Positions 1 to 64,000 of a DNA stretch of 64,000 bases are shown piece by piece. The number at the start of each line of letters is the position of its first letter. Positions within the stretch are counted from its first letter, which is position 1. Location: the NCBI RefSeq assembly GCF_003269425.1, contig NZ_CP030104.1, forward strand, positions 987,501 through 1,051,500, written 5' to 3'. A program made the translations under genes and the position numbers. This stretch comes from Flagellimonas maritima. Its GTDB lineage: Bacteria > Bacteroidota > Bacteroidia > Flavobacteriales > Flavobacteriaceae. The notes under the pieces are model-generated. The model saw only the letters and a list, made by a program, of their open reading frames with translations. It searched no databases and was not told the origin of the DNA.

Positions 1-1020
<1,020 letters not shown>

Positions 1021-1201
1021 CCTGTACCTGGGTACAGATGCCCTCGTAATCCTTTGTTATGTTCTATTCTACTTCGTGTTTCTTCTTTGACTTCGCGATG
1101 ATGGAATAAACCATCACGCTCCGTCCCAATATGTCAATGAACTTGTGGCGGGCCGCCACCGGCAAAAAAAAAATATGCCGTGGACAGCTTTTACGCCGTT
1201 G

Positions 1202-1275
1202 TGGAGAATATCGGAGTCGAACCGATGACCTCCTGCGTGCAAGGCAGGCGCTCTAGCCAGCTGAGCTAATCCCCC
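1202..1275 (-). tRNA. tRNA-Ala (anticodon TGC)
   Basis: On the minus strand the 74-base sequence folds into a complete cloverleaf: acceptor GGGGGAT pairs with ATTCTCC (with G-U pairs), D arm AGCTCAGCTGG, anticodon loop CTTGCAC giving anticodon UGC, and T arm with GTTCGAC. The discriminator base is A and CCA is not encoded. It sits in the 16S-23S spacer, the usual place for tRNA-Ala, and would be processed from the rRNA precursor. Confidence 0.97.
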
Positions 1276-1421
1276 GTTTCAGTTGTCGGTCGTCAGTCGA
1301 TAGCCGTCAGTACCAACCATAACCCTACTCCTATTCTTAACGTGAACGCTAACTCCCAGAATTTCCAATATTTTTTTTTAAAGAACTTCGTACTTCCGTA
1401 TTTCAAACTTCGTACCTCCCG

Positions 1422-1437
1422 TAGTCTCAAACAGACT
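1422..1437 (-). repeat. Degenerate copy of the tRNA-Ile 3' acceptor end
   Basis: Sixteen bases here match the 3' end of tRNA-Ile (1485-1500) at 14 positions. On the minus strand this places a second TGAGACTA acceptor-like 3' arm 47 bases downstream of the tRNA. The surrounding 1385-1420 is itself made of short related stretches (CTTCGTAC, CTTCCGTA, CTTCGTACC). The likely origin is a local duplication or recombination scar; function unknown. Confidence 0.5.
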
Positions 1438-1484
1438 TACCCCGACTGCGCTCGGCACAGGCTTCTCGCCAGCCTTTCGACCTG

Positions 1485-1558
1485 TAGTCTCAGGCAGACT
1501 CGAACTGCCGACCTCTACATTATCAGTGTAGCGCTCTAACCAGCTGAGCTATGAGACT
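1485..1558 (-). tRNA. tRNA-Ile (anticodon GAT)
   Basis: The minus-strand sequence forms a full cloverleaf: acceptor AGTCTCA pairs perfectly with TGAGACT, D arm AGCTCAGCTGG, anticodon loop CTGATAA (anticodon GAU), T arm GGCAG-TTCGAGT-CTGCC, discriminator A, and no encoded CCA. It is the first tRNA of the 16S-23S spacer, followed by tRNA-Ala, the standard bacterial arrangement. Confidence 0.97.
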
Positions 1559-1647
1559 CTTTGGTGAACATATTATAAGACAGCATAAAAGATGAACAAG
1601 GACCGTTCCGATGGGGGGACGGGACATTGTCCGGTCGTCTCTTCTCT

Positions 1648-3171
<1,524 letters not shown>

Positions 3172-3475
3172 CTATCGTTAAATATCTATCCAACTACCTT
3201 GGACAATGACCGAGTCCCCCGCATCAAAATGGTTCCTTGTGTTCTCTTTTACGCTGTCTATACAATATGTCAAATGAACTTCTTGAATCCGAAAAAGAAA
3301 AAAACAGCCCCGAAACGGGACCTATCTACCCTCTTACAGCGCCCAACCTTATCAGCTAAGCGGGTGCAAATATAAACAGGTTATTTCTTCTCCGCAAATA
3401 GTTTTGACTTAATTTTATCCAAAAAAGAAAAGAAAATTGTAAGGTGCTGTTTTCCAGTTACAAATTGAAAAAACT
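3172..3475. other. rRNA leader and promoter region
   Basis: This gene-free stretch separates the 16S 5' end from the stop codon of the porin gene. It holds the rRNA promoter at 3367-3397 and about 190 bases of transcribed leader. On the minus strand directly after the porin stop, TTGTAA...TTACAA (about 3439-3466) followed by several T runs could be a weak porin terminator; this is AT-rich and uncertain. Confidence 0.6.
3367..3397 (-). promoter_or_regulatory. Candidate rRNA operon promoter (TTG / TATATTTG)
   Basis: On the minus strand TTG at 3397-3395 is followed, after a 20-base spacer, by TATATTTG at 3374-3367. This matches the known Bacteroidota primary sigma factor consensus (-33 TTG, -7 TAnnTTTG) in both elements. 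It lies about 195 bases upstream of mature 16S, a plausible leader length. The start site is inferred to be near 3360. Confidence 0.65.
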
Positions 3476-5461
3476 TCAAGAAAAGAAATTCCAGACCAAT
3501 CCAAAACGTATGACAAAGTCGCGGTAAGGATAATTAGGTGCTGCATAAAAATTTGGTTCTGAAAAAGAAGAATTGAAGTGTTCTGCCTTTAAGTATATTC
3601 TTGTCTGCCTAACTTTCGCGTTAATAAAAAAATCCATCATTGGAAAGCCGCCAAATTCTTCTCTATTTTGCGTATAAAACTCACTTAATAGCGGGTTATA
3701 AGCATTCATATTATAGGATGTAAAATATTTAAGGGTAACCCCTGTTTGCAAGAACATCGCTTTTTTGAAAGCATCCGTTGAGAAGTAAAGCGTATTTCTT
3801 GTTACGACTTGAGGAACATTAAGCACTTGGGTATCCTGGGTAACATCTTGATAGAGAACTGTATTGGCTAAAGCCCATTTTCTCCACTTGAACTCCTTAA
3901 AATATTTAATCCGTAGGTGATTAATAGTGGAAGTCTCTTGAATAGGTTTCACGAAAGCGGTTTCAAGACCGTTATCTATTTCTTCTTGTTCGGCCTCTGA
4001 TGACGCGAAGTATGTATAATTGTCAATTGCACTGTATTCAGCTTTTATATTTCCAAAAAAAAATGAGTCAAAACCAAACGCTATATTTTGTATCTGTTGT
4101 TTTTCAAAATTATCCGTATTCTGCCAATTAAAATTCTCGTAATCACTCTGGTATAATAAGTAATTGAAGTTAGGCATCCGTGAAGATGCATTAATCGAAC
4201 CAAAAAATAGATTGTTCTTGTTTATTATATACTGTACAGAAGTGTTGAAAGTATTCCCTGTAAGTTCTCCTAAAATGTTATAGTTAATGCTACCATCTAA
4301 TTTTAAACGTCCTAAATCCTTTGAATAGGTCCCTCCGATAGCAATTTCCTCTCCTTTCAATTGATTCCCTATAATCCCTTCATCCGTAACTAAAATGCTA
4401 TTAAAGAAATAATTATAATTATAGAGACTTGCATTCCCAGAAATCTTCCCTAAAACTCTATTTGAAAATTCTATACTTAGCTTATTAAACATTGTTTTTA
4501 GACGAGCTCTATCATCTATTGGTTCTGAAAAGACATCTTCTCCAAAAGCATTATTCTGCTCTGTTTGCGTAAATTGATAATATTTAGTTTCATAATTGAA
4601 TTCATGGCCAATCACTAACGCTGTAGGTTTTTTACTGGTCGAATCTTTCTTATAATTAAATAATTTAAACTGTTGATCCAAAAAATACCGTCTTCCTTGA
4701 ACTCTATTAGTAGCGTCCGTATATAATACGTCTATTCTAAACCTATCTTCAAAGTCAGGTGTTCCTCCTTCAAATTGCGCACGATCCTCTAATCCGCCAT
4801 TTTCTTCAGATTCAATGTCTTGAGCAGTAATATGACCCCTTACTATGTATTTTTTATTATTGGTAGTGTAATTGAAAGTTGTTCTGAAATTTCCAGATTG
4901 CGCTTGATTAAATCGATATTTACCTAATGACCTGAATCCTTTGTAAGCAATTGATGCATTAAACCCTTTATTAATGTTGAAAGTTAGAAGAGCATCTAAA
5001 AGCTGACCTTGTTCCAAAGTAGTCTTGAACATTAGTTCTGTCATTGGGGTTGGAACATGATAATAATCAATATCCTCAACCTCCATATAATTAAAGTGTT
5101 TTGTCAGTGCACCTAGTTGAGGATAGAAAGTATTCTCTGAAAATGTTCTACCGAGGGAATTATAAGGCTGACCGATATTTGCGAAAGGCATTAACTCAAA
5201 ATCGTCTTTTCTGAGGTAATTATATTTATATTCTTTTTTAATTGTAAGCGTAGTGTCCAAAACAATGGTATCTCGACTATAAGAAATAATCTTATAGTCC
5301 GAGATTAACACTGAATCTTTTTCTATTGCTTCTTTACTTTTTAAAACTTTTGGACCGTTTTGTCCAACGGTATCTATCTGTTGTACTGGAGGCAGCGAGT
5401 CTTGCTGAGCGAAAACAGAAAGCCTCACTAAAAGAAGAAGTGCAATACAAAAAAATCTCAT
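3476..5461 (-). CDS. Putative outer-membrane porin
   Basis: A 661-residue protein with an N-terminal signal peptide (about residues 1-18, ending VFA-Q) and a long sequence rich in alternating polar/aromatic residues, ending in the aromatic strand VWNFFS, as expected for an outer-membrane beta-barrel. Length, the SDYKI.SYSRDTIVLDTTL opening and the repeated 'FNYTTNNKKY', 'YNYNYFFN' type strands resemble the Bacteroidota 'putative porin' family; substrate is unknown. It is transcribed alone, towards the rRNA operon, and is separated from the upstream SusC/D operon by a strong terminator. A TACCTTTG box lies just upstream of its start. The family call is from memory; an outer-membrane barrel location is more certain than channel function. 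Confidence 0.72.
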   Translation of the reverse strand: MRFFCIALLLLVRLSVFAQQDSLPPVQQIDTVGQNGPKVLKSKEAIEKDSVLISDYKIISYSRDTIVLDTTLTIKKEYKYNYLRKDDFELMPFANIGQPYNSLGRTFSENTFYPQLGALTKHFNYMEVEDIDYYHVPTPMTELMFKTTLEQGQLLDALLTFNINKGFNASIAYKGFRSLGKYRFNQAQSGNFRTTFNYTTNNKKYIVRGHITAQDIESEENGGLEDRAQFEGGTPDFEDRFRIDVLYTDATNRVQGRRYFLDQQFKLFNYKKDSTSKKPTALVIGHEFNYETKYYQFTQTEQNNAFGEDVFSEPIDDRARLKTMFNKLSIEFSNRVLGKISGNASLYNYNYFFNSILVTDEGIIGNQLKGEEIAIGGTYSKDLGRLKLDGSINYNILGELTGNTFNTSVQYIINKNNLFFGSINASSRMPNFNYLLYQSDYENFNWQNTDNFEKQQIQNIAFGFDSFFFGNIKAEYSAIDNYTYFASSEAEQEEIDNGLETAFVKPIQETSTINHLRIKYFKEFKWRKWALANTVLYQDVTQDTQVLNVPQVVTRNTLYFSTDAFKKAMFLQTGVTLKYFTSYNMNAYNPLLSEFYTQNREEFGGFPMMDFFINAKVRQTRIYLKAEHFNSSFSEPNFYAAPNYPYRDFVIRFGLVWNFFS

Positions 5462-5479
5462 CCACTGTTATTGGTAGAA

Positions 5480-5487
5480 CAAAGGTA
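5480..5487 (-). promoter_or_regulatory. Candidate -7 element of the porin gene
   Basis: The minus strand reads TACCTTTG, an exact TAnnTTTG match, about 18 bases before the porin ATG. No TTG is found at the standard distance upstream, so only the -7 half is supported. It would give a very short leader. Confidence 0.35.
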
Positions 5488-5547
5488 TATTTTTTGTTTT
5501 TAAAGAAATGTGAAAGTTTGAAATTCCCAATACTTTAGTACTGAAAC

Positions 5548-5574
5548 AAAAAAAAGCCATCTTTACAAGATGGC
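5548..5574 (-). terminator. Intrinsic terminator of the SusC/SusD operon
   Basis: On the minus strand GCCATCTT pairs with AAGATGGC (5574-5567 with 5563-5556; the innermost pair may open) and is followed by eight T residues. It lies 30 bases after the SusD stop codon, so it ends the susC-susD transcript before the porin promoter. Confidence 0.85.
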
Positions 5575-5603
5575 CTTTAAATTTATTTTTTCAAATTCAA
5601 TTA

Positions 5604-7085
5604 CTACTCATTTTGAGTATTAATAAATGGATTGTTTTGAATCTCCAAAAATGGGATTTCGAAAGTCAATCTCTCGTCGTTATGTTCAATCGGAATACCA
5701 ACAAAAGATAGATGGTTAGGACCTCTAGTTATTGTAGCTTGATTTCTTTTCATAGCTAAATAACTTTTACCTTCTCCCCATAATTCGATACGAGTTTGTA
5801 AATATATTTCATCCAATAAGTCCTGTCCTGCTAAACCGTCAATGTAAGAAGAATCAGGGATACGTAAATCCAACAATTCTTTTAATCTTTCACGAGCACC
5901 TGGTTCATTACCAGATTTTGCGAGTGCTTCTGCATTTAACAAATACATTTCTGCCACTCGCATATAAATATAATCCGTCTCAATAAAGCGTTGTCCACCG
6001 ATTACTCGCCCTGGATCGTAAAACTTATCCAACGGTAATAAAAAACGATTTTCAGGATCATCATTAAATTGAGCTTTACGGGCATCATCAGCGGAAATTG
6101 CATCGTATAAATCTTGATCAATTGCTTTATAATCTCCTGCCCATGCATAACTAAACGTAAAAGAATCCATTTGTCCCCACCATGATACCAAGTTCAAACC
6201 TATCTCGGATGTCAAATCAATACCCCACATCCATCCAGGTGTATTGACATCATTAAACCCGCCAACAATCTCTTCAGCGGTCATTAAAGGAAAAGCTCCA
6301 CCGTCAATTACTGCTCCAGTTTGAGAAGCAACATCACCCCAACGGTCACGCCTGGAACCTAAAACATAGGCCAGTATTCCTCTGGCAACATCTTGATTGA
6401 TTTCATTCTTTGCGCTACGACCAAATCCTTCCAACAAAGAGATGGCTGAAGTTAAATCGCTCTCCATCAAATCATAGATTACACTTGTCGCTACTTTTGG
6501 ACCATTAACATCTTCAATATCATCATATAATGGCAATATCTCAGCTGATGGATTATAATCATTGGCAAAGTATTGAGTCAAGTAAAAATAAGAGTGCGCT
6601 CTAATAGCTAATGCTTGCCCTAAATTATATCTTGCCTCCTCTAGTTCAGGAACAGCATCGCTCCCCCCGAAAGCACTGATAGCAGAATTGGCAGAACGAA
6701 CAAGACGAAAATAATACCTCCATACTTGTCTATTGTCACCAAAAGTAAAATCTTGAGGGCCTTGAAATTCAGTGATACTTGCCCTATACCAACCAAAAGT
6801 ACTACGAGATAATGCCATGTCACCACATAGCATATCACCAAAGATATCATTACCTTTTTGCCCAAAATCATCATCACCAGTAGTACCACCTGTTTCTGTC
6901 TGAATCATTAAAGAGTAAATACCAGCAATAGTACCCGCAACTATACCAGGGTTGGTAACAGCTGCATCAGTTATCTGATTTTGAGTTATAAACTCAGAAG
7001 GTTCTCTGTCCAAAAAGTCGTCTTCACAGCTAAATGTCAGTAACATCAAAGCCATAATTGTACTTATGTAAAACTTATTTTTCAT
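5604..7085 (-). CDS. SusD/RagB family outer-membrane lipoprotein
   Basis: A 493-residue lipoprotein: signal peptide with lipobox ending at Cys20, followed by EDDFLDREP, both the acidic surface-export signal and the 'FLD..P' start typical of SusD proteins. The interior is alpha-helical with TPR-like stretches and the closing segment (YMRVAEMYLLNAEALAKSG..., about residues 370-400) is the conserved SusD C-terminal helix. SusD proteins bind the nutrient on the cell surface and act as the lid of the SusC transporter. It lies 12 bases downstream of susC in the same operon. No glycoside hydrolase or other degradative gene is adjacent, so the substrate (glycan, peptide or other) cannot be inferred. 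Confidence 0.93.
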   Translation of the reverse strand: MKNKFYISTIMALMLLTFSCEDDFLDREPSEFITQNQITDAAVTNPGIVAGTIAGIYSLMIQTETGGTTGDDDFGQKGNDIFGDMLCGDMALSRSTFGWYRASITEFQGPQDFTFGDNRQVWRYYFRLVRSANSAISAFGGSDAVPELEEARYNLGQALAIRAHSYFYLTQYFANDYNPSAEILPLYDDIEDVNGPKVATSVIYDLMESDLTSAISLLEGFGRSAKNEINQDVARGILAYVLGSRRDRWGDVASQTGAVIDGGAFPLMTAEEIVGGFNDVNTPGWMWGIDLTSEIGLNLVSWWGQMDSFTFSYAWAGDYKAIDQDLYDAISADDARKAQFNDDPENRFLLPLDKFYDPGRVIGGQRFIETDYIYMRVAEMYLLNAEALAKSGNEPGARERLKELLDLRIPDSSYIDGLAGQDLLDEIYLQTRIELWGEGKSYLAMKRNQATITRGPNHLSFVGIPIEHNDERLTFEIPFLEIQNNPFINTQNE

Positions 7086-7097
7086 AATTATTTTTTT

Positions 7098-10000
7098 TTA
7101 AAATTTAACACTAACACCCATAGTAACTGTACTTAAAGGAGCGTACAAACGTCGTCCTGTATTACCAGTTTCAGAAGTAGTTGGATTAAATCCATCTCTT
7201 TTAGAACCTATGTAAAGATTATCTCCAGAAACCCAAACATTAATATTTTGCAATCCTGTATTACTCAACAACCTTGTCGGGACTTGATAGCCTAAACGAA
7301 CATTGTTTAAGGCGATAAAATCTGATTTAATCAACCATCTTGTGGATGAAGAACCTATATTTTGATCAAAACCATCTGAAATACGGGGTACATCCGTTAT
7401 ATCTCCAGGTTGCTGCCATCTTCTGCTAATATCTGTATGGAAATTGTTTGAACCAGCACCAAAACGGTCGTTCATCAATTCAGAGTATTGTGTATCATGA
7501 GCCCATCCACCAAACTGATAAGTAAATTGTGCAGCAAGGCTAAAATTCTTGTAACTACCTGCCAACCTGAAGGCCCCTCGAAGCGTTGGAATTGCAGATT
7601 TGTCGACATATTTTAAGGTTGCATCAGCATATCTTGTCGTAGTTTGGCTTGCTATGGTCGCATCTGGGTTATTGAGTGTATAAGGAAATAAATCGGCAAT
7701 ACTCTCCTCTCCATCATCTAATGTACCATTGCCATTAGCATCATTAAAGTACTCGTTCCAAAGCATGACACCAGTTTCTGGATCAACACCCGCATACTCT
7801 CTTAAATAAAAATCAAAAATAGAGCTTCCTCTAGAGTAAGCAAACAATGGAGGAGATGCATCAATAGGTCTTGGTACTAATTCCTGTGTTTGCGGATCTA
7901 CCCACAAAGGCATTGTAACAATCTCATTGTCTATATGCTCTCCATTAATGGTAAGATCTAATTTAGCATTTTCCGTTTGAATTAGATGAGCGGTCAGACT
8001 AAATTCCAATCCAGTGTTTCTAAGCTCTCCATCATTAACCGTTACTGTTGAAATACCTTGCGAAGATCCAACACGCCTATCGAAGAAAAGATTCTCCGTA
8101 TTTTTACGGTAATAATCCACATTTACATCCAAAAATCTTCCCAAGGAAAGTTCTACCCCAGTTTGAAACATTTTTGATTCTTCCCACGTCAAATCAGGAT
8201 TTCCATTCCGTCTCTCTGAAATGGATAATCCGTCATTCAAATTGGTTACATTAAAAGTATCATCAGATTGATAGAAGTCAATACCTTCTTGATCACCTAT
8301 AACACCGTAAGAAGCCTTTAACTTCAAATATGAAAACAGTTTGCTATTTTCCAAGAAACTTTCATTACTAGCTATCCAAGAACCCCCAATGGACCAGAAA
8401 ACACCCCACTTATCATTAATAAATCGCGAAGAGCCATCGGTCCTTACTGAACCCGAAAGAAAATAAGTACTATTGTAATTATAGTTGACCTGTGAAAAAT
8501 ACGATTCCAACGTGGCACCCTCACTAAATCCGACTGGCTGACCTTGCGTTACTGCAAAGTTGTCCAACTCCAAAAGACCCGGAACTGCAACATCTCTTTT
8601 ATTACCACTACTGAAATTACGTGTATAATCATTGCTTTCATGAGCTATCAAAGCATCAAAGCCATGGTTTCCAAAGTTTTTATTGTAACGCAACAATTGT
8701 AAAAAGTTAGTAGTCACATCCTGTTGTTCACGTTGAAACAATGTTCCACCTTGTTGAACTGCAGTTCCATAAAATGGATTACCGTAACTCTTTTGGATAT
8801 CGTTGGCAAACTGAACACCGTACCTTGTTTCAAAAACCAAACCTTCAGCCAAATTGATTTCTGCAGAAAAATTACCAATCATATCATGCCTCCTACTTCC
8901 CAAAAAATCATATACTGCCGAGGCCACTGGATTTAATAGATTTGCACTATTTCTATCTCTAAAACCAGATGGTGAACCAAAATCATATTGGAATCCTCCA
9001 AATATCGGATCGGGAACCAAATTACCATCATTATCCCTCAAAAACACAGGATATATTGGTGGATTTTTATCCGCAAATTCGAAAAGGTTTTCTGAACCAA
9101 CCGTTTGACCGTTGTTTTGGCTCTCTGAATATGAATACGTAATATTCGACCCTACTTTCAACCAATCCTTAATCTGAGAAGTTAAGTTCAAACGCGTATT
9201 ATAGCGTTCAAAACCTGTGTTTAGCGCGTATCCGTTATCATCCAAAAATCCAGCTGATACGTAGTAGCTAGTCTTCTCATTTCCGCCGCTCATACGAACG
9301 TTACCTTCCGTTCTAATAGCAGCCTGAAAACTTAAATCTGCATACTTTTCTGGGGTATATTTTCTAGTCACTCCTGGACGAACTGTTCTAGTTTCTGGAT
9401 CTATTAATTCAGATGTTGAGTTCACATTCCATAGATTATAACCTGGATCAATACCTGCATTCGCGTCAAATAAGGTAGCATTCGCAAAAGCTACAGGGTC
9501 TGCCTCACCAGTAGCAACACCTCGATTGAATTTACCCTCCCAAGTATATCCGATATACTCCTCTGGAGACTGAAGTACGTCGTAGCGAGGAATTAATTGT
9601 GAATTGAAACCTGTTTTAAAATCTACCTCTATAGTAGCATCCCCTGATCTACCTTTTTTTGTAGTAATCACGATAACCCCATTTGCCCCTCTAGAACCAT
9701 AAATTGCGGTTGCTGTCGCATCTTTAAGAACCGTTACACTAGCTATATCTTGAGGATTAATCGAGTTCAATGGACTAATGGTATTAGCAAAAGTTTGCTC
9801 ATCATCATCATCACCTACATCACTATTAGGAACACGTGGTACTGTAAATGGAACACCATCCACAACATAAAGTGGATTTCTGTTACCATTTACGGATCCA
9901 TAACCACGAATACGTATGGTAGATGCATTACCAGGCTGACCTGAAGTATTTACCACCGTTAAACCTGCAACCTCACCTGTCAATGCCTGGGCTATATTAG

Positions 10001-10406
10001 GGTTGGATTTCGCATCTAGATTTTCGGCCTCAACAACTGCGGCGGTACCAACAAAGGCCTCTTTCGTGGTAGTCCCATAACCCACAACAACTACCTCGTC
10101 CAATGCCTGTGCGTCTTCCTCCATCTGTATACTTATTGTATCCGAAGAACCAACCGTCCTATTTACGGTTCTCTGCCCCAAGTAGCTAAAACGTAGAACT
10201 TGACCTTCATTGGCGGAGATTGTGTAGTTACCGTCAAAATCGGTCTGTGTGCCGGAAGTTGTTCCTACCACAACGACCGATACCCCTGGAAGGGGCAAGC
10301 CATTTTGGTCAGTTACATTACCGGAAATTGTTTTCTCTTGTCCGAAAGAGAAACTCATGCATAACACCAACAAAGGCGTAAGCATCAAAGTTAACTTTGA
10401 TTTCAT
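7098..10406 (-). CDS. SusC/RagA family TonB-linked outer-membrane protein
   Basis: A 1102-residue TonB-dependent importer. Visible in order: signal peptide (about 1-22), carboxypeptidase-D regulatory-like domain (about 25-110, with GNVTDQNGLPLPGVSVVV), TonB-box region DEVVVVGYGTTTKEAFVG (about 103-120), plug domain with the signature YGSRGANGVIVITTKKG, and a 22-strand barrel ending in GVSVKF. Length and order are those of the SusC family. Together with SusD it forms the outer-membrane nutrient uptake complex driven by TonB/ExbBD. It is first in the operon; upstream lies about 220 bases of AT-rich DNA with no clear promoter and no sigma/anti-sigma pair. Confidence 0.96.
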   Translation of the reverse strand: MKSKLTLMLTPLLVLCMSFSFGQEKTISGNVTDQNGLPLPGVSVVVVGTTSGTQTDFDGNYTISANEGQVLRFSYLGQRTVNRTVGSSDTISIQMEEDAQALDEVVVVGYGTTTKEAFVGTAAVVEAENLDAKSNPNIAQALTGEVAGLTVVNTSGQPGNASTIRIRGYGSVNGNRNPLYVVDGVPFTVPRVPNSDVGDDDDEQTFANTISPLNSINPQDIASVTVLKDATATAIYGSRGANGVIVITTKKGRSGDATIEVDFKTGFNSQLIPRYDVLQSPEEYIGYTWEGKFNRGVATGEADPVAFANATLFDANAGIDPGYNLWNVNSTSELIDPETRTVRPGVTRKYTPEKYADLSFQAAIRTEGNVRMSGGNEKTSYYVSAGFLDDNGYALNTGFERYNTRLNLTSQIKDWLKVGSNITYSYSESQNNGQTVGSENLFEFADKNPPIYPVFLRDNDGNLVPDPIFGGFQYDFGSPSGFRDRNSANLLNPVASAVYDFLGSRRHDMIGNFSAEINLAEGLVFETRYGVQFANDIQKSYGNPFYGTAVQQGGTLFQREQQDVTTNFLQLLRYNKNFGNHGFDALIAHESNDYTRNFSSGNKRDVAVPGLLELDNFAVTQGQPVGFSEGATLESYFSQVNYNYNSTYFLSGSVRTDGSSRFINDKWGVFWSIGGSWIASNESFLENSKLFSYLKLKASYGVIGDQEGIDFYQSDDTFNVTNLNDGLSISERRNGNPDLTWEESKMFQTGVELSLGRFLDVNVDYYRKNTENLFFDRRVGSSQGISTVTVNDGELRNTGLEFSLTAHLIQTENAKLDLTINGEHIDNEIVTMPLWVDPQTQELVPRPIDASPPLFAYSRGSSIFDFYLREYAGVDPETGVMLWNEYFNDANGNGTLDDGEESIADLFPYTLNNPDATIASQTTTRYADATLKYVDKSAIPTLRGAFRLAGSYKNFSLAAQFTYQFGGWAHDTQYSELMNDRFGAGSNNFHTDISRRWQQPGDITDVPRISDGFDQNIGSSSTRWLIKSDFIALNNVRLGYQVPTRLLSNTGLQNINVWVSGDNLYIGSKRDGFNPTTSETGNTGRRLYAPLSTVTMGVSVKF

Positions 10407-10624
10407 TTAATTGAATTTTTGAATTAGTCAGCGGTAAAAATCTTAATAAAAACTTAATATTCCAAAAAATACATTGGAATCAACCCATAAAATGTTAAAA
10501 TTGACCTAATAATTACGATATTTTTTTTTCGTAGGTATTTTCTTTGAAAAAAAATTATCTATTTAACCTTTTTACAGAACAACACGCATTTTTTTGTGAC
10601 CGGAGCTGATTTTCAAGAAGATTT

Positions 10625-11221
10625 ATGTTAAAAAAAAGATTCAAATATGATAAAGAAGCAGGCACTGACGAAGCTGGGAGAGGTTGTTTAGCAGGACCTG
10701 TTACTGCCGGAGCAATTATTTTGCCAAAAAAATTTGCCAACACAATTTTAAACGACTCTAAGGTTTTATCGGAGTTAAAGAGAGAATCCTTAAGATCAGT
10801 ACTGGAAAAAGAAGCAATATCCTTTTCCGTTTGTCATGTTTTTGAGGACGAAATTGACAAACTCAACATTTTAAATGCTTCCATACTTGCAATGCACAGA
10901 GCTTTGGATGGTCTTTCCCGGGCCCCAAGTTTTATTCTTGTTGACGGCAATCGTTTTAAACCCTACCCTTCCATTCCCCATGAATGTATCATTAAAGGCG
11001 ATGGAAAATTCATGAGTATTGCCGCTGCATCCGTATTGGCCAAAACCTACAGGGATGAGTATATGTGTAAAATACACGAAGAGTTTCCAATTTATAATTG
11101 GAAAAGAAATAAAGGATACCCAACCAAAGAACATCGAGAGGCAATAAGAGAATATGGACTAACCAAATACCATAGAAAAAGTTTTAGGCAACTTCCCAAA
11201 CAATTGATACTGGATATTTAA
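10625..11221 (+). CDS. rnhB: Ribonuclease HII
   Basis: A 198-residue cytoplasmic enzyme that cuts the RNA strand of RNA-DNA hybrids and removes misincorporated ribonucleotides. The opening motif [14 protein letters not shown] is diagnostic; the expected acidic metal ligands are present as Asp15, Glu16, Asp107 (in ILVDGN) and Asp144 (in AKTYRDEYM). [10 protein letters not shown] is the other conserved block. Length is normal for the family. It is followed, 29 bases on, by a large lipoprotein gene on the same strand. Start at the ATG at 10625 leaves only three residues more than the shortest homologues one would expect, so it looks right. Confidence 0.97.
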
Positions 11222-11250
11222 AAATCCTAAATTTGTTTGAAACTTTGACA

Positions 11251-13710
11251 ATGAAACCCCAGATATTTGTTTTTTTACTCATCTCCTTATTATTATCCTG
11301 TAAAGATGAAGTCACGACCACAGATTCTTTATTAAAGTATTTACCTCCAAATGCAGCATTGATAATAAAAATAAATAATCTTCCCAATTTTAAAAGTGAG
11401 CTAAAAAACAATTCATTTTTAAATAAGATGGATAATTTGGAATTACATGAAAATATATCCAGGAAAGTCAGCGATCTAGAAAATATAAATTCTGACGCAA
11501 CCTGTGTTCTGGCATTTTATGAAATTGGAAAGAAAAATTATGAAATCGTTTTAGTATCAAAAAATACAGTTGATTTTTTCAATACAAAAAATGTAAGCAA
11601 CAAAACAATTGAAACCCTAAATTATCAAGATAGGAACATTAAAAAATATAGTCTTGATGATTCTGAGATATATAGTATAATAGAAGACAGCACCATCATT
11701 CTAACTTCGTCCATGATGTTGATGGAAAATATGGTTCGCGCTAAAGTGGATTATCCAATAGATTCCGAATTAAAAAAATTATATGAAACTTCTGAAATTA
11801 ATAAACCGGCAACCCTATTTTTAAATCTTAGAGAACCATCTTCAATGATATCTTCCCAATTAATTGAAGGACGAAACAAACTTGGGGACTTTTGCGATTG
11901 GATATCCCTTGATTTTTCTGCGAATTCAGATAATTTAAATTTTAACGGAATCGCGATAGCTTCAGATTCTACGAAAAATTTTATCAATCTTTTTAAGAGA
12001 ACAAATCCATTAACCAATAAAACGCCATTTATAGCCCCCCTGAACGCACAGGCAATAATCTCCTATACTTTTGATGATTATCTGGTCTTTGCAAAAAATC
12101 AAAACAATTATTTGGATAGAACCAGGCGTATTGATTCTCTTTTCAACACGATTGAAGAATTGGGGATAATTTATTCAAATTCACAAAAGGCGATTATCCT
12201 AAATTCATTTGGAACAGAGAGCTTATCCGAGTTTTTGGATGTTAACAGAACCTCCTCTTCAATCTATCAAGGCAGTGAAATACTTTCAATATCAGCTCAT
12301 GATTTGCTTACAAAAACTTTTAATCCGCTGGTAACAGATTTTGAATCCAAATATTATACGATTCTTGAAAATGCATTTATTTTTTCGGAAAAAAAAGAAA
12401 TATTGCAAACCATTATAAACAATTATAAAACCAATTCCTCATTTGGTAAGACAGACTTCTACAAAAGTGCCATGGCATCTTTGGCAAATGAATCCACCAT
12501 ACTTTTTATCTCCAACGCTTCAGGAATTGATTTTTTTACGGAAAAAGAATTTCCCTCTACATTTTATAATTCAATAAAGGAAAAAGATTTCTCCGACCAC
12601 ACATTTGCAGCCCAAGTAGTAGCTGAAGAAAATTTTGCCCACATCAACTTTTTGGTCTCTAAAATAGAAAAGCCCGTAAAAACCAAAACAGTAACTCCCC
12701 TATTTACTTTAGAGTTGGATACAGATTTAGCGAACAAACCACAATTTGTCAAAAACCATAGAACAAATAAACAAGAGATTATAGTTCAAGATCAGAATAA
12801 TTTTTTATACCTAATCTCCACGGAAGGCAAAGTACTTTGGAAAAAACAATTGGAAGGCAGAATACAGGGCAAAATACATCAAGTGGACATCTACAAAAAT
12901 GGACGTCTGCAAATCGCATTCTGCACAAATAACAAATTTTCTATACTAGATAGAAATGGCAATGAAGTGTCTCCCTTTAAAAAGACCTTTGAGGGCGGTA
13001 ATCTAAACCCATTGGCTGTTTTTGATTATGAGGGTAAAAAAGACTATCGTTTTATTGTCACTCAGGGCGAAAAAGTTTTTATGTACAACAACAAGGCACA
13101 AATAGTCGATGGATTTATATATACCAAAGCCGAAAGTCCTATCATGCAACCTCCAAAGCATTTTAGAATTTCCAATAAAGATTATTTAATATTTCAATTG
13201 GAAAACCAAAGCTTAAAGATTCTTCATAGAACAGGTAGGGAACGTATCAAAGTTGACCAAAAAATAGATTTTTCCAGCAATGAGACATATTTGTACAAGA
13301 ACAAATTTTCCATAACCAATAATAAAGGAGTGCTTCATCAAATAGATACAAAGGGTAAACTCACCAGCACCAATTTTAACTTGAACAAAGACCACGGAAT
13401 GTACGCCACGAACAATACTTTGGTTTTTATGGATGATAACGTCTTGAGCATAAGGGGTAAAAAAGTCGAGCTGGAACTGGGAGTTTATACCAAACCAAAA
13501 ATTTTCTACATATACGATAAAATTTACGTGAGCGTTACGGACATCCAAAACCAAAAAATATACTTGTTCGATAGCCAAGCATTGCCAATTGCCAATTTCC
13601 CAGTTTTTGGCAATTCCATTATCGATTTAGCGGATATGGACAATGACAGAAAATTAGAGTTAGTAGCAAAAGATCAAGAAAATTCAATTATCGTATACAA
13701 AATAAATTAG
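11251..13710 (+). CDS. Large lipoprotein of unknown function with C-terminal propeller-like half
   Basis: I do not recognise the family. The ATG at 11251 is preferred over an upstream TTG because it starts a clean lipoprotein signal (MKPQIFVFLLISLLLSC, Cys17). The 819-residue product has an N-terminal half with repeated 'LDVNRTSS..YQGSEIL' type mixed alpha/beta sequence, reminiscent of proteins measuring a residual/score, and a C-terminal half (from about residue 490) with regular strands such as QEIIVQDQNNFLYLISTEGKVLWKKQLEG, GKKDYRFIVTQGEKVFMYN and DMDNDRKLELVAKDQENSI, which look like PQQ/FG-GAP beta-propeller blades. It sits in the periplasm or on the outer membrane. It follows rnhB closely and may be cotranscribed. 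Confidence 0.8.
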   Translation: MKPQIFVFLLISLLLSCKDEVTTTDSLLKYLPPNAALIIKINNLPNFKSELKNNSFLNKMDNLELHENISRKVSDLENINSDATCVLAFYEIGKKNYEIVLVSKNTVDFFNTKNVSNKTIETLNYQDRNIKKYSLDDSEIYSIIEDSTIILTSSMMLMENMVRAKVDYPIDSELKKLYETSEINKPATLFLNLREPSSMISSQLIEGRNKLGDFCDWISLDFSANSDNLNFNGIAIASDSTKNFINLFKRTNPLTNKTPFIAPLNAQAIISYTFDDYLVFAKNQNNYLDRTRRIDSLFNTIEELGIIYSNSQKAIILNSFGTESLSEFLDVNRTSSSIYQGSEILSISAHDLLTKTFNPLVTDFESKYYTILENAFIFSEKKEILQTIINNYKTNSSFGKTDFYKSAMASLANESTILFISNASGIDFFTEKEFPSTFYNSIKEKDFSDHTFAAQVVAEENFAHINFLVSKIEKPVKTKTVTPLFTLELDTDLANKPQFVKNHRTNKQEIIVQDQNNFLYLISTEGKVLWKKQLEGRIQGKIHQVDIYKNGRLQIAFCTNNKFSILDRNGNEVSPFKKTFEGGNLNPLAVFDYEGKKDYRFIVTQGEKVFMYNNKAQIVDGFIYTKAESPIMQPPKHFRISNKDYLIFQLENQSLKILHRTGRERIKVDQKIDFSSNETYLYKNKFSITNNKGVLHQIDTKGKLTSTNFNLNKDHGMYATNNTLVFMDDNVLSIRGKKVELELGVYTKPKIFYIYDKIYVSVTDIQNQKIYLFDSQALPIANFPVFGNSIIDLADMDNDRKLELVAKDQENSIIVYKIN

Positions 13711-13800
13711 CAGCTTTATTAAAGCAACTTGTACATACATTTAAACAATATATACATCTTACCTGTGTAAAATCATCCAATTTTGTAATTTTCAATCAAT

Positions 13801-13822
13801 TACGATATCTTTTAGTATCGTA
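13801..13822. promoter_or_regulatory. Inverted repeat upstream of the OmpA-type gene
   Basis: TACGATA and TATCGTA form a perfect 7-bp inverted repeat separated by eight bases, 24 bases before the ATG at 13846. It could be a repressor operator or a leader hairpin. No known motif was recognised. Confidence 0.45.
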
Positions 13823-13845
13823 TTACTAACTAAACACTTATTTAC

Positions 13846-15162
13846 ATGAAAACCTCTTTTATGGGCAAAATCCTTATGGTTTTTGCTTTATCATTCTGTT
13901 TTAATGCCAATGCGCAATTTTTCAAAAAATTAGCAAAAAAAGCCGAAAGAGCTGCCGAGAGAACCGTTGAGAGACGTGTAGAACGAGAAAGCGAGAAGAA
14001 AACCGACCAAGCACTGGATAGTGTTTTGGGCGATGGCTCCGGAAGTAAAAAAGCTCCCAGAACACCTCAAGAAAACCAAGGAAATTTACCTTCAAGCACC
14101 AGTGGAAATCAAAGCTCAACCGGTACATCCACGGAACCGTCAAAAGGAGGGCCAAAAACGATAGAGGTATACAGCAAGTTCGATTTTGTTCCCGGTGACA
14201 GACAATTATTTTTTGATAATTTCCAAAACGACTTTGTAGGCGATTTTCCTTCCAAATGGAATACCGATGGTAGCGGAGAAGTAGTGGAGATAAGTAGCGA
14301 GAGCGAAAAATGGTTTGAAATAAAACCTAATTCCTTTTATATACCAGATGTACCATCACTGCCTACTGATTACACTATAGAATTTGATATCTTGGCCAAT
14401 GGACTCGATAATAAGACTTCATCTACGGCAAAGCTGCGCTTTATTTTGGATGATAGTGACAAATTTGGGTATGGTGCAAATGCCGTTTATGCCTATCTTC
14501 CTTTTTGTCAATATACCCCTGTTGGTATTGGAATTTGGAATAATATCAGTGGTAAGAATGTTATCCGAAATACTGTTACAGCAGACATAAGAAAGGACGT
14601 TCTACAAAAAGTTCACGTATCCGTTGCGGTAAACGATAAGCGTTTCAGGCTTTGGGTCAATGAAAATAAATATATCGATGTGCCCAGACTGGTTCCTTCT
14701 GGGAAAATTGTCTCTTTAAAATTTGAGCCTGTCGGATTTAAGGATGGTAAAGAGCGCTTATTTATTTCAAATTTGAAAGTTGCCGAGGGTGGCGTCGATT
14801 TAAGGAGAAAACTAATTTCCGAAGGGAAAATATCAACAAATGGAATTTTATTTGAATCCGGTTCAGCAAATATCCAACCGCAATCCATGGGCATAATCAG
14901 GCAGATTTCCCAAGTTCTGCAACAAGAAAAAGGGATGAAACTAAAAATTGTTGGCCATACAGATTCTGACGGGTCTGATGAAAACAATCTTAATTTATCC
15001 GAAAAGCGGGCCGAGGCAGTAAAAAACGTATTGGCTACTGTTTACGGAATTTCTTCCAATAGATTAATGTCCGAAGGCAAGGGAGAATCCGAACCCGTGG
15101 AGGATAATGCCACTATTGAAGGCAAAGCACAGAACAGGAGAGTCGAATTTATTAAGCAATAA
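13846..15162 (+). CDS. OmpA family protein with charged N-terminal region
   Basis: A 438-residue exported protein. Signal peptide about 1-23 (ending ANA-QFF), then a strongly charged Lys/Arg/Glu helix (about 24-65, KKLAKKAERAAERTVERRVE), a Ser/Thr/Pro-rich linker (65-105), a beta-rich domain with a lectin/laminin-like look (about 115-320), and a C-terminal OmpA peptidoglycan-binding domain (about 330-438) with the signature LKIVGHTDSDGSDENNLNLSEKRAEAVK and RRVEFIKQ. It probably ties an envelope structure to peptidoglycan. A TapB-like gene follows after 16 bases, suggesting an operon. A palindrome (13801-13822) precedes it. Confidence 0.9.
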   Translation: MKTSFMGKILMVFALSFCFNANAQFFKKLAKKAERAAERTVERRVERESEKKTDQALDSVLGDGSGSKKAPRTPQENQGNLPSSTSGNQSSTGTSTEPSKGGPKTIEVYSKFDFVPGDRQLFFDNFQNDFVGDFPSKWNTDGSGEVVEISSESEKWFEIKPNSFYIPDVPSLPTDYTIEFDILANGLDNKTSSTAKLRFILDDSDKFGYGANAVYAYLPFCQYTPVGIGIWNNISGKNVIRNTVTADIRKDVLQKVHVSVAVNDKRFRLWVNENKYIDVPRLVPSGKIVSLKFEPVGFKDGKERLFISNLKVAEGGVDLRRKLISEGKISTNGILFESGSANIQPQSMGIIRQISQVLQQEKGMKLKIVGHTDSDGSDENNLNLSEKRAEAVKNVLATVYGISSNRLMSEGKGESEPVEDNATIEGKAQNRRVEFIKQ

Positions 15163-15178
15163 CAAAAACCAACAAAAG

Positions 15179-15874
15179 ATGAAAACCAAAGTTATAGTAA
15201 GTGTTCTAACAATTTTTAGCTGTTATTTTCTAGCTGCCCAAAGTGCTTGCAGTAAATATTATCCCCTTGAAGAGGGTGCATCTTTCCAGTATACAAATTA
15301 CAATGGCAAAGGAAAATTGGAAGGTAAAATAGACTATAATGTAACCAACGTTTCCAATAATGGGGATACTACAACTGCGACCATGGAAATGAAATATCAA
15401 GATCGCAAGGGCAAAGAAATAATGGCATCGGACTATGATTTTACCTGTGAGGGGGATGTTGTTAAAATAGATTTTCAATCGTTGATGAACCAACAAATGA
15501 TGCAACAGTTCGCCGCGATGGAAATTGATGTAACGGGCACGGATATAGAATTGCCCAACAACCTGAGCGTTGGTCAAGAATTGGCCGACGCCAATGTAAG
15601 TATAGCTGCCGACATGGGTGGTATGACCATGAACATGAATGTGGAAACAATCAACAGAAAGGTCGAAAAAAAAGAAAAAGTAACCACCCCTGCAGGTGAT
15701 TTTGATTGTGTTGTGATTTATAGCGAAAACAAAACCAAAATGCCTATGATGGGAAGTAAGATTTTTCCATCTAGGATTTGGTTGGCAGAAGGTATTGGAA
15801 TGGTAAAACAAGAAAGCTTTAATCCAAAGGGTAAATTAACAAGTAGTATGGTGCTGACCGAACTCCAAAAATAA
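15179..15874 (+). CDS. TapB-like / DUF3108-like exported protein
   Basis: A 231-residue protein starting at the ATG at 15179, where a clear signal peptide begins (KTKVIVSVLTIFSCYFLAAQS); a longer in-frame reading would overlap the OmpA gene by 56 bases and spoil the signal. The mature part is beta-rich: YYPLEEGASFQYTNYNGKGK, then KVTTPAGDFDCVVIYSENKT and the ending SRIWLAEGIGMVKQESFNPKGKL, the pattern of TapB/DUF3108-type proteins in Bacteroidota. Function is unknown. It follows the OmpA gene by 16 bases and is closed by a long hairpin. Confidence 0.75.
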   Translation: MKTKVIVSVLTIFSCYFLAAQSACSKYYPLEEGASFQYTNYNGKGKLEGKIDYNVTNVSNNGDTTTATMEMKYQDRKGKEIMASDYDFTCEGDVVKIDFQSLMNQQMMQQFAAMEIDVTGTDIELPNNLSVGQELADANVSIAADMGGMTMNMNVETINRKVEKKEKVTTPAGDFDCVVIYSENKTKMPMMGSKIFPSRIWLAEGIGMVKQESFNPKGKLTSSMVLTELQK

Positions 15875-15891
15875 TATCCGTTGTGTTTTTT

Positions 15892-15930
15892 AAAGAGGAA
15901 GCCTCGGTCTAGACGGAGGCTTCCTCTTTT
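15892..15930. terminator. Convergent hairpin terminator overlapping the end of lipB
   Basis: A perfect 14-bp stem (15892-15905 with 15916-15929, core AGAGGAAGCCTC) encloses a ten-base loop. The plus strand ends in CTCTTTT. It lies between two convergent genes. One arm encodes the last residues of LipB (EEASV) and the lipB stop codon is in the loop, so the hairpin is partly coding. Confidence 0.75.
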
Positions 15931-16625
15931 ATCAACTCTGCTTTGAAAAGCTTTTCAAAATACTTGTGGAGTTTCACTTTTATTTCATCCATATCAATCT
16001 TTTGCTTGCCCAGCTCTACATTTAAAGAAGTTACCGCCTTATCCTTTATTCCGCAAGGAATCATCATATCAAAATATCCTAAATCTGAATTTATGTTTAA
16101 GGCAAAACCGTGCATGGTAACCCACCTGCTCGCTCTTACGCCCATAGCACATATCTTTCGTGCAAATGGTGTTCCAACATCCAGCCAAACCCCTGTTTCA
16201 CCTTCGGAGCGTTCTGCCTCCAATCCATATTCGGCCAGAGTCAAAATAACCATCTCTTCCAGTAGCCGTAGATATTTGTGGATATCTGTAAAGAAATTAT
16301 CAAGGTCCAAAATAGGGTAGCCTACAATCTGTCCTGGGCCGTGGTATGTAATATCCCCGCCTCTATTAATTTTGTAAAATTTGGCGCCTTTTTTCTCAAG
16401 CACCTTTTCATCTACCAGTAAATTTGACATATCCCCACTTTTACCAAGTGTATAAACGTGCGGGTGCTCTACAAAAATAAAGTGATTTGGCGTTTTATCT
16501 TTAGTGCCTGATCTCCTGTTTTTGATTTTAAGATCAACGATTTTCTGAAACAGTTTTTCTTGGTAATCCCAAGTTTCCTTGTAATCCTTAAGTCCTAAAT
16601 CCTCCAGAAAGACTTTCTTGTTCAT
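15909..16625 (-). CDS. lipB: Octanoyltransferase (lipoyl-ACP transferase)
   Basis: A 238-residue enzyme that moves the octanoyl group from acyl carrier protein to lipoyl domains, the first step of lipoic acid cofactor synthesis. Diagnostic blocks are HPHVYTLGKSGD, RGGDITYHGPGQIVGYPI (residues 88-105), and the catalytic pair Lys157 (ARKICAMGVR) and Cys191 (MIPCGIKDKAVTSL). The ATG at 16625 is preferred to one five codons upstream because a TATCTTTG promoter element overlaps the extra codons and because family members begin here. The 3' end overlaps a terminator hairpin. Confidence 0.96.
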   Translation of the reverse strand: MNKKVFLEDLGLKDYKETWDYQEKLFQKIVDLKIKNRRSGTKDKTPNHFIFVEHPHVYTLGKSGDMSNLLVDEKVLEKKGAKFYKINRGGDITYHGPGQIVGYPILDLDNFFTDIHKYLRLLEEMVILTLAEYGLEAERSEGETGVWLDVGTPFARKICAMGVRASRWVTMHGFALNINSDLGYFDMMIPCGIKDKAVTSLNVELGKQKIDMDEIKVKLHKYFEKLFKAELIKEEASV

Positions 16626-16629
16626 CCCG

Positions 16630-16637
16630 CAAAGATA
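16630..16637 (-). promoter_or_regulatory. Candidate -7 element of lipB
   Basis: The minus strand reads TATCTTTG, an exact TAnnTTTG match ending only four bases before the lipB ATG at 16625. If used, the lipB transcript would be nearly leaderless. No well-spaced TTG was found. Confidence 0.4.
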
Positions 16638-16657
16638 CAAACACCTTTATCCAAAAA

Positions 16658-17398
16658 CTAGTCCTCCAGTTCAACCTTCAAATCTAAAACGGAAGGGTCT
16701 TTCATGAGGTCCATAAAATCTACCTCGTAGAACATGGTTTTGCCATCTGCACTAAAAGTGGCACCTTCAACATTTGTGGATCTTACTTTTTTCGGAAATT
16801 GATATTTAAGGGTATATGTTGATCCTGAGAGAAACATTTCGGCTCCTTGCAAGCTATCCAATCCCTTTTGAAAGAGTTCTTCATCTATAATTTTCGCTTT
16901 ACGGGAAAAAATATTATTAGAGAATGTATAGTTGACCTCTGTCGTTGCGTCTTGATTACCTATGGGCGCCGACTTTTGCTGCCCATTTTTTGGGCCAAGA
17001 GCGCTTGCGCCTTGAAATGCATTGAATGCATCATTTACCTCACTTACATCCTTGAACTCACTGAACAAATCAAATTTCATTATTTTTTCCTCTGGGTTCA
17101 TGATCATGTGCATGCTAAAAGGTTCCAACTGTTTTAGTTTTGCCTGCTCTTCAGGTGGAAGCTTTGCGATACTATCCTTTTTTTCTTCGAGCATGTCTTT
17201 GAACGAGAACAAAGAATCGACTGGCTTTTCGTTGCTCTTCATCATTTCTTCGCCTGCCATTTCCATAAGCTCCGATCCATCAAAATTGATGGATAACTTC
17301 CCTGAACCATCTTCTTTTAAAGAAATTTCCTCAGTAAAGTTGCATGAGGAAATAAAGGCAATGGCGATTGCCCAACCTAAAAATTGAATTTTTTTCAC
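16658..17398 (-). CDS. Conserved lipoprotein of unknown function
   Basis: A 246-residue lipoprotein: signal MKKIQFLGWAIAIAFISSC (lipobox Cys19), then FTEEISLKEDGSGKLSINFDGSELM, a strand pattern common in Flavobacteriaceae lipoproteins that begin 'F..EI.ideDGSG'. The middle is charged and probably helical (residues 60-90), and the end has beta structure (YTLKYQFPKKVRS.N, FYEVDFMDLM). No catalytic motif seen. It starts 11 bases after the small YqaE-like gene and is probably cotranscribed with it. Confidence 0.75.
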   Translation of the reverse strand: MKKIQFLGWAIAIAFISSCNFTEEISLKEDGSGKLSINFDGSELMEMAGEEMMKSNEKPVDSLFSFKDMLEEKKDSIAKLPPEEQAKLKQLEPFSMHMIMNPEEKIMKFDLFSEFKDVSEVNDAFNAFQGASALGPKNGQQKSAPIGNQDATTEVNYTFSNNIFSRKAKIIDEELFQKGLDSLQGAEMFLSGSTYTLKYQFPKKVRSTNVEGATFSADGKTMFYEVDFMDLMKDPSVLDLKVELED

Positions 17399-17408
17399 TT
17401 GGAATATT

Positions 17409-17564
17409 TTAGTTCGTGTTATTTAGTATGACCAAAGCCCCAATAATACCGGGCACCCAACCACATAAGGTTAAAAGTAATACAATAACAAAAGAACCAC
17501 AACCTTTTCCGATAACTGACAAGGGTGGAAAAATAATCGCCAATAATACTCTCCAGAAACTCAT
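17409..17564 (-). CDS. YqaE/Pmp3 family small membrane protein
   Basis: A 51-residue protein with two transmembrane helices, read by hand on the minus strand. The sequence MSFWRVLLAIIFPPLSVIGKG ... LTLCGWVPGIIGALVIL shows the family signature: the FPPL motif in the first helix and the L..LGW.PGIIHA-like motif in the second (here GWVPGIIGALVIL). Members (yeast Pmp3, plant RCI2, bacterial YqaE) are induced by salt, cold or envelope stress and affect membrane potential. It is directly upstream of the lipoprotein at 16658-17398 (11-base gap). Confidence 0.93.
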   Translation of the reverse strand: MSFWRVLLAIIFPPLSVIGKGCGSFVIVLLLTLCGWVPGIIGALVILNNTN

Positions 17565-17648
17565 TGATTTGATTTTGATTGATGTTACTTATAGGTATAA
17601 GAATTTCAGGATTTGTTACATAAAAACCAGTAAATTACACCCCATAAT

Positions 17649-18701
17649 ATGATACGAACTTTCGCTTTTCTTGTTTTGGCACTGACCATATTCCCAATAT
17701 CAGCTCAATACAGTTTCTCTGGAACCGTATCAGAAGAAAACGGCGGAAAGGTGATTTACTTATCCTTGGTGGAAGACTACAGAAAATCCTCTCGGATATA
17801 TTTGGACCAGATTGTAAAAAAAGCTGCAGTTGATTCAACAGGATTTTTTCAGTTTAAAGGAAACAATTTGTTAAATGAAAATCGCATATATAGAATACAT
17901 TTGGACGATTGTTTGGACAACGCAGATTCCAATCACTATTTGGGCCAATGCAGTAGTTCGGAAAGTGTTCTTTTTGTGGCCAACAACAATGACGTTGTGC
18001 AGTTTCCTACATCTTTTGAAAATCAGGCGTTGTGTACAATTCAATCAACCAATCCAAAATCATCTTTTCTTTTAGAAGTAGAAAGTCTTAAAGAGGAAAT
18101 GATTTTTGATTTTACAAATTATATCAGCGAAACCAACAAGAAGCTCAATTCCAGGAAATGGTTCCATACACTGCAGAAATTTGGCGAGAATACCAACGAA
18201 CCTTTGGTGGAACTCTATTTATTTGACTTTCTTTCGGATAAAAAGAACGAAACCTACTCTTTCTATTTAAATGATATTTTGAAAAACGATTACTATTCCA
18301 ATTTACTGGAACGTTTGAAGAACAGCTATCCAAATGCAATATTTACGCAACAATACGAAGCAGAGATAGCTACGGATAAACAATTAGCGACCTTCAAGGG
18401 TCAAAAATCTTGGAGCTGGAAATGGACGCTATTGATTCTCTTCCTTATTTCGGCATGTTTGAATGCTTATCTCTTAATTACGAAAAGAAAGAACAGTAAG
18501 GCCAAGAATAAAAGCCTAGTTGAAAAACTGACACCGCAGGAGCAAAAAATTGTAGCGCAGATTTTGCAGGACAAAAGTAACAAGGAAATTGCTTTGGCCA
18601 TGTTTGTAAGTCATAGCACGATTAAAACGCACATCAATAACCTTTATAAAAAATTGGGTGTTTCCACGCGTGGGGAAATTTTGAAACTTTTCAAAAAATA
18701 A
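17649..18701 (+). CDS. Membrane-anchored LuxR-type transcriptional regulator
   Basis: A 350-residue protein with an unusual order: N-terminal signal sequence (1-19, ending ISA-Q), a periplasmic beta-rich domain (about 20-130) with Cys pairs, a helical stretch (about 135-245), one transmembrane helix (about 259-279) and a cytoplasmic LuxR/GerE helix-turn-helix (about 293-349: LTPQEQKIVAQILQDKSNKEIA...VSHSTIKTHINNLYKKLGV). This suggests a one-component sensor reading an envelope signal and binding DNA from the membrane. Such proteins are known in Bacteroidota, mostly uncharacterised. It is divergent from the YqaE/lipoprotein pair, possible targets. Signal and targets are unknown. Confidence 0.85.
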   Translation: MIRTFAFLVLALTIFPISAQYSFSGTVSEENGGKVIYLSLVEDYRKSSRIYLDQIVKKAAVDSTGFFQFKGNNLLNENRIYRIHLDDCLDNADSNHYLGQCSSSESVLFVANNNDVVQFPTSFENQALCTIQSTNPKSSFLLEVESLKEEMIFDFTNYISETNKKLNSRKWFHTLQKFGENTNEPLVELYLFDFLSDKKNETYSFYLNDILKNDYYSNLLERLKNSYPNAIFTQQYEAEIATDKQLATFKGQKSWSWKWTLLILFLISACLNAYLLITKRKNSKAKNKSLVEKLTPQEQKIVAQILQDKSNKEIALAMFVSHSTIKTHINNLYKKLGVSTRGEILKLFKK

Positions 18702-18802
18702 AAAATTTCCACCGGGGGTCTAGTCCTCATTTCCAACTATCCCAATGCTTCGTTCATTTTAGTTTTATGTGATTTTCGCATCCAAATCTTAAACTGAAAA
18801 TC

Positions 18803-19360
18803 ATGAAATCAAAAATTATCATCGTTTTTTGCATTTGGACAACACTTACGTTTTCGCAAGAATTCAATAAAGAAATCACTTTAGAAAACGCCAGCAAATT
18901 TATGGTAGGAAAAATTAATCGGAAGGGGTTGCAAGCTGAGCCCTACAATTCTTGGTTCAACCAAGGTTACGGGAATTATGAAGTGGATTACGCCTTAGTA
19001 AAAATGTTCAAAAAACGTCTCGCCAAACACCATGTGAAACTTTTTCTGGGCACTTGGTGCGGCGACAGTAAAAGAGAAGTCCCCAGAATCATAAAAATTT
19101 TAGATGCTGCAAAATTTCCAATGGAACAATTGGAAATCATTGCACTGGACAGGAGAAAAGAGTATTACAAAAAGAGCGCTACAGGAGAGGAAGAGGGTCT
19201 AAACATTATAAAAGTTCCAACAATGGTTTTTTTCAAAAATAGAAAAGAAGTGAACCGAATAGTAGAAAGTCCCATTGAATCTTTGGAAGAAGATATGGCG
19301 CAAATTACCAACGAAAAACCCTATACCCCCAATTATGCGACATTAAGTAAGGCCAACTAA
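18803..19360 (+). CDS. Exported thioredoxin-fold protein with one active-site Cys
   Basis: A 185-residue protein with a signal peptide (about 1-18, ending TFS-Q) and a thioredoxin fold: VKLFLGTWCGDSKREVPRIIK (78-98) and the cis-Pro block KVPTMVFF. The active site reads C86-G-D-S89, so the second Cys of CxxC is Ser. It therefore cannot form the usual intramolecular disulfide, and may act as a monothiol isomerase or have lost redox activity. Related CGDS proteins occur in Bacteroidota. It is followed by a strong hairpin just before lysS. Confidence 0.82.
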   Translation: MKSKIIIVFCIWTTLTFSQEFNKEITLENASKFMVGKINRKGLQAEPYNSWFNQGYGNYEVDYALVKMFKKRLAKHHVKLFLGTWCGDSKREVPRIIKILDAAKFPMEQLEIIALDRRKEYYKKSATGEEEGLNIIKVPTMVFFKNRKEVNRIVESPIESLEEDMAQITNEKPYTPNYATLSKAN

Positions 19361-19363
19361 GGA

Positions 19364-19402
19364 ATTAAAGCGCAAAAGTGTAATTTTGCGCTTTAATTTT
19401 TT
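19364..19402 (+). terminator. Long hairpin with T run just before lysS
   Basis: A perfect 14-bp stem (19364-19377 with 19384-19397, ATTAAAGCGCAAAA with TTTTGCGCTTTAAT) and six-base loop are followed by TTTTT. It ends the thioredoxin-like transcript. The loop and descending arm contain TAATTTTG (19381-19388), an exact -7 element that could start the lysS transcript, as its ATG is only 22 bases further. Confidence 0.85.
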
Positions 19403-19409
19403 ATAGACT

Positions 19410-21107
19410 ATGCAACTATCGGAACAAGAAATCGTTCGAAGGGAAAAATTGACCAAACTAAGGGAATTAGGGATAAATCCCTACCCTGCTGCGCTTTATC
19501 CAGTTGATGCTACCTCGCAAAGCATCAAAAATGATTTTGAAGAGGGAAAACGGGTAGTGATTTCTGGAAGGTTGATGTCAAGAAGAATTCAGGGCAAAGC
19601 TTCTTTCGCAGAACTTCAGGATAGCGAAGGTCGTATACAGGTCTACTTCAACCGTGATGAAATCTGCCCAAATGACGATAAAACCCAGTATAATGAAGTC
19701 TATAAAAAGTTACTGGATATTGGAGACATTATTGGGATAGAGGGTGAACTTTTCATGACACAAGTGGGTGAAAAAACCGTGATGGTCAAAAAATTTAGCT
19801 TACTGAGCAAAGCATTACGTCCACTGCCCTTGCCCAAAGTAGATGGAGATGGCAACATTTATGATGAGTTCAATGATCCGGAATTGCGCTATCGTCAACG
19901 CTATGTTGATTTAGTGGTGAATCCATCAGTTAAAGAGACTTTTGTAAAGCGTACGAAGATTACAAACAGTATTCGCGAATTTTATAATGAAAAAGGTTAT
20001 CTAGAGGTGGAAACTCCTATTTTACAACCGATTCCCGGGGGCGCTGCTGCCAGACCTTTTTTAACACACCATAATGCCCTGAACATTCCTTTGTATTTGA
20101 GAATTGCCAATGAACTTTATTTAAAACGGTTAATTGTAGGTGGTTTTGATGGTGTTTATGAATTCTCAAAGGATTTTAGAAACGAAGGTATGGATCGTAC
20201 CCATAATCCAGAATTTACCGTCATGGAATTGTATGTAGCTTACAAGGACTATAATTGGATGATGGACACAACGGAACAACTTTTGGAAAAAATTGCTTTG
20301 GATGCCACTGGCAGTACCAAAGTAACAGTGGGGGAGAATGAAATAGAGTTCAAGGCCCCATACGCACGTGTTCCTATTTTGGAAGCTATTAAAATACACA
20401 CAGACCATGATGTCGCTGGAATGGATGAAGAAGAGCTTCGTGAAGTGGCCAAAAAACTCGGTATCGAAGTTGATGAAACTATGGGTATTGGTAAATTGAT
20501 AGATGAGATTTTTGGGGAAAAGTGTGAGCATCACTACGTACAACCTACATTCATCATAGATTATCCAAAAGAAATGAGTCCACTTACCAAAGAACACCGT
20601 AATAATCCGGCACTGACCGAACGCTTTGAGCTAATGGTCAATGGAAAGGAATTGGCAAATGCCTATTCTGAACTTAATGATCCGATCGATCAGCGGGAAC
20701 GTTTTGAAGAGCAACTAAGACTATCGGAAAAAGGGGATGATGAGGCCATGTTCATTGACCAGGATTTTTTACGAGCTCTTGAATATGGAATGCCCCCAAC
20801 TTCTGGAATAGGTATTGGTATTGATCGTTTGGTAATGCTCATGACCAACAATTCATCCATCCAAGAAGTATTGTTTTTCCCCCAAATGAGACCTGAGAAA
20901 AAACAGGTCGAGCTTACCGAAGAAGAGAAAACAATAATGGATATTTTAAAAACCGAGGAAGAAATGCTGCTTTCAGAACTTAAAACAAAAGCTGGACTGA
21001 GCGGTAAAAAATGGGACAAAAGCACCAAAAATCTTTCAAAACTTGGCGTATTTGCCGTAGAAAAACGTAATGATGGTCTTTTTGCAAAAAAGTTAATGGC
21101 AAATTGA
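19410..21107 (+). CDS. lysS: Lysyl-tRNA synthetase, class II
   Basis: A 565-residue cytoplasmic enzyme that charges tRNA-Lys. The N-terminal OB-fold anticodon domain (about 55-140, VVISGRLMSRRIQGKASFAELQDSEG) is followed by the class II catalytic core with motif 1 (RYRQRYVDLVVNP...), motif 2 (FRNEGMDRTHNPEFTVMELY) and motif 3 (GIGIGIDRLVMLMTN). A C-terminal extension of about 60 residues after motif 3 (EEEKTIMDILKTEEEMLLSELKTKAGLSGKKWDKST) looks like an appended winged-helix-like domain, as often seen in Flavobacteriia. The gene lies just after a hairpin that may contain its promoter. Confidence 0.98.
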   Translation: MQLSEQEIVRREKLTKLRELGINPYPAALYPVDATSQSIKNDFEEGKRVVISGRLMSRRIQGKASFAELQDSEGRIQVYFNRDEICPNDDKTQYNEVYKKLLDIGDIIGIEGELFMTQVGEKTVMVKKFSLLSKALRPLPLPKVDGDGNIYDEFNDPELRYRQRYVDLVVNPSVKETFVKRTKITNSIREFYNEKGYLEVETPILQPIPGGAAARPFLTHHNALNIPLYLRIANELYLKRLIVGGFDGVYEFSKDFRNEGMDRTHNPEFTVMELYVAYKDYNWMMDTTEQLLEKIALDATGSTKVTVGENEIEFKAPYARVPILEAIKIHTDHDVAGMDEEELREVAKKLGIEVDETMGIGKLIDEIFGEKCEHHYVQPTFIIDYPKEMSPLTKEHRNNPALTERFELMVNGKELANAYSELNDPIDQRERFEEQLRLSEKGDDEAMFIDQDFLRALEYGMPPTSGIGIGIDRLVMLMTNNSSIQEVLFFPQMRPEKKQVELTEEEKTIMDILKTEEEMLLSELKTKAGLSGKKWDKSTKNLSKLGVFAVEKRNDGLFAKKLMAN

Positions 21108-21152
21108 AGTCGTTCCTGTTATCTTTAGAGCTTTGAACGCTAAAGACCACCA

Positions 21153-22583
21153 ATGGAAAAATCAAAAATAGCGGGACTCATTCTTGGTCCCGTTGTATTT
21201 CTTATACTGCTCAACTTACCTTTTAACATAGTTTCAGAAAAAGGAGACCCCGTAATTTCCGTTACGGTCTGGATGTTGATTTGGTGGATTACCGAAGCCG
21301 TTTCCATATCCGTAACTGCACTTTTGCCCTTATTGCTATTTCCGTTGCTAAAAATACTGCCAATCGCGGATGTGGGCGCCAATTACGGAAGCCCGATAGT
21401 ATTTCTCTTTTTCGGTGGATTTGTCATGGCATTGGCGTTGGAAAAAGTGAATTTGCATAAAAGAATAGCACTAAATATCATAAAACTTACGGGCACCACT
21501 CCCAATAAAGTAATTCTTGGGTTTATGATTGCGACAGCATCTTTGAGTATGTGGATAAGCAATACTGCTAGTACCGTAGTAATGCTTCCCATAGCATTAT
21601 CTGTAATCAGCTTGTTGATAGACGATGAAGATGGATTCACAAAAAATGATAAGAATTTCTCATTGAGCGTAATGCTGGGTATAGCGTTTTCAGCAAATGC
21701 TGGCGGAATTGCAACGGTTATCGGTACCCCACCAAATTCAGTATTGATCGGACTCTTGGAAAATGAGTACAATATTGAAATCTCTTTTTTAAAATGGATG
21801 ACGTTGGGGCTCCCTTTTTCAATAGTAATGATAGGAATAAGTTATCTGGTCTTGGTCAAATGGATGTTCCCCAACAAAGATTTAAAATTCAATGCATCAA
21901 AGGAGGTAATTCAAATAGAGCTGCAAAAATTGGGGCCAACATCAGGAAAGGAAAAATTGGTTCTTGCAATTTTTGCGGTCACGGTTTCCCTATGGATTTT
22001 TAGGACTTTGATCAACAGTATTTTTCCGAATCTGGGACTTACAGATACCATGATCAGTATCCTTGCCGCAATTTCTCTCTTTGCAATACCTTACAATATA
22101 AAAAAGGGTGATTTTCTGATTCATTGGAAAGATACTTCGAAATTGGCGTGGGGCATACTCATACTTTTTGGAGGCGGGCTGGCATTGGCCAAAGGTATGT
22201 CATCAAGTGGAATAGTGGATATGGTAGCAGTAGCGATAGCAGGGAGCGATATCAGTATCATACTTACCGCAGCGCTATTGATTCTTTTAATGCTTTTTAT
22301 GACCGAACTTATGAGCAATGTTGCTCTTATAGCAGTTTTAGCACCTGTAGTTGCAGGTATTGCAATAGGGTTGGACATTCCCATACTCTATTTACTGATT
22401 CCCGTTACCATGGCAAGTAGTTGCGCTTTTATGCTGCCCATGGCCACTCCGCCAAATGCCATTGTCTTTGCCAGTGGCTATGTAAAAGTTTCTCAAATGG
22501 CCAAGGTTGGCATTATATTGAACCTTATATCAGTTGGATTACTGATTCTTGTATTTCAGTTTGTGGTACCATTGCTATTTTAA
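21153..22583 (+). CDS. SLC13 / DASS family anion symporter
   Basis: A 476-residue inner-membrane protein with about 11-12 hydrophobic helices. The two DASS hairpin signatures are visible: MWISNTASTVVMLPIALSV (SNT motif) and the symmetry mate TELMSNVALIAVLAPVV (SNV instead of SNT). Members carry dicarboxylates, citrate or sulfate with sodium. The closing 'MLPMATPPNAIVFASGYVK' is also typical. It follows lysS by 45 bases and is closed by a hairpin at 22591-22612; substrate cannot be told from sequence. Confidence 0.94.
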   Translation: MEKSKIAGLILGPVVFLILLNLPFNIVSEKGDPVISVTVWMLIWWITEAVSISVTALLPLLLFPLLKILPIADVGANYGSPIVFLFFGGFVMALALEKVNLHKRIALNIIKLTGTTPNKVILGFMIATASLSMWISNTASTVVMLPIALSVISLLIDDEDGFTKNDKNFSLSVMLGIAFSANAGGIATVIGTPPNSVLIGLLENEYNIEISFLKWMTLGLPFSIVMIGISYLVLVKWMFPNKDLKFNASKEVIQIELQKLGPTSGKEKLVLAIFAVTVSLWIFRTLINSIFPNLGLTDTMISILAAISLFAIPYNIKKGDFLIHWKDTSKLAWGILILFGGGLALAKGMSSSGIVDMVAVAIAGSDISIILTAALLILLMLFMTELMSNVALIAVLAPVVAGIAIGLDIPILYLLIPVTMASSCAFMLPMATPPNAIVFASGYVKVSQMAKVGIILNLISVGLLILVFQFVVPLLF

Positions 22584-22590
22584 AAAAGTA

Positions 22591-22615
22591 AACCCTCCAA
22601 TAAAGGAGGGTTCTT
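22591..22615. terminator. Bidirectional hairpin between the transporter and a repeat protein
   Basis: AACCCTCC (22591-22598) pairs with GGAGGGTT (22605-22612) around a six-base loop. A short T run follows on the plus strand and A-rich DNA on the left provides a T run on the minus strand. It separates two convergent genes. Confidence 0.75.
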
Positions 22616-22650
22616 AAAACTAACTAACTCAAAAATAGTATGAAACTAAC

Positions 22651-22953
22651 TTATTGTATATAAGGGTCAAATCCTTCGGGCAAATATCCGTTGGTATCAA
22701 AATCCAATTCAACTTCGTCACATAAATCAATAAAATTGATGGCATTTAAGGAAAATTCCCCTTTATAGGCATTAAACCCATCAGGTAGATATTTTGATGT
22801 ATCGAACCCAAGTCCCAAATCTTCTTCATCTTCTATGAATCTGACTTGATCAATATCAAAATCTTCCATTGAAACATAAGTTTCGTTAGCACTTGATAAA
22901 GATATAGCAAGCACTAAAAAGAATGCGGTAAGTAAAAAAGTATTGTATTTCAT
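22651..22953 (-). CDS. Small exported protein with two YLPxGFxPY repeats
   Basis: A 100-residue protein: signal peptide (1-22, ending SSA-NE), then two repeats of about 35 residues, each with an acidic strand F-I-(E/D), LxFDT and YLPxGFxxY (YLPDGFNAY, YLPEGFDPY). The protein ends immediately after the second repeat. It is very acidic. The larger protein at 23313-24047 has five copies of the same unit, so the two are paralogues. I do not recognise a named domain. A TATCTTTG promoter element lies at 22984-22977 just upstream on the minus strand. Confidence 0.8.
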   Translation of the reverse strand: MKYNTFLLTAFFLVLAISLSSANETYVSMEDFDIDQVRFIEDEEDLGLGFDTSKYLPDGFNAYKGEFSLNAINFIDLCDEVELDFDTNGYLPEGFDPYIQ

Positions 22954-23312
22954 AATGGTCGTTTTTTAATTTACAACAAAGATAAAACCGCTAAAATTCA
23001 AGATTATTATAATTAGTTTTTTGTTAACTAATACAGGAAATCCATAAAAACAAGACATTGTCATTTTCTGCTTTATAGTTTTATTAAAGCTTTAGTAAGA
23101 AGCATGGATTTTTGCAAAATCAACATATTTGATCGACCTTTTTTGCCATTTACACTTGGTCGAAAAAACTGTTATATTTTTGTTAAGCGATTCCATTCAA
23201 ATTCTTAAACATTTTTTAATGAAGAAAATGCATAAAAAAAGCCCTCGTTTAGAGGGCTTCCTTTGACTGACTAAATCAAAAGTTCGTAAAATGAAATCCT
23301 ATATCATCTTAC
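22954..23312. other. Intergenic region between the two repeat-protein genes
   Basis: AT-rich. It holds the -7-like TATCTTTG (minus, 22984-22977) for the 100-residue repeat protein and the terminator of the 244-residue one (23234-23257). Between them (about 22990-23230) no gene or conserved site was recognised. Confidence 0.6.
23234..23257 (-). terminator. Intrinsic terminator of the five-repeat protein gene
   Basis: On the minus strand GCCCTC-TAAAC-GAGGGC is followed by seven T residues. It lies 55 bases after the stop codon of the gene at 23313-24047. Confidence 0.85.
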
Positions 23313-24047
23313 TTAGTTGACCGCTACGTAGGGGTCAAAATTTTCGGGTAGATAATAATTTGTATCAAAACCCAAGTTTATTTCTTCATCCTCTATAAAG
23401 TTGATGGATGTTACAGCAATATCATCTGAATAAGGATTAAAACCAGCTGGCAAGGAATACTCGCTCTCCAAACCAAGTTCCAATTCAATTTCCTCCTCTA
23501 TATAAATTATAGCGTTCAAATCTACGTATGGTTCGTAAGGTGAAAAGCCCTCAGGAAGAAAATCTGAAGTGTTGAAGCCAAGCTCCAATTCCTCATCTTC
23601 TACATAGTTGATGGAATGCACGTCTACAGCTTTGGTATATGCATCAAAGTCTTTCGGTAAATATTCACTGGTGATGAAATCCAGCTTCAATTCATTTTCG
23701 TCTTCAATGTATATAAGGGAATTCAAATCAAAATAAGCTTCATAAGGATTAAAGTCCTCTGGAAGGTAATCGGAGGTATTAAAACCTAAATCAAACTCCG
23801 ATTCTTCTTCTACAAACTCAATTTCGTCTAAATTCAACTGAAAGTATTCCCTATTTTCAACACTGTAAAATTTGGAAGTTTCATTGTTTACCTGAGCATT
23901 GATGGTCAATACCGATAAATTGTTCTCAAACGTACTGACAGTTTCAGTCTTAGTTTCTACAACAGCTGCTGCCGTACTTTGTTGGTCTTCTGCTACGGTG
24001 GGACTACCTAATAGTGCGCATCCGTAAATCATTAATAATTTGTTCAT
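23313..24047 (-). CDS. Exported protein with five YLPxGFxPY repeats
   Basis: A 244-residue acidic protein. After a weak signal-like start (about 1-19) and a Thr/Val/Asn-rich stretch (20-75) come five repeats of 30-35 residues (about 76-244). Each has an I-x-(Y/F)-(I/V)-E-(D/E)-E strand, an (L/I)xLGF(N/D)T segment and YLP(E)xFxPY, ending DPYVAVN at the C terminus. The fourth repeat is most diverged (LESEYSLPAGF). Regular strand-turn-strand repeats suggest a beta-solenoid or an acidic ion-binding scaffold; no known family is recognised. It is a paralogue of the neighbour at 22651-22953 but has its own terminator. Confidence 0.8.
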   Translation of the reverse strand: MNKLLMIYGCALLGSPTVAEDQQSTAAAVVETKTETVSTFENNLSVLTINAQVNNETSKFYSVENREYFQLNLDEIEFVEEESEFDLGFNTSDYLPEDFNPYEAYFDLNSLIYIEDENELKLDFITSEYLPKDFDAYTKAVDVHSINYVEDEELELGFNTSDFLPEGFSPYEPYVDLNAIIYIEEEIELELGLESEYSLPAGFNPYSDDIAVTSINFIEDEEINLGFDTNYYLPENFDPYVAVN

Positions 24048-24315
24048 TTTTGATTGAATTTTTTGATTGATGTAATATGCTTATAAGACTGTGCAAATTT
24101 TAAAATGTTACAGGTTTTTGTTTTTTTTCTTTTGAAAGCTATTTCAGTTCAGCCCAGCTATATATAGTGTTTCAACGCGGAACATCAATAAAATGCAATA
24201 CTCCCAGAGATTCACTTTATCCTGATAATAATTGAGAGTTAATATTTATTTAACAGTCTATTTTATGGTTTTTTAGGTTCTTTGGATGTATTCATCACAT
24301 CAAACCGACATAAAA

Positions 24316-26814
24316 ATGATTCAAAAATTACTTCCAAAAGTCTTGTTCTTTATTTTATTGGTAGGAACTTTTCAAAGTTCCGAAGCCCAACTCTTCAAAA
24401 AGAAAAAAAAGAAGACCGAACAAAAAGCAGAGGATAAATTAAAAAAAGATGCAATTAAACCATATCACAAGGTAATTACAGAAGATGCAAAAACCGATGA
24501 GGGTCTTTTTAAAGTCCATGAAGTAGCCGATAAACATTATTATGAAATCCCTGATTCGTTGTTCAGTCGTGAAATGTTGATGGTGAGCCGTATATCAAAA
24601 ACGGCGACAGGAATTGGTTTTGGCGGCGGAAAAATCAATACGCAAGTGTTGCGATGGGAGAAAAAACCAAAAAAAGTACTGCTGCGCGTCGTATCTTATG
24701 GAAACTATGCTGCAGATTCTTTACCCGTGCACGAAGCCGTGGTCAATTCCAATTTTGAACCTGTTCTCTTCGCTTTTGACATCAAAGCATTCAATAAGAA
24801 AGATTCCTTAAACCCAGCTACTGTAATTGAAGTCGACCCTTTGTTTTCCAAAGATGTGAACGCAATAGGTATGCCCGAAAGTTCCCGTAAAAGATACAAA
24901 GTAAGTCGTTTGGATAATGATCGTAGCTATATTGAATCTATCAAAAGCTATCCTTTAAATGTAGAAGCGCGACATGTAAAGACGTACGTTGCCAAAGAAC
25001 CGCCCAGCAACCAGAGTATGGGTTCCATTTCTTTGGAAATCAATAATTCCATGATCTTATTGCCAAAAGAACCTATGAAGCGTAGGTATTTTGATAAACG
25101 CGTAGGTTGGTTTGCAAGAGGTCAAGTGGATTACGGATTGGATGCGCAAGAAAGTAAAACAGTACGCTACTTAGATCGTTGGAGGTTGGAAGTCAAAGAT
25201 GAAGATCTGGCAAAGTACAGAGCTGGCGAGTTGGTGGAACCAAAAAAACCAATTATATATTATGTAGACCGTGCCACACCAAAAAAATGGGTTCCTTTTA
25301 TTAAACAAGGAATTGAGGATTGGCAAGTAGCTTTTGAAGCTGCTGGATTCAAAAATGCCATTTTGGCAAAAGACCCACCAACTAAGGAAGAAGATCCTGA
25401 ATGGTCACCAGAAGATATACGTTATTCTGTTGTCCGATATCTGGCCTCACCCATTCCCAACGCAAACGGACCACATGTAAGTGACCCCCGTAGTGGTGAA
25501 ATTCTGGAATCCGATATCAATTGGTACCATAACGTAATGACGCTATTGCGAAACTGGTACTTTGTACAAACAGCGGCTATTAATCCAGAAGCCCGTAGCG
25601 TAGCTTTCAAGGATGAAATTATGGGACGATTAATTCGTTTTGTTTCTGCCCACGAGGTAGGGCACACACTTGGACTACCGCATAATATGGGGAGCAGCGT
25701 TGCCTATCCTGTAGATTCCTTGCGCTCTAAAGAGTTTACACAGAAATACGGTACCGCACCTTCCATTATGGATTATGCCAGATTTAACTACGTTGCCCAA
25801 CCTGGTGATGAAGGGGTCGCTTTGATGCCGAACATCGGTATTTACGATAAGTATGCCATCCGATGGGGATACAAACCTATTCTGGATACTTCAGCAAAAG
25901 ACGAAAAGCCAATATTGAACCAATGGATCAAAAAACATGATAATGACCCAATGTACCGTTTTGGCCATCAGCAAATTGGGGACATACACGACCCAAGCTC
26001 CCAAACAGAGGATCTGGGCGACAATGCTATTAAAGCAAGCCTTTATGGAATAGCAAATTTAAAACGCATCGTTCCAAAATTAAATGAATGGACTACGGAA
26101 GAAGGGAAGGATTATGAAGATTTAGAAACCCTATACGGGCAAGTAGTGAACCAATATCGAAGATACATGGGTCATGTCGCCAATAATATAGGAGGTGTCT
26201 ATGAGTATCATAAAACCGCCGACCAAGATGGTGCAGTATACACACACGTTGGCAAAGAACATCAAGAGAACTGCATGGTTTTTCTACAAGAGCAACTTTT
26301 CAAGACCCCAGAGTGGTTGATCGATCAAGAAATTTTTAATAAAATTGAATACTCAGGTTCTGTGGAACGTATCCGCGCGGTGCAAGAACGTTATTTAAAT
26401 ACCGTAATGCACTTGGGCAAAATGGCACGGCTAATCGAGAACGAAACCATTAATGGGGACAAAGCATATACGCTTTTGGATATGATGACAGATATGCGAC
26501 GTGGGATTTGGTCCGAAACCCAAAGTGGAAAATCAATAGATACGTATAGAAGGAACCTACAAAAAGCACATATAGACCGTTTGAGTTATTTGATGACCGC
26601 GGAGAATCAAAAAAAACTTCCTGATTTTAGAGGTTACAGAAAATCAACAATCGTAAATACAAGCCAATCGGATATTCGTTCTGTGGCAAGGGCCGAACTG
26701 AACAACTTGAAAAAAGACATCAGAAATGGCTTAAATCGAATTTCAGATAGAATGAGCAAATATCATCTTCAAGATGCTTTGGACCGAATTGATATGATTT
26801 TAGACCCCAGGTAA
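24316..26814 (+). CDS. Zinc-dependent metalloprotease (DUF5117/DUF5118/DUF4953 type)
   Basis: An 832-residue exported protein from the ATG at 24316, chosen because a signal peptide (KLLPKVLFFILLVGTFQSSEAQ) begins there. The catalytic HEVGHTLGLPHN motif is at about residues 446-457 (His446, Glu447, His450, His456), an extended metzincin zinc site with a downstream Met region (SIMDYARFNYVAQ). Upstream blocks such as 'DYGLDAQESKTVRYLDRWRLE' and 'PIIYYVDRATPKKWVPFIKQGIEDW' are those of the large Bacteroidota metalloprotease family with DUF5117 and DUF5118. It is monocistronic; substrates are unknown. Confidence 0.93.
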   Translation: MIQKLLPKVLFFILLVGTFQSSEAQLFKKKKKKTEQKAEDKLKKDAIKPYHKVITEDAKTDEGLFKVHEVADKHYYEIPDSLFSREMLMVSRISKTATGIGFGGGKINTQVLRWEKKPKKVLLRVVSYGNYAADSLPVHEAVVNSNFEPVLFAFDIKAFNKKDSLNPATVIEVDPLFSKDVNAIGMPESSRKRYKVSRLDNDRSYIESIKSYPLNVEARHVKTYVAKEPPSNQSMGSISLEINNSMILLPKEPMKRRYFDKRVGWFARGQVDYGLDAQESKTVRYLDRWRLEVKDEDLAKYRAGELVEPKKPIIYYVDRATPKKWVPFIKQGIEDWQVAFEAAGFKNAILAKDPPTKEEDPEWSPEDIRYSVVRYLASPIPNANGPHVSDPRSGEILESDINWYHNVMTLLRNWYFVQTAAINPEARSVAFKDEIMGRLIRFVSAHEVGHTLGLPHNMGSSVAYPVDSLRSKEFTQKYGTAPSIMDYARFNYVAQPGDEGVALMPNIGIYDKYAIRWGYKPILDTSAKDEKPILNQWIKKHDNDPMYRFGHQQIGDIHDPSSQTEDLGDNAIKASLYGIANLKRIVPKLNEWTTEEGKDYEDLETLYGQVVNQYRRYMGHVANNIGGVYEYHKTADQDGAVYTHVGKEHQENCMVFLQEQLFKTPEWLIDQEIFNKIEYSGSVERIRAVQERYLNTVMHLGKMARLIENETINGDKAYTLLDMMTDMRRGIWSETQSGKSIDTYRRNLQKAHIDRLSYLMTAENQKKLPDFRGYRKSTIVNTSQSDIRSVARAELNNLKKDIRNGLNRISDRMSKYHLQDALDRIDMILDPR

Positions 26815-26980
26815 TATTCTTAAAATTCATTATTATCGTGTAGTTTTCCATTAAACTATGCATTTTATCGATGTTATGCATACCATACAACTGGTATACA
26901 TCTAAAAAATGGTGTTTCGCAACATATCATGGTGATTTATGGATGTAATCTCTACTTTAGGGGTCCCAAATCTTTACATC

Positions 26981-27169
26981 ATGACCTATAGAATTAAAAG
27001 TCTTATCTATTTTTCCTGTTTCGCAATATCCGCTTTCCTTTATTATGGGATAGAACAGGAAGATGAATTCCAAAATCAAGTTTCAAACAAAGAATTTGCA
27101 GAAATCGAATTTACGGACGATTTGGAATCTGAAAAACTTCAAGACGAAATTCTAGAACCCCAGCACTAG
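26981..27169 (+). CDS. Small membrane-anchored acidic protein, possible gene
   Basis: From the ATG at 26981 a 62-residue product has one hydrophobic segment (about 7-22, LIYFSCFAISAFLYYGI) and a very acidic tail (GIEQEDEFQ...EFTDDLESEKLQDEILEP). An ATG 14 codons upstream would put extra polar residues before the helix. Composition supports a real small protein, but nothing similar is known to me. Confidence 0.4.
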   Translation: MTYRIKSLIYFSCFAISAFLYYGIEQEDEFQNQVSNKEFAEIEFTDDLESEKLQDEILEPQH

Positions 27170-27272
27170 GACATCCTATATTACCATGTTAAAACACTCA
27201 TAAATGATTATTTGGCTTTAAACCAAATACTACAAGTTATGTCCAAATAACAAATCATTAAAATTTAGACTT

Positions 27273-27719
27273 ATGAGACGATTAGTAGTAGTATTGGTAG
27301 TATTGGGTACATTATGCGTTTCTGCGCAAAGAAATGATGGTGCCAAAAAAGGCAAAGCGTTTAAAGCTGACCTAACAGCGGAGCAACTTGCAACGTTGCA
27401 CACCAAAAAGATGACATTAGCTTTAGACTTGACCCAAGTACAACAGGCACAGGTTATGGAAATAAATCTGGAACGTGCCAAAATGCGTAAAGCTAAATAT
27501 GAGGAGCGCATGGCAAAAAAGGAAAGTGGCGAATGGGAGAAACCTTCTCCCGATGAGCGTTTTGAAATTGAAAATGAACGTTTGGATTATCAAATTGCGC
27601 AACATCAAAAAATGAAGGAGGTATTGACAGATAATCAATACCAAACTTGGAAAAAAATGACATTGAGAAAGGGAATGAACGGCAAAAAGACAATGCAGGG
27701 GAAACAAAGAAGAGGATAA
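27273..27719 (+). CDS. Small exported helical protein (CpxP/Spy-like, DUF4890-like)
   Basis: A 148-residue protein with a signal peptide (1-18, ending VSA-Q), then helices with the pattern ADLTAEQLATLHTKKMTLALDLTQVQQAQVMEINLE and a Lys/Arg-rich C terminus. 'L(T)xxQ' pairs and high charge resemble periplasmic CpxP/Spy-like chaperones and Bacteroidota DUF4890 proteins. It probably buffers misfolded envelope proteins, but this is inference from composition. A clear terminator follows. Confidence 0.7.
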   Translation: MRRLVVVLVVLGTLCVSAQRNDGAKKGKAFKADLTAEQLATLHTKKMTLALDLTQVQQAQVMEINLERAKMRKAKYEERMAKKESGEWEKPSPDERFEIENERLDYQIAQHQKMKEVLTDNQYQTWKKMTLRKGMNGKKTMQGKQRRG

Positions 27720-27741
27720 TGTTTTTTGTTGATTTTAGAGG

Positions 27742-27774
27742 CCACGCCTGCCATGGGCGTGGTTTCTTTTTTTT
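27742..27774 (+). terminator. Intrinsic terminator
   Basis: CCACGCC (27742-27748) pairs with GGCGTGG (27756-27762) and is followed by TTTCTTTTTTTT. It lies 23 bases after the stop of the CpxP-like gene. Confidence 0.9.
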
Positions 27775-28162
27775 ACCGAACAATAAGGCCAGTTCTAAAG
27801 CTCGTTGTTTCTGTATAATTTGGTAAAATAATCACACAAATGGATATGATACCATTGCTCTGTCCTGTTTGAATTCTACAAGTATACCAACCTATCTTTC
27901 AATTTAAAAAATCCCCAGGGCGATTTTTCTTTTCCCTGTTTTCCATTGTACTTTTTGTCATCAGGTTTCTTTAAAGCCAGTACACCCAAGTGTCTTTTGG
28001 GTTAGCGGAACATTAAAAAATAAACTTTAACGGATATACATTGTATTTACATTAATTGATCGGGAAATCCCCAAAGAGAGCAGCAGAAAACCATTTTAAT
28101 ATCATAGAGCGTATATATTAATGACATCCCATAGGACTGTTATAATCTTAACACATAAAATC
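27775..28162. other. Gene-free stretch
   Basis: About 390 bases between a terminator and an SH3-like protein gene. No convincing reading frame, RNA gene or known motif was seen on either strand. It is AT-rich and may hold the downstream gene's promoter (AT-rich 28060-28120). Confidence 0.5.
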
Positions 28163-28978
28163 ATGAAGACACAATTTATAATATTCATCCTAACCACCTT
28201 GTTTGTTTTTTCTCTTGGCACGGCCCAAGAAAATTACCACTGCGTTTGGAACGAGTGTGATTTTAAAGCTGGCGACAAAGTATATATGTTCGGGAATAAT
28301 GTGAAATTACGTACCGCGCCGGACACCAAATCCAAAACCCTTGAACTTTTGAAAATAGGCGAATGGGTCACAATCATTGAGAAAACAGACTTCTCTTGGC
28401 CCTACAAAGGTTTTGATTCTCCTTTTTACAAAGTAAAGTATGATGATATGACAGGTTATATTCTTGGCGGTCTATTCTCTTTGGAAAGGAAAACCCTCAA
28501 TGGAACAAATTATTTTTTTGCATATTCCAAAGAAGGTGAAAAGACTTTTTTGGATATCAGGCATATAAAGAATGGTGATTATATTGAAAACAGAGTACAG
28601 TTGGCGAATTCGGGCATAAGCATCAAGACTATGAATCCTATGGGATTAGAAAATCTGAACGGAATTCTTTATATCGATTATCATTCTGAAGCCTGTGGTG
28701 TGGAAGGTGGCGGAGTTTATTTTTTTGCACACGACGATGGATTATTCAAGGCTGCTGAACTATCTGAAATCTCAGAAGCCGGGGTTTATTATTACACCGA
28801 AAAATTTATTTTTCCTGATAACGAAAATGGTATTCCCGGAAAGATAGTCTTCAAAAAAAAAATAGGCGAGATTTACGATGAAACTTCCAATTGGACCAAA
28901 ACATCTTTCGAGGAAAGGGAACTGAGTTGGGTAGACGGAAAATTGATTCCAGAACTTAGGGAGAAAATTTCCAATTAG
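28163..28978 (+). CDS. Exported protein with bacterial SH3-like domain
   Basis: A 271-residue protein from the ATG at 28163, which begins a proper signal peptide (MKTQFIIFILTTLFVFSLGTAQ). An SH3b-like domain lies at about 35-115: the VKLRTAPDTKSKTLELLKIGEWVTIIEK and YDDMTGYILGGLF strands are typical. The remainder is beta-rich with no motif recognised. SH3b domains usually bind the cell wall. It is probably periplasmic; function unknown. Confidence 0.8.
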   Translation: MKTQFIIFILTTLFVFSLGTAQENYHCVWNECDFKAGDKVYMFGNNVKLRTAPDTKSKTLELLKIGEWVTIIEKTDFSWPYKGFDSPFYKVKYDDMTGYILGGLFSLERKTLNGTNYFFAYSKEGEKTFLDIRHIKNGDYIENRVQLANSGISIKTMNPMGLENLNGILYIDYHSEACGVEGGGVYFFAHDDGLFKAAELSEISEAGVYYYTEKFIFPDNENGIPGKIVFKKKIGEIYDETSNWTKTSFEERELSWVDGKLIPELREKISN

Positions 28979-29015
28979 AAAATAGAAAAGAGCTTGAAAT
29001 ACTTCGCTCATTTCA

Positions 29016-29120
29016 ATATCGGTGATTTTAACGATATTCTTAATTATCGGTTATTTTGCCGATATTTTTAATTATCGGTTATTTTGCCGATATTCTTAAT
29101 TATCGGTTATTTTGCCGATA
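29016..29120. promoter_or_regulatory. Four evenly spaced palindromic operators upstream of the satD-like gene
   Basis: Three copies of the 20-bp palindrome TATCGGTTATTTTGCCGATA start at 29045, 29073 and 29101, and a degenerate fourth (TATCGG..ACGATA) starts at 29017, so the period is exactly 28 bp. Each half is TATCGG/CCGATA with an eight-base spacer. The last copy ends ten bases before the ATG at 29130. The neighbouring protein has a helix-turn-helix, so autoregulation is likely. Confidence 0.8.
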
Positions 29121-29129
29121 TTTGTAGCA

Positions 29130-29738
29130 ATGAATGCTACAATTTCAATCATAACTGGAGATATAATCGATTCACGGAAGGTGAAACCGGAAACTTGGTT
29201 GCCTGATTTAAAAAAGATTTTAGATGCGTATGGCAAGGAACCTACAAATTGGGAGGTTTATCGTGGGGATAGCTTTCAGTTGGAAGTTTCTCCAGAAATA
29301 GTCTTGGAGGCTGCAATCCATATAAAAGCAACCTTAAAGCAAAAAAAAGGATTGGACGTTAGAATGGGTATTGGACTAGGTAAAAAGGACTATGATTCAG
29401 AGAAAATTACCGAATCCAATGGTTCGGCATTCGTTTATTCCGGTGAATGCTTTGAAAATCTAAAAAAACAGACCTTGGCACTAAAATCGAGCATGACATC
29501 GTTCGATAATACGATCAACCTAATGCTAGAGCTGGCCGCTTTGACAATGGATAATTGGCTGCCGGCTACCTCAAGAGTCGTAAAAACTGCCTTGGAAAAT
29601 CCCGAAGCCAATCAAAAAGAGTTGGCAGCATTGCTGGAAACGACCCAGAGCAATATTAGTGAAGCATTGTTAAGGGCAGGGTTTGAAGAAGTTCAAAAAC
29701 TAATCCAATTTTATAAAGCCCAATTAACACGAACATGA
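29130..29738 (+). CDS. SatD-like protein with C-terminal helix-turn-helix
   Basis: A 202-residue cytoplasmic protein from the ATG at 29130; an upstream TTG at 29112 would start inside the last operator. The N-terminal 150 residues (ISIITGDIIDSRKVKPETWLPDLKKILD, YRGDSFQLEV, IGLGKKDY, SNGSAFVYSGECFENLKKQ) resemble SatD/cyclase-like proteins. The C-terminal ~50 residues (ANQKELAALLETTQSNISEALLRAGFEEVQKLIQFY) form a helix-turn-helix of XRE/MarR-like type. It overlaps the downstream DUF3307 gene by ATGA. The SatD-DUF3307 pair is a known Bacteroidota combination; the role is unknown, but the operator array suggests it represses its own operon. Confidence 0.8.
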   Translation: MNATISIITGDIIDSRKVKPETWLPDLKKILDAYGKEPTNWEVYRGDSFQLEVSPEIVLEAAIHIKATLKQKKGLDVRMGIGLGKKDYDSEKITESNGSAFVYSGECFENLKKQTLALKSSMTSFDNTINLMLELAALTMDNWLPATSRVVKTALENPEANQKELAALLETTQSNISEALLRAGFEEVQKLIQFYKAQLTRT

Positions 29739-30460
29739 CCTTATTTGCACTTAAATTGATATTGGCCCATTTTCTGGGCGATTTTGTATTTCAGCCCAAA
29801 CATTGGGTGGACGATAAATTGGAAAAAAAAGCAAAGTCCAAGTATCTCTACTGGCATATGGCAATACATCTTACCGCACTTATTTTGCTGCTACAGTTTC
29901 AGTACTTAGGGCAAATTCTTATCATTATCATAAGCCATTATCTCATCGATTTAGCAAAACTGGCATTTACAAATGCCAAAAATTACAGATGGCTATTCGT
30001 TTTAGACCAATTACTACATCTTTTGGTGATTGCGATTTTGGTATACTGGGTGAGCCCGTATACGATTGAACTTGAAACGCTTATCAATAAAGAAAACCTT
30101 CTTTTGGTCACTTTTTTGGTCTTTGTAACGTATGTTTCGGGAATAGTCATGCGGATGTTGCTCGCACCATATATCAACGAAATTGCCAATGAAGAAATCA
30201 ATGAAGAAGGAGGTTCCCTAAAAAATGCAGGAACATATATTGGTATTTTAGAACGACTTTTTGTTTTTGGGTTTATCTTACTTAACCAATGGGCATCCAT
30301 AGGTCTTTTAATAACGGCCAAATCCGTTTTTAGGTTTGGGGACCTTAATAAGGGGAAAAATAGAAAATTGACGGAGTATGTGCTTATTGGAACTTTATTA
30401 AGCTTTGGTTTGGCGATTTTATCAGGTATGCTTTATAAATATTTAGTTGTTTTGATCTAG
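29735..30460 (+). CDS. DUF3307 multi-pass membrane protein
   Basis: A 241-residue inner-membrane protein with about six hydrophobic helices. The start 'LALKLILAHFLGDFVFQPKHWVDDKLEKKAKS' is the DUF3307 signature, with conserved HFLGDF and a charged loop, then ISHYLIDLAKL and YRWLFVLDQLLHLLVIA. It overlaps the SatD-like gene by four bases and the convergent gene at 30457 by four. Function unknown. Confidence 0.88.
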   Translation: MTLFALKLILAHFLGDFVFQPKHWVDDKLEKKAKSKYLYWHMAIHLTALILLLQFQYLGQILIIIISHYLIDLAKLAFTNAKNYRWLFVLDQLLHLLVIAILVYWVSPYTIELETLINKENLLLVTFLVFVTYVSGIVMRMLLAPYINEIANEEINEEGGSLKNAGTYIGILERLFVFGFILLNQWASIGLLITAKSVFRFGDLNKGKNRKLTEYVLIGTLLSFGLAILSGMLYKYLVVLI

Positions 30461-30957
30461 GGAATTTTATCGGTTTTTTTATAAAGCCAAAATAGAATTA
30501 CCAGAACCGATACTATGAAAGAAAAGGTCATCAAAAGGCCCGATACCATAATTACATATTTCATCCATAGTATTCCTTTAAAAAGAAGATAAATTCCGCC
30601 GAAGGTAAGCAGTACCGAAATAAGGGGCTCTATCAGTAAAAAACTTCGCCAAAAACTTTTTATTGGTGTAGTGGAAATCAATAGGGCCAGAATGAAGAAT
30701 AACATTCCCATGGCCAAAACATGCGTGTGGACAATGTTGAGTATCTGTCTTTCGCTTTTGGCAAATTTCATTTCAGCGGCTTCAAGGTCTTCCTCATTCC
30801 CCAGATAGTTTTCCTCAATTCCTTTGGGATTGCCATCTGTTGTAAGATTCACAAATTGTAGGGCAGAGAGAAAACCCGTACTTACAACAATCAAAAAAAG
30901 AGCTATCAATACTTTGATTTCCCTTGGAAAGAATTGAATGCTCGGAATTTTATTCAT
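30457..30957 (-). CDS. Four-helix membrane protein, possible heme or electron-transfer partner
   Basis: A 166-residue protein with four hydrophobic helices (about 14-34, 78-96, 103-123, 130-160) and one His pair in NIVHTHVLAMGMLFF, at the start of the second helix, a place where heme ligands are found in some cytochrome-b-like families. It is downstream of an FMN-binding protein (16-base gap) and DUF6607. The arrangement suggests an electron-transfer unit of the iron island, but this is inference. Confidence 0.7.
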   Translation of the reverse strand: MNKIPSIQFFPREIKVLIALFLIVVSTGFLSALQFVNLTTDGNPKGIEENYLGNEEDLEAAEMKFAKSERQILNIVHTHVLAMGMLFFILALLISTTPIKSFWRSFLLIEPLISVLLTFGGIYLLFKGILWMKYVIMVSGLLMTFSFIVSVLVILFWLYKKTDKIP

Positions 30958-30973
30958 ACTATGGCAATCAGGT

Positions 30974-31528
30974 TTATAAAATTTTGGCCTCGTTCAAAAT
31001 TTCCATTGATGATAAAACCTCATCAACAGCATTTGTCATCGATTTTGCTGAAATCGTTGCACCTGCAATCGCATCCACATCCTCACCATACGTAACACTG
31101 TCCCCGGATTTTTTGCCGATAAACTGCTTCAACCAACGCTGGCTCCCGATTTGTCTGCCATAATCTTCCCTATAGATAAGCACTTTGGATTTTTTGATGC
31201 TCAGGTCAGGATTAAAAAGAACCACGTAGTCAAATACATTTTTCATACTTGGCGCCTCCCCTAAATAGGCATAGCCGATAAATTCATCACCTTTAATAAT
31301 CCTGAAGAGGTTTTCTTGACCCAGTTCAACAGTTGTTTTGGTATTAATAGTTTCAGCTACAGCTACGTGCTGAAGCTCAAAAGCTTCCACTTCAAAAGTA
31401 GATTGTACAGCGTTGTTCAATTTTTCCTGAAGTCGTGGAGAGATTTTTTCTAGCGAAAATCCCAAAAATAAAAAAGCCATGCAAAGCATGGCCATTATTA
31501 TTAAACTCGACTTACTTTCCAGCTTCAC
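30974..31528 (-). CDS. FMN-binding domain protein
   Basis: A 184-residue exported or membrane-anchored protein. It starts with GTG at 31528, inside the last codons of the DUF6607 gene, giving a 17-base overlap and a proper N-terminal signal (KLESKSSLIIMAMLCMAFLFLGF). The FMN_bind domain covers about 60-180, and the flavin site is the segment DAIAGATISAKS with Thr158 as the covalent FMN attachment residue (ApbE type). Such domains carry electrons in the periplasm. Between the DUF6607 and the four-helix protein it fits a redox module, perhaps for iron release. Confidence 0.85.
   Translation of the reverse strand: MKLESKSSLIIMAMLCMAFLFLGFSLEKISPRLQEKLNNAVQSTFEVEAFELQHVAVAETINTKTTVELGQENLFRIIKGDEFIGYAYLGEAPSMKNVFDYVVLFNPDLSIKKSKVLIYREDYGRQIGSQRWLKQFIGKKSGDSVTYGEDVDAIAGATISAKSMTNAVDEVLSSMEILNEAKIL
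31464..31492 (-). terminator. Terminator-like hairpin inside the FMN-binding gene
   Basis: The minus strand reads GCCATGC-TTT-GCATGGC followed by TTTTTTATTTTT. It sits 20 bases after the DUF6607 stop codon but within the signal-peptide codons of the FMN-binding gene. It may act as a partial terminator, lowering expression of the downstream genes, or may be a chance result of the coding sequence. Confidence 0.5.
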
Positions 31529-32438
31529 CTTTCACTGTTTTTGGGTCTATAACAAACTTTGAAAGTACGGCAGTAATCTTTTCACTGTCGGCGTTCATTT
31601 TTTCCAGTGGATATAAGTGCATGAACAAAGGCTTTTCATCCACTTTTCTTGCCAAGGTCAAATCACCTTGCCTATCGTATATTTTATCCCAAGAAGTTCT
31701 AACGTTTGCCCAAAAACCGTTATGCTCTTTCCACCAGTCCATAGCAAGCTGACATTTTTCATCGGCCACTTTAGTGTAGATATTCCATCCCTTTTCCTGG
31801 GCCAGTAACACATCCTCTTCACCATCTTTGCGCAAGACCTTATCATTATCCTGCTCGTGCACCCACCCATAATCGGTAATTTCTTGGCGATTACCACGTA
31901 ACATTACATTGTAATCACTTCGTTTTGTGTATTCCCTTCTTGGTAGAGGTGAATCAGACTTGTTTTCCCAATAGTGTTTTCCATCAGCATGTATCCATGT
32001 AGCCGAACCGGAGTATCTTGGACTGTCATCAACTTGATAAACTTTTTGAGTCCACTGCCCTTTTACCTCATCAGCAGGTAAAGTGTTGAACACCCAATTA
32101 TTTTCCTTGTCATAATGGAAAATCTCTTGATTTTCATATTCCCAATCTTGCCTCCAGTGCTTGATGACCATGGTGTCGTTAACCACCAAAAGATGCTGAA
32201 TGGATATTTTATTATCCTCGTCAACTATGGGCAATGCCAATTCTAGGGCACTGGCAGTATAATCCATCTTTTTTTCATAATCAATTTCGGGCGCAAATGT
32301 TTCTGTATACTTAAAGGTGATATCATAACAGCCGCACATATCCTTAATGGCTTTCCTGTCCTGTTCTTTTTTGTTCTGAGCCATTGCTGCGAATGCAAAA
32401 GCAAAACTTAAAATGCTAAAAAGTGTTACACGTTTCAT
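31512..32438 (-). CDS. DUF6607 family exported protein
   Basis: A 308-residue protein with a signal peptide (1-20, ending AMA-Q) and the block KKEQDRKAIKDMCGCYDITFKYTETFAPEIDYEKKMDY at the start of the mature chain, including a CGC motif. The rest is beta/aromatic-rich (WRQDWEYENQEIFHYD, GQWTQKVYQVDDSPRYSGSATWIHADGKHYWENKSDSPLPRREYTKRSDYN). I recall this as DUF6607 of Bacteroidota, often near iron uptake genes. It is divergent from the heme receptor gene and shares the operator at 32492-32514. Function unknown. Confidence 0.75.
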   Translation of the reverse strand: MKRVTLFSILSFAFAFAAMAQNKKEQDRKAIKDMCGCYDITFKYTETFAPEIDYEKKMDYTASALELALPIVDEDNKISIQHLLVVNDTMVIKHWRQDWEYENQEIFHYDKENNWVFNTLPADEVKGQWTQKVYQVDDSPRYSGSATWIHADGKHYWENKSDSPLPRREYTKRSDYNVMLRGNRQEITDYGWVHEQDNDKVLRKDGEEDVLLAQEKGWNIYTKVADEKCQLAMDWWKEHNGFWANVRTSWDKIYDRQGDLTLARKVDEKPLFMHLYPLEKMNADSEKITAVLSKFVIDPKTVKGEAGK

Positions 32439-32491
32439 TTTTTTTAAGGATTATTTTTTGGGATTAAAAAAGTTGAAAATTAAAGTTGTTC

Positions 32492-32514
32492 TTATTTAGA
32501 TTGATTAAAAATAA
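32492..32514. promoter_or_regulatory. Candidate metal-responsive operator, copy 1
   Basis: A 23-bp near-palindrome, TTATTTAGA-N5-TAAAAATAA, lies between the divergent DUF6607 and TonB receptor genes. Its reverse complement matches copy 2 (36252-36274) at 21 of 23 positions. It stands just before the TATATTTG promoter element at 32519-32526. Confidence 0.7.
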
Positions 32515-32518
32515 AATA

Positions 32519-32526
32519 TATATTTG
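32519..32526 (+). promoter_or_regulatory. Candidate -7 element of the heme receptor operon
   Basis: TATATTTG matches TAnnTTTG exactly, 17 bases before the ATG at 32544. TTG at 32501-32503 is 15 bases upstream, slightly short of the usual spacing. The operator at 32492-32514 covers the space between the two elements. Confidence 0.5.
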
Positions 32527-32543
32527 CTGCTAAAATAAATAGA

Positions 32544-34643
32544 ATGAGTCTAAATAAAAACAATATTCTCTTTTATTTTCTACTTTTTTTCTGTGCATCT
32601 ATAAATGCTCAAGAAAGAGAAGGGAAGGACTCGGTTCTAACTGAAAAATTGGATGAGGTCATAGTTACCGCTACCCGTACGGTACGTCAATTATCCTCCT
32701 TGCCCCTGCCAGTGACTCTTATCAACAAAGAACAACTGCAACAAACCGGGGTCACCCGCTTAAATGAAATATTGAATGAACAGACTGGAATTATAATGAC
32801 TCCTGATGCTACAATTGGAGGCGGTGAAGGAGTACAAATACAAGGCATAGCATCTGATTATGTATTAATCCTTATAGATGGGGTACCAGTAGTAGGAAGG
32901 AGTTCCGGCAACCTTGACCTAAGCCGATTTGCCATAGGAAACATAAAGCAGATTGAAGTGGTAAAAGGCCCATCTTCCAGTTTATTTGGTTCGGAAGCGC
33001 TTGGTGGCGTAATCAATATCATTACGGAAAAACCAACAACAGAAAATATCAGTGGACAAATCTCGCACCGAGCTGCTACATTCAACAACCAAAATACGAA
33101 CCTTAGTCTCAATCAACGTTTTGAAAAAATAGGATACTCTTTTTTTGCGGACCGCTTGAGCACTGATGGTTTTGATCTTGCTCCTTCAAGCGACGGGCAA
33201 ACCGTAAATCCATTTTATAATTATACTTTCAACGGTAGAATCTTCGCAGATATTACAGAAAATCTGGATGTCTTCGCATCGGGCAGGTATTTTTTCCAAG
33301 AGTTTGATGTCCAGCCCAGTACCAGTGAAGAAAGAGATTCCAATGTACTGCTTCGCCTTAACCATGACCCTTCAGAAAAAACTAACTTACAATACGAGTT
33401 CTACTATACCAATTATACTACAAATGAAGAAGTCGTAGACCCCATTGACGATGAACTTCTGATCGCCAATGATTTTGACCAAAAACTTTTTAGGCCAGAA
33501 GTTCGCTTTAATCATTCTTTTAGTCAAACCAATACTATGACACTGGGTATTGGTTACAATCTGGAAAACTTGGACCGCTCGCTCTTTGCTGAAACCATCA
33601 CATTCAATTCTCAGTATGCCTTTGCGCAATATGATTTTAAGCCTCTTGAAAATCTTAATATCATTGCGGGTGCACGTTTTGATAATCACAGTGAATACAA
33701 CTCCCAGTTGAGTCCTAAAATTTCCGCTAAATATGACTTCTCCACAAATTTTTCAGTAAAAGGTTCCGTTGGTAGTGGATTCAAGGCTCCTGACTTTCGC
33801 CAATTGTACTTGGACTTTACCAACGCAGCAGGTGGCGGTTATTCTGTTTTTGGTAAAGAGGTTGAAGCGGCGGGCATAAAACGCCTTCAAGAAAATGATG
33901 AGATAGCTACATTACAGGTAGATCCCTCACAGTTGGGCGAAAGATTGAACGCCGAAAGCTCTGTAGGATACAATCTAGGCTTTTCATATAAGAAAGGAAA
34001 AATTTCTTCAGATATAAATTTCTTCAGAAACGATTTTAAGAACCTGATCGATACCCAAATCTTGGCCTCAAAGACCAATGGTCAGAACGTTTTTGGTTAC
34101 ATAAACCGTGAAAGTGTCTATACCCAAGGTGCTGAAATCGACCTAAAATACAAATTCTCGGAAAACCTAAATCTCTCAGCTGGTTATCAGCTATTGTTCG
34201 CCTATGACAAGGACAAAGAAGATGCTATAGAAAACGGTGAGGTCTTTGCCCGTGACCCAGAGACACTGGAAACGTTCCAGTTATCGCGTTCGGATTATTT
34301 TGGATTGGAAAACCGTTCCCGACATACCGTAAACTTTAAAGCGTTTTACAAAATCCCAAAATGGGATGCCAATGCAAACCTACGGGTTGTTTATCGATCA
34401 AGGTTTGGTCTTACGGACAGGAATGGCAATGATATCTTAGATGATTTTGACAATAGCTTTGTAGACGGCTATGCGTTGGTCAACTTAGCTTTTGGAAAAA
34501 CTTTTCTTGAACATTACAGTCTGCAACTGGGGGTTAATAACCTTTTGGACTTTAAGGGCAATAACCCCCTTGCAGCACAAGATAATGAAGTACTTATAAA
34601 TCCGGGAATACAATTATTCACAAGACTTAATATTCAATTTTAA
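32544..34643 (+). CDS. TonB-dependent receptor, likely heme (HmuR type)
   Basis: A 699-residue outer-membrane receptor. Signal peptide about 1-23, TonB box LDEVIVTATRTVRQLSSLP (about 35-53), plug domain with IQIQGIASDYVLILIDGVPVVGRSSGNLDLS and GPSSSLFGSEALGGVINIITEKP, and a barrel ending LNIQF. It is followed after 13 bases by a HmuY-family lipoprotein and then a DoxX-like gene. HmuR-HmuY pairs take up heme. No NPDL-type heme motif was checked. The 23-bp operator and TATATTTG promoter lie immediately upstream, and a half-site TCTAAATAA overlaps its first codons. Confidence 0.88.
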   Translation: MSLNKNNILFYFLLFFCASINAQEREGKDSVLTEKLDEVIVTATRTVRQLSSLPLPVTLINKEQLQQTGVTRLNEILNEQTGIIMTPDATIGGGEGVQIQGIASDYVLILIDGVPVVGRSSGNLDLSRFAIGNIKQIEVVKGPSSSLFGSEALGGVINIITEKPTTENISGQISHRAATFNNQNTNLSLNQRFEKIGYSFFADRLSTDGFDLAPSSDGQTVNPFYNYTFNGRIFADITENLDVFASGRYFFQEFDVQPSTSEERDSNVLLRLNHDPSEKTNLQYEFYYTNYTTNEEVVDPIDDELLIANDFDQKLFRPEVRFNHSFSQTNTMTLGIGYNLENLDRSLFAETITFNSQYAFAQYDFKPLENLNIIAGARFDNHSEYNSQLSPKISAKYDFSTNFSVKGSVGSGFKAPDFRQLYLDFTNAAGGGYSVFGKEVEAAGIKRLQENDEIATLQVDPSQLGERLNAESSVGYNLGFSYKKGKISSDINFFRNDFKNLIDTQILASKTNGQNVFGYINRESVYTQGAEIDLKYKFSENLNLSAGYQLLFAYDKDKEDAIENGEVFARDPETLETFQLSRSDYFGLENRSRHTVNFKAFYKIPKWDANANLRVVYRSRFGLTDRNGNDILDDFDNSFVDGYALVNLAFGKTFLEHYSLQLGVNNLLDFKGNNPLAAQDNEVLINPGIQLFTRLNIQF

Positions 34644-34656
34644 ACTTTAGATCACC

Positions 34657-35301
34657 ATGAAAATTTCTTTAAAACTCTTTACCCTACTTTTAATCTCGTT
34701 TGTATTTTTTAGCTGTAGCGATGACGATGATAGCCCCGAACTTGAAGCTGTTGAAAGCAAAACGGCCAGCAATATTCCTGCTCCCCAAACAGGTGGCCAA
34801 GGTCAGGGCGAAATATCTGGCGAGTTTACCAAGTTCAGCTTTGAAACCGGTGCTGTCACCACTAGCGATACTGAATGGGACCTTGCTTTTCGTGGCACCA
34901 GTATAGCCGTAAACGGCGGCACCGCTACGGGCACCAACGACGAGCCTACAAGAAACGGAAACGGAGGTATAGCTATAGAAACTGGAACTTTTGCAAGCGT
35001 AACTTCTGCAGATGGTCTAACTTTTGCCCAAGACGCAGACGGTGCATATGCCATTCCCGCAGGTAGCGATAACGGCTGGTACAATTATAACTTTATGACC
35101 AATATTCTTTCACCAATACCAGGTAAAATTTTTGTGGTCCGGACACACGACGGAAAATATGCTAAAGTTGAGTTTTTAAGCTATTATCGGGATGCCCCAT
35201 CTGATATTACACCAGACATAGCCCAGAACGACCTAAGATTTTATACATTTCAATATGTCTACAATCCAAATGAGGGTGAAACTTCTTTAACTGTACAATA
35301 A
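34657..35301 (+). CDS. HmuY family heme-binding lipoprotein
   Basis: A 214-residue lipoprotein: signal with lipobox Cys (FVFFSC), then an acidic DDDDSPELE leader. The mature chain has the HmuY pattern: FTKFSFETGAVTTSDTEWDLAFRGTSIAVNGGTATGTNDEPTRNG, SDNGWYNYNFMTNILSPIPGKIFVVRTHDGKYAKVEFLSYYRD and NDLRFYTFQYVYNPN. HmuY proteins are surface hemophores that capture heme and pass it to the TonB receptor. Gene order, one stop after the receptor and one base before DoxX, supports an operon. Confidence 0.9.
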   Translation: MKISLKLFTLLLISFVFFSCSDDDDSPELEAVESKTASNIPAPQTGGQGQGEISGEFTKFSFETGAVTTSDTEWDLAFRGTSIAVNGGTATGTNDEPTRNGNGGIAIETGTFASVTSADGLTFAQDADGAYAIPAGSDNGWYNYNFMTNILSPIPGKIFVVRTHDGKYAKVEFLSYYRDAPSDITPDIAQNDLRFYTFQYVYNPNEGETSLTVQ

Positions 35302-35302
35302 G

Positions 35303-35749
35303 ATGAAAACAGTAAATATCCTGTATATTTTAATGCGATTGTTCTTGGGTGGATTTATGATTTACGGCGGTATCCAAAAATTTCAAAAGCCCATCCCCGC
35401 TCCTGTAGAAGTTGTGGAAAAGGCAGAAAAGTTTAAGGCACCCGAAAAAGAAAGCACCTTACAAAAGATTTTGTATATCAGCGGGGCCAAGCAAACGGGG
35501 TATTTTTGGCAGGTGCTGGGCATCTGCGAACTTTTGTTCGGTATTTTATTGTTATTACAGGGAACTGGATTTATCGGTGCAGTATTTCTATTGCCGATAA
35601 CCCTACACATCTTTTTGTTCCATGTTTTTTTAGAATCGGACGAAATCCCTGAATTGCTACAAACAGGCGCTTTGTTTGCTGTCAACATTGCGCTGGTTTT
35701 AAGGGAAAAAGCAAAATGGCAACATTTACTTTGGATTAAACCCATATAA
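35303..35749 (+). CDS. DoxX-like membrane protein
   Basis: A 148-residue protein with four hydrophobic helices (about 7-24, 63-82, 88-108, 118-135). The opening ILMRLFLGGFMIYGGIQKFQKPIPAP and the block GICELLFGILLLLQG are DoxX-like. It follows HmuY by one base. A role in heme handling or quinone redox is possible but not shown by the sequence. A terminator follows. Confidence 0.78.
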   Translation: MKTVNILYILMRLFLGGFMIYGGIQKFQKPIPAPVEVVEKAEKFKAPEKESTLQKILYISGAKQTGYFWQVLGICELLFGILLLLQGTGFIGAVFLLPITLHIFLFHVFLESDEIPELLQTGALFAVNIALVLREKAKWQHLLWIKPI

Positions 35750-35787
35750 AATGTTTGCTCAATTTATAGTTAGTTTGAGTTAGTTGG

Positions 35788-35822
35788 GCCGGAGGGTATT
35801 AATTATGCTCTTCGGCTTTTTA
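35788..35822 (+). terminator. Terminator of the heme operon
   Basis: GCCGGAGGG (35788-35796) pairs with CTCTTCGGC (35808-35816) with two G-U pairs, an eleven-base loop, and a T run after. It lies 39 bases beyond the DoxX stop codon. Confidence 0.7.
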
Positions 35823-35894
35823 AAAAATGAATAATCTCCAAGGCAAACCCAGGAGTATGATAATCTTTACAATCGAGTAAAATCACAAATAATC

Positions 35895-36233
35895 ATGGAA
35901 CAGATCTATAGAAATGAATATGGTGCTTGCTACGCAATTCAAAATGCACCCAATCCTATTTGCACGCTTCAATTGGTTGTTGATTCTATTGGAATTTTTA
36001 TGTCCGTAGATGATCTTTCACATCTTTTAGAAGTTGTTCGCAATTCGGACAAGGCTTGCTTTTGCGAAGAATGTCAAGGTAATCCGTGCAACAAAATATG
36101 GTGCTCTGGGCCTATGCATGATTTATGTCTAAAAATTGATGAAGATAGATTGAAACAATTGGAGGATTTGATTGTAGGAACTCAATTTACTTTGAATATG
36201 AACCAAACTCTGGAAGAATACAGAATTGGTTAA
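35895..36233 (+). CDS. DUF6686 family Cys-rich protein
   Basis: A 112-residue protein with eight Cys. The cluster C55-x-C57-xx-C60-x4-C65-x4-C70-x7-C78 looks like a metal site. The start MEQIYRNEYGACYAIQNAPNPI and FMSVDDLSHLLEVVRNSDKA fit DUF6686, known from Bacteroidota. It lies between two TonB receptor units, so an iron-sensing or trafficking role is tempting; there is no direct evidence. No signal peptide: cytoplasmic. Confidence 0.72.
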   Translation: MEQIYRNEYGACYAIQNAPNPICTLQLVVDSIGIFMSVDDLSHLLEVVRNSDKACFCEECQGNPCNKIWCSGPMHDLCLKIDEDRLKQLEDLIVGTQFTLNMNQTLEEYRIG

Positions 36234-36251
36234 AAAAATTTGGTTGAATTA

Positions 36252-36274
36252 TTATTTTTAATAAGTCTAAATAA
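36252..36274. promoter_or_regulatory. Candidate metal-responsive operator, copy 2
   Basis: TTATTTTTA-ATAAG-TCTAAATAA ends five bases before the ATG at 36280. It differs from the reverse complement of copy 1 (32492-32514) only at two of three central positions. A repressor here would block transcription or translation starts directly. Confidence 0.7.
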
Positions 36275-36279
36275 AATAT

Positions 36280-38739
36280 ATGAAAAATTTTATTCCTGTT
36301 CTATTAATTATGTTTGTAACATTCACTGGCCATGCACAAACAGGAAACATTGAAGGCGCAACCTTAAACGACGATGGTTCAATTGCCCCCTTTGCTAACA
36401 TATTGCTACGTGGCACAAGTTATGGCACAGCGTCCGATGCAGAAGGAAAATTTATACTGACAGGAGTTCCGACCGGACCTCAGATATTGATGATTTCATC
36501 TATGGGACTCGCAAGTTTGGAATATCCCATTACAGTAAATCCTAATGAAACGGTTACCATTCAGGTCAAACTTTCCGAAGGTCAGCTTCAATTGCAACCC
36601 GTGGAAATTATTGGTAGAAGGGAGACTGGCTACAAAAATACTGTGTCCTATGCAGCAACAAAGTCAGCAGCACCCATAAAGGAAGTGCCCACTACCATAA
36701 ACTTTGTAACTAAAGAACTGGCCCTGGACCAAGCGGCATTTACGCTGAATGACGTGGTCAAGAACATTAGTGGTGTCAATCAGTTCAGTTTTTATAATGA
36801 TATTACCATCCGTGGATTCCGTGTACAAGGACAACGTAATTCGGGAAACTTGGTCAACGGCATGCGTGCCTTTACCAGTTTTTGGAAACAACAGTTGATT
36901 CCCCACATAGAACGGGTAGAGGTTATAAAAGGTCCGGCATCTGCCCTATTCGGCAATGCATCACCGGGAGGAACCATTAATCGGGTTACAAAAAAACCAC
37001 TTCCTGAATCAAGACAATCCATAACCGCTTCTGTTGGTAGTTTCAATACATTTAGAACGCTTGCTGATTTTACAGGACCTATGAGCAGTGATAATAAATT
37101 ACTGTACCGTTTAAATATAGGTTATGAAAATACCGATGGGTTTCGAGACCTTCAATTTGCACGGAATCTTGTTTTTGCTCCTTCATTTTCATTTCTTCCC
37201 ACAGAAAACACCAAGCTTAATTTCGATATAGTATATCAAGATTCCAAAGGACGATTAGATCGTGGTCAAGCTGTTTTTGGCGATGGCGATTTATTTTCTA
37301 CCCCTATAACCAAATCGTTAAGCGCTGCCAATGACTTCTTAAATGAACTTACACTCAACGGAACAGTTTCGTTACAGCATAATTTCAATGACAATATCAC
37401 TTTTAACAGCGTCTTTATGCGTTCCACCTATGATGAGGATTTGTTGGAGCACCGTACCTCCAACCGATTTGCAGCTTTGGGAGATGGCAGTATTGATGAA
37501 GAAAAAGTTGCTATGCGGGTATTCATCAGAAAACGCAGTTGGGACAATAACAGTTTCAACAACTATTTCAATATCAAATTTGATATTGGAAATATTAAGA
37601 ACACATTACTGGTAGGTTATGATTATTTTCAACAAGAACTGGAGCCGGGAGGTTCACAACTGGAAGCAAGGAGTTATTTATTGCAAGACGGAACGGCAAC
37701 CAATGTTTTTAATGCTGATAATGTGGATGATTATGTGTTGGATGCCGATGGGAATCCAGCGACCAACGTTGGTCATTTTGACTTGACCTCGCCCATAGCT
37801 AACGGACTTAGGGACATGACCAACTATGTGTACACTACAAGAACCTTCAATCAATTTTTACAACGTTCCCATGGTGTATATCTACAGAATCAGGCAGCAT
37901 TGGGTGCTTTCAAACTTTTGATAGGACTTAGGCAGGAATACTTTACCGATTTTATAGATTACGAAAGCGAAGATGAACAACAATTTGAGCAAAAAGCTTT
38001 TTTACCGAGAGTTGGACTGGTGTATACGCTCAATCCCAATATCAACCTGTATGGCACTTGGGTACAAGGTTTTCAACCACAGACCGCGGTGGATATTATC
38101 AACCCGGAGGCTGGTGGTCCTTTTGATCCCTTAGAGAGCGAACTGTTCGAATTTGGAGCCAAATCCGATTGGTTCAATGGTAGGTTGAGTGCATCCCTGG
38201 CATTTTATAAACTCACACAAAGAGGAGAACTGTACAATGCGGACGATCCAGAAAATCCAGAGAGACTGGTTCAGATCGGGGAAGAAGAAGCAAAGGGTTT
38301 TGAATTGGACGTTGCGGGAAACATTACGCCCAATTGGAGCATTGTGGCCGGTTATGCCTTTAATGATGCCAAATTTACCGAGAGCGATGACCCCGCAGAA
38401 ATTGGTCGTCAAAAACCAAATGCTCCCAGACATATGGGAAACCTCTGGACCAAGTATATCATCAACAATGGGCGCTATAAAGGAATTGGCTTTGGTGCGG
38501 GCTATAATTTTGTTTCGGAACGTTTCGGTTCCATTGTGGCGAGCGGTGCAAATCCTACCGAGTTCCCGGAATATGGATTGTTCGATGCCGCTATTTATTA
38601 CAATCTCAATAAGGTTCAGATTCAGTTGAACATAAACAATATCTTTGATAAGACCCACTGGGTGGGCGGTTATGATTTTATTCGAGCGTTTCCCGGAGCA
38701 CCCAGAAATGTGATGACCACTGTGTCATATACATTCTAA
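36280..38739 (+). CDS. TonB-dependent siderophore-type receptor
   Basis: An 819-residue outer-membrane receptor. Signal peptide about 1-20, a carboxypeptidase-D regulatory-like domain (about 22-108), plug with KEVPTTINFVTKELALDQAAFTLNDVVKNISGVNQFSFYNDITIRGFRVQGQRNSGNLVNGMRAF and KGPASALFGNASPGGTINRVTKKP, and a barrel ending VSYTF. The plug resembles FhuA/FpvA-type siderophore receptors. It is preceded by operator copy 2 and followed after one base by a PepSY membrane protein, a common ferric-siderophore reductase arrangement. Confidence 0.92.
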   Translation: MKNFIPVLLIMFVTFTGHAQTGNIEGATLNDDGSIAPFANILLRGTSYGTASDAEGKFILTGVPTGPQILMISSMGLASLEYPITVNPNETVTIQVKLSEGQLQLQPVEIIGRRETGYKNTVSYAATKSAAPIKEVPTTINFVTKELALDQAAFTLNDVVKNISGVNQFSFYNDITIRGFRVQGQRNSGNLVNGMRAFTSFWKQQLIPHIERVEVIKGPASALFGNASPGGTINRVTKKPLPESRQSITASVGSFNTFRTLADFTGPMSSDNKLLYRLNIGYENTDGFRDLQFARNLVFAPSFSFLPTENTKLNFDIVYQDSKGRLDRGQAVFGDGDLFSTPITKSLSAANDFLNELTLNGTVSLQHNFNDNITFNSVFMRSTYDEDLLEHRTSNRFAALGDGSIDEEKVAMRVFIRKRSWDNNSFNNYFNIKFDIGNIKNTLLVGYDYFQQELEPGGSQLEARSYLLQDGTATNVFNADNVDDYVLDADGNPATNVGHFDLTSPIANGLRDMTNYVYTTRTFNQFLQRSHGVYLQNQAALGAFKLLIGLRQEYFTDFIDYESEDEQQFEQKAFLPRVGLVYTLNPNINLYGTWVQGFQPQTAVDIINPEAGGPFDPLESELFEFGAKSDWFNGRLSASLAFYKLTQRGELYNADDPENPERLVQIGEEEAKGFELDVAGNITPNWSIVAGYAFNDAKFTESDDPAEIGRQKPNAPRHMGNLWTKYIINNGRYKGIGFGAGYNFVSERFGSIVASGANPTEFPEYGLFDAAIYYNLNKVQIQLNINNIFDKTHWVGGYDFIRAFPGAPRNVMTTVSYTF

Positions 38740-38740
38740 A

Positions 38741-40036
38741 ATGAAATTGAAAAAGAAAACATTTTTTAAAATACACAGCTGGATAGGTGTTCGGTTAAGC
38801 ATACTTTTTTTTATAGTATGTTTTTCCGGTACCCTGGCGACATTGAGCCATGAAATGGATTGGCTTTTTATTCCTGAAATACGTGCCAAAAACGAAACGG
38901 GTTCATGGGCTCCCAGAAATGATATCGCCAAAAATTTTAGTGTGGAACATCCTGAAGGGGAAATTGAATTTTGGCTCCGCACCGAAGAACCCTATTTATG
39001 CGATATCATCTATAAACGGGAAAATGGCGAACGCAGTTATGTTTTTGCAAATCCGTATACAGGGGAAATTCAAGGAGAGGTACAGATTACTTTTCAACGC
39101 TTTTTTAGGGATTTGCATTATTTTCTGTTCATTCCATTTCAGATTGGGCATTTTACGGTCTTGATTTTCGGCTTTCTGTTACTTATATCACTGGTCACCG
39201 CTTTGGTCTTTTATAAAAAATGGTGGCGAAAACTTTTTGAGCTCAAGACGGGAAAAGGACCATTGGTTTTTTTTAGAAGTCTCCATCGGTTGGTGGGAAT
39301 TTGGTCCGTACCCTTTACCCTACTCTTTGCCGTCACAGGGATTTGGTACTTTTTGGAGCGTACCAATATTGGTGGGATATCCACTATTTCCAATCCCAAG
39401 AATCCAAAAATTGATACGACCATTACACAGGACAATGATTCTTTGAGCCTATTCGACCCAGCTGATTTTGATTATACCAAAGCTGTTACAGTTGCCGAAA
39501 AAGCCATACCCGGGCTACGGGCCATTGATATTTTGCCATCCAAATCCCAGGATAATGCGGTTTATATTACAGGTAAGAGCAATGTTCCACTAGTAAGACC
39601 ACGAGCAAATAGGGTATATCTGAATCCTGTTACCTTCGAGCCCATAAAAGTCCAGAAAGCCACAGAAATAAGTAATGTAATGTGGCTTAACGATATTGCC
39701 GACCCGCTTCATTTTGGTACTTGGGGCGGACTTACCACAAAAATCGTTTGGTTCATATTTGGGTTTGGTATTTCTAGTTTGGTCCTATCGGGAATCTGGA
39801 TTACGGCAAAACGGAAAGCCCTAAAACGAAAAAAGGACAATAAAAAAATAATGGGTCCTTGGTGGTTTGTCAACTGGGGACTTTATGCCGTAATGCTTTT
39901 TTTCATGTATTATATTCTTGTAGATCGGTACAGTGCTTCCACAACTGCAATCATTGCCATAAGTTCGGGTTGGGCAGTTTTTATACTGTTGAGCTGGTAT
40001 CTATTTGAATTTCGGCTAAAGCGGGTTGTAAAATAG
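38741..40036 (+). CDS. PepSY-associated membrane protein, probable siderophore reductase
   Basis: A 431-residue inner-membrane protein. The opening KIHSWIGVRLSILFFIVCFSGTLATLSHEMDWLF is the PepSY_TM signature, with about four helices (10-32, 128-152, 180-205, 328-350, 385-425) and two periplasmic loops. 'LHYFLFIPFQIGHF' and 'RSLHRLVGIWS' hold conserved His residues that could bind heme. Adjacent to a siderophore receptor (one-base gap), such proteins are thought to reduce ferric siderophores in the periplasm. Substrate is inference. Confidence 0.85.
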   Translation: MKLKKKTFFKIHSWIGVRLSILFFIVCFSGTLATLSHEMDWLFIPEIRAKNETGSWAPRNDIAKNFSVEHPEGEIEFWLRTEEPYLCDIIYKRENGERSYVFANPYTGEIQGEVQITFQRFFRDLHYFLFIPFQIGHFTVLIFGFLLLISLVTALVFYKKWWRKLFELKTGKGPLVFFRSLHRLVGIWSVPFTLLFAVTGIWYFLERTNIGGISTISNPKNPKIDTTITQDNDSLSLFDPADFDYTKAVTVAEKAIPGLRAIDILPSKSQDNAVYITGKSNVPLVRPRANRVYLNPVTFEPIKVQKATEISNVMWLNDIADPLHFGTWGGLTTKIVWFIFGFGISSLVLSGIWITAKRKALKRKKDNKKIMGPWWFVNWGLYAVMLFFMYYILVDRYSASTTAIIAISSGWAVFILLSWYLFEFRLKRVVK

Positions 40037-40569
40037 TTAATGCAGGTAGGTATTCTGGATAAGACAGATGAGATCCCCTATAATTAGTATTTGTTCGCGA
40101 TTTAACGGAATAAATAGTTATAGCTATTTTTTTGACTGGGAACATAAATGAAATTTATCCTAGACACACCCCTTACATCTTTTAATACTTTGGAAAATGC
40201 ATTACTATTTTCGGAAAAGATTAATACTGAGCCATTGTCTAAAAACTTAATACACTCCTATGGGTACAATTGATTTGAAGAAAAAAGAATATGGTAATCT
40301 ATGCTGTGCAAAAAAAGTGCAACTGTCCAAAACCCTTTAATGCATTTTGTTTTCCAGTACAATTACGGAGAAAAACTTGCGTTCTAATTTAATGTTGAAA
40401 ATCCTATAAATATTTGTTTCACATAACTGTTTCCAACTCCTTGTAAAACCGGTCTTTTCATGAAGGCATCTAAGAAGAATTTTCAAATTTTCTTGTATTT
40501 ACTAATAGGCTATGAAATCAAAATCACAGAGAGTTTTATCAGTTATCAAGAGAAAAATCAAACAGAAAT
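40037..40569. other. Gene-poor region after the iron island
   Basis: About 530 bases of AT-rich DNA. A weak hairpin AAATAG-N6-CTATTT followed by T residues (40112-40133) may terminate the siderophore operon. A 41-codon ATG frame at 40148-40273 has no recognisable features. Nothing else was seen. Confidence 0.5.
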
Positions 40570-40929
40570 ATGAGAATCAAGATAATAATGGGAACCCTAT
40601 TGACGATGATGGTGTTTTCATGCTCACGTGGCATTGAGGGAAAAGTAACCAAAAACTGGAAAGTTGTAAAAATGGAGAGGTCAACAAGACCCGTTGATGT
40701 TCATCCTAACATGGCCTACATTTTTAAGCAAAACAATAGGCTACATCTCACAACTCAAATTGGTAGCAAACTCCAAGGCACCTGGAGTTTAAAAGACAGT
40801 ATTTTGACCATACATGTCGAAGGAGAGCGCAAAGAATTTGCTATACAAGAATTGACCGACAATAAACTTACTTTGGTATCGGGGGAGTTCGTGTTTTATT
40901 TAGACAATAACGAGCAAGACAATTGTTGA
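40570..40929 (+). CDS. Small lipoprotein, lipocalin-like
   Basis: A 119-residue lipoprotein with signal MRIKIIMGTLLTMMVFSC (Cys18). The rest has the short-strand pattern of small Bacteroidota lipocalin-like proteins (WKVVKMERSTRPVD, YIFKQNNRLHLTTQIGSKLQGTWSLKDSILTIH, FVFYLDNN). Such proteins bind small hydrophobic molecules, but the ligand here is unknown. It stands alone between two gene-poor stretches. Confidence 0.7.
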   Translation: MRIKIIMGTLLTMMVFSCSRGIEGKVTKNWKVVKMERSTRPVDVHPNMAYIFKQNNRLHLTTQIGSKLQGTWSLKDSILTIHVEGERKEFAIQELTDNKLTLVSGEFVFYLDNNEQDNC

Positions 40930-41398
40930 CAACAACACTTATGTATGGCCACAAATTATAAGTTGAAAGGCATAGATAAGTGATTGTTTAGTCTCATTGA
41001 AATCCTATTAATGCTTTCTGTGTTATCAGGCGGGACTTTTAGAAAATTGATAATCCAATCTTTAATACTTTTCCAATCTTTTCCAGCATTTGAAATAAAT
41101 CTCTACGAATAAAAACAATCAGTTTTCGGCATACGATTTAAATGGCTCCTAGTTCCTTCTTTCTGGCTTATAGAAAAATTTAAAATTAGTTCAACATATA
41201 AAAACAAAATGGGGATTTGATTTGATAAAATCTTTAATAAATTTCTATGCTGTTTATTTCCCTAAAAATCCATCCCAAATTTATTACCTTAGAGTTTCCG
41301 AAGGAATAACCCTGTAAATACCAATCTGCCAAACCACCTATTGTTTTAACAAGCAGTGTCATAGCCAAGCATAGCTGAAAATACCTAACCCCAAAACA
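40930..41398. other. Gene-poor region
   Basis: About 470 AT-rich bases with stops in all frames. No RNA gene, repeat or terminator of good quality was found. It presumably holds the promoter of the two-gene unit at 41399-42656, but no clear -7 element was seen. Confidence 0.5.
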
Positions 41399-42250
41399 AT
41401 GAAAATATATTTTTCAAAGATGCTATCAATGCTTCTTATCGCAATAGGTTTCAGCAGTTGCGTAAACCTAAAACATGTTAGCGAATTTTCCACCTCATCC
41501 TTGGAAGGTATAACAGCATTTGAAAACATCGCCTACGGTTTTGAACAATACTGTTTGGAAGGATGCAGGGATGACAGAATCCGTGATTTTGACATTACGA
41601 ACAATGAATGTAAATGCGAGCTGGACAAACAGGCAGATAGCATCACCCTAAAAATTTACAATTCGGTTTTTGCCTATTTTGAAGGACTGTACTTGCTTTC
41701 AAATAATGAACTCACTACTTACCAAACCGAAGATTTGGAAAACTCCTTAAGTACCGGAGATTTTGGTCCCATAAATATTGATCAAGAAAACGCTGCCTCG
41801 CATGCAAGGGTTTCGAAGATTTTGATACGTGCCTTCACGGATACTTACCGCAGAAATAAAATTAGGGAATATATTAAAGAGGCCAATGAACCGATAATGA
41901 ACTTATTGGCATTTCTGGACTTCAACCTTTCTTCCAACCTCAATGGCAAACTGGAGGTTTCAAAAGAACGTCTTAAAGCGGATTATTTCGATTTTTTAAA
42001 GGACACCTCCCTTTCCACGTTGGAAAAAAGAAGAATCATGGAAGATTATTTTCAAAAATTAAAAGAAATCGAAGCTATCCAACAACAGTTTACCATTTAC
42101 TCCGAAATACTGGTCGAAATTTCAAAAGGGCATCAAAAACTCGCTGAAAATGCAGATAAACTAAACATTTTAGAAATCAAACAAGTACTCCTACAATATG
42201 CCGGTGATATCCAAACGATGATCGTTGAATTTAAAAAAATCCAAGAGTGA
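41399..42250 (+). CDS. Lipoprotein of unknown function, partner of a small helical protein
   Basis: A 283-residue lipoprotein (lipobox FSSC, Cys21). It has a conserved-looking Cys-rich patch EQYCLEGCRDDRIRDFDITNNECKCELD (about 51-80) and is otherwise helical (EKRRIMEDYFQKLKEIEAIQQQFTIYSEILVEISKGHQKLAENADKLNILEIKQVL, about 210-265). I do not recognise the family. The next gene starts one base after its stop, so they form an operon. The long amphipathic helices of both products suggest that they pair. Confidence 0.72.
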   Translation: MKIYFSKMLSMLLIAIGFSSCVNLKHVSEFSTSSLEGITAFENIAYGFEQYCLEGCRDDRIRDFDITNNECKCELDKQADSITLKIYNSVFAYFEGLYLLSNNELTTYQTEDLENSLSTGDFGPINIDQENAASHARVSKILIRAFTDTYRRNKIREYIKEANEPIMNLLAFLDFNLSSNLNGKLEVSKERLKADYFDFLKDTSLSTLEKRRIMEDYFQKLKEIEAIQQQFTIYSEILVEISKGHQKLAENADKLNILEIKQVLLQYAGDIQTMIVEFKKIQE

Positions 42251-42251
42251 T

Positions 42252-42656
42252 ATGGCGAGACTGAACTCAAAACAGACCAACGAACTGGCAAAAATGTTTT
42301 TGGCCTATGCACAGGCAATCGGTGATTATCGGTATAAAAATTATGCATTGTTAACGAAGGCGCAAAACAAGAGGCTAAGGGAATATCATAAAAGAACCTT
42401 GGATTATTCAGATGATCTTTTCACCATGTCGGCAAATCTGGTTATGGACGATGTGGAAAGCAGCCTGACCAAGTTAATTTCCATTACGGTGGAAATGGAC
42501 AAATCGTACAAATCGTTGCAAAATGTAAAAAAGGCGATAAGCATCGCAACATCCATTGTAACCTTGGGAGCCTCCATCTTTAGTTTGAGCCCAGAAGCCA
42601 TATCGGAAGCCATTGGAAGATTATCGGACGCATTGAAAAAGCGGTACGAAGAATAA
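42252..42656 (+). CDS. Small helical protein with hydrophobic hairpin, partner of lipoprotein
   Basis: A 134-residue protein from the ATG at 42252. No signal peptide. It is helical throughout, and residues about 95-115 (AISIATSIVTLGASIFSLS) form a hydrophobic stretch that could insert in a membrane. The family is not recognised. Directly coupled to the upstream lipoprotein gene (one-base gap); an earlier ATG would overlap it. The pair might be an envelope structure or an effector, but nothing more can be said. Confidence 0.7.
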   Translation: MARLNSKQTNELAKMFLAYAQAIGDYRYKNYALLTKAQNKRLREYHKRTLDYSDDLFTMSANLVMDDVESSLTKLISITVEMDKSYKSLQNVKKAISIATSIVTLGASIFSLSPEAISEAIGRLSDALKKRYEE

Positions 42657-42679
42657 GACCACGGAAAGACAATCCGGTA

Positions 42680-43957
42680 TCAAAAAATCTTTGAAACCGC
42701 CGCAATGGTCGCATCCAAGTCCCCATAGCCGATGGCATCATTTAAAAAATAACTTTCAAAAGCGGAAGGTGGTAGATATATTCCTTGTTCCAACATTCCA
42801 TGAAAGTATTTTTTAAACATATCATTGTTCCCCTTGGCAGACGAAGCAAAATCCACGACGGGTTCTTCAGTAAAATGAACGGAGATCATACTGCCAAATC
42901 GATTAATTTGGTGGGGAACCCCTTTTTCCATTAATACTTTTGCAATGCCTTTGTGCAGGTATTCGGTTTTTTCTGCCAGACTCGTAAAAATTGCCGGATT
43001 GTAATTTAGTTCCGTAAGCATGGCCAGCCCAGCACTCATTGCCAATGGATTTCCACTAAGAGTGCCCGCTTGGTAAACGGGTCCTTCAGGTGCCAAATGG
43101 GACATGATTTCGGTTTTTGCCGCGAATGCACCTACGGGAAGCCCACCCCCAATCACCTTTCCGAACATAAGAATATCGGCATTAATACCAAGTGCTTCTT
43201 GCGCTCCACCTTTTGCCAGTCTAAAACCTGTCATAACCTCATCAAAAAGTAATAGAATACCCTCTTCGGTACACAGTTTTCGTAACCCTTGAATGAATTC
43301 CTCTGTTGGAACGATACATCCCATATTTCCTGCTACGGGCTCGATGATTATAGCGGCGATTTCCCCTTTGTTGGCTTTGGCCAATGCTTTTACGCCCTCC
43401 AAATCATTGTAGTCCGCAAGCAAAGTGTCCTTTGCGGTCCCTTGGGTTACTCCCGGGCTGTTTGGGCTTCCAAACGTAACCGCACCGCTACCGGCCTGTA
43501 TCAAAAACGAATCCGAATGTCCGTGATAGCAGCCTGCAAACTTGATAATTTTATCTTTTCCCGTATATCCGCGGGCCAATCGAACTGCACTCATACAAGC
43601 TTCTGTACCACTGTTCACAAAACGTATCTTATCAACATTCGGCACCATGGAAACCGCCAACTTGGCCAATTCAGTTTCAATTTCCGTAGGCATTCCAAAT
43701 GAGGTTCCCTTTTTGGCTTTTTCTACCACGGCATTGATTACGGGCTCATAAGCGTGACCCAAAATAAGAGGTCCCCAAGACGCGATGTAATCGATTAATT
43801 TATTGCCGTCTTCATCATATAAGTACGCTCCCTTTGCTTCTTTTACAAATATTGGGTCACCTCCCACTGCTTTAAATGCCCTTACCGGAGAATTAACGCC
43901 TCCAGGAATATATTTTTTGGCTTCGGTAAACAAAGCGCTACTTCTTTGGTAAATCAT
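42680..43957 (-). CDS. hemL: Glutamate-1-semialdehyde 2,1-aminomutase
   Basis: A 425-residue PLP enzyme that makes 5-aminolevulinate from glutamate-1-semialdehyde, the second step of heme synthesis by the C5 route. Signatures: [66 protein letters not shown] and the PLP lysine Lys267 in [15 protein letters not shown]. Length is normal. It is downstream of no partner and convergent with the helical gene at 42252-42656. Cytoplasmic. Confidence 0.97.
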
Positions 43958-44049
43958 GGATTATTGTGTGTTTATTTTTTTGATTCGAACACAGTCGAGA
44001 ACATTTTGAAAATGTATGACATCTCGAATGCGCTCTGCGTAACACGATT

Positions 44050-44907
44050 TTATTTTACCTCTCTTTCTCTTCTGATATTAATTACTTGTCCTATGGACAA
44101 ATTTGTACCATCCAGATTGTTCAATCTCTTCAGTTCATCTATTGAAATCGCATATCTTCTGGAAAGTGCATAGAGGGTATCCCCTTTTTCCACTACATGG
44201 GTAAAGACTTCATAATTTTTAGGTTCACGTACCGTTGCCAATCCATTTCTGACTACCTCCTCATCGTATTTATCGAGTCCGTAACGTTGTATAAGTGCAA
44301 TCAATTTTTGTGGGTATTTACGATCCGTGGCATACCCTGCCTGTCTTAGACCATGGGCCCATTTTTTGTAATCATCCCTTCTATAATTGAACAAGAATTT
44401 GTACCGTGATCTTGAAGAGAGGAAAATACTGTGGTCCCTGAACGAGTACATGGGATGGTTGTATTTCCTAAAACATTCACCACGCTCGTCGTCATCGTGA
44501 AAATCAAATTCCCCTTCCCATCCTGTATGGCATTTGATCCCAAAATGGTTGTTGGTCTTTAGCGTCAACGTTCCTCTTCCAGAGCCACTTTCCAAAATGC
44601 CCTGCGCCAACGTGATACTGGCCGGAATGCCATAGGCGCGCATCTCAAACTGGGCAATTTCCGCAAAGGTTTCAATATATTCTTGGGTATTGGCTATTGG
44701 AAATTTCACGAACCTCCCTGAATCTTTAGGTAGAACATAAGTATCCGATGTTTCGGTATCGTTGCTTGGATTTATAGTGCCAGGATCTCGAGATTCGCTG
44801 GACTTTGTTACCGATGCTCCTTTTTTTTTGGTTGCTGTTCGCTTTTTTGCTCCACAGCTTGTCAGCAATAAAGCCGATGCAAAAACAAATATTATTTTCC
44901 TGATCAT
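44050..44907 (-). CDS. Glucosaminidase with LysM domain
   Basis: A 285-residue lipoprotein-like or exported peptidoglycan hydrolase. The signal has a Cys (LLTSCGAKKRT). The glucosaminidase core lies at about 70-210 (ASITLAQGILESGSGRGTLTLKTNNHFGIKCHTGWEGEF, with Glu in LES as likely acid) and a LysM wall-binding domain at the end (about 235-280: HVVEKGDTLYALSRRYAISIDELKRLNNLDGTNLSIGQVINI). It shares ATGA with the upstream deaminase gene, which it follows on the minus strand. FlgJ/Sag-like wall remodelling is likely. Confidence 0.9.
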   Translation of the reverse strand: MIRKIIFVFASALLLTSCGAKKRTATKKKGASVTKSSESRDPGTINPSNDTETSDTYVLPKDSGRFVKFPIANTQEYIETFAEIAQFEMRAYGIPASITLAQGILESGSGRGTLTLKTNNHFGIKCHTGWEGEFDFHDDDERGECFRKYNHPMYSFRDHSIFLSSRSRYKFLFNYRRDDYKKWAHGLRQAGYATDRKYPQKLIALIQRYGLDKYDEEVVRNGLATVREPKNYEVFTHVVEKGDTLYALSRRYAISIDELKRLNNLDGTNLSIGQVINIRREREVK

Positions 44908-45809
44908 AAATCCAATAACGGTAAATTTTTCTTTTTCAAAACAGGATTCATTCCATCTATGCCCTGTAGCCCTCCAGTATGGATAACCAAAATTTGTGTT
45001 CCTCGTTTAAAAACATCCTTTTTTATCATGTCAAAAACACCAAAAAACATTTTTCCCGTATAGATTGGATCCAATGGAATCGATGTTTCCCTTTTAAAGG
45101 AATTGATAAATTCAATCAATGAAGAATCTACCTTGGCATATCCACCAAAATGATATTCAGCGATTAATTTCCAATTATCATTTTGGGCAAATTTAAGAAT
45201 ATCTTCTTTTAAAAAATTGCCCTTTAACGCCGGAAACCCTAAAACGGTCTGGTGCGGTTGTGCTGAATTGATAAGTCCCGCGAGCGTGCCGCCCGTTCCT
45301 ACACAGCTACAAATAATATCGAATTGGGTATCTGCTTTGGTTAAAATCTCTTCACATCCTTTGACCGCCAACTCATTTGTTCCGCCTTCGGGGATAAGAT
45401 AGCACAAATCAAATTTGGCATTAAGGTTCTGAAGAAATGCAATGGAATTCTTTTTTCGGTAATCACTTCGCGATACAAAATGAAGGTCCATTCCGTTTGC
45501 TTGTGCAAGTTTCAGAGTGGGGTTTTCATGCCAATTATTTTTCAATTCTTCTCCCCGAATGATACCTATAGTTTTCAAACCTTCTTTTTTTCCTGCATAA
45601 GCGGTAGCAGCAATATGATTGGAAAATGCCCCACCAAAAGTGAGTAACGTATCTTGCCCCAATTTTTTTGCCTCGTGTAGGTTATATTTTAATTTCCTGT
45701 ATTTATTTCCAGAAATTATAGGGTGGATGGTATCTTCCCTTTTAACATAAAGGGTAATTCCTTTTTCATTAAGAATAGGTAATTCTACTTTTTGATTTGG
45801 AATGTCCAA
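44904..45809 (-). CDS. PLP-dependent deaminase, ACC deaminase / D-cysteine desulfhydrase family
   Basis: A 301-residue PLP enzyme of the tryptophan synthase beta fold. The PLP lysine is Lys36 in SGNKYRKLKYN, and TFGGAFSNHIAATAYAGKKEGLKTIGIIRGEE and CSCVGTGGTLAGLI are the family blocks. It acts on D-cysteine or 1-aminocyclopropane-1-carboxylate; which one cannot be settled. No ATG precedes the coding start; TTG at 45809 is the likely start, with ATT one codon earlier also possible. It overlaps the glucosaminidase gene by four bases. Confidence 0.85.
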   Translation of the reverse strand: MDIPNQKVELPILNEKGITLYVKREDTIHPIISGNKYRKLKYNLHEAKKLGQDTLLTFGGAFSNHIAATAYAGKKEGLKTIGIIRGEELKNNWHENPTLKLAQANGMDLHFVSRSDYRKKNSIAFLQNLNAKFDLCYLIPEGGTNELAVKGCEEILTKADTQFDIICSCVGTGGTLAGLINSAQPHQTVLGFPALKGNFLKEDILKFAQNDNWKLIAEYHFGGYAKVDSSLIEFINSFKRETSIPLDPIYTGKMFFGVFDMIKKDVFKRGTQILVIHTGGLQGIDGMNPVLKKKNLPLLDL

Positions 45810-45818
45810 AATCTAAAT

Positions 45819-46148
45819 TTAACGCACCAAATAGTTTAAGAAGCTATATGCTTTTCTGCGTGCAAGATACTCCTTATCCATTTCATTGGCATATGCCTCA
45901 CGTTCAAAACTAATGTTTTGATAAGCTCTGTAACTATTCAAATACAATAGCGTACGCAAAAGCCACTCTATTACGTATAAAATATAAAAAGGAAGTATGA
46001 ACAACTCTTGTTGTTGCTTTAAATGTATTCTTTCATGATTGATAAGAACTTCATCTTTTTTGAGAGAGTCCTCTTTTAAGATGATGAAAGGCCAGAGTGA
46101 AAGGCCAACGTAGTTTCGATAAAAGAAATGTTTAAAAACTAAAATCAA
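45819..46148 (-). CDS. Small membrane protein with HExxH motif
   Basis: A 109-residue protein with a TTG start at 46148. It has an H38-E-x-x-H42 motif (INHERIHLKQQQELF), a hydrophobic segment (about 49-70) and FEREAYANE (81-89), which holds a possible third Glu ligand. The shape, a HERIHxxQQ helix, a membrane span and a FEREAY segment, is reminiscent of the core of M56/M48 membrane metallopeptidases cut to its minimum. Whether it is active is unknown. It precedes the deaminase by nine bases. Confidence 0.75.
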   Translation of the reverse strand: MILVFKHFFYRNYVGLSLWPFIILKEDSLKKDEVLINHERIHLKQQQELFILPFYILYVIEWLLRTLLYLNSYRAYQNISFEREAYANEMDKEYLARRKAYSFLNYLVR

Positions 46149-46275
46149 ACTAAAATATCAAAAGTTTCCTACAAAGTTAACTGTTAAACTTCTGGAAAAT
46201 TGGATTGAATCGATAATAAGATTAACAATTTCGGTGAAATACTCAACAAATCTACAAACGGTAAAATACTAGTAG

Positions 46276-46488
<213 letters not shown>

Positions 46489-46557
46489 AACAATAGGTTT
46501 CGGCATAATTTTTGTGATTGAATTATAGTGATTTGATGAACTCAAAAAAAAATTGAT

Positions 46558-47175
46558 ATGAAGAATTTAAGACTATTTTCCCTAGCTGCCCTAGCAATTA
46601 CATTTTTGGTATCCTGTAGTTCTGTAAAAGTTATTGCGGACTACGATAAGGAAGCCAATTTTCAAACGTACAAAACCTATGCTTTTTATAAAACAGGTAT
46701 CGATAGGGCTCAAATCTCTGACCTCGATAAGAAACGTATTCTAAATGCCATTGATGAAGAAATGAGTTCCAGAGGTTTTGTCAAATCACAACAACCAGAT
46801 CTTTTGGTCAATATTTTTACAAAGGAACGCGAGCAGGTAGATGTCTACAACAACAACTTTGGTTGGGGTTGGGGCGGTCTTGGCTGGGGCGGTCTTGGCT
46901 GGGGCGGTCTCGGATGGGGCTTTGGACCAGGCTGGGGTTGGGGTCCAGGTTGGGGCTGGGGCGGTGGCTTTGGACCTGATGTCTCTACTAGAACTGAAGG
47001 ATCTTTATATATTGATTTGATAGACAATAAAAATAAAGGACTTGTTTGGCAAGGTCGTGGTATCGGTACATTGAACAATATGAAGAATATAGAGAAGAAA
47101 GAGCAGCGCATACGGGAATTTGTAGCGAATATCCTTAAGGAATATCCGCCATCCAACGAGATTGCTGCAAACTAA
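46558..47175 (+). CDS. DUF4136 lipoprotein with Gly-Trp insert
   Basis: A 205-residue lipoprotein (lipobox LVSC, Cys20) with the DUF4136 start SVKVIADYDKEANFQTYKTYAFYKTG and the C-terminal NKNKGLVWQGRGIGTLNNMKNIEKKEQRIREFVANILKEYPP. Inserted at about 101-142 is a low-complexity run of Gly, Trp, Leu, Phe and Pro (WGGLG repeats, then GFGPGWGWGPG), encoded partly by three 15-bp direct repeats (46871-46915). The insert could bind carbohydrate or lie flat on a membrane; its function is unknown. Confidence 0.9.
   Translation: MKNLRLFSLAALAITFLVSCSSVKVIADYDKEANFQTYKTYAFYKTGIDRAQISDLDKKRILNAIDEEMSSRGFVKSQQPDLLVNIFTKEREQVDVYNNNFGWGWGGLGWGGLGWGGLGWGFGPGWGWGPGWGWGGGFGPDVSTRTEGSLYIDLIDNKNKGLVWQGRGIGTLNNMKNIEKKEQRIREFVANILKEYPPSNEIAAN
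46871..46915 (+). repeat. Three 15-bp repeats coding WGGLG
   Basis: GGGGCGGTCTTGGCT occurs at 46871-46885 and 46886-46900, with a third copy (GGGGCGGTCTCGGAT) at 46901-46915. They encode the repeated Trp-Gly-Gly-Leu-Gly unit of the DUF4136 protein and are typical of slippage. Confidence 0.9.
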
Positions 47176-47184
47176 AAAACTTAA

Positions 47185-47208
47185 AACCGCCACAAAGGCG
47201 GTTTTTTT
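47185..47208 (+). terminator. Intrinsic terminator
   Basis: AACCGCC (47185-47191) pairs with GGCGGTT (47197-47203), loop ACAAA, then seven T residues. It lies ten bases after the DUF4136 stop. Confidence 0.92.
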
Positions 47209-47278
47209 GTGCCCTTCTACTTTATATAAAGAGCAACACTTTCTGATTTTGTATCTTTAAGGTCAGTAAAACAGTAAT

Positions 47279-49036
47279 ATGAGTTACGAGTCCAATCCCA
47301 TTTTAGATAAATTGCCAGAGCATCTGAAGCAATTCATAAAGCCTCAGAATTATGATGATTATTCCGCTATAGATCAAGCTGTATGGCGCTATGTAATGCG
47401 CAAAAACGTGGATTATTTGAGTAAAGTGGCGCATAAATCCTATGGAGATGGTTTGCAAAAAACCGGGATTTCCATAGACCACATTCCAAACATGTATGGA
47501 ATGAACCGTATTTTAAAGGAAATAGGCTGGGCAGCAGTTGCCGTTGACGGTTTTATTCCCCCTTCTGCATTTATGGAGTTTCAAGCATATAATGTATTGG
47601 TCATAGCCTCGGATATAAGACAACTGGAACATATAGAATACACCCCTGCACCAGACATCATTCACGAAGGGGCAGGGCACGCCCCGATCATAGCAAATCC
47701 AGAATATGCGGAATATTTAAGAAGGTTTGGAGAAATAGGCAGTAAAGCCATATCCAGCGCAAAGGACTACGAGCTCTACCAAGCCGTAAGACGACTATCC
47801 ATTATAAAAGAAGCGGCGGGAACGCCACAGGAAGAAATTGACTCCGCAGAAAAACATATTGAAACATTACAGGAGAATATGGGCAAGCCCAGTGAGATGG
47901 CACTCATTCGGAATCTTCATTGGTGGACCGTTGAATATGGGCTTATAGGAACACCTGAAAATGCCAAAATCTACGGAGCGGGATTACTTTCCTCGATTGG
48001 GGAGAGCAAATGGTGTATGCAGAGCAATGTAATAAAAGTACCGTACACCATTGAAGCGGCACACAAAACATTTGACATCACCAAGCCACAGCCACAACTT
48101 TTTGCAACCCCGGACTTTGCACATTTAAGTCAGGTTTTGGAAGATTTTGCAAATACGATGGCCCTGCGGACAGGTGGTCTATCAGGAATTCAAAAACTGA
48201 TTGATTCCAAAGCACTTGGAACCATCGAGTTCAGTACAGGACTTCAAGTTTCCGGTCAATTTAATTCTGTTATTGAACACAATGGCAAACCTATTTATGT
48301 TCGTACGGTCGGCCCTACTGCATTGGCTTATAGGGAAAAGGAGTTGGTGGGTCACAGCACTTTGCAACATCCCGAAGGTTTTGGATCGCCAATTGGAAAA
48401 TTAAAAGGTATCAATCTTGCTATTGAAGATATGAGTCCCCGCGATTTAAAAGCGTATAAAATTTATGAAGGTGAAGAAATTTCGCTAGAGTTTGAAGGCG
48501 GGCTGATGGTAGAAGGCACTATAGTTACAGGAACCAGAAATCTTCAGGGAAAAATCATCCTGATAACCTTTGAAAATTGTAAGGTCACGCATGACGGGAA
48601 GTTATTGTTTATGCCAGATTGGGGTCTTTATCACATGGCTGTTGGCCAAAATGTTGTTTCAGCCTTTAATGGTACTGCGGACCTTGGCAGTTTTGACCTC
48701 ATCACACATGAAATTACGGACACCACAATTAAATCTAAAAAAGATACTGAAAGAGCTCGCTTGGAAATGTACTACAAGCAAATAAGGGAATTTAGGGAAG
48801 GTACGAACACGACCATTTCCCGCCATAAAGTTTTTGAAGAAATCAAAACAGATCATCCAAATGATTGGCTCTTATCAATAGAACTTTATGAGTTGGCCAA
48901 GAAAGGCAATGATGATAATTTTCAACAGGAAATCTTGGCGCATCTGGAAACCGTAAAACAAAACAATCCAAAAGTAGGCCATTTAATTGATGATGGAATA
49001 AGTCTAGTTGAGCATAGTTTTTCCCATAGTCTCTAA
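47279..49036 (+). CDS. Aromatic amino acid hydroxylase with long C-terminal extension
   Basis: A 585-residue protein whose first ~330 residues are a pterin-dependent iron hydroxylase core. His129 and His134 in DIIHEGAGHAP are iron ligands, and PNMYGMNRILKEIGWAAVAVDGFIPPSAFMEFQAYNVLVIASDIRQLEHIEYTPAPD is the conserved lead-in. This converts phenylalanine (or tyrosine) using tetrahydropterin. Residues about 330-585 extend beyond the ordinary bacterial phenylalanine hydroxylase (about 260-300 residues) and are beta-rich then helical (KTDHPNDWLLSIELYELAKKGND). Flavobacteriia carry this long form. It overlaps the convergent DUF4230 gene by 33 bases. Confidence 0.93.
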   Translation: MSYESNPILDKLPEHLKQFIKPQNYDDYSAIDQAVWRYVMRKNVDYLSKVAHKSYGDGLQKTGISIDHIPNMYGMNRILKEIGWAAVAVDGFIPPSAFMEFQAYNVLVIASDIRQLEHIEYTPAPDIIHEGAGHAPIIANPEYAEYLRRFGEIGSKAISSAKDYELYQAVRRLSIIKEAAGTPQEEIDSAEKHIETLQENMGKPSEMALIRNLHWWTVEYGLIGTPENAKIYGAGLLSSIGESKWCMQSNVIKVPYTIEAAHKTFDITKPQPQLFATPDFAHLSQVLEDFANTMALRTGGLSGIQKLIDSKALGTIEFSTGLQVSGQFNSVIEHNGKPIYVRTVGPTALAYREKELVGHSTLQHPEGFGSPIGKLKGINLAIEDMSPRDLKAYKIYEGEEISLEFEGGLMVEGTIVTGTRNLQGKIILITFENCKVTHDGKLLFMPDWGLYHMAVGQNVVSAFNGTADLGSFDLITHEITDTTIKSKKDTERARLEMYYKQIREFREGTNTTISRHKVFEEIKTDHPNDWLLSIELYELAKKGNDDNFQQEILAHLETVKQNNPKVGHLIDDGISLVEHSFSHSL

Positions 49037-49630
49037 TTCATTTACGGACCCAACTTGCTTTTGATTGAATTCCAAGGTCCATCCCAATGAATTTGTCAGT
49101 ACGTACAACTTGGAAAGTTCACTGACCAATCTGTTCTCTGCATTGGATTTTAAGGAAGATGCTTCAATTTTTTTTAATAGCGAGGATTTTACCGTGTTTT
49201 TTATTTTATTGTAATCTTTCGCATTGAACGGATTCAGGTAATCGGCCGTAACGTCATAATATTCAAAATCGGGATTTATTTTTATTTCGGGCTCGGGAAT
49301 ACTATTGATTCGGACAATTTTTAGGCCTTCGTCAATTTCAACATCCACTTTGCTCAAATCATACGCGACAGTAACATCGGCATTTACAACTACCAGTGCT
49401 TTTTTATCCGCCAAAATCAGTGAGCCGAAAAGTGCTTTGGAATCCTTGTAATTATAGACTTCTGCAAAGTGTCCTTCGGTTACGATTAGTTTAGAAACAT
49501 TTTTCAGCTCTTGCTGAATAAGCATCGAGCTTTCTTTCAACATAGCCTTCTCCTCCCTTTCTTCCGTACAGGATTTATAGATCAATAGGGATGCCAAAAA
49601 AACGATTGCACCTAATAGTACTTTCTTCAT
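49004..49630 (-). CDS. DUF4230 family membrane-anchored protein
   Basis: A 208-residue protein with an N-terminal membrane or signal helix (MKKVLLGAIVFLASLLIYKSC). The mature part has the DUF4230 pattern (LIVTEGHFAEVYNYKDSKALFGS, KALVVVNADVTVAYDLSKVDVEID, LKIVRINSIPEPEIKINPDFEYYDV). Function unknown. It lies four bases downstream of GSCFA on the same strand and is probably cotranscribed with GSCFA and alaS. Confidence 0.9.
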   Translation of the reverse strand: MKKVLLGAIVFLASLLIYKSCTEEREEKAMLKESSMLIQQELKNVSKLIVTEGHFAEVYNYKDSKALFGSLILADKKALVVVNADVTVAYDLSKVDVEIDEGLKIVRINSIPEPEIKINPDFEYYDVTADYLNPFNAKDYNKIKNTVKSSLLKKIEASSLKSNAENRLVSELSKLYVLTNSLGWTLEFNQKQVGSVNELETMGKTMLN

Positions 49631-49633
49631 TTC

Positions 49634-50578
49634 TTAAAATTTCATGAAAGAATACCTTTTTTGAAGATACGTAATTTTAGTTTGGAGTGCTTTTATGAAT
49701 TTTTGATGTGCTTGGGAATCGGGATTAAAGGGCCTGTGCAACAATCCTTTCTGAACGGTACCGACCTCTTCCATAGTGGGAAATACCTCAGCGGCAATCC
49801 AAATTGATTTGAATTTCTCCCAAATAAAATCAATGGCAAGTTGATTGGGATGAACCATATCCTTCCCATAAAAACGATAGTCACGGAGTTCGTCCATCAT
49901 AATTTCGTAAGAGGGAAAATAAGCAGTGTTTTTAGATTTCAAAGTTTGGTGCAAAGCGGTAATCAAATGTGCTTTACTCCTCTGGTTTTCTATAAAACCA
50001 TCTTTTAGATGACGGACCGGGGAAACGGTAAAAATCAGCTTTGTGCTAGTGTTGATGGATTCAATCAAACCTATAATTCGCTGCAAACTTTTCTTGATGC
50101 TCTCAACCGACTGTAACTCCTTTGAAAATTGATTTTGGGGCACTTTATGGCAATTGGCAACGATTTTTCCGTTTTCATTGTTTCTATATACCCATGCCGT
50201 TCCCAAAGTAATAATAATATGGGAAGAACTTTGTAACCATAATTTGGTTTCTTTCAGCCTTTGATTAAGCTGATTTAAGAGCATGTTTTTGTCGTATGAA
50301 CGCAAATCGGAATGGGCATCAAAACAAAACCAGATACCATCCTGTTCAAAAATCTCATTCTCTTGATACATTTTTTCATGCAAAGCACGTTCCAGCAAAT
50401 TTTCGATTGCCAAGGGGTGAAATAAAATTCCAAAAGGGTTCTGGGTTAGCTGGAATTTATAATAATCTAGTTTTTCACCGATATTCCCTACAAAACAAGA
50501 ACCTAAAAGCAATAGCTTACTCTGATAGCTGATTGGATTATCAGAAACAACTAACGGAATTGTGGTTTGAAGTTTCAT
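49634..50578 (-). CDS. GSCFA domain protein
   Basis: A 314-residue cytoplasmic protein with the GSCFA start LLLGSCFVGNIGEKLDYYKFQLTQNPFGILFHP and the SGNH-like segments SSHIIITLGTAWVYRN and TVSPVRHLKDGF. The family resembles GDSL/SGNH esterases, with Ser in GSC as a possible nucleophile. Its role is unknown. The start codon overlaps the alaS stop codon as TGATG, so it is translationally coupled. Confidence 0.92.
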   Translation of the reverse strand: MKLQTTIPLVVSDNPISYQSKLLLLGSCFVGNIGEKLDYYKFQLTQNPFGILFHPLAIENLLERALHEKMYQENEIFEQDGIWFCFDAHSDLRSYDKNMLLNQLNQRLKETKLWLQSSSHIIITLGTAWVYRNNENGKIVANCHKVPQNQFSKELQSVESIKKSLQRIIGLIESINTSTKLIFTVSPVRHLKDGFIENQRSKAHLITALHQTLKSKNTAYFPSYEIMMDELRDYRFYGKDMVHPNQLAIDFIWEKFKSIWIAAEVFPTMEEVGTVQKGLLHRPFNPDSQAHQKFIKALQTKITYLQKRYSFMKF

Positions 50579-53193
50579 CAGGAAATATATTCCTTCGCTT
50601 TGTTTAATGCATCTTGGATTCCCTCAGGATTTTTTCCCCCGGCCGTAGCAAAAAATGGTTGTCCTCCGCCACCTCCTTGAATATATTTACCCAACTCACG
50701 CACAATAGTACCTGCATTTAAACTTTTTTCCGCAACAATTTCTTTGGAAATATAACAGGACAATAAAGCCTTTCCATCGTTCTCCGCAGCGAGCAATAAA
50801 AACAAGTTGGAGAACTGACCGCCAATTTCAAATGCCATGTCTTTGATCCCCGCTGCATCCAAATCGACTTTTTTGGATAAAAACTGAACTCCGTCAATTT
50901 CTTCCAATTCAGAAATTAATTCACGCTTCAGTCCTTTGGCCTTATCTTTTAAAAGTTGTTCCATCTGTTTTTTCAACAATGCATTTTCCTCTTGCAGACT
51001 GGTAACAGCTTTAACGGGGTCCTGAGGATTGTTCATCAAATCCTTAATTTCAAAAAGCATTCTATTGTTCTTGTGATAGAATTCTTTGACTGCATCCGAG
51101 GTAATAGCCTCAATTCTTCGAATTCCTGCCGCAACAGCTCCTTCGGATACTATTTTAAAGTGCCATATGTCCGCTGTATTCTTAACATGGGTACCTCCAC
51201 AAAGCTCAATGGACCGTCCAAATTTTACAGTGCGGACCGTATCACCATATTTTTCACCGAATAATGCCATAGCCCCTTGTTCCATGGCTTCCTTAAGAGG
51301 TATGTTCCTGTTCTCCTCAAAAGGTAGCTGCCCTTCAATACGGGCATTTACAAAGTTTTCTACCGCTCTTAATTTTTCTGGGGTCACTTTGGAAAAATGG
51401 GAAAAATCAAAACGTAAATATTTTGAATGTACCGCAGATCCTTTTTGTTCCACATGTGTGCCCAATATTTCCCTAAGGGCTTGATGCAGCAAATGCGTAG
51501 CGGTATGATTGCTTTCTGTACGGGATCTTTGTTTTTTGTCTACTGTAGCTTTAAAGGTTTGAAAGGTATTTTTGGGTAGACTTTGGCAGAAATGTACTGT
51601 CTCATTGTTCTCTCTTTTCGTGTCAACAATATAAAAAACATCTCCATTTGGAGCTTCCAGATATCCTTTATCCCCTACTTGCCCACCACCTTCAGCATAA
51701 AATGGGGTAAGGTTGAACACCAGTTGAAATTGTTCCCCTTCTTTTTTACTTTGTATTTTTCTATATTTCACCAATTTTACATCAGCTTCCAAACTATCAT
51801 AGCCAACAAATTCCTGAACTGCATCTTCTATCAGTACCGTCCAATCATCTTTGGAAACTTCCGAAGCAGCCCTAGATCGGTCTTTTTGGGCTTTTAAAGC
51901 TTTTTCAAAACCTTCAGCATCCAGTTTGTATCCTCTTTCTTCTAGAATAAGGGAAGTTAAATCAATCGGGAATCCAAACGTATCATAGAGCTCAAAAGCT
52001 TTTTTACCGTCTATTGTTTTATCTTTTGAAGATTTTATTACCGAATCCAAAAGCACCAGCCCTTGTTCCAAGGTACCCAAGAACGAATTCTCTTCTTCCT
52101 TGATTACATTCTCTATTAATTGATATTGTTCGCGCAGTTCAGGAAACGCTTTTCCCATGGTATGTGACAACACTTTCACCAATCTATAAATAAAAGGTTT
52201 ATTGGTGTCCAAAAAAGTAAATCCATAACGGATGGCCCTTCTTAAAATCCTTCGGATGACATAGCCAGCTCCAGTATTGCTTGGCAATTGTCCATCAGCA
52301 ATGGAAAAAGCCACAGCCCTTACATGATCGGCAACTACCCGAATGGCAATATCCATTTCTTTGTTCTTGCCATACTTATGTCCCGTAATGGCTTCAATTT
52401 CCCGAATAAGTGGGGTGAAAACATCCGTATCATAATTTGATTTCACACCCTGCAATACCATACACAAACGCTCAAAGCCCATGCCTGTATCTACATGCTT
52501 TTCTGGAAGGTTTTCCAATTTTCCATTGGCCTTTCGGTTATACTGCATAAATACAAGATTCCATATTTCCACCACCTGTGGATGATCTTGATTCACTAAA
52601 GATGCCCCAGAAATTTTTGCTTTTTCTTCTTTGGAACGAATGTCAACATGGATCTCCGAACAAGGACCACAGGGACCTTGGTCGCCCATCTCCCAGAAGT
52701 TGTCCTTCTTGTTGCCCATAATGATTCTATCTTCCGGGACAATAGCTTTCCATAAATCGTAAGCTTCTATATCCATTTCAAGGTTGTCCCCATCATCACT
52801 TCCTTCAAAAACAGATACGTAAAGACTTTTCTTATCTATTCCATAAACCTCGGTCAATAGTTCCCATGCCCACTGGATTGCCTCTTTTTTAAAGTAATCA
52901 CCAAAACTCCAATTCCCCAACATCTCGAACATGGTATGGTGATACGTATCCTTCCCAACTTCCTCCAAATCATTATGCTTTCCACTTACGCGTAGACATT
53001 TTTGCGTATCAGAAACTCGTTTGGATTTGGGAACGGAATTTCCTAGAAAAAATTCCTTGAACTGGTTCATTCCCGCGTTGGTAAACATCAAAGTGGGGTC
53101 ATCTTTTATGACCATGGGCGCCGAAGGAACAATTTTGTGCTTTTTCCCTTTAAAAAAGTCTAAAAACTGGGCTCTAACTTCTTGGGACGTCAT
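50578..53193 (-). CDS. alaS: Alanyl-tRNA synthetase
   Basis: An 871-residue enzyme that charges tRNA-Ala. Class II core with [14 protein letters not shown] and [24 protein letters not shown]; the editing domain motif [13 protein letters not shown] and [12 protein letters not shown] (metal-binding Cys and His); C-terminal C-Ala domain ending in [14 protein letters not shown]. Length is normal. It is coupled to GSCFA and divergent from the M23 gene. Confidence 0.98.
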
Positions 53194-53243
53194 TGGAATT
53201 ACTAGGGTTTTATTAAATTTAACACTTTAAGCAAAACAATTTT

Positions 53244-53251
53244 TATATTTG
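53244..53251 (+). promoter_or_regulatory. Candidate -7 element of the M23-MerR-LemA cluster
   Basis: TATATTTG matches TAnnTTTG exactly, 46 bases before the M23 start codon at 53298. No convincing -33 TTG was found, so the call rests on the -7 element. Confidence 0.45.
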
Positions 53252-53297
53252 TTTGTTCTGATTAAAAGAATGTGCAAAAATAGGATAAAATCCATTC

Positions 53298-54275
53298 ATG
53301 TCTAAAGTCAAGTACTATTACGATCCAGATACACTTTCTTATAGAAAGATTGAGCCCAAAAAGTCCAAAAAGTATCGAAATCTCTTTCTTTTCATAGTAG
53401 GAGCGGCTTTATTTGGATTTTTAGGGCTTATCGTTCTATTGAATACCAACTTATTAAATACTCCAAAAGAGCTTTCTTTGGAACGCGAGGTGCGCAACTA
53501 TGAACTCCAATATGAAATTCTTGGCAAGAAGATGGAGCAGATGGAGCAAGTCCTTACCAACATTGAGGATCGTGACAATAATATTTACCGATTGTATTTT
53601 GAGGCAAATCCAATCCCTGAAGAACAGCGAAGAGCAGGTTTTGGGGGTATTAACCGATATAAGTCCCTTGAAGGTTTCAACAATTCTGAAATCATCATCA
53701 ATGCAACCGAGCGTTTGGATATCATCCAGAAACAAATGGTAATCCAATCCAAATCCTTGGACGAGATTGCCAAATTAGCAGAGGAAAAAGAAAAGCTCTT
53801 GGCAGCCATTCCTGCTATACAACCCGTAAGAAATGAGGATTTGACCCGTATGGCCTCTGGTTATGGATGGCGTTCCGATCCATTCACAAAAGCAAGAAAA
53901 ATGCATTGGGGCATGGATTTTACCGCTCCACGTGGTGTTCCCATCTATGCTACAGGAGATGGAACAGTAAAGCGTGCTGACAATGGGTCTTCGGGCTATG
54001 GAAAACACATCAGAATAGACCACGGGTACGGCTACATGTCCTTATATGCACATTTAAGCAAATACAATGTGAGCAAAGGACAAAAGGTAAAACGTGGAGA
54101 CCTAATAGGTTTTGTTGGGAACACTGGTCGTTCAGAAGCCCCCCATGTGCACTATGAAGTCTTTAAAGATGGTGAACGTATAAACCCCATCAACTTTTAT
54201 TACGGAAGTTTAACTGCGGAAGAGTTTGAAAATATGCTCAAGTTCGCCAATCAAGAGAACCAATCCCTGGATTAA
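53298..54275 (+). CDS. M23 family peptidase (lysostaphin-type)
   Basis: A 325-residue membrane-anchored peptidoglycan endopeptidase. Cytoplasmic start, one membrane helix (about 28-50), a coiled-coil region (55-170), then the zinc peptidase domain: His203 and Asp207 in HWGMDF and His283/His285 in HVHYEV. LVTM-like ring: GRSEAPHVH. It overlaps the MerR gene by one base. It may cut cross-links during growth, as its position near LemA/TPM and A2M-PbpC genes suggests envelope maintenance. Confidence 0.95.
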   Translation: MSKVKYYYDPDTLSYRKIEPKKSKKYRNLFLFIVGAALFGFLGLIVLLNTNLLNTPKELSLEREVRNYELQYEILGKKMEQMEQVLTNIEDRDNNIYRLYFEANPIPEEQRRAGFGGINRYKSLEGFNNSEIIINATERLDIIQKQMVIQSKSLDEIAKLAEEKEKLLAAIPAIQPVRNEDLTRMASGYGWRSDPFTKARKMHWGMDFTAPRGVPIYATGDGTVKRADNGSSGYGKHIRIDHGYGYMSLYAHLSKYNVSKGQKVKRGDLIGFVGNTGRSEAPHVHYEVFKDGERINPINFYYGSLTAEEFENMLKFANQENQSLD

Positions 54276-54604
54276 TGCATGTAGATCTTCCCGAAAAACG
54301 GTATTATGGCATTGGTGAAGTAGCCAAGGCGTTTGGGGTAAATACATCCTTGATTCGGTTTTGGGAAAAAGAATTTGATGTACTTCAGCCTAAGAAAAAT
54401 GCCAAGGGCAACCGTAAATTTACTCCTCAAGATATTACCAATCTGCAACTTATTTACCATTTGGTCAAAGAACGTGGTTTTACGCTAGAAGGTGCCAAAA
54501 TCCATTTAAAGGAAGAAAAACAAAAAACACTATCTAATTTTGAGGTAGTACAGAAACTTCAAAAAGTGAGAGCCGAACTCTTAAAAATCAAAGAGCAGCT
54601 TTGA
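54275..54604 (+). CDS. MerR family regulator
   Basis: A 109-residue protein with the MerR winged helix-turn-helix at its start (KRYYGIGEVAKAFGVNTSLIRFWEKEFDVLQPKKNAKGNRKFTPQDI) and a short C-terminal helix but no ligand domain. It binds the promoter as a dimer; the signal is unknown. It overlaps the M23 gene and is followed by a 7-bp tandem array. Confidence 0.94.
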   Translation: MHVDLPEKRYYGIGEVAKAFGVNTSLIRFWEKEFDVLQPKKNAKGNRKFTPQDITNLQLIYHLVKERGFTLEGAKIHLKEEKQKTLSNFEVVQKLQKVRAELLKIKEQL

Positions 54605-54611
54605 AAAGTTG

Positions 54612-54695
54612 GGAAGTCGGAAGCCGGAAGTCGGAAGTCGGAAGTCGGAAGTCGGAAGTCGGAAGTCGGAAGTCGGAAGTCGGAAGTCGGAAGTT
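54612..54695 (+). repeat. Twelve tandem 7-bp units, GGAAGTC
   Basis: Twelve consecutive heptamers run from 54612 to 54695. Ten are exactly GGAAGTC; the second is GGAAGCC and the last GGAAGTT. It begins eight bases after the MerR stop codon and ends 66 bases before the LemA start. The unit is not a multiple of three and is between genes. It looks like a slippage-prone microsatellite-like element. Confidence 0.97.
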
Positions 54696-54761
54696 AAATA
54701 TTGATAAAACGTAACAAAAACTAATAAAACATCTATTACTAACACTAAATAAACCAAAAAA

Positions 54762-55361
54762 ATGAAAAAAGGTATACTTGCGATAATTGTACTCGTTGTA
54801 TTGGCAGTGATACTTGGCGGTTGGTACGTAAGAACAAACAATACCCTTGTGGACATGAAAGGACAGGCCACAAAGCAATGGGCCAATGTAGAAAGTTCTT
54901 ACCAACGAAGAAGTGATTTAATCGGTAACCTCGTAAAGACTGTACAAGGTGCTGCAGATTTTGAAAGGGGCACTTTAAAGGACGTTATCGAAGCACGTGC
55001 AAAAGCAACTTCCACTACTATTGATGCCAATAATATTACCCAGGAACAATTGGCACAATTTCAACAAGCACAAACTGGGCTTTCCTCCGCGCTTTCAAGA
55101 CTCTTGGTTACTGTGGAGCGTTACCCCGACTTAAAATCAAACCAAAACTTTTTGGAGCTACAGTCGCAATTGGAAGGTACGGAAAACAGAATCAATGTGG
55201 AACGCAACAGGTTCAATGATATTGCTGGAGAGTATAATATCAAAATCGAGAAAATACCTACTAATATTATTGCCAGTATAGCAAATTTTGATCCTATCGC
55301 ATTGTTTAGTTCAAATCCCGGTGCTGAAGATGCCCCGGACGTTAATTTCGAATTCAATTGA
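54762..55361 (+). CDS. lemA: LemA family protein
   Basis: A 199-residue membrane protein with an N-terminal hydrophobic helix (ILAIIVLVVLAVILGGWYV, about 4-22) and a coiled-coil domain with the LemA motifs (KQWANVESSYQRRSDLIGNLVKTVQGAADFERGTLKDVIEARAKA and YPDLKSNQNFLELQSQLEGTENRINVERNRFNDIAGEYN). It is followed by two TPM genes; the LemA-TPM-TPM order is a common Bacteroidota arrangement. Function is unknown but envelope-linked. Confidence 0.93.
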   Translation: MKKGILAIIVLVVLAVILGGWYVRTNNTLVDMKGQATKQWANVESSYQRRSDLIGNLVKTVQGAADFERGTLKDVIEARAKATSTTIDANNITQEQLAQFQQAQTGLSSALSRLLVTVERYPDLKSNQNFLELQSQLEGTENRINVERNRFNDIAGEYNIKIEKIPTNIIASIANFDPIALFSSNPGAEDAPDVNFEFN

Positions 55362-55363
55362 AC

Positions 55364-55801
55364 ATGTCGCACGTAGAGCAATTTCTAACTATGGAGGAGG
55401 AACAAGAGATTGTTCAAGCCATTCTTGAAGCTGAAAGGAATACTTCTGGCGAAATAAGGGTTCATATTGAAGCATCTACCAAAATAGACCACTTTAGCAG
55501 GGCACAACAAATTTTTCACTTTCTCAAGATGGACAATACCAAGGAAGAAAATGGCGTACTGCTCTATGTTGCTGTCGATGATAAAAAATTTGTAATCTAT
55601 GGCGATAGTGGTATTGACCGCGCCGTGCCCAAAGGTTTTTGGGATACCACAAGAGATACCATTGCGGATTATTTTATAAAAGGTGATTTTAAACAAGGTA
55701 TCATAGCGGGAATTTTGAGCGCCGGAAAAGAATTGAAAGCACATTTTCCATGGGATTATAATGACACCAACGAACTCAGTGATGCAATATCCAAAGGTTA
55801 A
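55364..55801 (+). CDS. TPM domain protein 1
   Basis: A 145-residue protein from the ATG at 55364 (an upstream TTG would overlap LemA's stop). TPM fold: EEQEIVQAILEAERNTSGEIRVHIEASTKID, NGVLLYVAVDDKKFVIYGDSGIDRAVPKGFWDTTRDTIADYFIKGDFKQGI. No signal peptide or membrane helix, so it is probably cytoplasmic. TPM domains have weak phosphatase activity in plants. Part of the LemA-TPM-TPM unit. Confidence 0.9.
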   Translation: MSHVEQFLTMEEEQEIVQAILEAERNTSGEIRVHIEASTKIDHFSRAQQIFHFLKMDNTKEENGVLLYVAVDDKKFVIYGDSGIDRAVPKGFWDTTRDTIADYFIKGDFKQGIIAGILSAGKELKAHFPWDYNDTNELSDAISKG

Positions 55802-56663
55802 ATCTTCCTTTTCTCTTTTAACGCTTCGACAGCACTGGATATGGAAAGAGAAAAACTCTACTATATCCAAAAGAATTTTATTTATCACTTTCTTATTATC
55901 GCTGCTTATATCAAATTTAGCATTCGCGCAATTCCAAATTCCTCCCAAACCTCAAAAACAGACCAGTGTCTATGATTACGTAAATCTTTTATCCGGTTCC
56001 CAGAGTATGTCTTTGGAGCAAAAACTGATTCGTTATTCCGATAGCACGTCCACTCAAATCGTAGTAGCAATAATTAGTTCCACAGAAGGAGAGGATATTA
56101 ATTTTTTAGGAGCACAGTGGGGACAAAAATGGGGCATTGGCCAAGCTGATGAAGATAATGGCATACTTGTACTCTTAGCCAAAGATGACCGAAAGATTGC
56201 CATTAATACAGGCTACGGCGTAGAAGGTTCCCTTACAGATTTCATGTCCAAAAGAATTATTGAATCCGTCATTATTCCAGAATTTAAAAATGGGGACTAT
56301 TTTGATGGACTTAACAAAGGTGCTGATGCTATTTTTCAAGTATTGAACGGAGAATTTAAAGAGGATCGTACTTTTGGCGAGAGCGATGGCTTTTCATTAA
56401 AAACAATATTGCCGTTTCTTATTTTTATTGTCATACTTATTTTCCTTTCCAGAAAAGGTCGTAACAACCGAGGTGGGCCCGGTGGTAAGAATACAGGATT
56501 AGACCTTTGGGACATTATAATTCTCAGCAATATGGGACGTGGAGGATATCGAGGTTCTTCCGGAGGAGGTTTTGGGGGTGGCGGCTTCGGCTCTGGTGGA
56601 GGATTCGGTGGCGGCTTCGGCGGTGGTGGTTTTGGAGGTGGCGGTGCCTCTGGAGGATGGTAA
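55782..56663 (+). CDS. TPM domain protein 2 with Gly-rich tail
   Basis: A 293-residue protein starting at the ATG at 55782, 20 bases inside the previous gene. A signal or membrane helix lies at about 32-50 (ILFITFLLSLLISNLAFAQ), then the TPM domain (about 60-195; STQIVVAIISSTEGEDINFLGAQWGQKWGIGQADEDNGILVLLAKDDRKIAINTGYGVEG), a second hydrophobic helix (about 205-225) and a Gly/Phe-rich tail (GGFGGGGFGSGGG..., about 245-293) typical of YgcG proteins. It is the membrane-anchored partner of TPM protein 1. Confidence 0.92.
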   Translation: MQYPKVKSSFSLLTLRQHWIWKEKNSTISKRILFITFLLSLLISNLAFAQFQIPPKPQKQTSVYDYVNLLSGSQSMSLEQKLIRYSDSTSTQIVVAIISSTEGEDINFLGAQWGQKWGIGQADEDNGILVLLAKDDRKIAINTGYGVEGSLTDFMSKRIIESVIIPEFKNGDYFDGLNKGADAIFQVLNGEFKEDRTFGESDGFSLKTILPFLIFIVILIFLSRKGRNNRGGPGGKNTGLDLWDIIILSNMGRGGYRGSSGGGFGGGGFGSGGGFGGGFGGGGFGGGGASGGW

Positions 56664-56870
56664 TACCTAAAATTTTATTCTCTTGCCTTTTAGATTCATT
56701 TATCATTGATTCCAAAACCATAAATCCTAAATGTTTCATAAGGGTTAATCCGTGATTATATGTTATCCGTAAATTATTATAGGCCATCCATCAATTTTCA
56801 ATGCCCCGCTACCTATTTTTTCAACTATCTTGGCCATGGTTAACCAATAGTTTAACAAATTTTCATTTTC

Positions 56871-59800
56871 ATGTCACGTTTCTCAAAATCCCTAATACTT
56901 TCAATTTTTGTTTTAGTTTTTTCCTGTAAAAAAAAGAACCCTTCCTCGGAAACGGACAACCTATTTAAGTTTAAGGATTACATAAGCTACCATACCAGTG
57001 GTAACCAAAGCATATCCACTCCAATCAGGGTTGTCCTCGCAAAACAACTCGACCAATTTGAACTGGCACAAGAATTGCCTTCGGAGTATTTTGTAATTTC
57101 ACCTAAAATAGAGGGTAAACTGGCTATCGAAAATCGCAGGGAACTCATTTTTCAACCTTCGGAGTATCTACAGCCCGATACTGAATATTCTGTTGATGTA
57201 AAATTGAACAAGCTATTTGATGCTATTGATAGTGAGTTTAAAGAGTATACTTTCAGTTTTAAGACCATAACCCCTAATTTTAAAATAAATCTTGGCAATC
57301 TACAATCTTATAGTAAAAATTGGCAATACCTGACCGGGACTTTAGAAGCTTCGGATATTTTGGATGCCTCTAAAATCAAGAGTGCTGTTTCCGTAGTGCA
57401 AGGGGACAAAAAGATTCCCGTAAAATGGGACAATACAAAAGAGGACGCTCGATACTTCACCTTCAGAATTGATAGTATTCCACGCAAAACGGATGATAGC
57501 AACCTAGTAATCAACTGGAACGGAAAACAATTGGGAACGGAAAATAGCGGGTCAGAAAATTATACGATACCAGGCTTGAACAAATTTATAGTGATTGATG
57601 CCAAAACCTCAACCGCTCCAAGTGCTGCTTTAACGCTCAATTTTTCCGACCCTTTAAAGCCGAACCAAAACCTGAATGGCTTGGTTACTATTGAAAACGC
57701 CCAAAGCTTGCGATATGAAATCAATGGAAATGTTTTAAAAGTTTACCCCGCCAACCGAATCTTGGGACAAGTACGTGTCAATGCTTTTGAAGGCATAAAA
57801 AGCGAATATGGGTACTCACTTAAAAAACCATTTTCTGAATTGGTTTCGTTTGAACAGCTAAAACCTTCAGTACGTTTAATTTCAAAAGGTGCCATTCTAC
57901 CAAATGCCGCTTCCACTCCCATATATTTTGAAACCGTAAATCTTTCCGCTGTTGAAGTTAGGGTAATCCAGGTTTTCGAAAACAATATTTTACAATACCT
58001 TCAATACAATAATCTTACCCAAGAATACAATTCAGATATTAGAACTGTTGGTCGTAGGGTTGCCTATAAGGTAGTTCCCTTGACCGAAAACAAAAATGAT
58101 GACACCAGTTCTTGGAAAGCCCATGCCCTAGACCTTTCAAAACTCATCAAAGTGAATCCTGGTTCTTTATATCGAATAGAATTCAGTTTCAAAAAGGTGC
58201 ATACCACTTATGGATGTGAGGTTTCTGGAAATTTAGAAAATGATGGAGATATGAATAGTTTCATCGCCGAAACGCAAAATCTTAGCGAAGAAGCCATGGA
58301 AGAACGTTATTGGGATAATGAAATTTATTACTGGAGGTCCAATAACTATAATTGGGAAGAGCGGGACAATCCGTGTCACGACGCCTATTACAATTCGGAT
58401 AGGATTGTAACCACCAATTTGTTGGGCAGCGATTTGGGGCTTATTGTTAAAAAAGGTAATAATCGTTCCTATCATTTTGCGGCTACGAATATTTTGACCA
58501 CCAATCCTGAATCCGGGACAACCATTAAACTATACAATTTTCAACAACAGTTGCTCACAGAAATTACAACTGATGCTTCTGGGTTTGCTATTTATGATGG
58601 AGATGCTACCGTTGCTTTCGCCATTGCAGAAAAGAACAACAATTTCGCCTATGCCAAACTTGCCGATGGTAACGCATTATCATTAAGTAAGTTCGATGTT
58701 TCGGGTCAAGAACTACAAAGCGGCCTTCAAGGTTTTATGTATACCGAAAGAGGCGTCCATAGACCAGGCGACCCCATTCATTTGACCTTTGTATTGGATG
58801 ACAAAGCCAATCCATTACCGGCAAAACATCCTGTATCCATAGAAGTTACCGATCCCAGAGGAAAGCTCGTTCAAAGAAATGTGCTCAAAGAGGAGACCGT
58901 TTCTGTTTCTGATGGACTGTATGCAAAAAAAGAAGGGAACTTTTACTATTTTCCCATTCCAACAAAGAATACCTCACCTACCGGAACCTGGAATGCCAAG
59001 GTCGTTGTTGGCGGAGCACAGTTCAATAAAAGTTTAAAAGTTGCCACGATTAAGCCCAATCGTTTAAAGGTGAGTTTTGACTTTGAGGATGAAGTTTTAA
59101 AAGCAAATAGAAACAATAGAGGAAAAGCTGAAGTAAAGTGGTTGCACGGAGCGCCGGCCCGGAATTTAAAAATTGATATCAACGCCAAACTGCAACAGGC
59201 TTCCAATGCATTTCCAAAACATAAAGGCTATATTTTTCAAGACCCTGTTCGTACGTTCAATGATACGGAACTCCAGTTTATTACTTCAAAATTAAATGGA
59301 GAGGGAATTCTGAACATTGACCAAAAGATAACTGCAAATACTACCGCACCAGGTATGCTACAAGCTACTTTTACAACTAAAGTATTTGAAGGAGGCGGTG
59401 ATTTTTCCATTGATGTTTTCTCCAAAAAACTTGCTCCCTTTTCACACTTTGTGGGATTACGTTCCCCAAAAGCAAAACGATACGGTTCATTTTTAACCGA
59501 TGAGAATACCACTTTTGATGTTATCTCCGTAGATGCAGACGGCAAAAAAGTAGCCAATCGCAAATTAAAGATCAAAATCTTCAAAATAGAATGGCGTTGG
59601 TGGTGGAACCGAGGCAACGACAATCTCTCCCGCTACGAAAACGCTACGGTGCACCGTCCATTCAAAGAAATGACGGTAAATACTGGTGCGAACGGAAACG
59701 CCAACTTTAACGTGAACATTCCAGATGATGATGGAGGTCGCTATTTGATTCGCGTTATCGATGAAGTATCAGGTCATGCTACGGGAAGAACTGCATATTT

Positions 59801-62441
59801 CTATAGAGATTGGTGGAGAAGACCTGCATCCGGTGACGCGGAAAGCTCAAAGATTCTGATTTTTTCCGCTGACAAGGAAAAATATACACTTGGCGATCAA
59901 GCAGTGGTCACATTTCCTTCAGATGTAGGAGGAAGAGCATTATTAAGTATTGAAAATGGTTCGGAAGTTTTATCACAACAATGGATAGAGACCTCAGCAA
60001 AAGAGACCAAAGCTACCATTCCCATTACTGCGGATATGGCCCCTAATGCCTATATCAATATTTCACTGTTGCAACCCCATGGTCAAGTGGCAAATGACCT
60101 ACCCATTCGATTGTACGGTATTGTGCCCTTACTGGTTGAAAATCCATCTACTTTTCTAAAGCCCGAATTAAAAATGCCAGAAGTTTTAGAACCCGAAAAG
60201 TCATATAAAGTGACCGTTTCCGAAGGCAACAAAAAACCGATGACCTATTCGCTTGCAGTTGTGGATGAAGGGTTGTTGGACCTTACACGCTTTAAAACTC
60301 CAGATATACATTCCTCTTTTTATGCCAGACAGGCATTGGGCGTAAAGACGTTTGATATTTTTGATGATGTTATGGGTGCCTACTCCATAAGTGTAGATAA
60401 CATCTATGCCATTGGCGGCGGCGGCACTGGTGAGGGCGCCAAAAACAGGAAGGCACAACGCTTTAAACCTGTAGTAACGTACCTGGGACCATTTACTTTA
60501 AAAGCTGGTGAAAAAACAACACATACCATAGATATGCCCAATTATGTAGGTTCCGTTCGTGCCATGGTGGTAGCAGGAAACAAAAACAGTGCGTATGGAA
60601 AGACCGAAAAAACTATTCCTGTACGAAAACCTTTAATGGTCTTAACTTCGATACCCAGAAAATTATCTCCGGGAGAGACGGTTACCATTCCCGTTACCGT
60701 ATTTGCCATGGAGAAAAAAGTAAAAAGTGTAACGGTTTCCATTGATGCCGGAAAAGCACTTGAACCTATCGGTTCTACGACAAAGAACATCACTTTTAAT
60801 TCCGTTGGTGAACAAATCGTAAATTTTGATTTCAAGGTGAATCCGACAAAATCATTTCAAATGATAAAAGTAACGGCTTCGGGTAATGGTGAGCGTGCAA
60901 GCAATGAAATTGAAATCGATGTGGAAAATCCCAATCCAATAACTACAAAAAGTACGTTATACACGTTAACGGAAAATCAATCGCAGAACATTTCTTTTGA
61001 AACTTTTGGAACTTCAGGGACCAACACGGCATTCGTTGAATTTTCAACATTGCCCCCTATGGATTTTTCAAAACGGATGGACTACTTGTTACGCTATCCG
61101 CACGGCTGCGTGGAGCAAACCACTTCGGCTGCTTTTCCACAATTGTTTTTGACAGATATTCTTGATATCACTTTTGACAGAAAAAAGGAAATCGAGAAAA
61201 ATATTAAGGCAGCTATTAGAAAACTTAATGATTTTCAAGCTCCAAGCGGTGGTCTCAGTTATTGGCCAGGCTATGGAAGTGCTGATGATTGGGGCACTTC
61301 TTACGCAGGGCATTTTATGCTGGAGGCCAAGCAGAAGGGATATCAACTACCCCTGACTTTTTTAAGCAATTGGCTGCGTTACCAGAAAAATACCGCTCGC
61401 CAATGGAGCAACCAGAGTACCCATTACAATACTGATATTTCCCAAGCCTATCGTTTATACACGCTCGCCCTGGCACAGCAACCAGAATTGGCCGCTATGA
61501 ACAGATTACGGGAATCCAAAAATTTAAGTAACGAAGCTAAATGGCGTTTGGCTGCAGCTTATGCACTGGCAGGAAAGAAAGAAGTGGCAAAACAGTTGAC
61601 CCAAACCGCAAACATTAACTTTCAGCCCAATTCTTATGATTATAGAACCTATGGTTCAGTCTTTAGAAATAGGGCAATGGCTTTGGAAACTATGGTAGTC
61701 ATTGGAGATTCCCAACAAAGGGACTTGGCAATTTCATTGGCCAAAAATCTGTCTTCCCAAAATTGGTACAGCACCCAGGAAACTTCATTTGCCCTGTTGG
61801 CCATGGCTAAAATGGTGGCAAAAAACGGTGGTAAATCTATCGATATAACTTTTACCGATAATGGAAAGGAAGTCACCGTGAAAACAGATAGGGCCATTGC
61901 ACAACGTGGTATTTCGATTTCATCGGCACAAAATGAAATCACCGTCAACAACAAACAAGGCAATGTTATCTATGCAACGCTAACCCAAACCGGTAAATTG
62001 CCTGTTGGACAAGAGTTGGCGCAACAACGAAACCTAAATCTTTCCGTAAAGTATTTGGATGCCGTTGGCAATTCCATTGATGTGACCAACCTTCGCCAAG
62101 GAACAGAGTTACAAGTACGGCTAACTGTTTTCAATAGTTCAAATGACTATGTTGATAACCTTGCATTGACACAGATTGTCCCTAGTGGTTGGGAAATCGT
62201 AAATACTTCCTACGCTGCAGGAGGAGATTCAAATTCCAGTAAAGCAGAATATATTGATACTCGGGATGATCGGACAAATTTCTACTTTGACCTTGGTTCA
62301 AAAAAGTCCAAAACCTTTACGGTAAAACTAAATGCTTCCTTTTTGGGAGAATATTACTTGCCGGGATCTCAGGTCGAAGCCATGTATGACGATAACAGAT
62401 ATGCTCGCAATAAGGGGCAGTGGATAAAGGTATCGAAATGA
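56871..62441 (+). CDS. Bacterial alpha-2-macroglobulin lipoprotein
   Basis: A 1856-residue lipoprotein (lipobox FSC, Cys about 20). It is built of successive macroglobulin-like beta domains, with a bait-like region in the middle (about 860-1000), a GGG-rich segment (IGGGGTGEGAKNRKAQRFKP) and a thioester motif Cys1413-Val-Glu-Gln1416 in YPHGCVEQTTSAAFP. The helical thioester domain follows (about 1430-1620: YWPGYGSADDWGTSYAGHFMLEA). It traps incoming proteases in the periplasm. PbpC follows four bases later, the known partner that repairs peptidoglycan after damage. Confidence 0.96.
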   Translation: MSRFSKSLILSIFVLVFSCKKKNPSSETDNLFKFKDYISYHTSGNQSISTPIRVVLAKQLDQFELAQELPSEYFVISPKIEGKLAIENRRELIFQPSEYLQPDTEYSVDVKLNKLFDAIDSEFKEYTFSFKTITPNFKINLGNLQSYSKNWQYLTGTLEASDILDASKIKSAVSVVQGDKKIPVKWDNTKEDARYFTFRIDSIPRKTDDSNLVINWNGKQLGTENSGSENYTIPGLNKFIVIDAKTSTAPSAALTLNFSDPLKPNQNLNGLVTIENAQSLRYEINGNVLKVYPANRILGQVRVNAFEGIKSEYGYSLKKPFSELVSFEQLKPSVRLISKGAILPNAASTPIYFETVNLSAVEVRVIQVFENNILQYLQYNNLTQEYNSDIRTVGRRVAYKVVPLTENKNDDTSSWKAHALDLSKLIKVNPGSLYRIEFSFKKVHTTYGCEVSGNLENDGDMNSFIAETQNLSEEAMEERYWDNEIYYWRSNNYNWEERDNPCHDAYYNSDRIVTTNLLGSDLGLIVKKGNNRSYHFAATNILTTNPESGTTIKLYNFQQQLLTEITTDASGFAIYDGDATVAFAIAEKNNNFAYAKLADGNALSLSKFDVSGQELQSGLQGFMYTERGVHRPGDPIHLTFVLDDKANPLPAKHPVSIEVTDPRGKLVQRNVLKEETVSVSDGLYAKKEGNFYYFPIPTKNTSPTGTWNAKVVVGGAQFNKSLKVATIKPNRLKVSFDFEDEVLKANRNNRGKAEVKWLHGAPARNLKIDINAKLQQASNAFPKHKGYIFQDPVRTFNDTELQFITSKLNGEGILNIDQKITANTTAPGMLQATFTTKVFEGGGDFSIDVFSKKLAPFSHFVGLRSPKAKRYGSFLTDENTTFDVISVDADGKKVANRKLKIKIFKIEWRWWWNRGNDNLSRYENATVHRPFKEMTVNTGANGNANFNVNIPDDDGGRYLIRVIDEVSGHATGRTAYFYRDWWRRPASGDAESSKILIFSADKEKYTLGDQAVVTFPSDVGGRALLSIENGSEVLSQQWIETSAKETKATIPITADMAPNAYINISLLQPHGQVANDLPIRLYGIVPLLVENPSTFLKPELKMPEVLEPEKSYKVTVSEGNKKPMTYSLAVVDEGLLDLTRFKTPDIHSSFYARQALGVKTFDIFDDVMGAYSISVDNIYAIGGGGTGEGAKNRKAQRFKPVVTYLGPFTLKAGEKTTHTIDMPNYVGSVRAMVVAGNKNSAYGKTEKTIPVRKPLMVLTSIPRKLSPGETVTIPVTVFAMEKKVKSVTVSIDAGKALEPIGSTTKNITFNSVGEQIVNFDFKVNPTKSFQMIKVTASGNGERASNEIEIDVENPNPITTKSTLYTLTENQSQNISFETFGTSGTNTAFVEFSTLPPMDFSKRMDYLLRYPHGCVEQTTSAAFPQLFLTDILDITFDRKKEIEKNIKAAIRKLNDFQAPSGGLSYWPGYGSADDWGTSYAGHFMLEAKQKGYQLPLTFLSNWLRYQKNTARQWSNQSTHYNTDISQAYRLYTLALAQQPELAAMNRLRESKNLSNEAKWRLAAAYALAGKKEVAKQLTQTANINFQPNSYDYRTYGSVFRNRAMALETMVVIGDSQQRDLAISLAKNLSSQNWYSTQETSFALLAMAKMVAKNGGKSIDITFTDNGKEVTVKTDRAIAQRGISISSAQNEITVNNKQGNVIYATLTQTGKLPVGQELAQQRNLNLSVKYLDAVGNSIDVTNLRQGTELQVRLTVFNSSNDYVDNLALTQIVPSGWEIVNTSYAAGGDSNSSKAEYIDTRDDRTNFYFDLGSKKSKTFTVKLNASFLGEYYLPGSQVEAMYDDNRYARNKGQWIKVSK

Positions 62442-62445
62442 TGGG

Positions 62446-64000
62446 ATGACAGCTTTTTTATTGGTTCTAAAAAGATTTTTACTGAAACATAAAATCATGG
62501 TTTCAGCTTTTCTGATAGTATTCCTCCTCTGGTTGTTCTGCTTGCCTAGGGAACTTTTTAAAGAACCCACTTCGACCGTAGTGACGAGTTCGGACAATGT
62601 ATTGATCGGGGCACGGATTGCGGACGATGGTCAATGGCGCTTTCCGAAAATCGATTCTATTCCGGAACGCTTCAAGCACAGTGTGCTTTTGTTTGAGGAC
62701 GAATACTTTTATAGACATCCTGGGTTCAATCCCATTTCTATTTTCAAGGCCATACAGCACAATCTTACAAAAGATACGCGTCGCGGCGGGAGCACTATCA
62801 CCCAACAGGTTATTCGTCTCAGCAGAAAAAACAAAGGACGCACCTATTTTGAAAAGTGTATCGAAATTTTCATGTCCACTCGTTTGGAGTTCCGTTATTC
62901 CAAAGAAGACATTCTAAAGTTATATGCTACCTATACACCCTATGGAGGCAATGTCATAGGTTTGGAAACTGCCTCTTGGCGCTATTTTGGAATACCTGCG
63001 CACGAATTAAGTTGGGGGCAATCGGCAACACTTGCCGTATTGCCCAATGCTCCATCATTGATTTTTCCAGGGAGAAATGACCAATCGCTATTAAGGAAAC
63101 GGAATAGGTTGCTCAAAAAACTGCTGGATGAACAACGTATCGACCAAACTACCTACGAGCTGGCCATTGCAGAACCTTTGCCACAAAAACCATTGTCATT
63201 GCCCAATGATGCCCCGCATTTAACCGAACGTGCCGTAAAAGAACACAAAGGCAAACGGATTCGATCGTCCATTGACAGGAATCTACAACGCCAGGCAAAT
63301 AGAGTTGCAGAACGTCATTACCAACAATTGAAGCACAACGAAATTCATAACCTTGCCATTTTGGTTTTAGATGTGGAATCCAGAAAAGTTTTGAGTTACG
63401 TGGGCAATTCCCCATCAAGCAGGCAACACAGTAATTATGTTGATATTATAACAAAAAGCAGAAGTACGGGCAGCACATTAAAACCTTTTCTTTTTGCATC
63501 GCTCATGCACGAAGGTGAGTTATTGCCGAACACCTTGGTCAAGGATATTCCAACGGTAATCAATGGATATAATCCAAAAAATTTCAACAAGAAATATGCT
63601 GGTGCCGTACCCGCCAGCAGAGCTTTATCGCGCTCGCTAAACGTTCCTGCCGTTCGATTGTTGCGCAAATATGGGCTTCAAAAGTTCTATAACAAGCTCC
63701 GTAAAATGAACATGCACTCGTTGAACAAACCCGCTGGATATTATGGCCTATCTTTGATTTTGGGCGGGGCAGAAAGCTCATTGTGGGATGTAACGAAAAC
63801 GTATGCCTCTGCGGCATCAACTCTAAATTACTTCGTATCGAATTCAAGCACATATCGCACAGAAGAATTTTCAGAACCTACATATCTGTTTAAAAACAAA
63901 ATCCATTTTGGGGAAGAACAGTTCACTCCGCCTATTTTGAATGCAGGTTCGCTGTACCACACTATTAAATCGTTACAAGAAGTCAATCGCCCAGAAGGAA
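62446..64000 (+). CDS. pbpC: Penicillin-binding protein 1C, 3' end cut by the window
   Basis: The first 518 codons are present. Membrane helix about 17-33; transglycosylase domain with LLFEDEYFYRHPGFNP (catalytic Glu about 84-86) and RRGGSTITQQVIRLS; linker; transpeptidase domain with S343-T-L-K346 and the SLN motif (ALSRSLNVPAVRLL). The final KTG motif and C-terminal domain lie beyond the window. PbpC makes glycan strands and cross-links peptides. Start at ATG 62446, four bases after the A2M stop; the pair is coupled as in Escherichia coli YfhM-PbpC. Confidence 0.95.
   Translation, partial: MTAFLLVLKRFLLKHKIMVSAFLIVFLLWLFCLPRELFKEPTSTVVTSSDNVLIGARIADDGQWRFPKIDSIPERFKHSVLLFEDEYFYRHPGFNPISIFKAIQHNLTKDTRRGGSTITQQVIRLSRKNKGRTYFEKCIEIFMSTRLEFRYSKEDILKLYATYTPYGGNVIGLETASWRYFGIPAHELSWGQSATLAVLPNAPSLIFPGRNDQSLLRKRNRLLKKLLDEQRIDQTTYELAIAEPLPQKPLSLPNDAPHLTERAVKEHKGKRIRSSIDRNLQRQANRVAERHYQQLKHNEIHNLAILVLDVESRKVLSYVGNSPSSRQHSNYVDIITKSRSTGSTLKPFLFASLMHEGELLPNTLVKDIPTVINGYNPKNFNKKYAGAVPASRALSRSLNVPAVRLLRKYGLQKFYNKLRKMNMHSLNKPAGYYGLSLILGGAESSLWDVTKTYASAASTLNYFVSNSSTYRTEEFSEPTYLFKNKIHFGEEQFTPPILNAGSLYHTIKSLQEVNRPEG

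Follow-up and report, generated by a model that had tools for sequence, protein, structure and literature searches.

Tandem palindromes upstream of SatD-DUF3307 gene pairs in Bacteroidota as predicted operators of a SatD-like autoregulator

Four phased palindromes in the window, the 64,000-nucleotide stretch of the Flagellimonas maritima genome that was analysed, are probably the operator of a one-component autoregulator repressing the SatD-DUF3307 gene pair, an explanation supported by computation. The SatD-like protein very probably binds its own promoter, because the array is conserved at homologous loci, the palindrome arms covary with the recognition helix of the adjacent protein, a Gln/Arg exchange at residue 173 is matched in the arms, and the promoter -7 boxes are in register with the operator units. 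The features concerned were as follows.

29017-29036, no strand: operator unit 1 (degenerate), TATCGGTGATTTTAACGATA, one mismatch to TATCGG-N8-CCGATA
29045-29064, no strand: operator unit 2, TATCGGTTATTTTGCCGATA, TATCGG-N8-CCGATA
29073-29092, no strand: operator unit 3, TATCGGTTATTTTGCCGATA
29101-29120, no strand: operator unit 4, TATCGGTTATTTTGCCGATA; its right arm shares positions with the putative -7 box
29117-29124, + strand: putative promoter -7 box GATATTTG, which departs from TAnnTTTG at one position and ends 5 bp short of the ATG
29130-29738, + strand: SatD-like regulator, 202 aa (ORF list, profile and model evidence)
29130-29498, + strand: N-terminal domain of predicted nucleotidyl-cyclase fold, about residues 1-123, with D11 and D47
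29613-29678, + strand: helix-turn-helix (residues 162-183), in which the recognition helix begins at 173; the arms covary with columns 172-179
29735-30460, + strand: DUF3307 protein, 241 aa, probably membrane-bound; overlaps the regulator gene by 4 bp

The window sequence and a repeat listing bore out what the initial annotation had described, namely four 20-bp palindromes with these starts and a period of exactly 28 bp, three of them perfect (units 2 to 4) and one degenerate (unit 1, one mismatch), the last lying close before the start codon. The gap between the end of unit 4 (29120) and the ATG of the SatD-like gene (29130) was 9 bp; the mechanical ORF list opened this gene at TTG 29112, and close homologues favoured the ATG. 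All arms read TATCGG except one degenerate arm in unit 1, and the half-sites recurred every 14 bp in alternating orientation, with an 8-bp spacer both within and between palindromes. Six matches to TATCGG-N8-CCGATA with at most two mismatches were found in the window, four of them being the array, versus 1.18 expected, and none of 100 shuffles reached six. In the whole 3.77-Mb genome, perfect copies were confined to the three of the array, and a search for a two-unit pattern with up to three mismatches revealed no second array beyond the window locus. Single units with at most two mismatches numbered 164 in the genome, array included, versus 139 for a reversed control; as this is near background, no wider regulon of single sites was visible in the scan, and the SatD-like protein looks like a single-locus regulator.

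Homologous loci were collected in two sets, one of 145 SatD-homologue loci (39 from genome contigs, 30 from a family search including that of the window, and 76 further rows) and one of 66 loci from class and phylum searches, part of which repeat loci of the first. SatD homologues were present in 107 of 199 genomes in the family search, 27 of 198 in the class search and 53 of 198 in the phylum search, samples that overlap and include the genome of the window. The 139 distinct 150-bp upstream regions of the first set had a lag-28 self-identity of 0.496 compared with 0.325 in dinucleotide shuffles (z 43), lag 56 gave a z of 35, and lag 28 was the best among lags 20 to 45 in 116 regions. A scan over unit length and period gave a sharp peak at unit 20 and period 28. 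A template-free detector, given no letters, allowing periods 22 to 35 and requiring a score above 99% of shuffles, identified an array in 155 of the 194 distinct upstream regions (122/139 in the first set and 33/55 in the second), with period 28 in 130, period 29 in 25 and no other; the arrays were mostly of three to five units. Applied to controls, it scored 0/194 inside the gene, 1/193 further upstream and 0/193 after the gene. Thirty-nine of the 194 upstream regions were below its threshold, and some lineages retained the SatD and DUF3307 genes without an array detectable in this way. At loci L201 and L203-L209 (family code f73), for instance, the two genes were kept together with no array detectable upstream. 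The initial annotation had expected the same palindrome in homologous operons and had made its reading depend on their having palindromes; the reading survived, an array being present in 155 of 194 upstream regions, but it was the geometry that was conserved and not the identical letters.

Period 29 was found at loci L135-L148 except L140, and at others with weak scores; in these arrays the palindrome was still 20 bp long and the extra base lay in the linker between palindromes. Residue 177 was Ser or Asn/His, tracking period 28 or 29. In comparisons that ignore kinship and may reflect few events, period 29 tracked the absence of Ser177 (21 of 23 proteins lacking it versus 5 of 133 having it), and proteins without Ser177 were longer (median 217 versus 202 aa).

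The arms, TATCGG in the closest relatives of the window, were TATCTG, TATTAG, TATAAG, TATTCC, TATCAC, TATATG, TATTAC and others elsewhere. In 121 sequences sharing less than 80% identity, 199 protein columns were ranked by their excess mutual information with the triplet of the arm. The top five were 178, 172, 175, 179 and 174, all of them within the recognition helix, which the model places at 173-183, or immediately ahead of it. When the calculation was repeated free of letter templates on 138 sequences drawn from both sets, columns 178, 175, 174 and 172 ranked first, followed by 106 and 107, both outside the helix. Glu178 was associated with the triplets CGG, CTG or CGT in 32 of 35 cases, Gln178 with TAG, AAG or TAT in 38 of 39, and Lys178 with TCC in 9 of 18. 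Letters that are rewritten together with the recognition helix of the neighbouring protein are better evidence of autoregulation than plain conservation, and by this covariation the promoter of the SatD gene appears to carry the operator of its own product.

Judged from these alignments, relatedness does not explain the covariation of arms and helix, because it persisted in distance-matched pairs and in partial correlations. At equal N-domain distance, the mean operator distance was 0.21 to 0.50 where the two proteins of a pair shared residue 178 and 0.48 to 0.72 where they differed in it, the latter being higher in every N-domain-distance bin that held both kinds. With N-domain distance controlled for, operator and helix had a partial correlation of 0.45; 300 control column sets averaged 0.05 and reached at most 0.27. 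With the helix controlled for, the partial correlation of operator and N-domain was about 0. A tree test, with three or four well-supported independent pairs per contrast and hence no power for significance, gave on average 2.6/3, 2.7/3, 1.5/3 and 3.7/4 pairs in the expected direction and about none in the opposite one; the three control columns seen had a mixed outcome.

Glutamine with adenine and arginine with guanine are standard protein-DNA contacts. In the genus of locus L184 (g128), a homologue was present in 68 of 150 genomes and the best 30 loci were read; residue 173 was Arg in L184 alone and Gln in the other 29. In a half-site scan that left arm base 2 free, the Gln173 loci among these best 30 had A at this base in 156 of 156 half-sites, and the single Arg173 locus had G in 6 of 6. 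At least two units were found in 26 of the best 30 loci, one in L235 and none in L241, and the upstream sequence of L219 and L242 was limited to 54 and 49 bp. Across the wider set, the TAT anchor was absent from all five arrays next to a protein without Gln173 (Pro twice, Ala, and Arg twice including L184). As a separate observation, two paralogues in one genome (L167 and L176 of G270) shared the helix start SPQT and arms ATCAAC, with DUF3307 downstream of one and none found for the other; cross-regulation between them is possible.

In flavobacterial promoters, TAnnTTTG has been described as the -7 box, spanning -12 to -5 from the start site, and leaderless mRNAs have been put at 5.5% in the species studied (PMC9723704). 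The octamer GATATTTG, the best box in the window, was identical in all nine loci examined (that of the window and L004-L011), its position relative to the ATG being -13 or -12. By the published spacing, the window transcript would start at the ATG or one base before it and thus be leaderless or nearly so if the putative box is used, which would leave the array outside that transcript. Among 121 loci with at least two units and period 28, 55 had TAnnTTTG in the last 60 bp, compared with 8.2 in shuffles. Fifty of these 55 boxes fell in 4 of 28 phases, mostly with the arm-terminal TA forming the TA of the box, a phasing that is partly built in since the arms themselves supply TA. In 20 of the best 30 g128 loci, a TATATTTG box was situated inside an operator unit, for example TATTACTTATATTTGTAATA. 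Promoter occlusion is the simplest reading of this arrangement.

The SatD-like protein would thus bind each 20-bp palindrome as a dimer via its C-terminal helix-turn-helix, with Gln173 reading the outer TAT of the arm and residues 172, 174, 175 and, above all, 178 reading its inner three bases. Several dimers, four in the window, would sit side by side on the promoter and mask the -7 box, shutting off the regulator's own gene and the overlapping DUF3307 gene, and a nucleotide-type ligand in the cyclase-fold domain would most likely change the dimer and lift (or set) repression. The computed support consists of the array, its fixed geometry, the helix covariation, the register of the -7 box, the operon structure and the predicted fold, and from these we infer DNA binding, the sign of regulation, cooperativity and a ligand. 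Where the initial annotation had spoken of a cooperative autorepressor operator, the operator and the autoregulator are strongly supported by computation, repression is predicted from the overlap and phasing of the -7 box, and cooperativity is suggested by the array alone.

The even spacing also invites a filament reading, with one half-site per 14 bp in alternating orientation and three half-sites per four helical turns. SatD-DUF3307 would then be an unrecognised signalling module, in which a cyclase-fold protein making or binding a nucleotide polymerises on the promoter and the nucleotide state sets filament length and, through it, expression of an intramembrane enzyme, DUF3307. We regard this as a speculative and rather unlikely extension; in period-29 arrays the extra base goes to the linker and the palindrome keeps its 20 bp, an observation in favour of separate dimers. 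SatD on the array might also act as an activator, or as a switch with both repression and activation, since the covariation is silent on sign and units that lie ahead of the -7 box might recruit polymerase. However, occlusion is suggested by the boxes, which keep register with the operator units and in some cases lie within them, and when a second gene is tightly coupled to an autoregulator, control is more often negative, so that an activating role is unlikely. Nor is the array likely to work as RNA, that is, as leader hairpins of the SatD-DUF3307 mRNA forming an attenuator or a protein-binding structure: the stretch does fold strongly (-37.2 kcal/mol, z -6.67), as expected of any palindrome array, and arm changes are compensatory, but the arms covary with a DNA-type recognition helix, the -7 box at or inside the last units places most of the array upstream of the predicted start site, and the three Rfam matches in 28900-29300 were all far below their cut-offs, making this reading quite improbable. 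That a different regulator occupies the array, with SatD merely the downstream gene, is hardly credible even with SatD-array binding itself a prediction, given that the five best arm-predicting columns all lie at SatD's own recognition helix and that the arms of the Arg locus answer the Gln173/Arg173 exchange in all six half-sites.

For the autorepressor favoured here, the initial annotation had named a SatD-like domain joined to a helix-turn-helix and followed by DUF3307. This content was found, but the match to the SatD profile PF16264 (27.7 bits, E 2.5e-6) was just under the curated cut-off of 29, for which reason the protein is called SatD-like. The profile matched 31 of the 40 members of an alignment (A1) containing the window protein at E<=0.01, and helix-turn-helix profiles also matched members, such as HTH_24 in 12 of 40 at E<=0.01; the model placed the helices at 162-169 and 173-183. 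The predicted structure of the sensor half had the nucleotidyl-cyclase/palm fold, and the putative metal-site aspartates were kept (D11 in 194 and D47 in 195 of 197 loci), at what we take to be the strand and turn expected of the cyclase metal-site Asp. The cyclic UMP synthase 7r65 ranked 33rd among the Foldseek matches, a likeness of fold only. The earlier proposal that the SatD domain may sense a nucleotide is consistent with the modelled fold. No PADLOC defence model matched the SatD-like or the DUF3307 protein at E<=0.1. In two orphan SatD homologues (L133 and L166), both metal-site Asp, DUF3307 and the array had been lost together.

The SatD family PF16264 is named after the sat operon of Streptococcus mutans. 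In the accounts consulted, SatD is annotated as an acid-tolerance protein (PMC10326533; PMC11323703), and satD of Streptococcus pyogenes is reported to be essential in a transposon study yet accessory, being present in 178 of 249 genomes (PMC11323703). By analogy, a repressor of a harmful partner or an antitoxin-like gene would look like this. No operator or DNA-binding role for SatD was found in print in the literature searched.

DUF3307 was encoded directly downstream of SatD in 191 of 197 distinct loci, at most 10 bp from its stop in 165; at L212, one of the six loci without it, only 127 bp after the gene were present. This position fits the earlier view of DUF3307 as the regulated effector. 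The window protein matched PF11750 with 106.1 bits (cut-off 23) and is thus a DUF3307 protein; the profile covered only residues 6-123, with a conserved C-terminal half beyond, and matched all 37 downstream proteins chosen for an alignment (A2) at E<=0.05. The model was helical (pLDDT 93.1), and the protein is probably in the membrane, as a PHROG relative is named membrane protein. In the 37 diverse sequences, 24 residues were invariant, including H12, D16, H41, H68, D72, D91 and H95; these seven His and Asp sit in the N-terminal half, and from the alignment their pattern looks like a metal site. Among the solved structures compared, no convincing fold match was found. DUF3307 is listed in one phage genome table (PMC8504454).

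The gene pair also occurs beyond the phylum. In four plasmid records, three of them from Pseudomonadota, a SatD-like gene was directly before DUF3307 in 4/4 and an array above threshold was found in 0/4; thus, the tandem array may be a Bacteroidota trait. On an Enterobacter kobei plasmid (L245, upstream of 1381), two or so TCAACC/GGTTGA palindromic stretches were seen by eye, which may represent a different operator plan instead of an array. On a Sphingomonas insulae plasmid (L246, 1354-3486), the pair was beside an annotated Pycsar system effector gene and a gene for an E2 domain-associated cysteine-rich protein, both on the other strand, possibly a defence neighbourhood in this one case. Elsewhere in the window, an ORF at 30974-31528 on the - strand contained a DAIAGATISAKSM stretch, which we take to resemble the flavinylation motif of FMN-binding proteins.

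Regulators of the LacI family have one or a few operators, and the IclR family differs from SatD in fold and operator plan. The present tandem arrays, mostly of three to five palindromes with a fixed 28- or 29-bp period, differ from the LacI plan, as does the sensor, a sugar-sensor domain there and a predicted cyclase-fold domain here. Compared with class III nucleotidyl cyclases, GGDEF domains, the Cas10 palm and GTP cyclohydrolase III, the fold, a predicted one, is here fused to a helix-turn-helix in a protein of 202 aa. Likenesses are the use of autoregulated operators to derive a residue-to-base code of two residues and two bases, as described for LacI (PMC2978694), and the protein-DNA co-evolution across one regulator family described for IclR (PMC8222616). 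Hence, a residue-base code is known from LacI, and this combination of sensor and operator appears to be new in the literature searched. For a little-studied family with mainly an acid-tolerance label, the analysis proposes a testable role in autoregulation, a sensor fold and a partner under its control. The loci form a natural series in which the geometry is nearly constant over much of the phylum and the letters are rewritten with few residues; it is useful as a data set on joint change of regulator and operator, and might supply orthogonal repressor-operator pairs for Bacteroidota.
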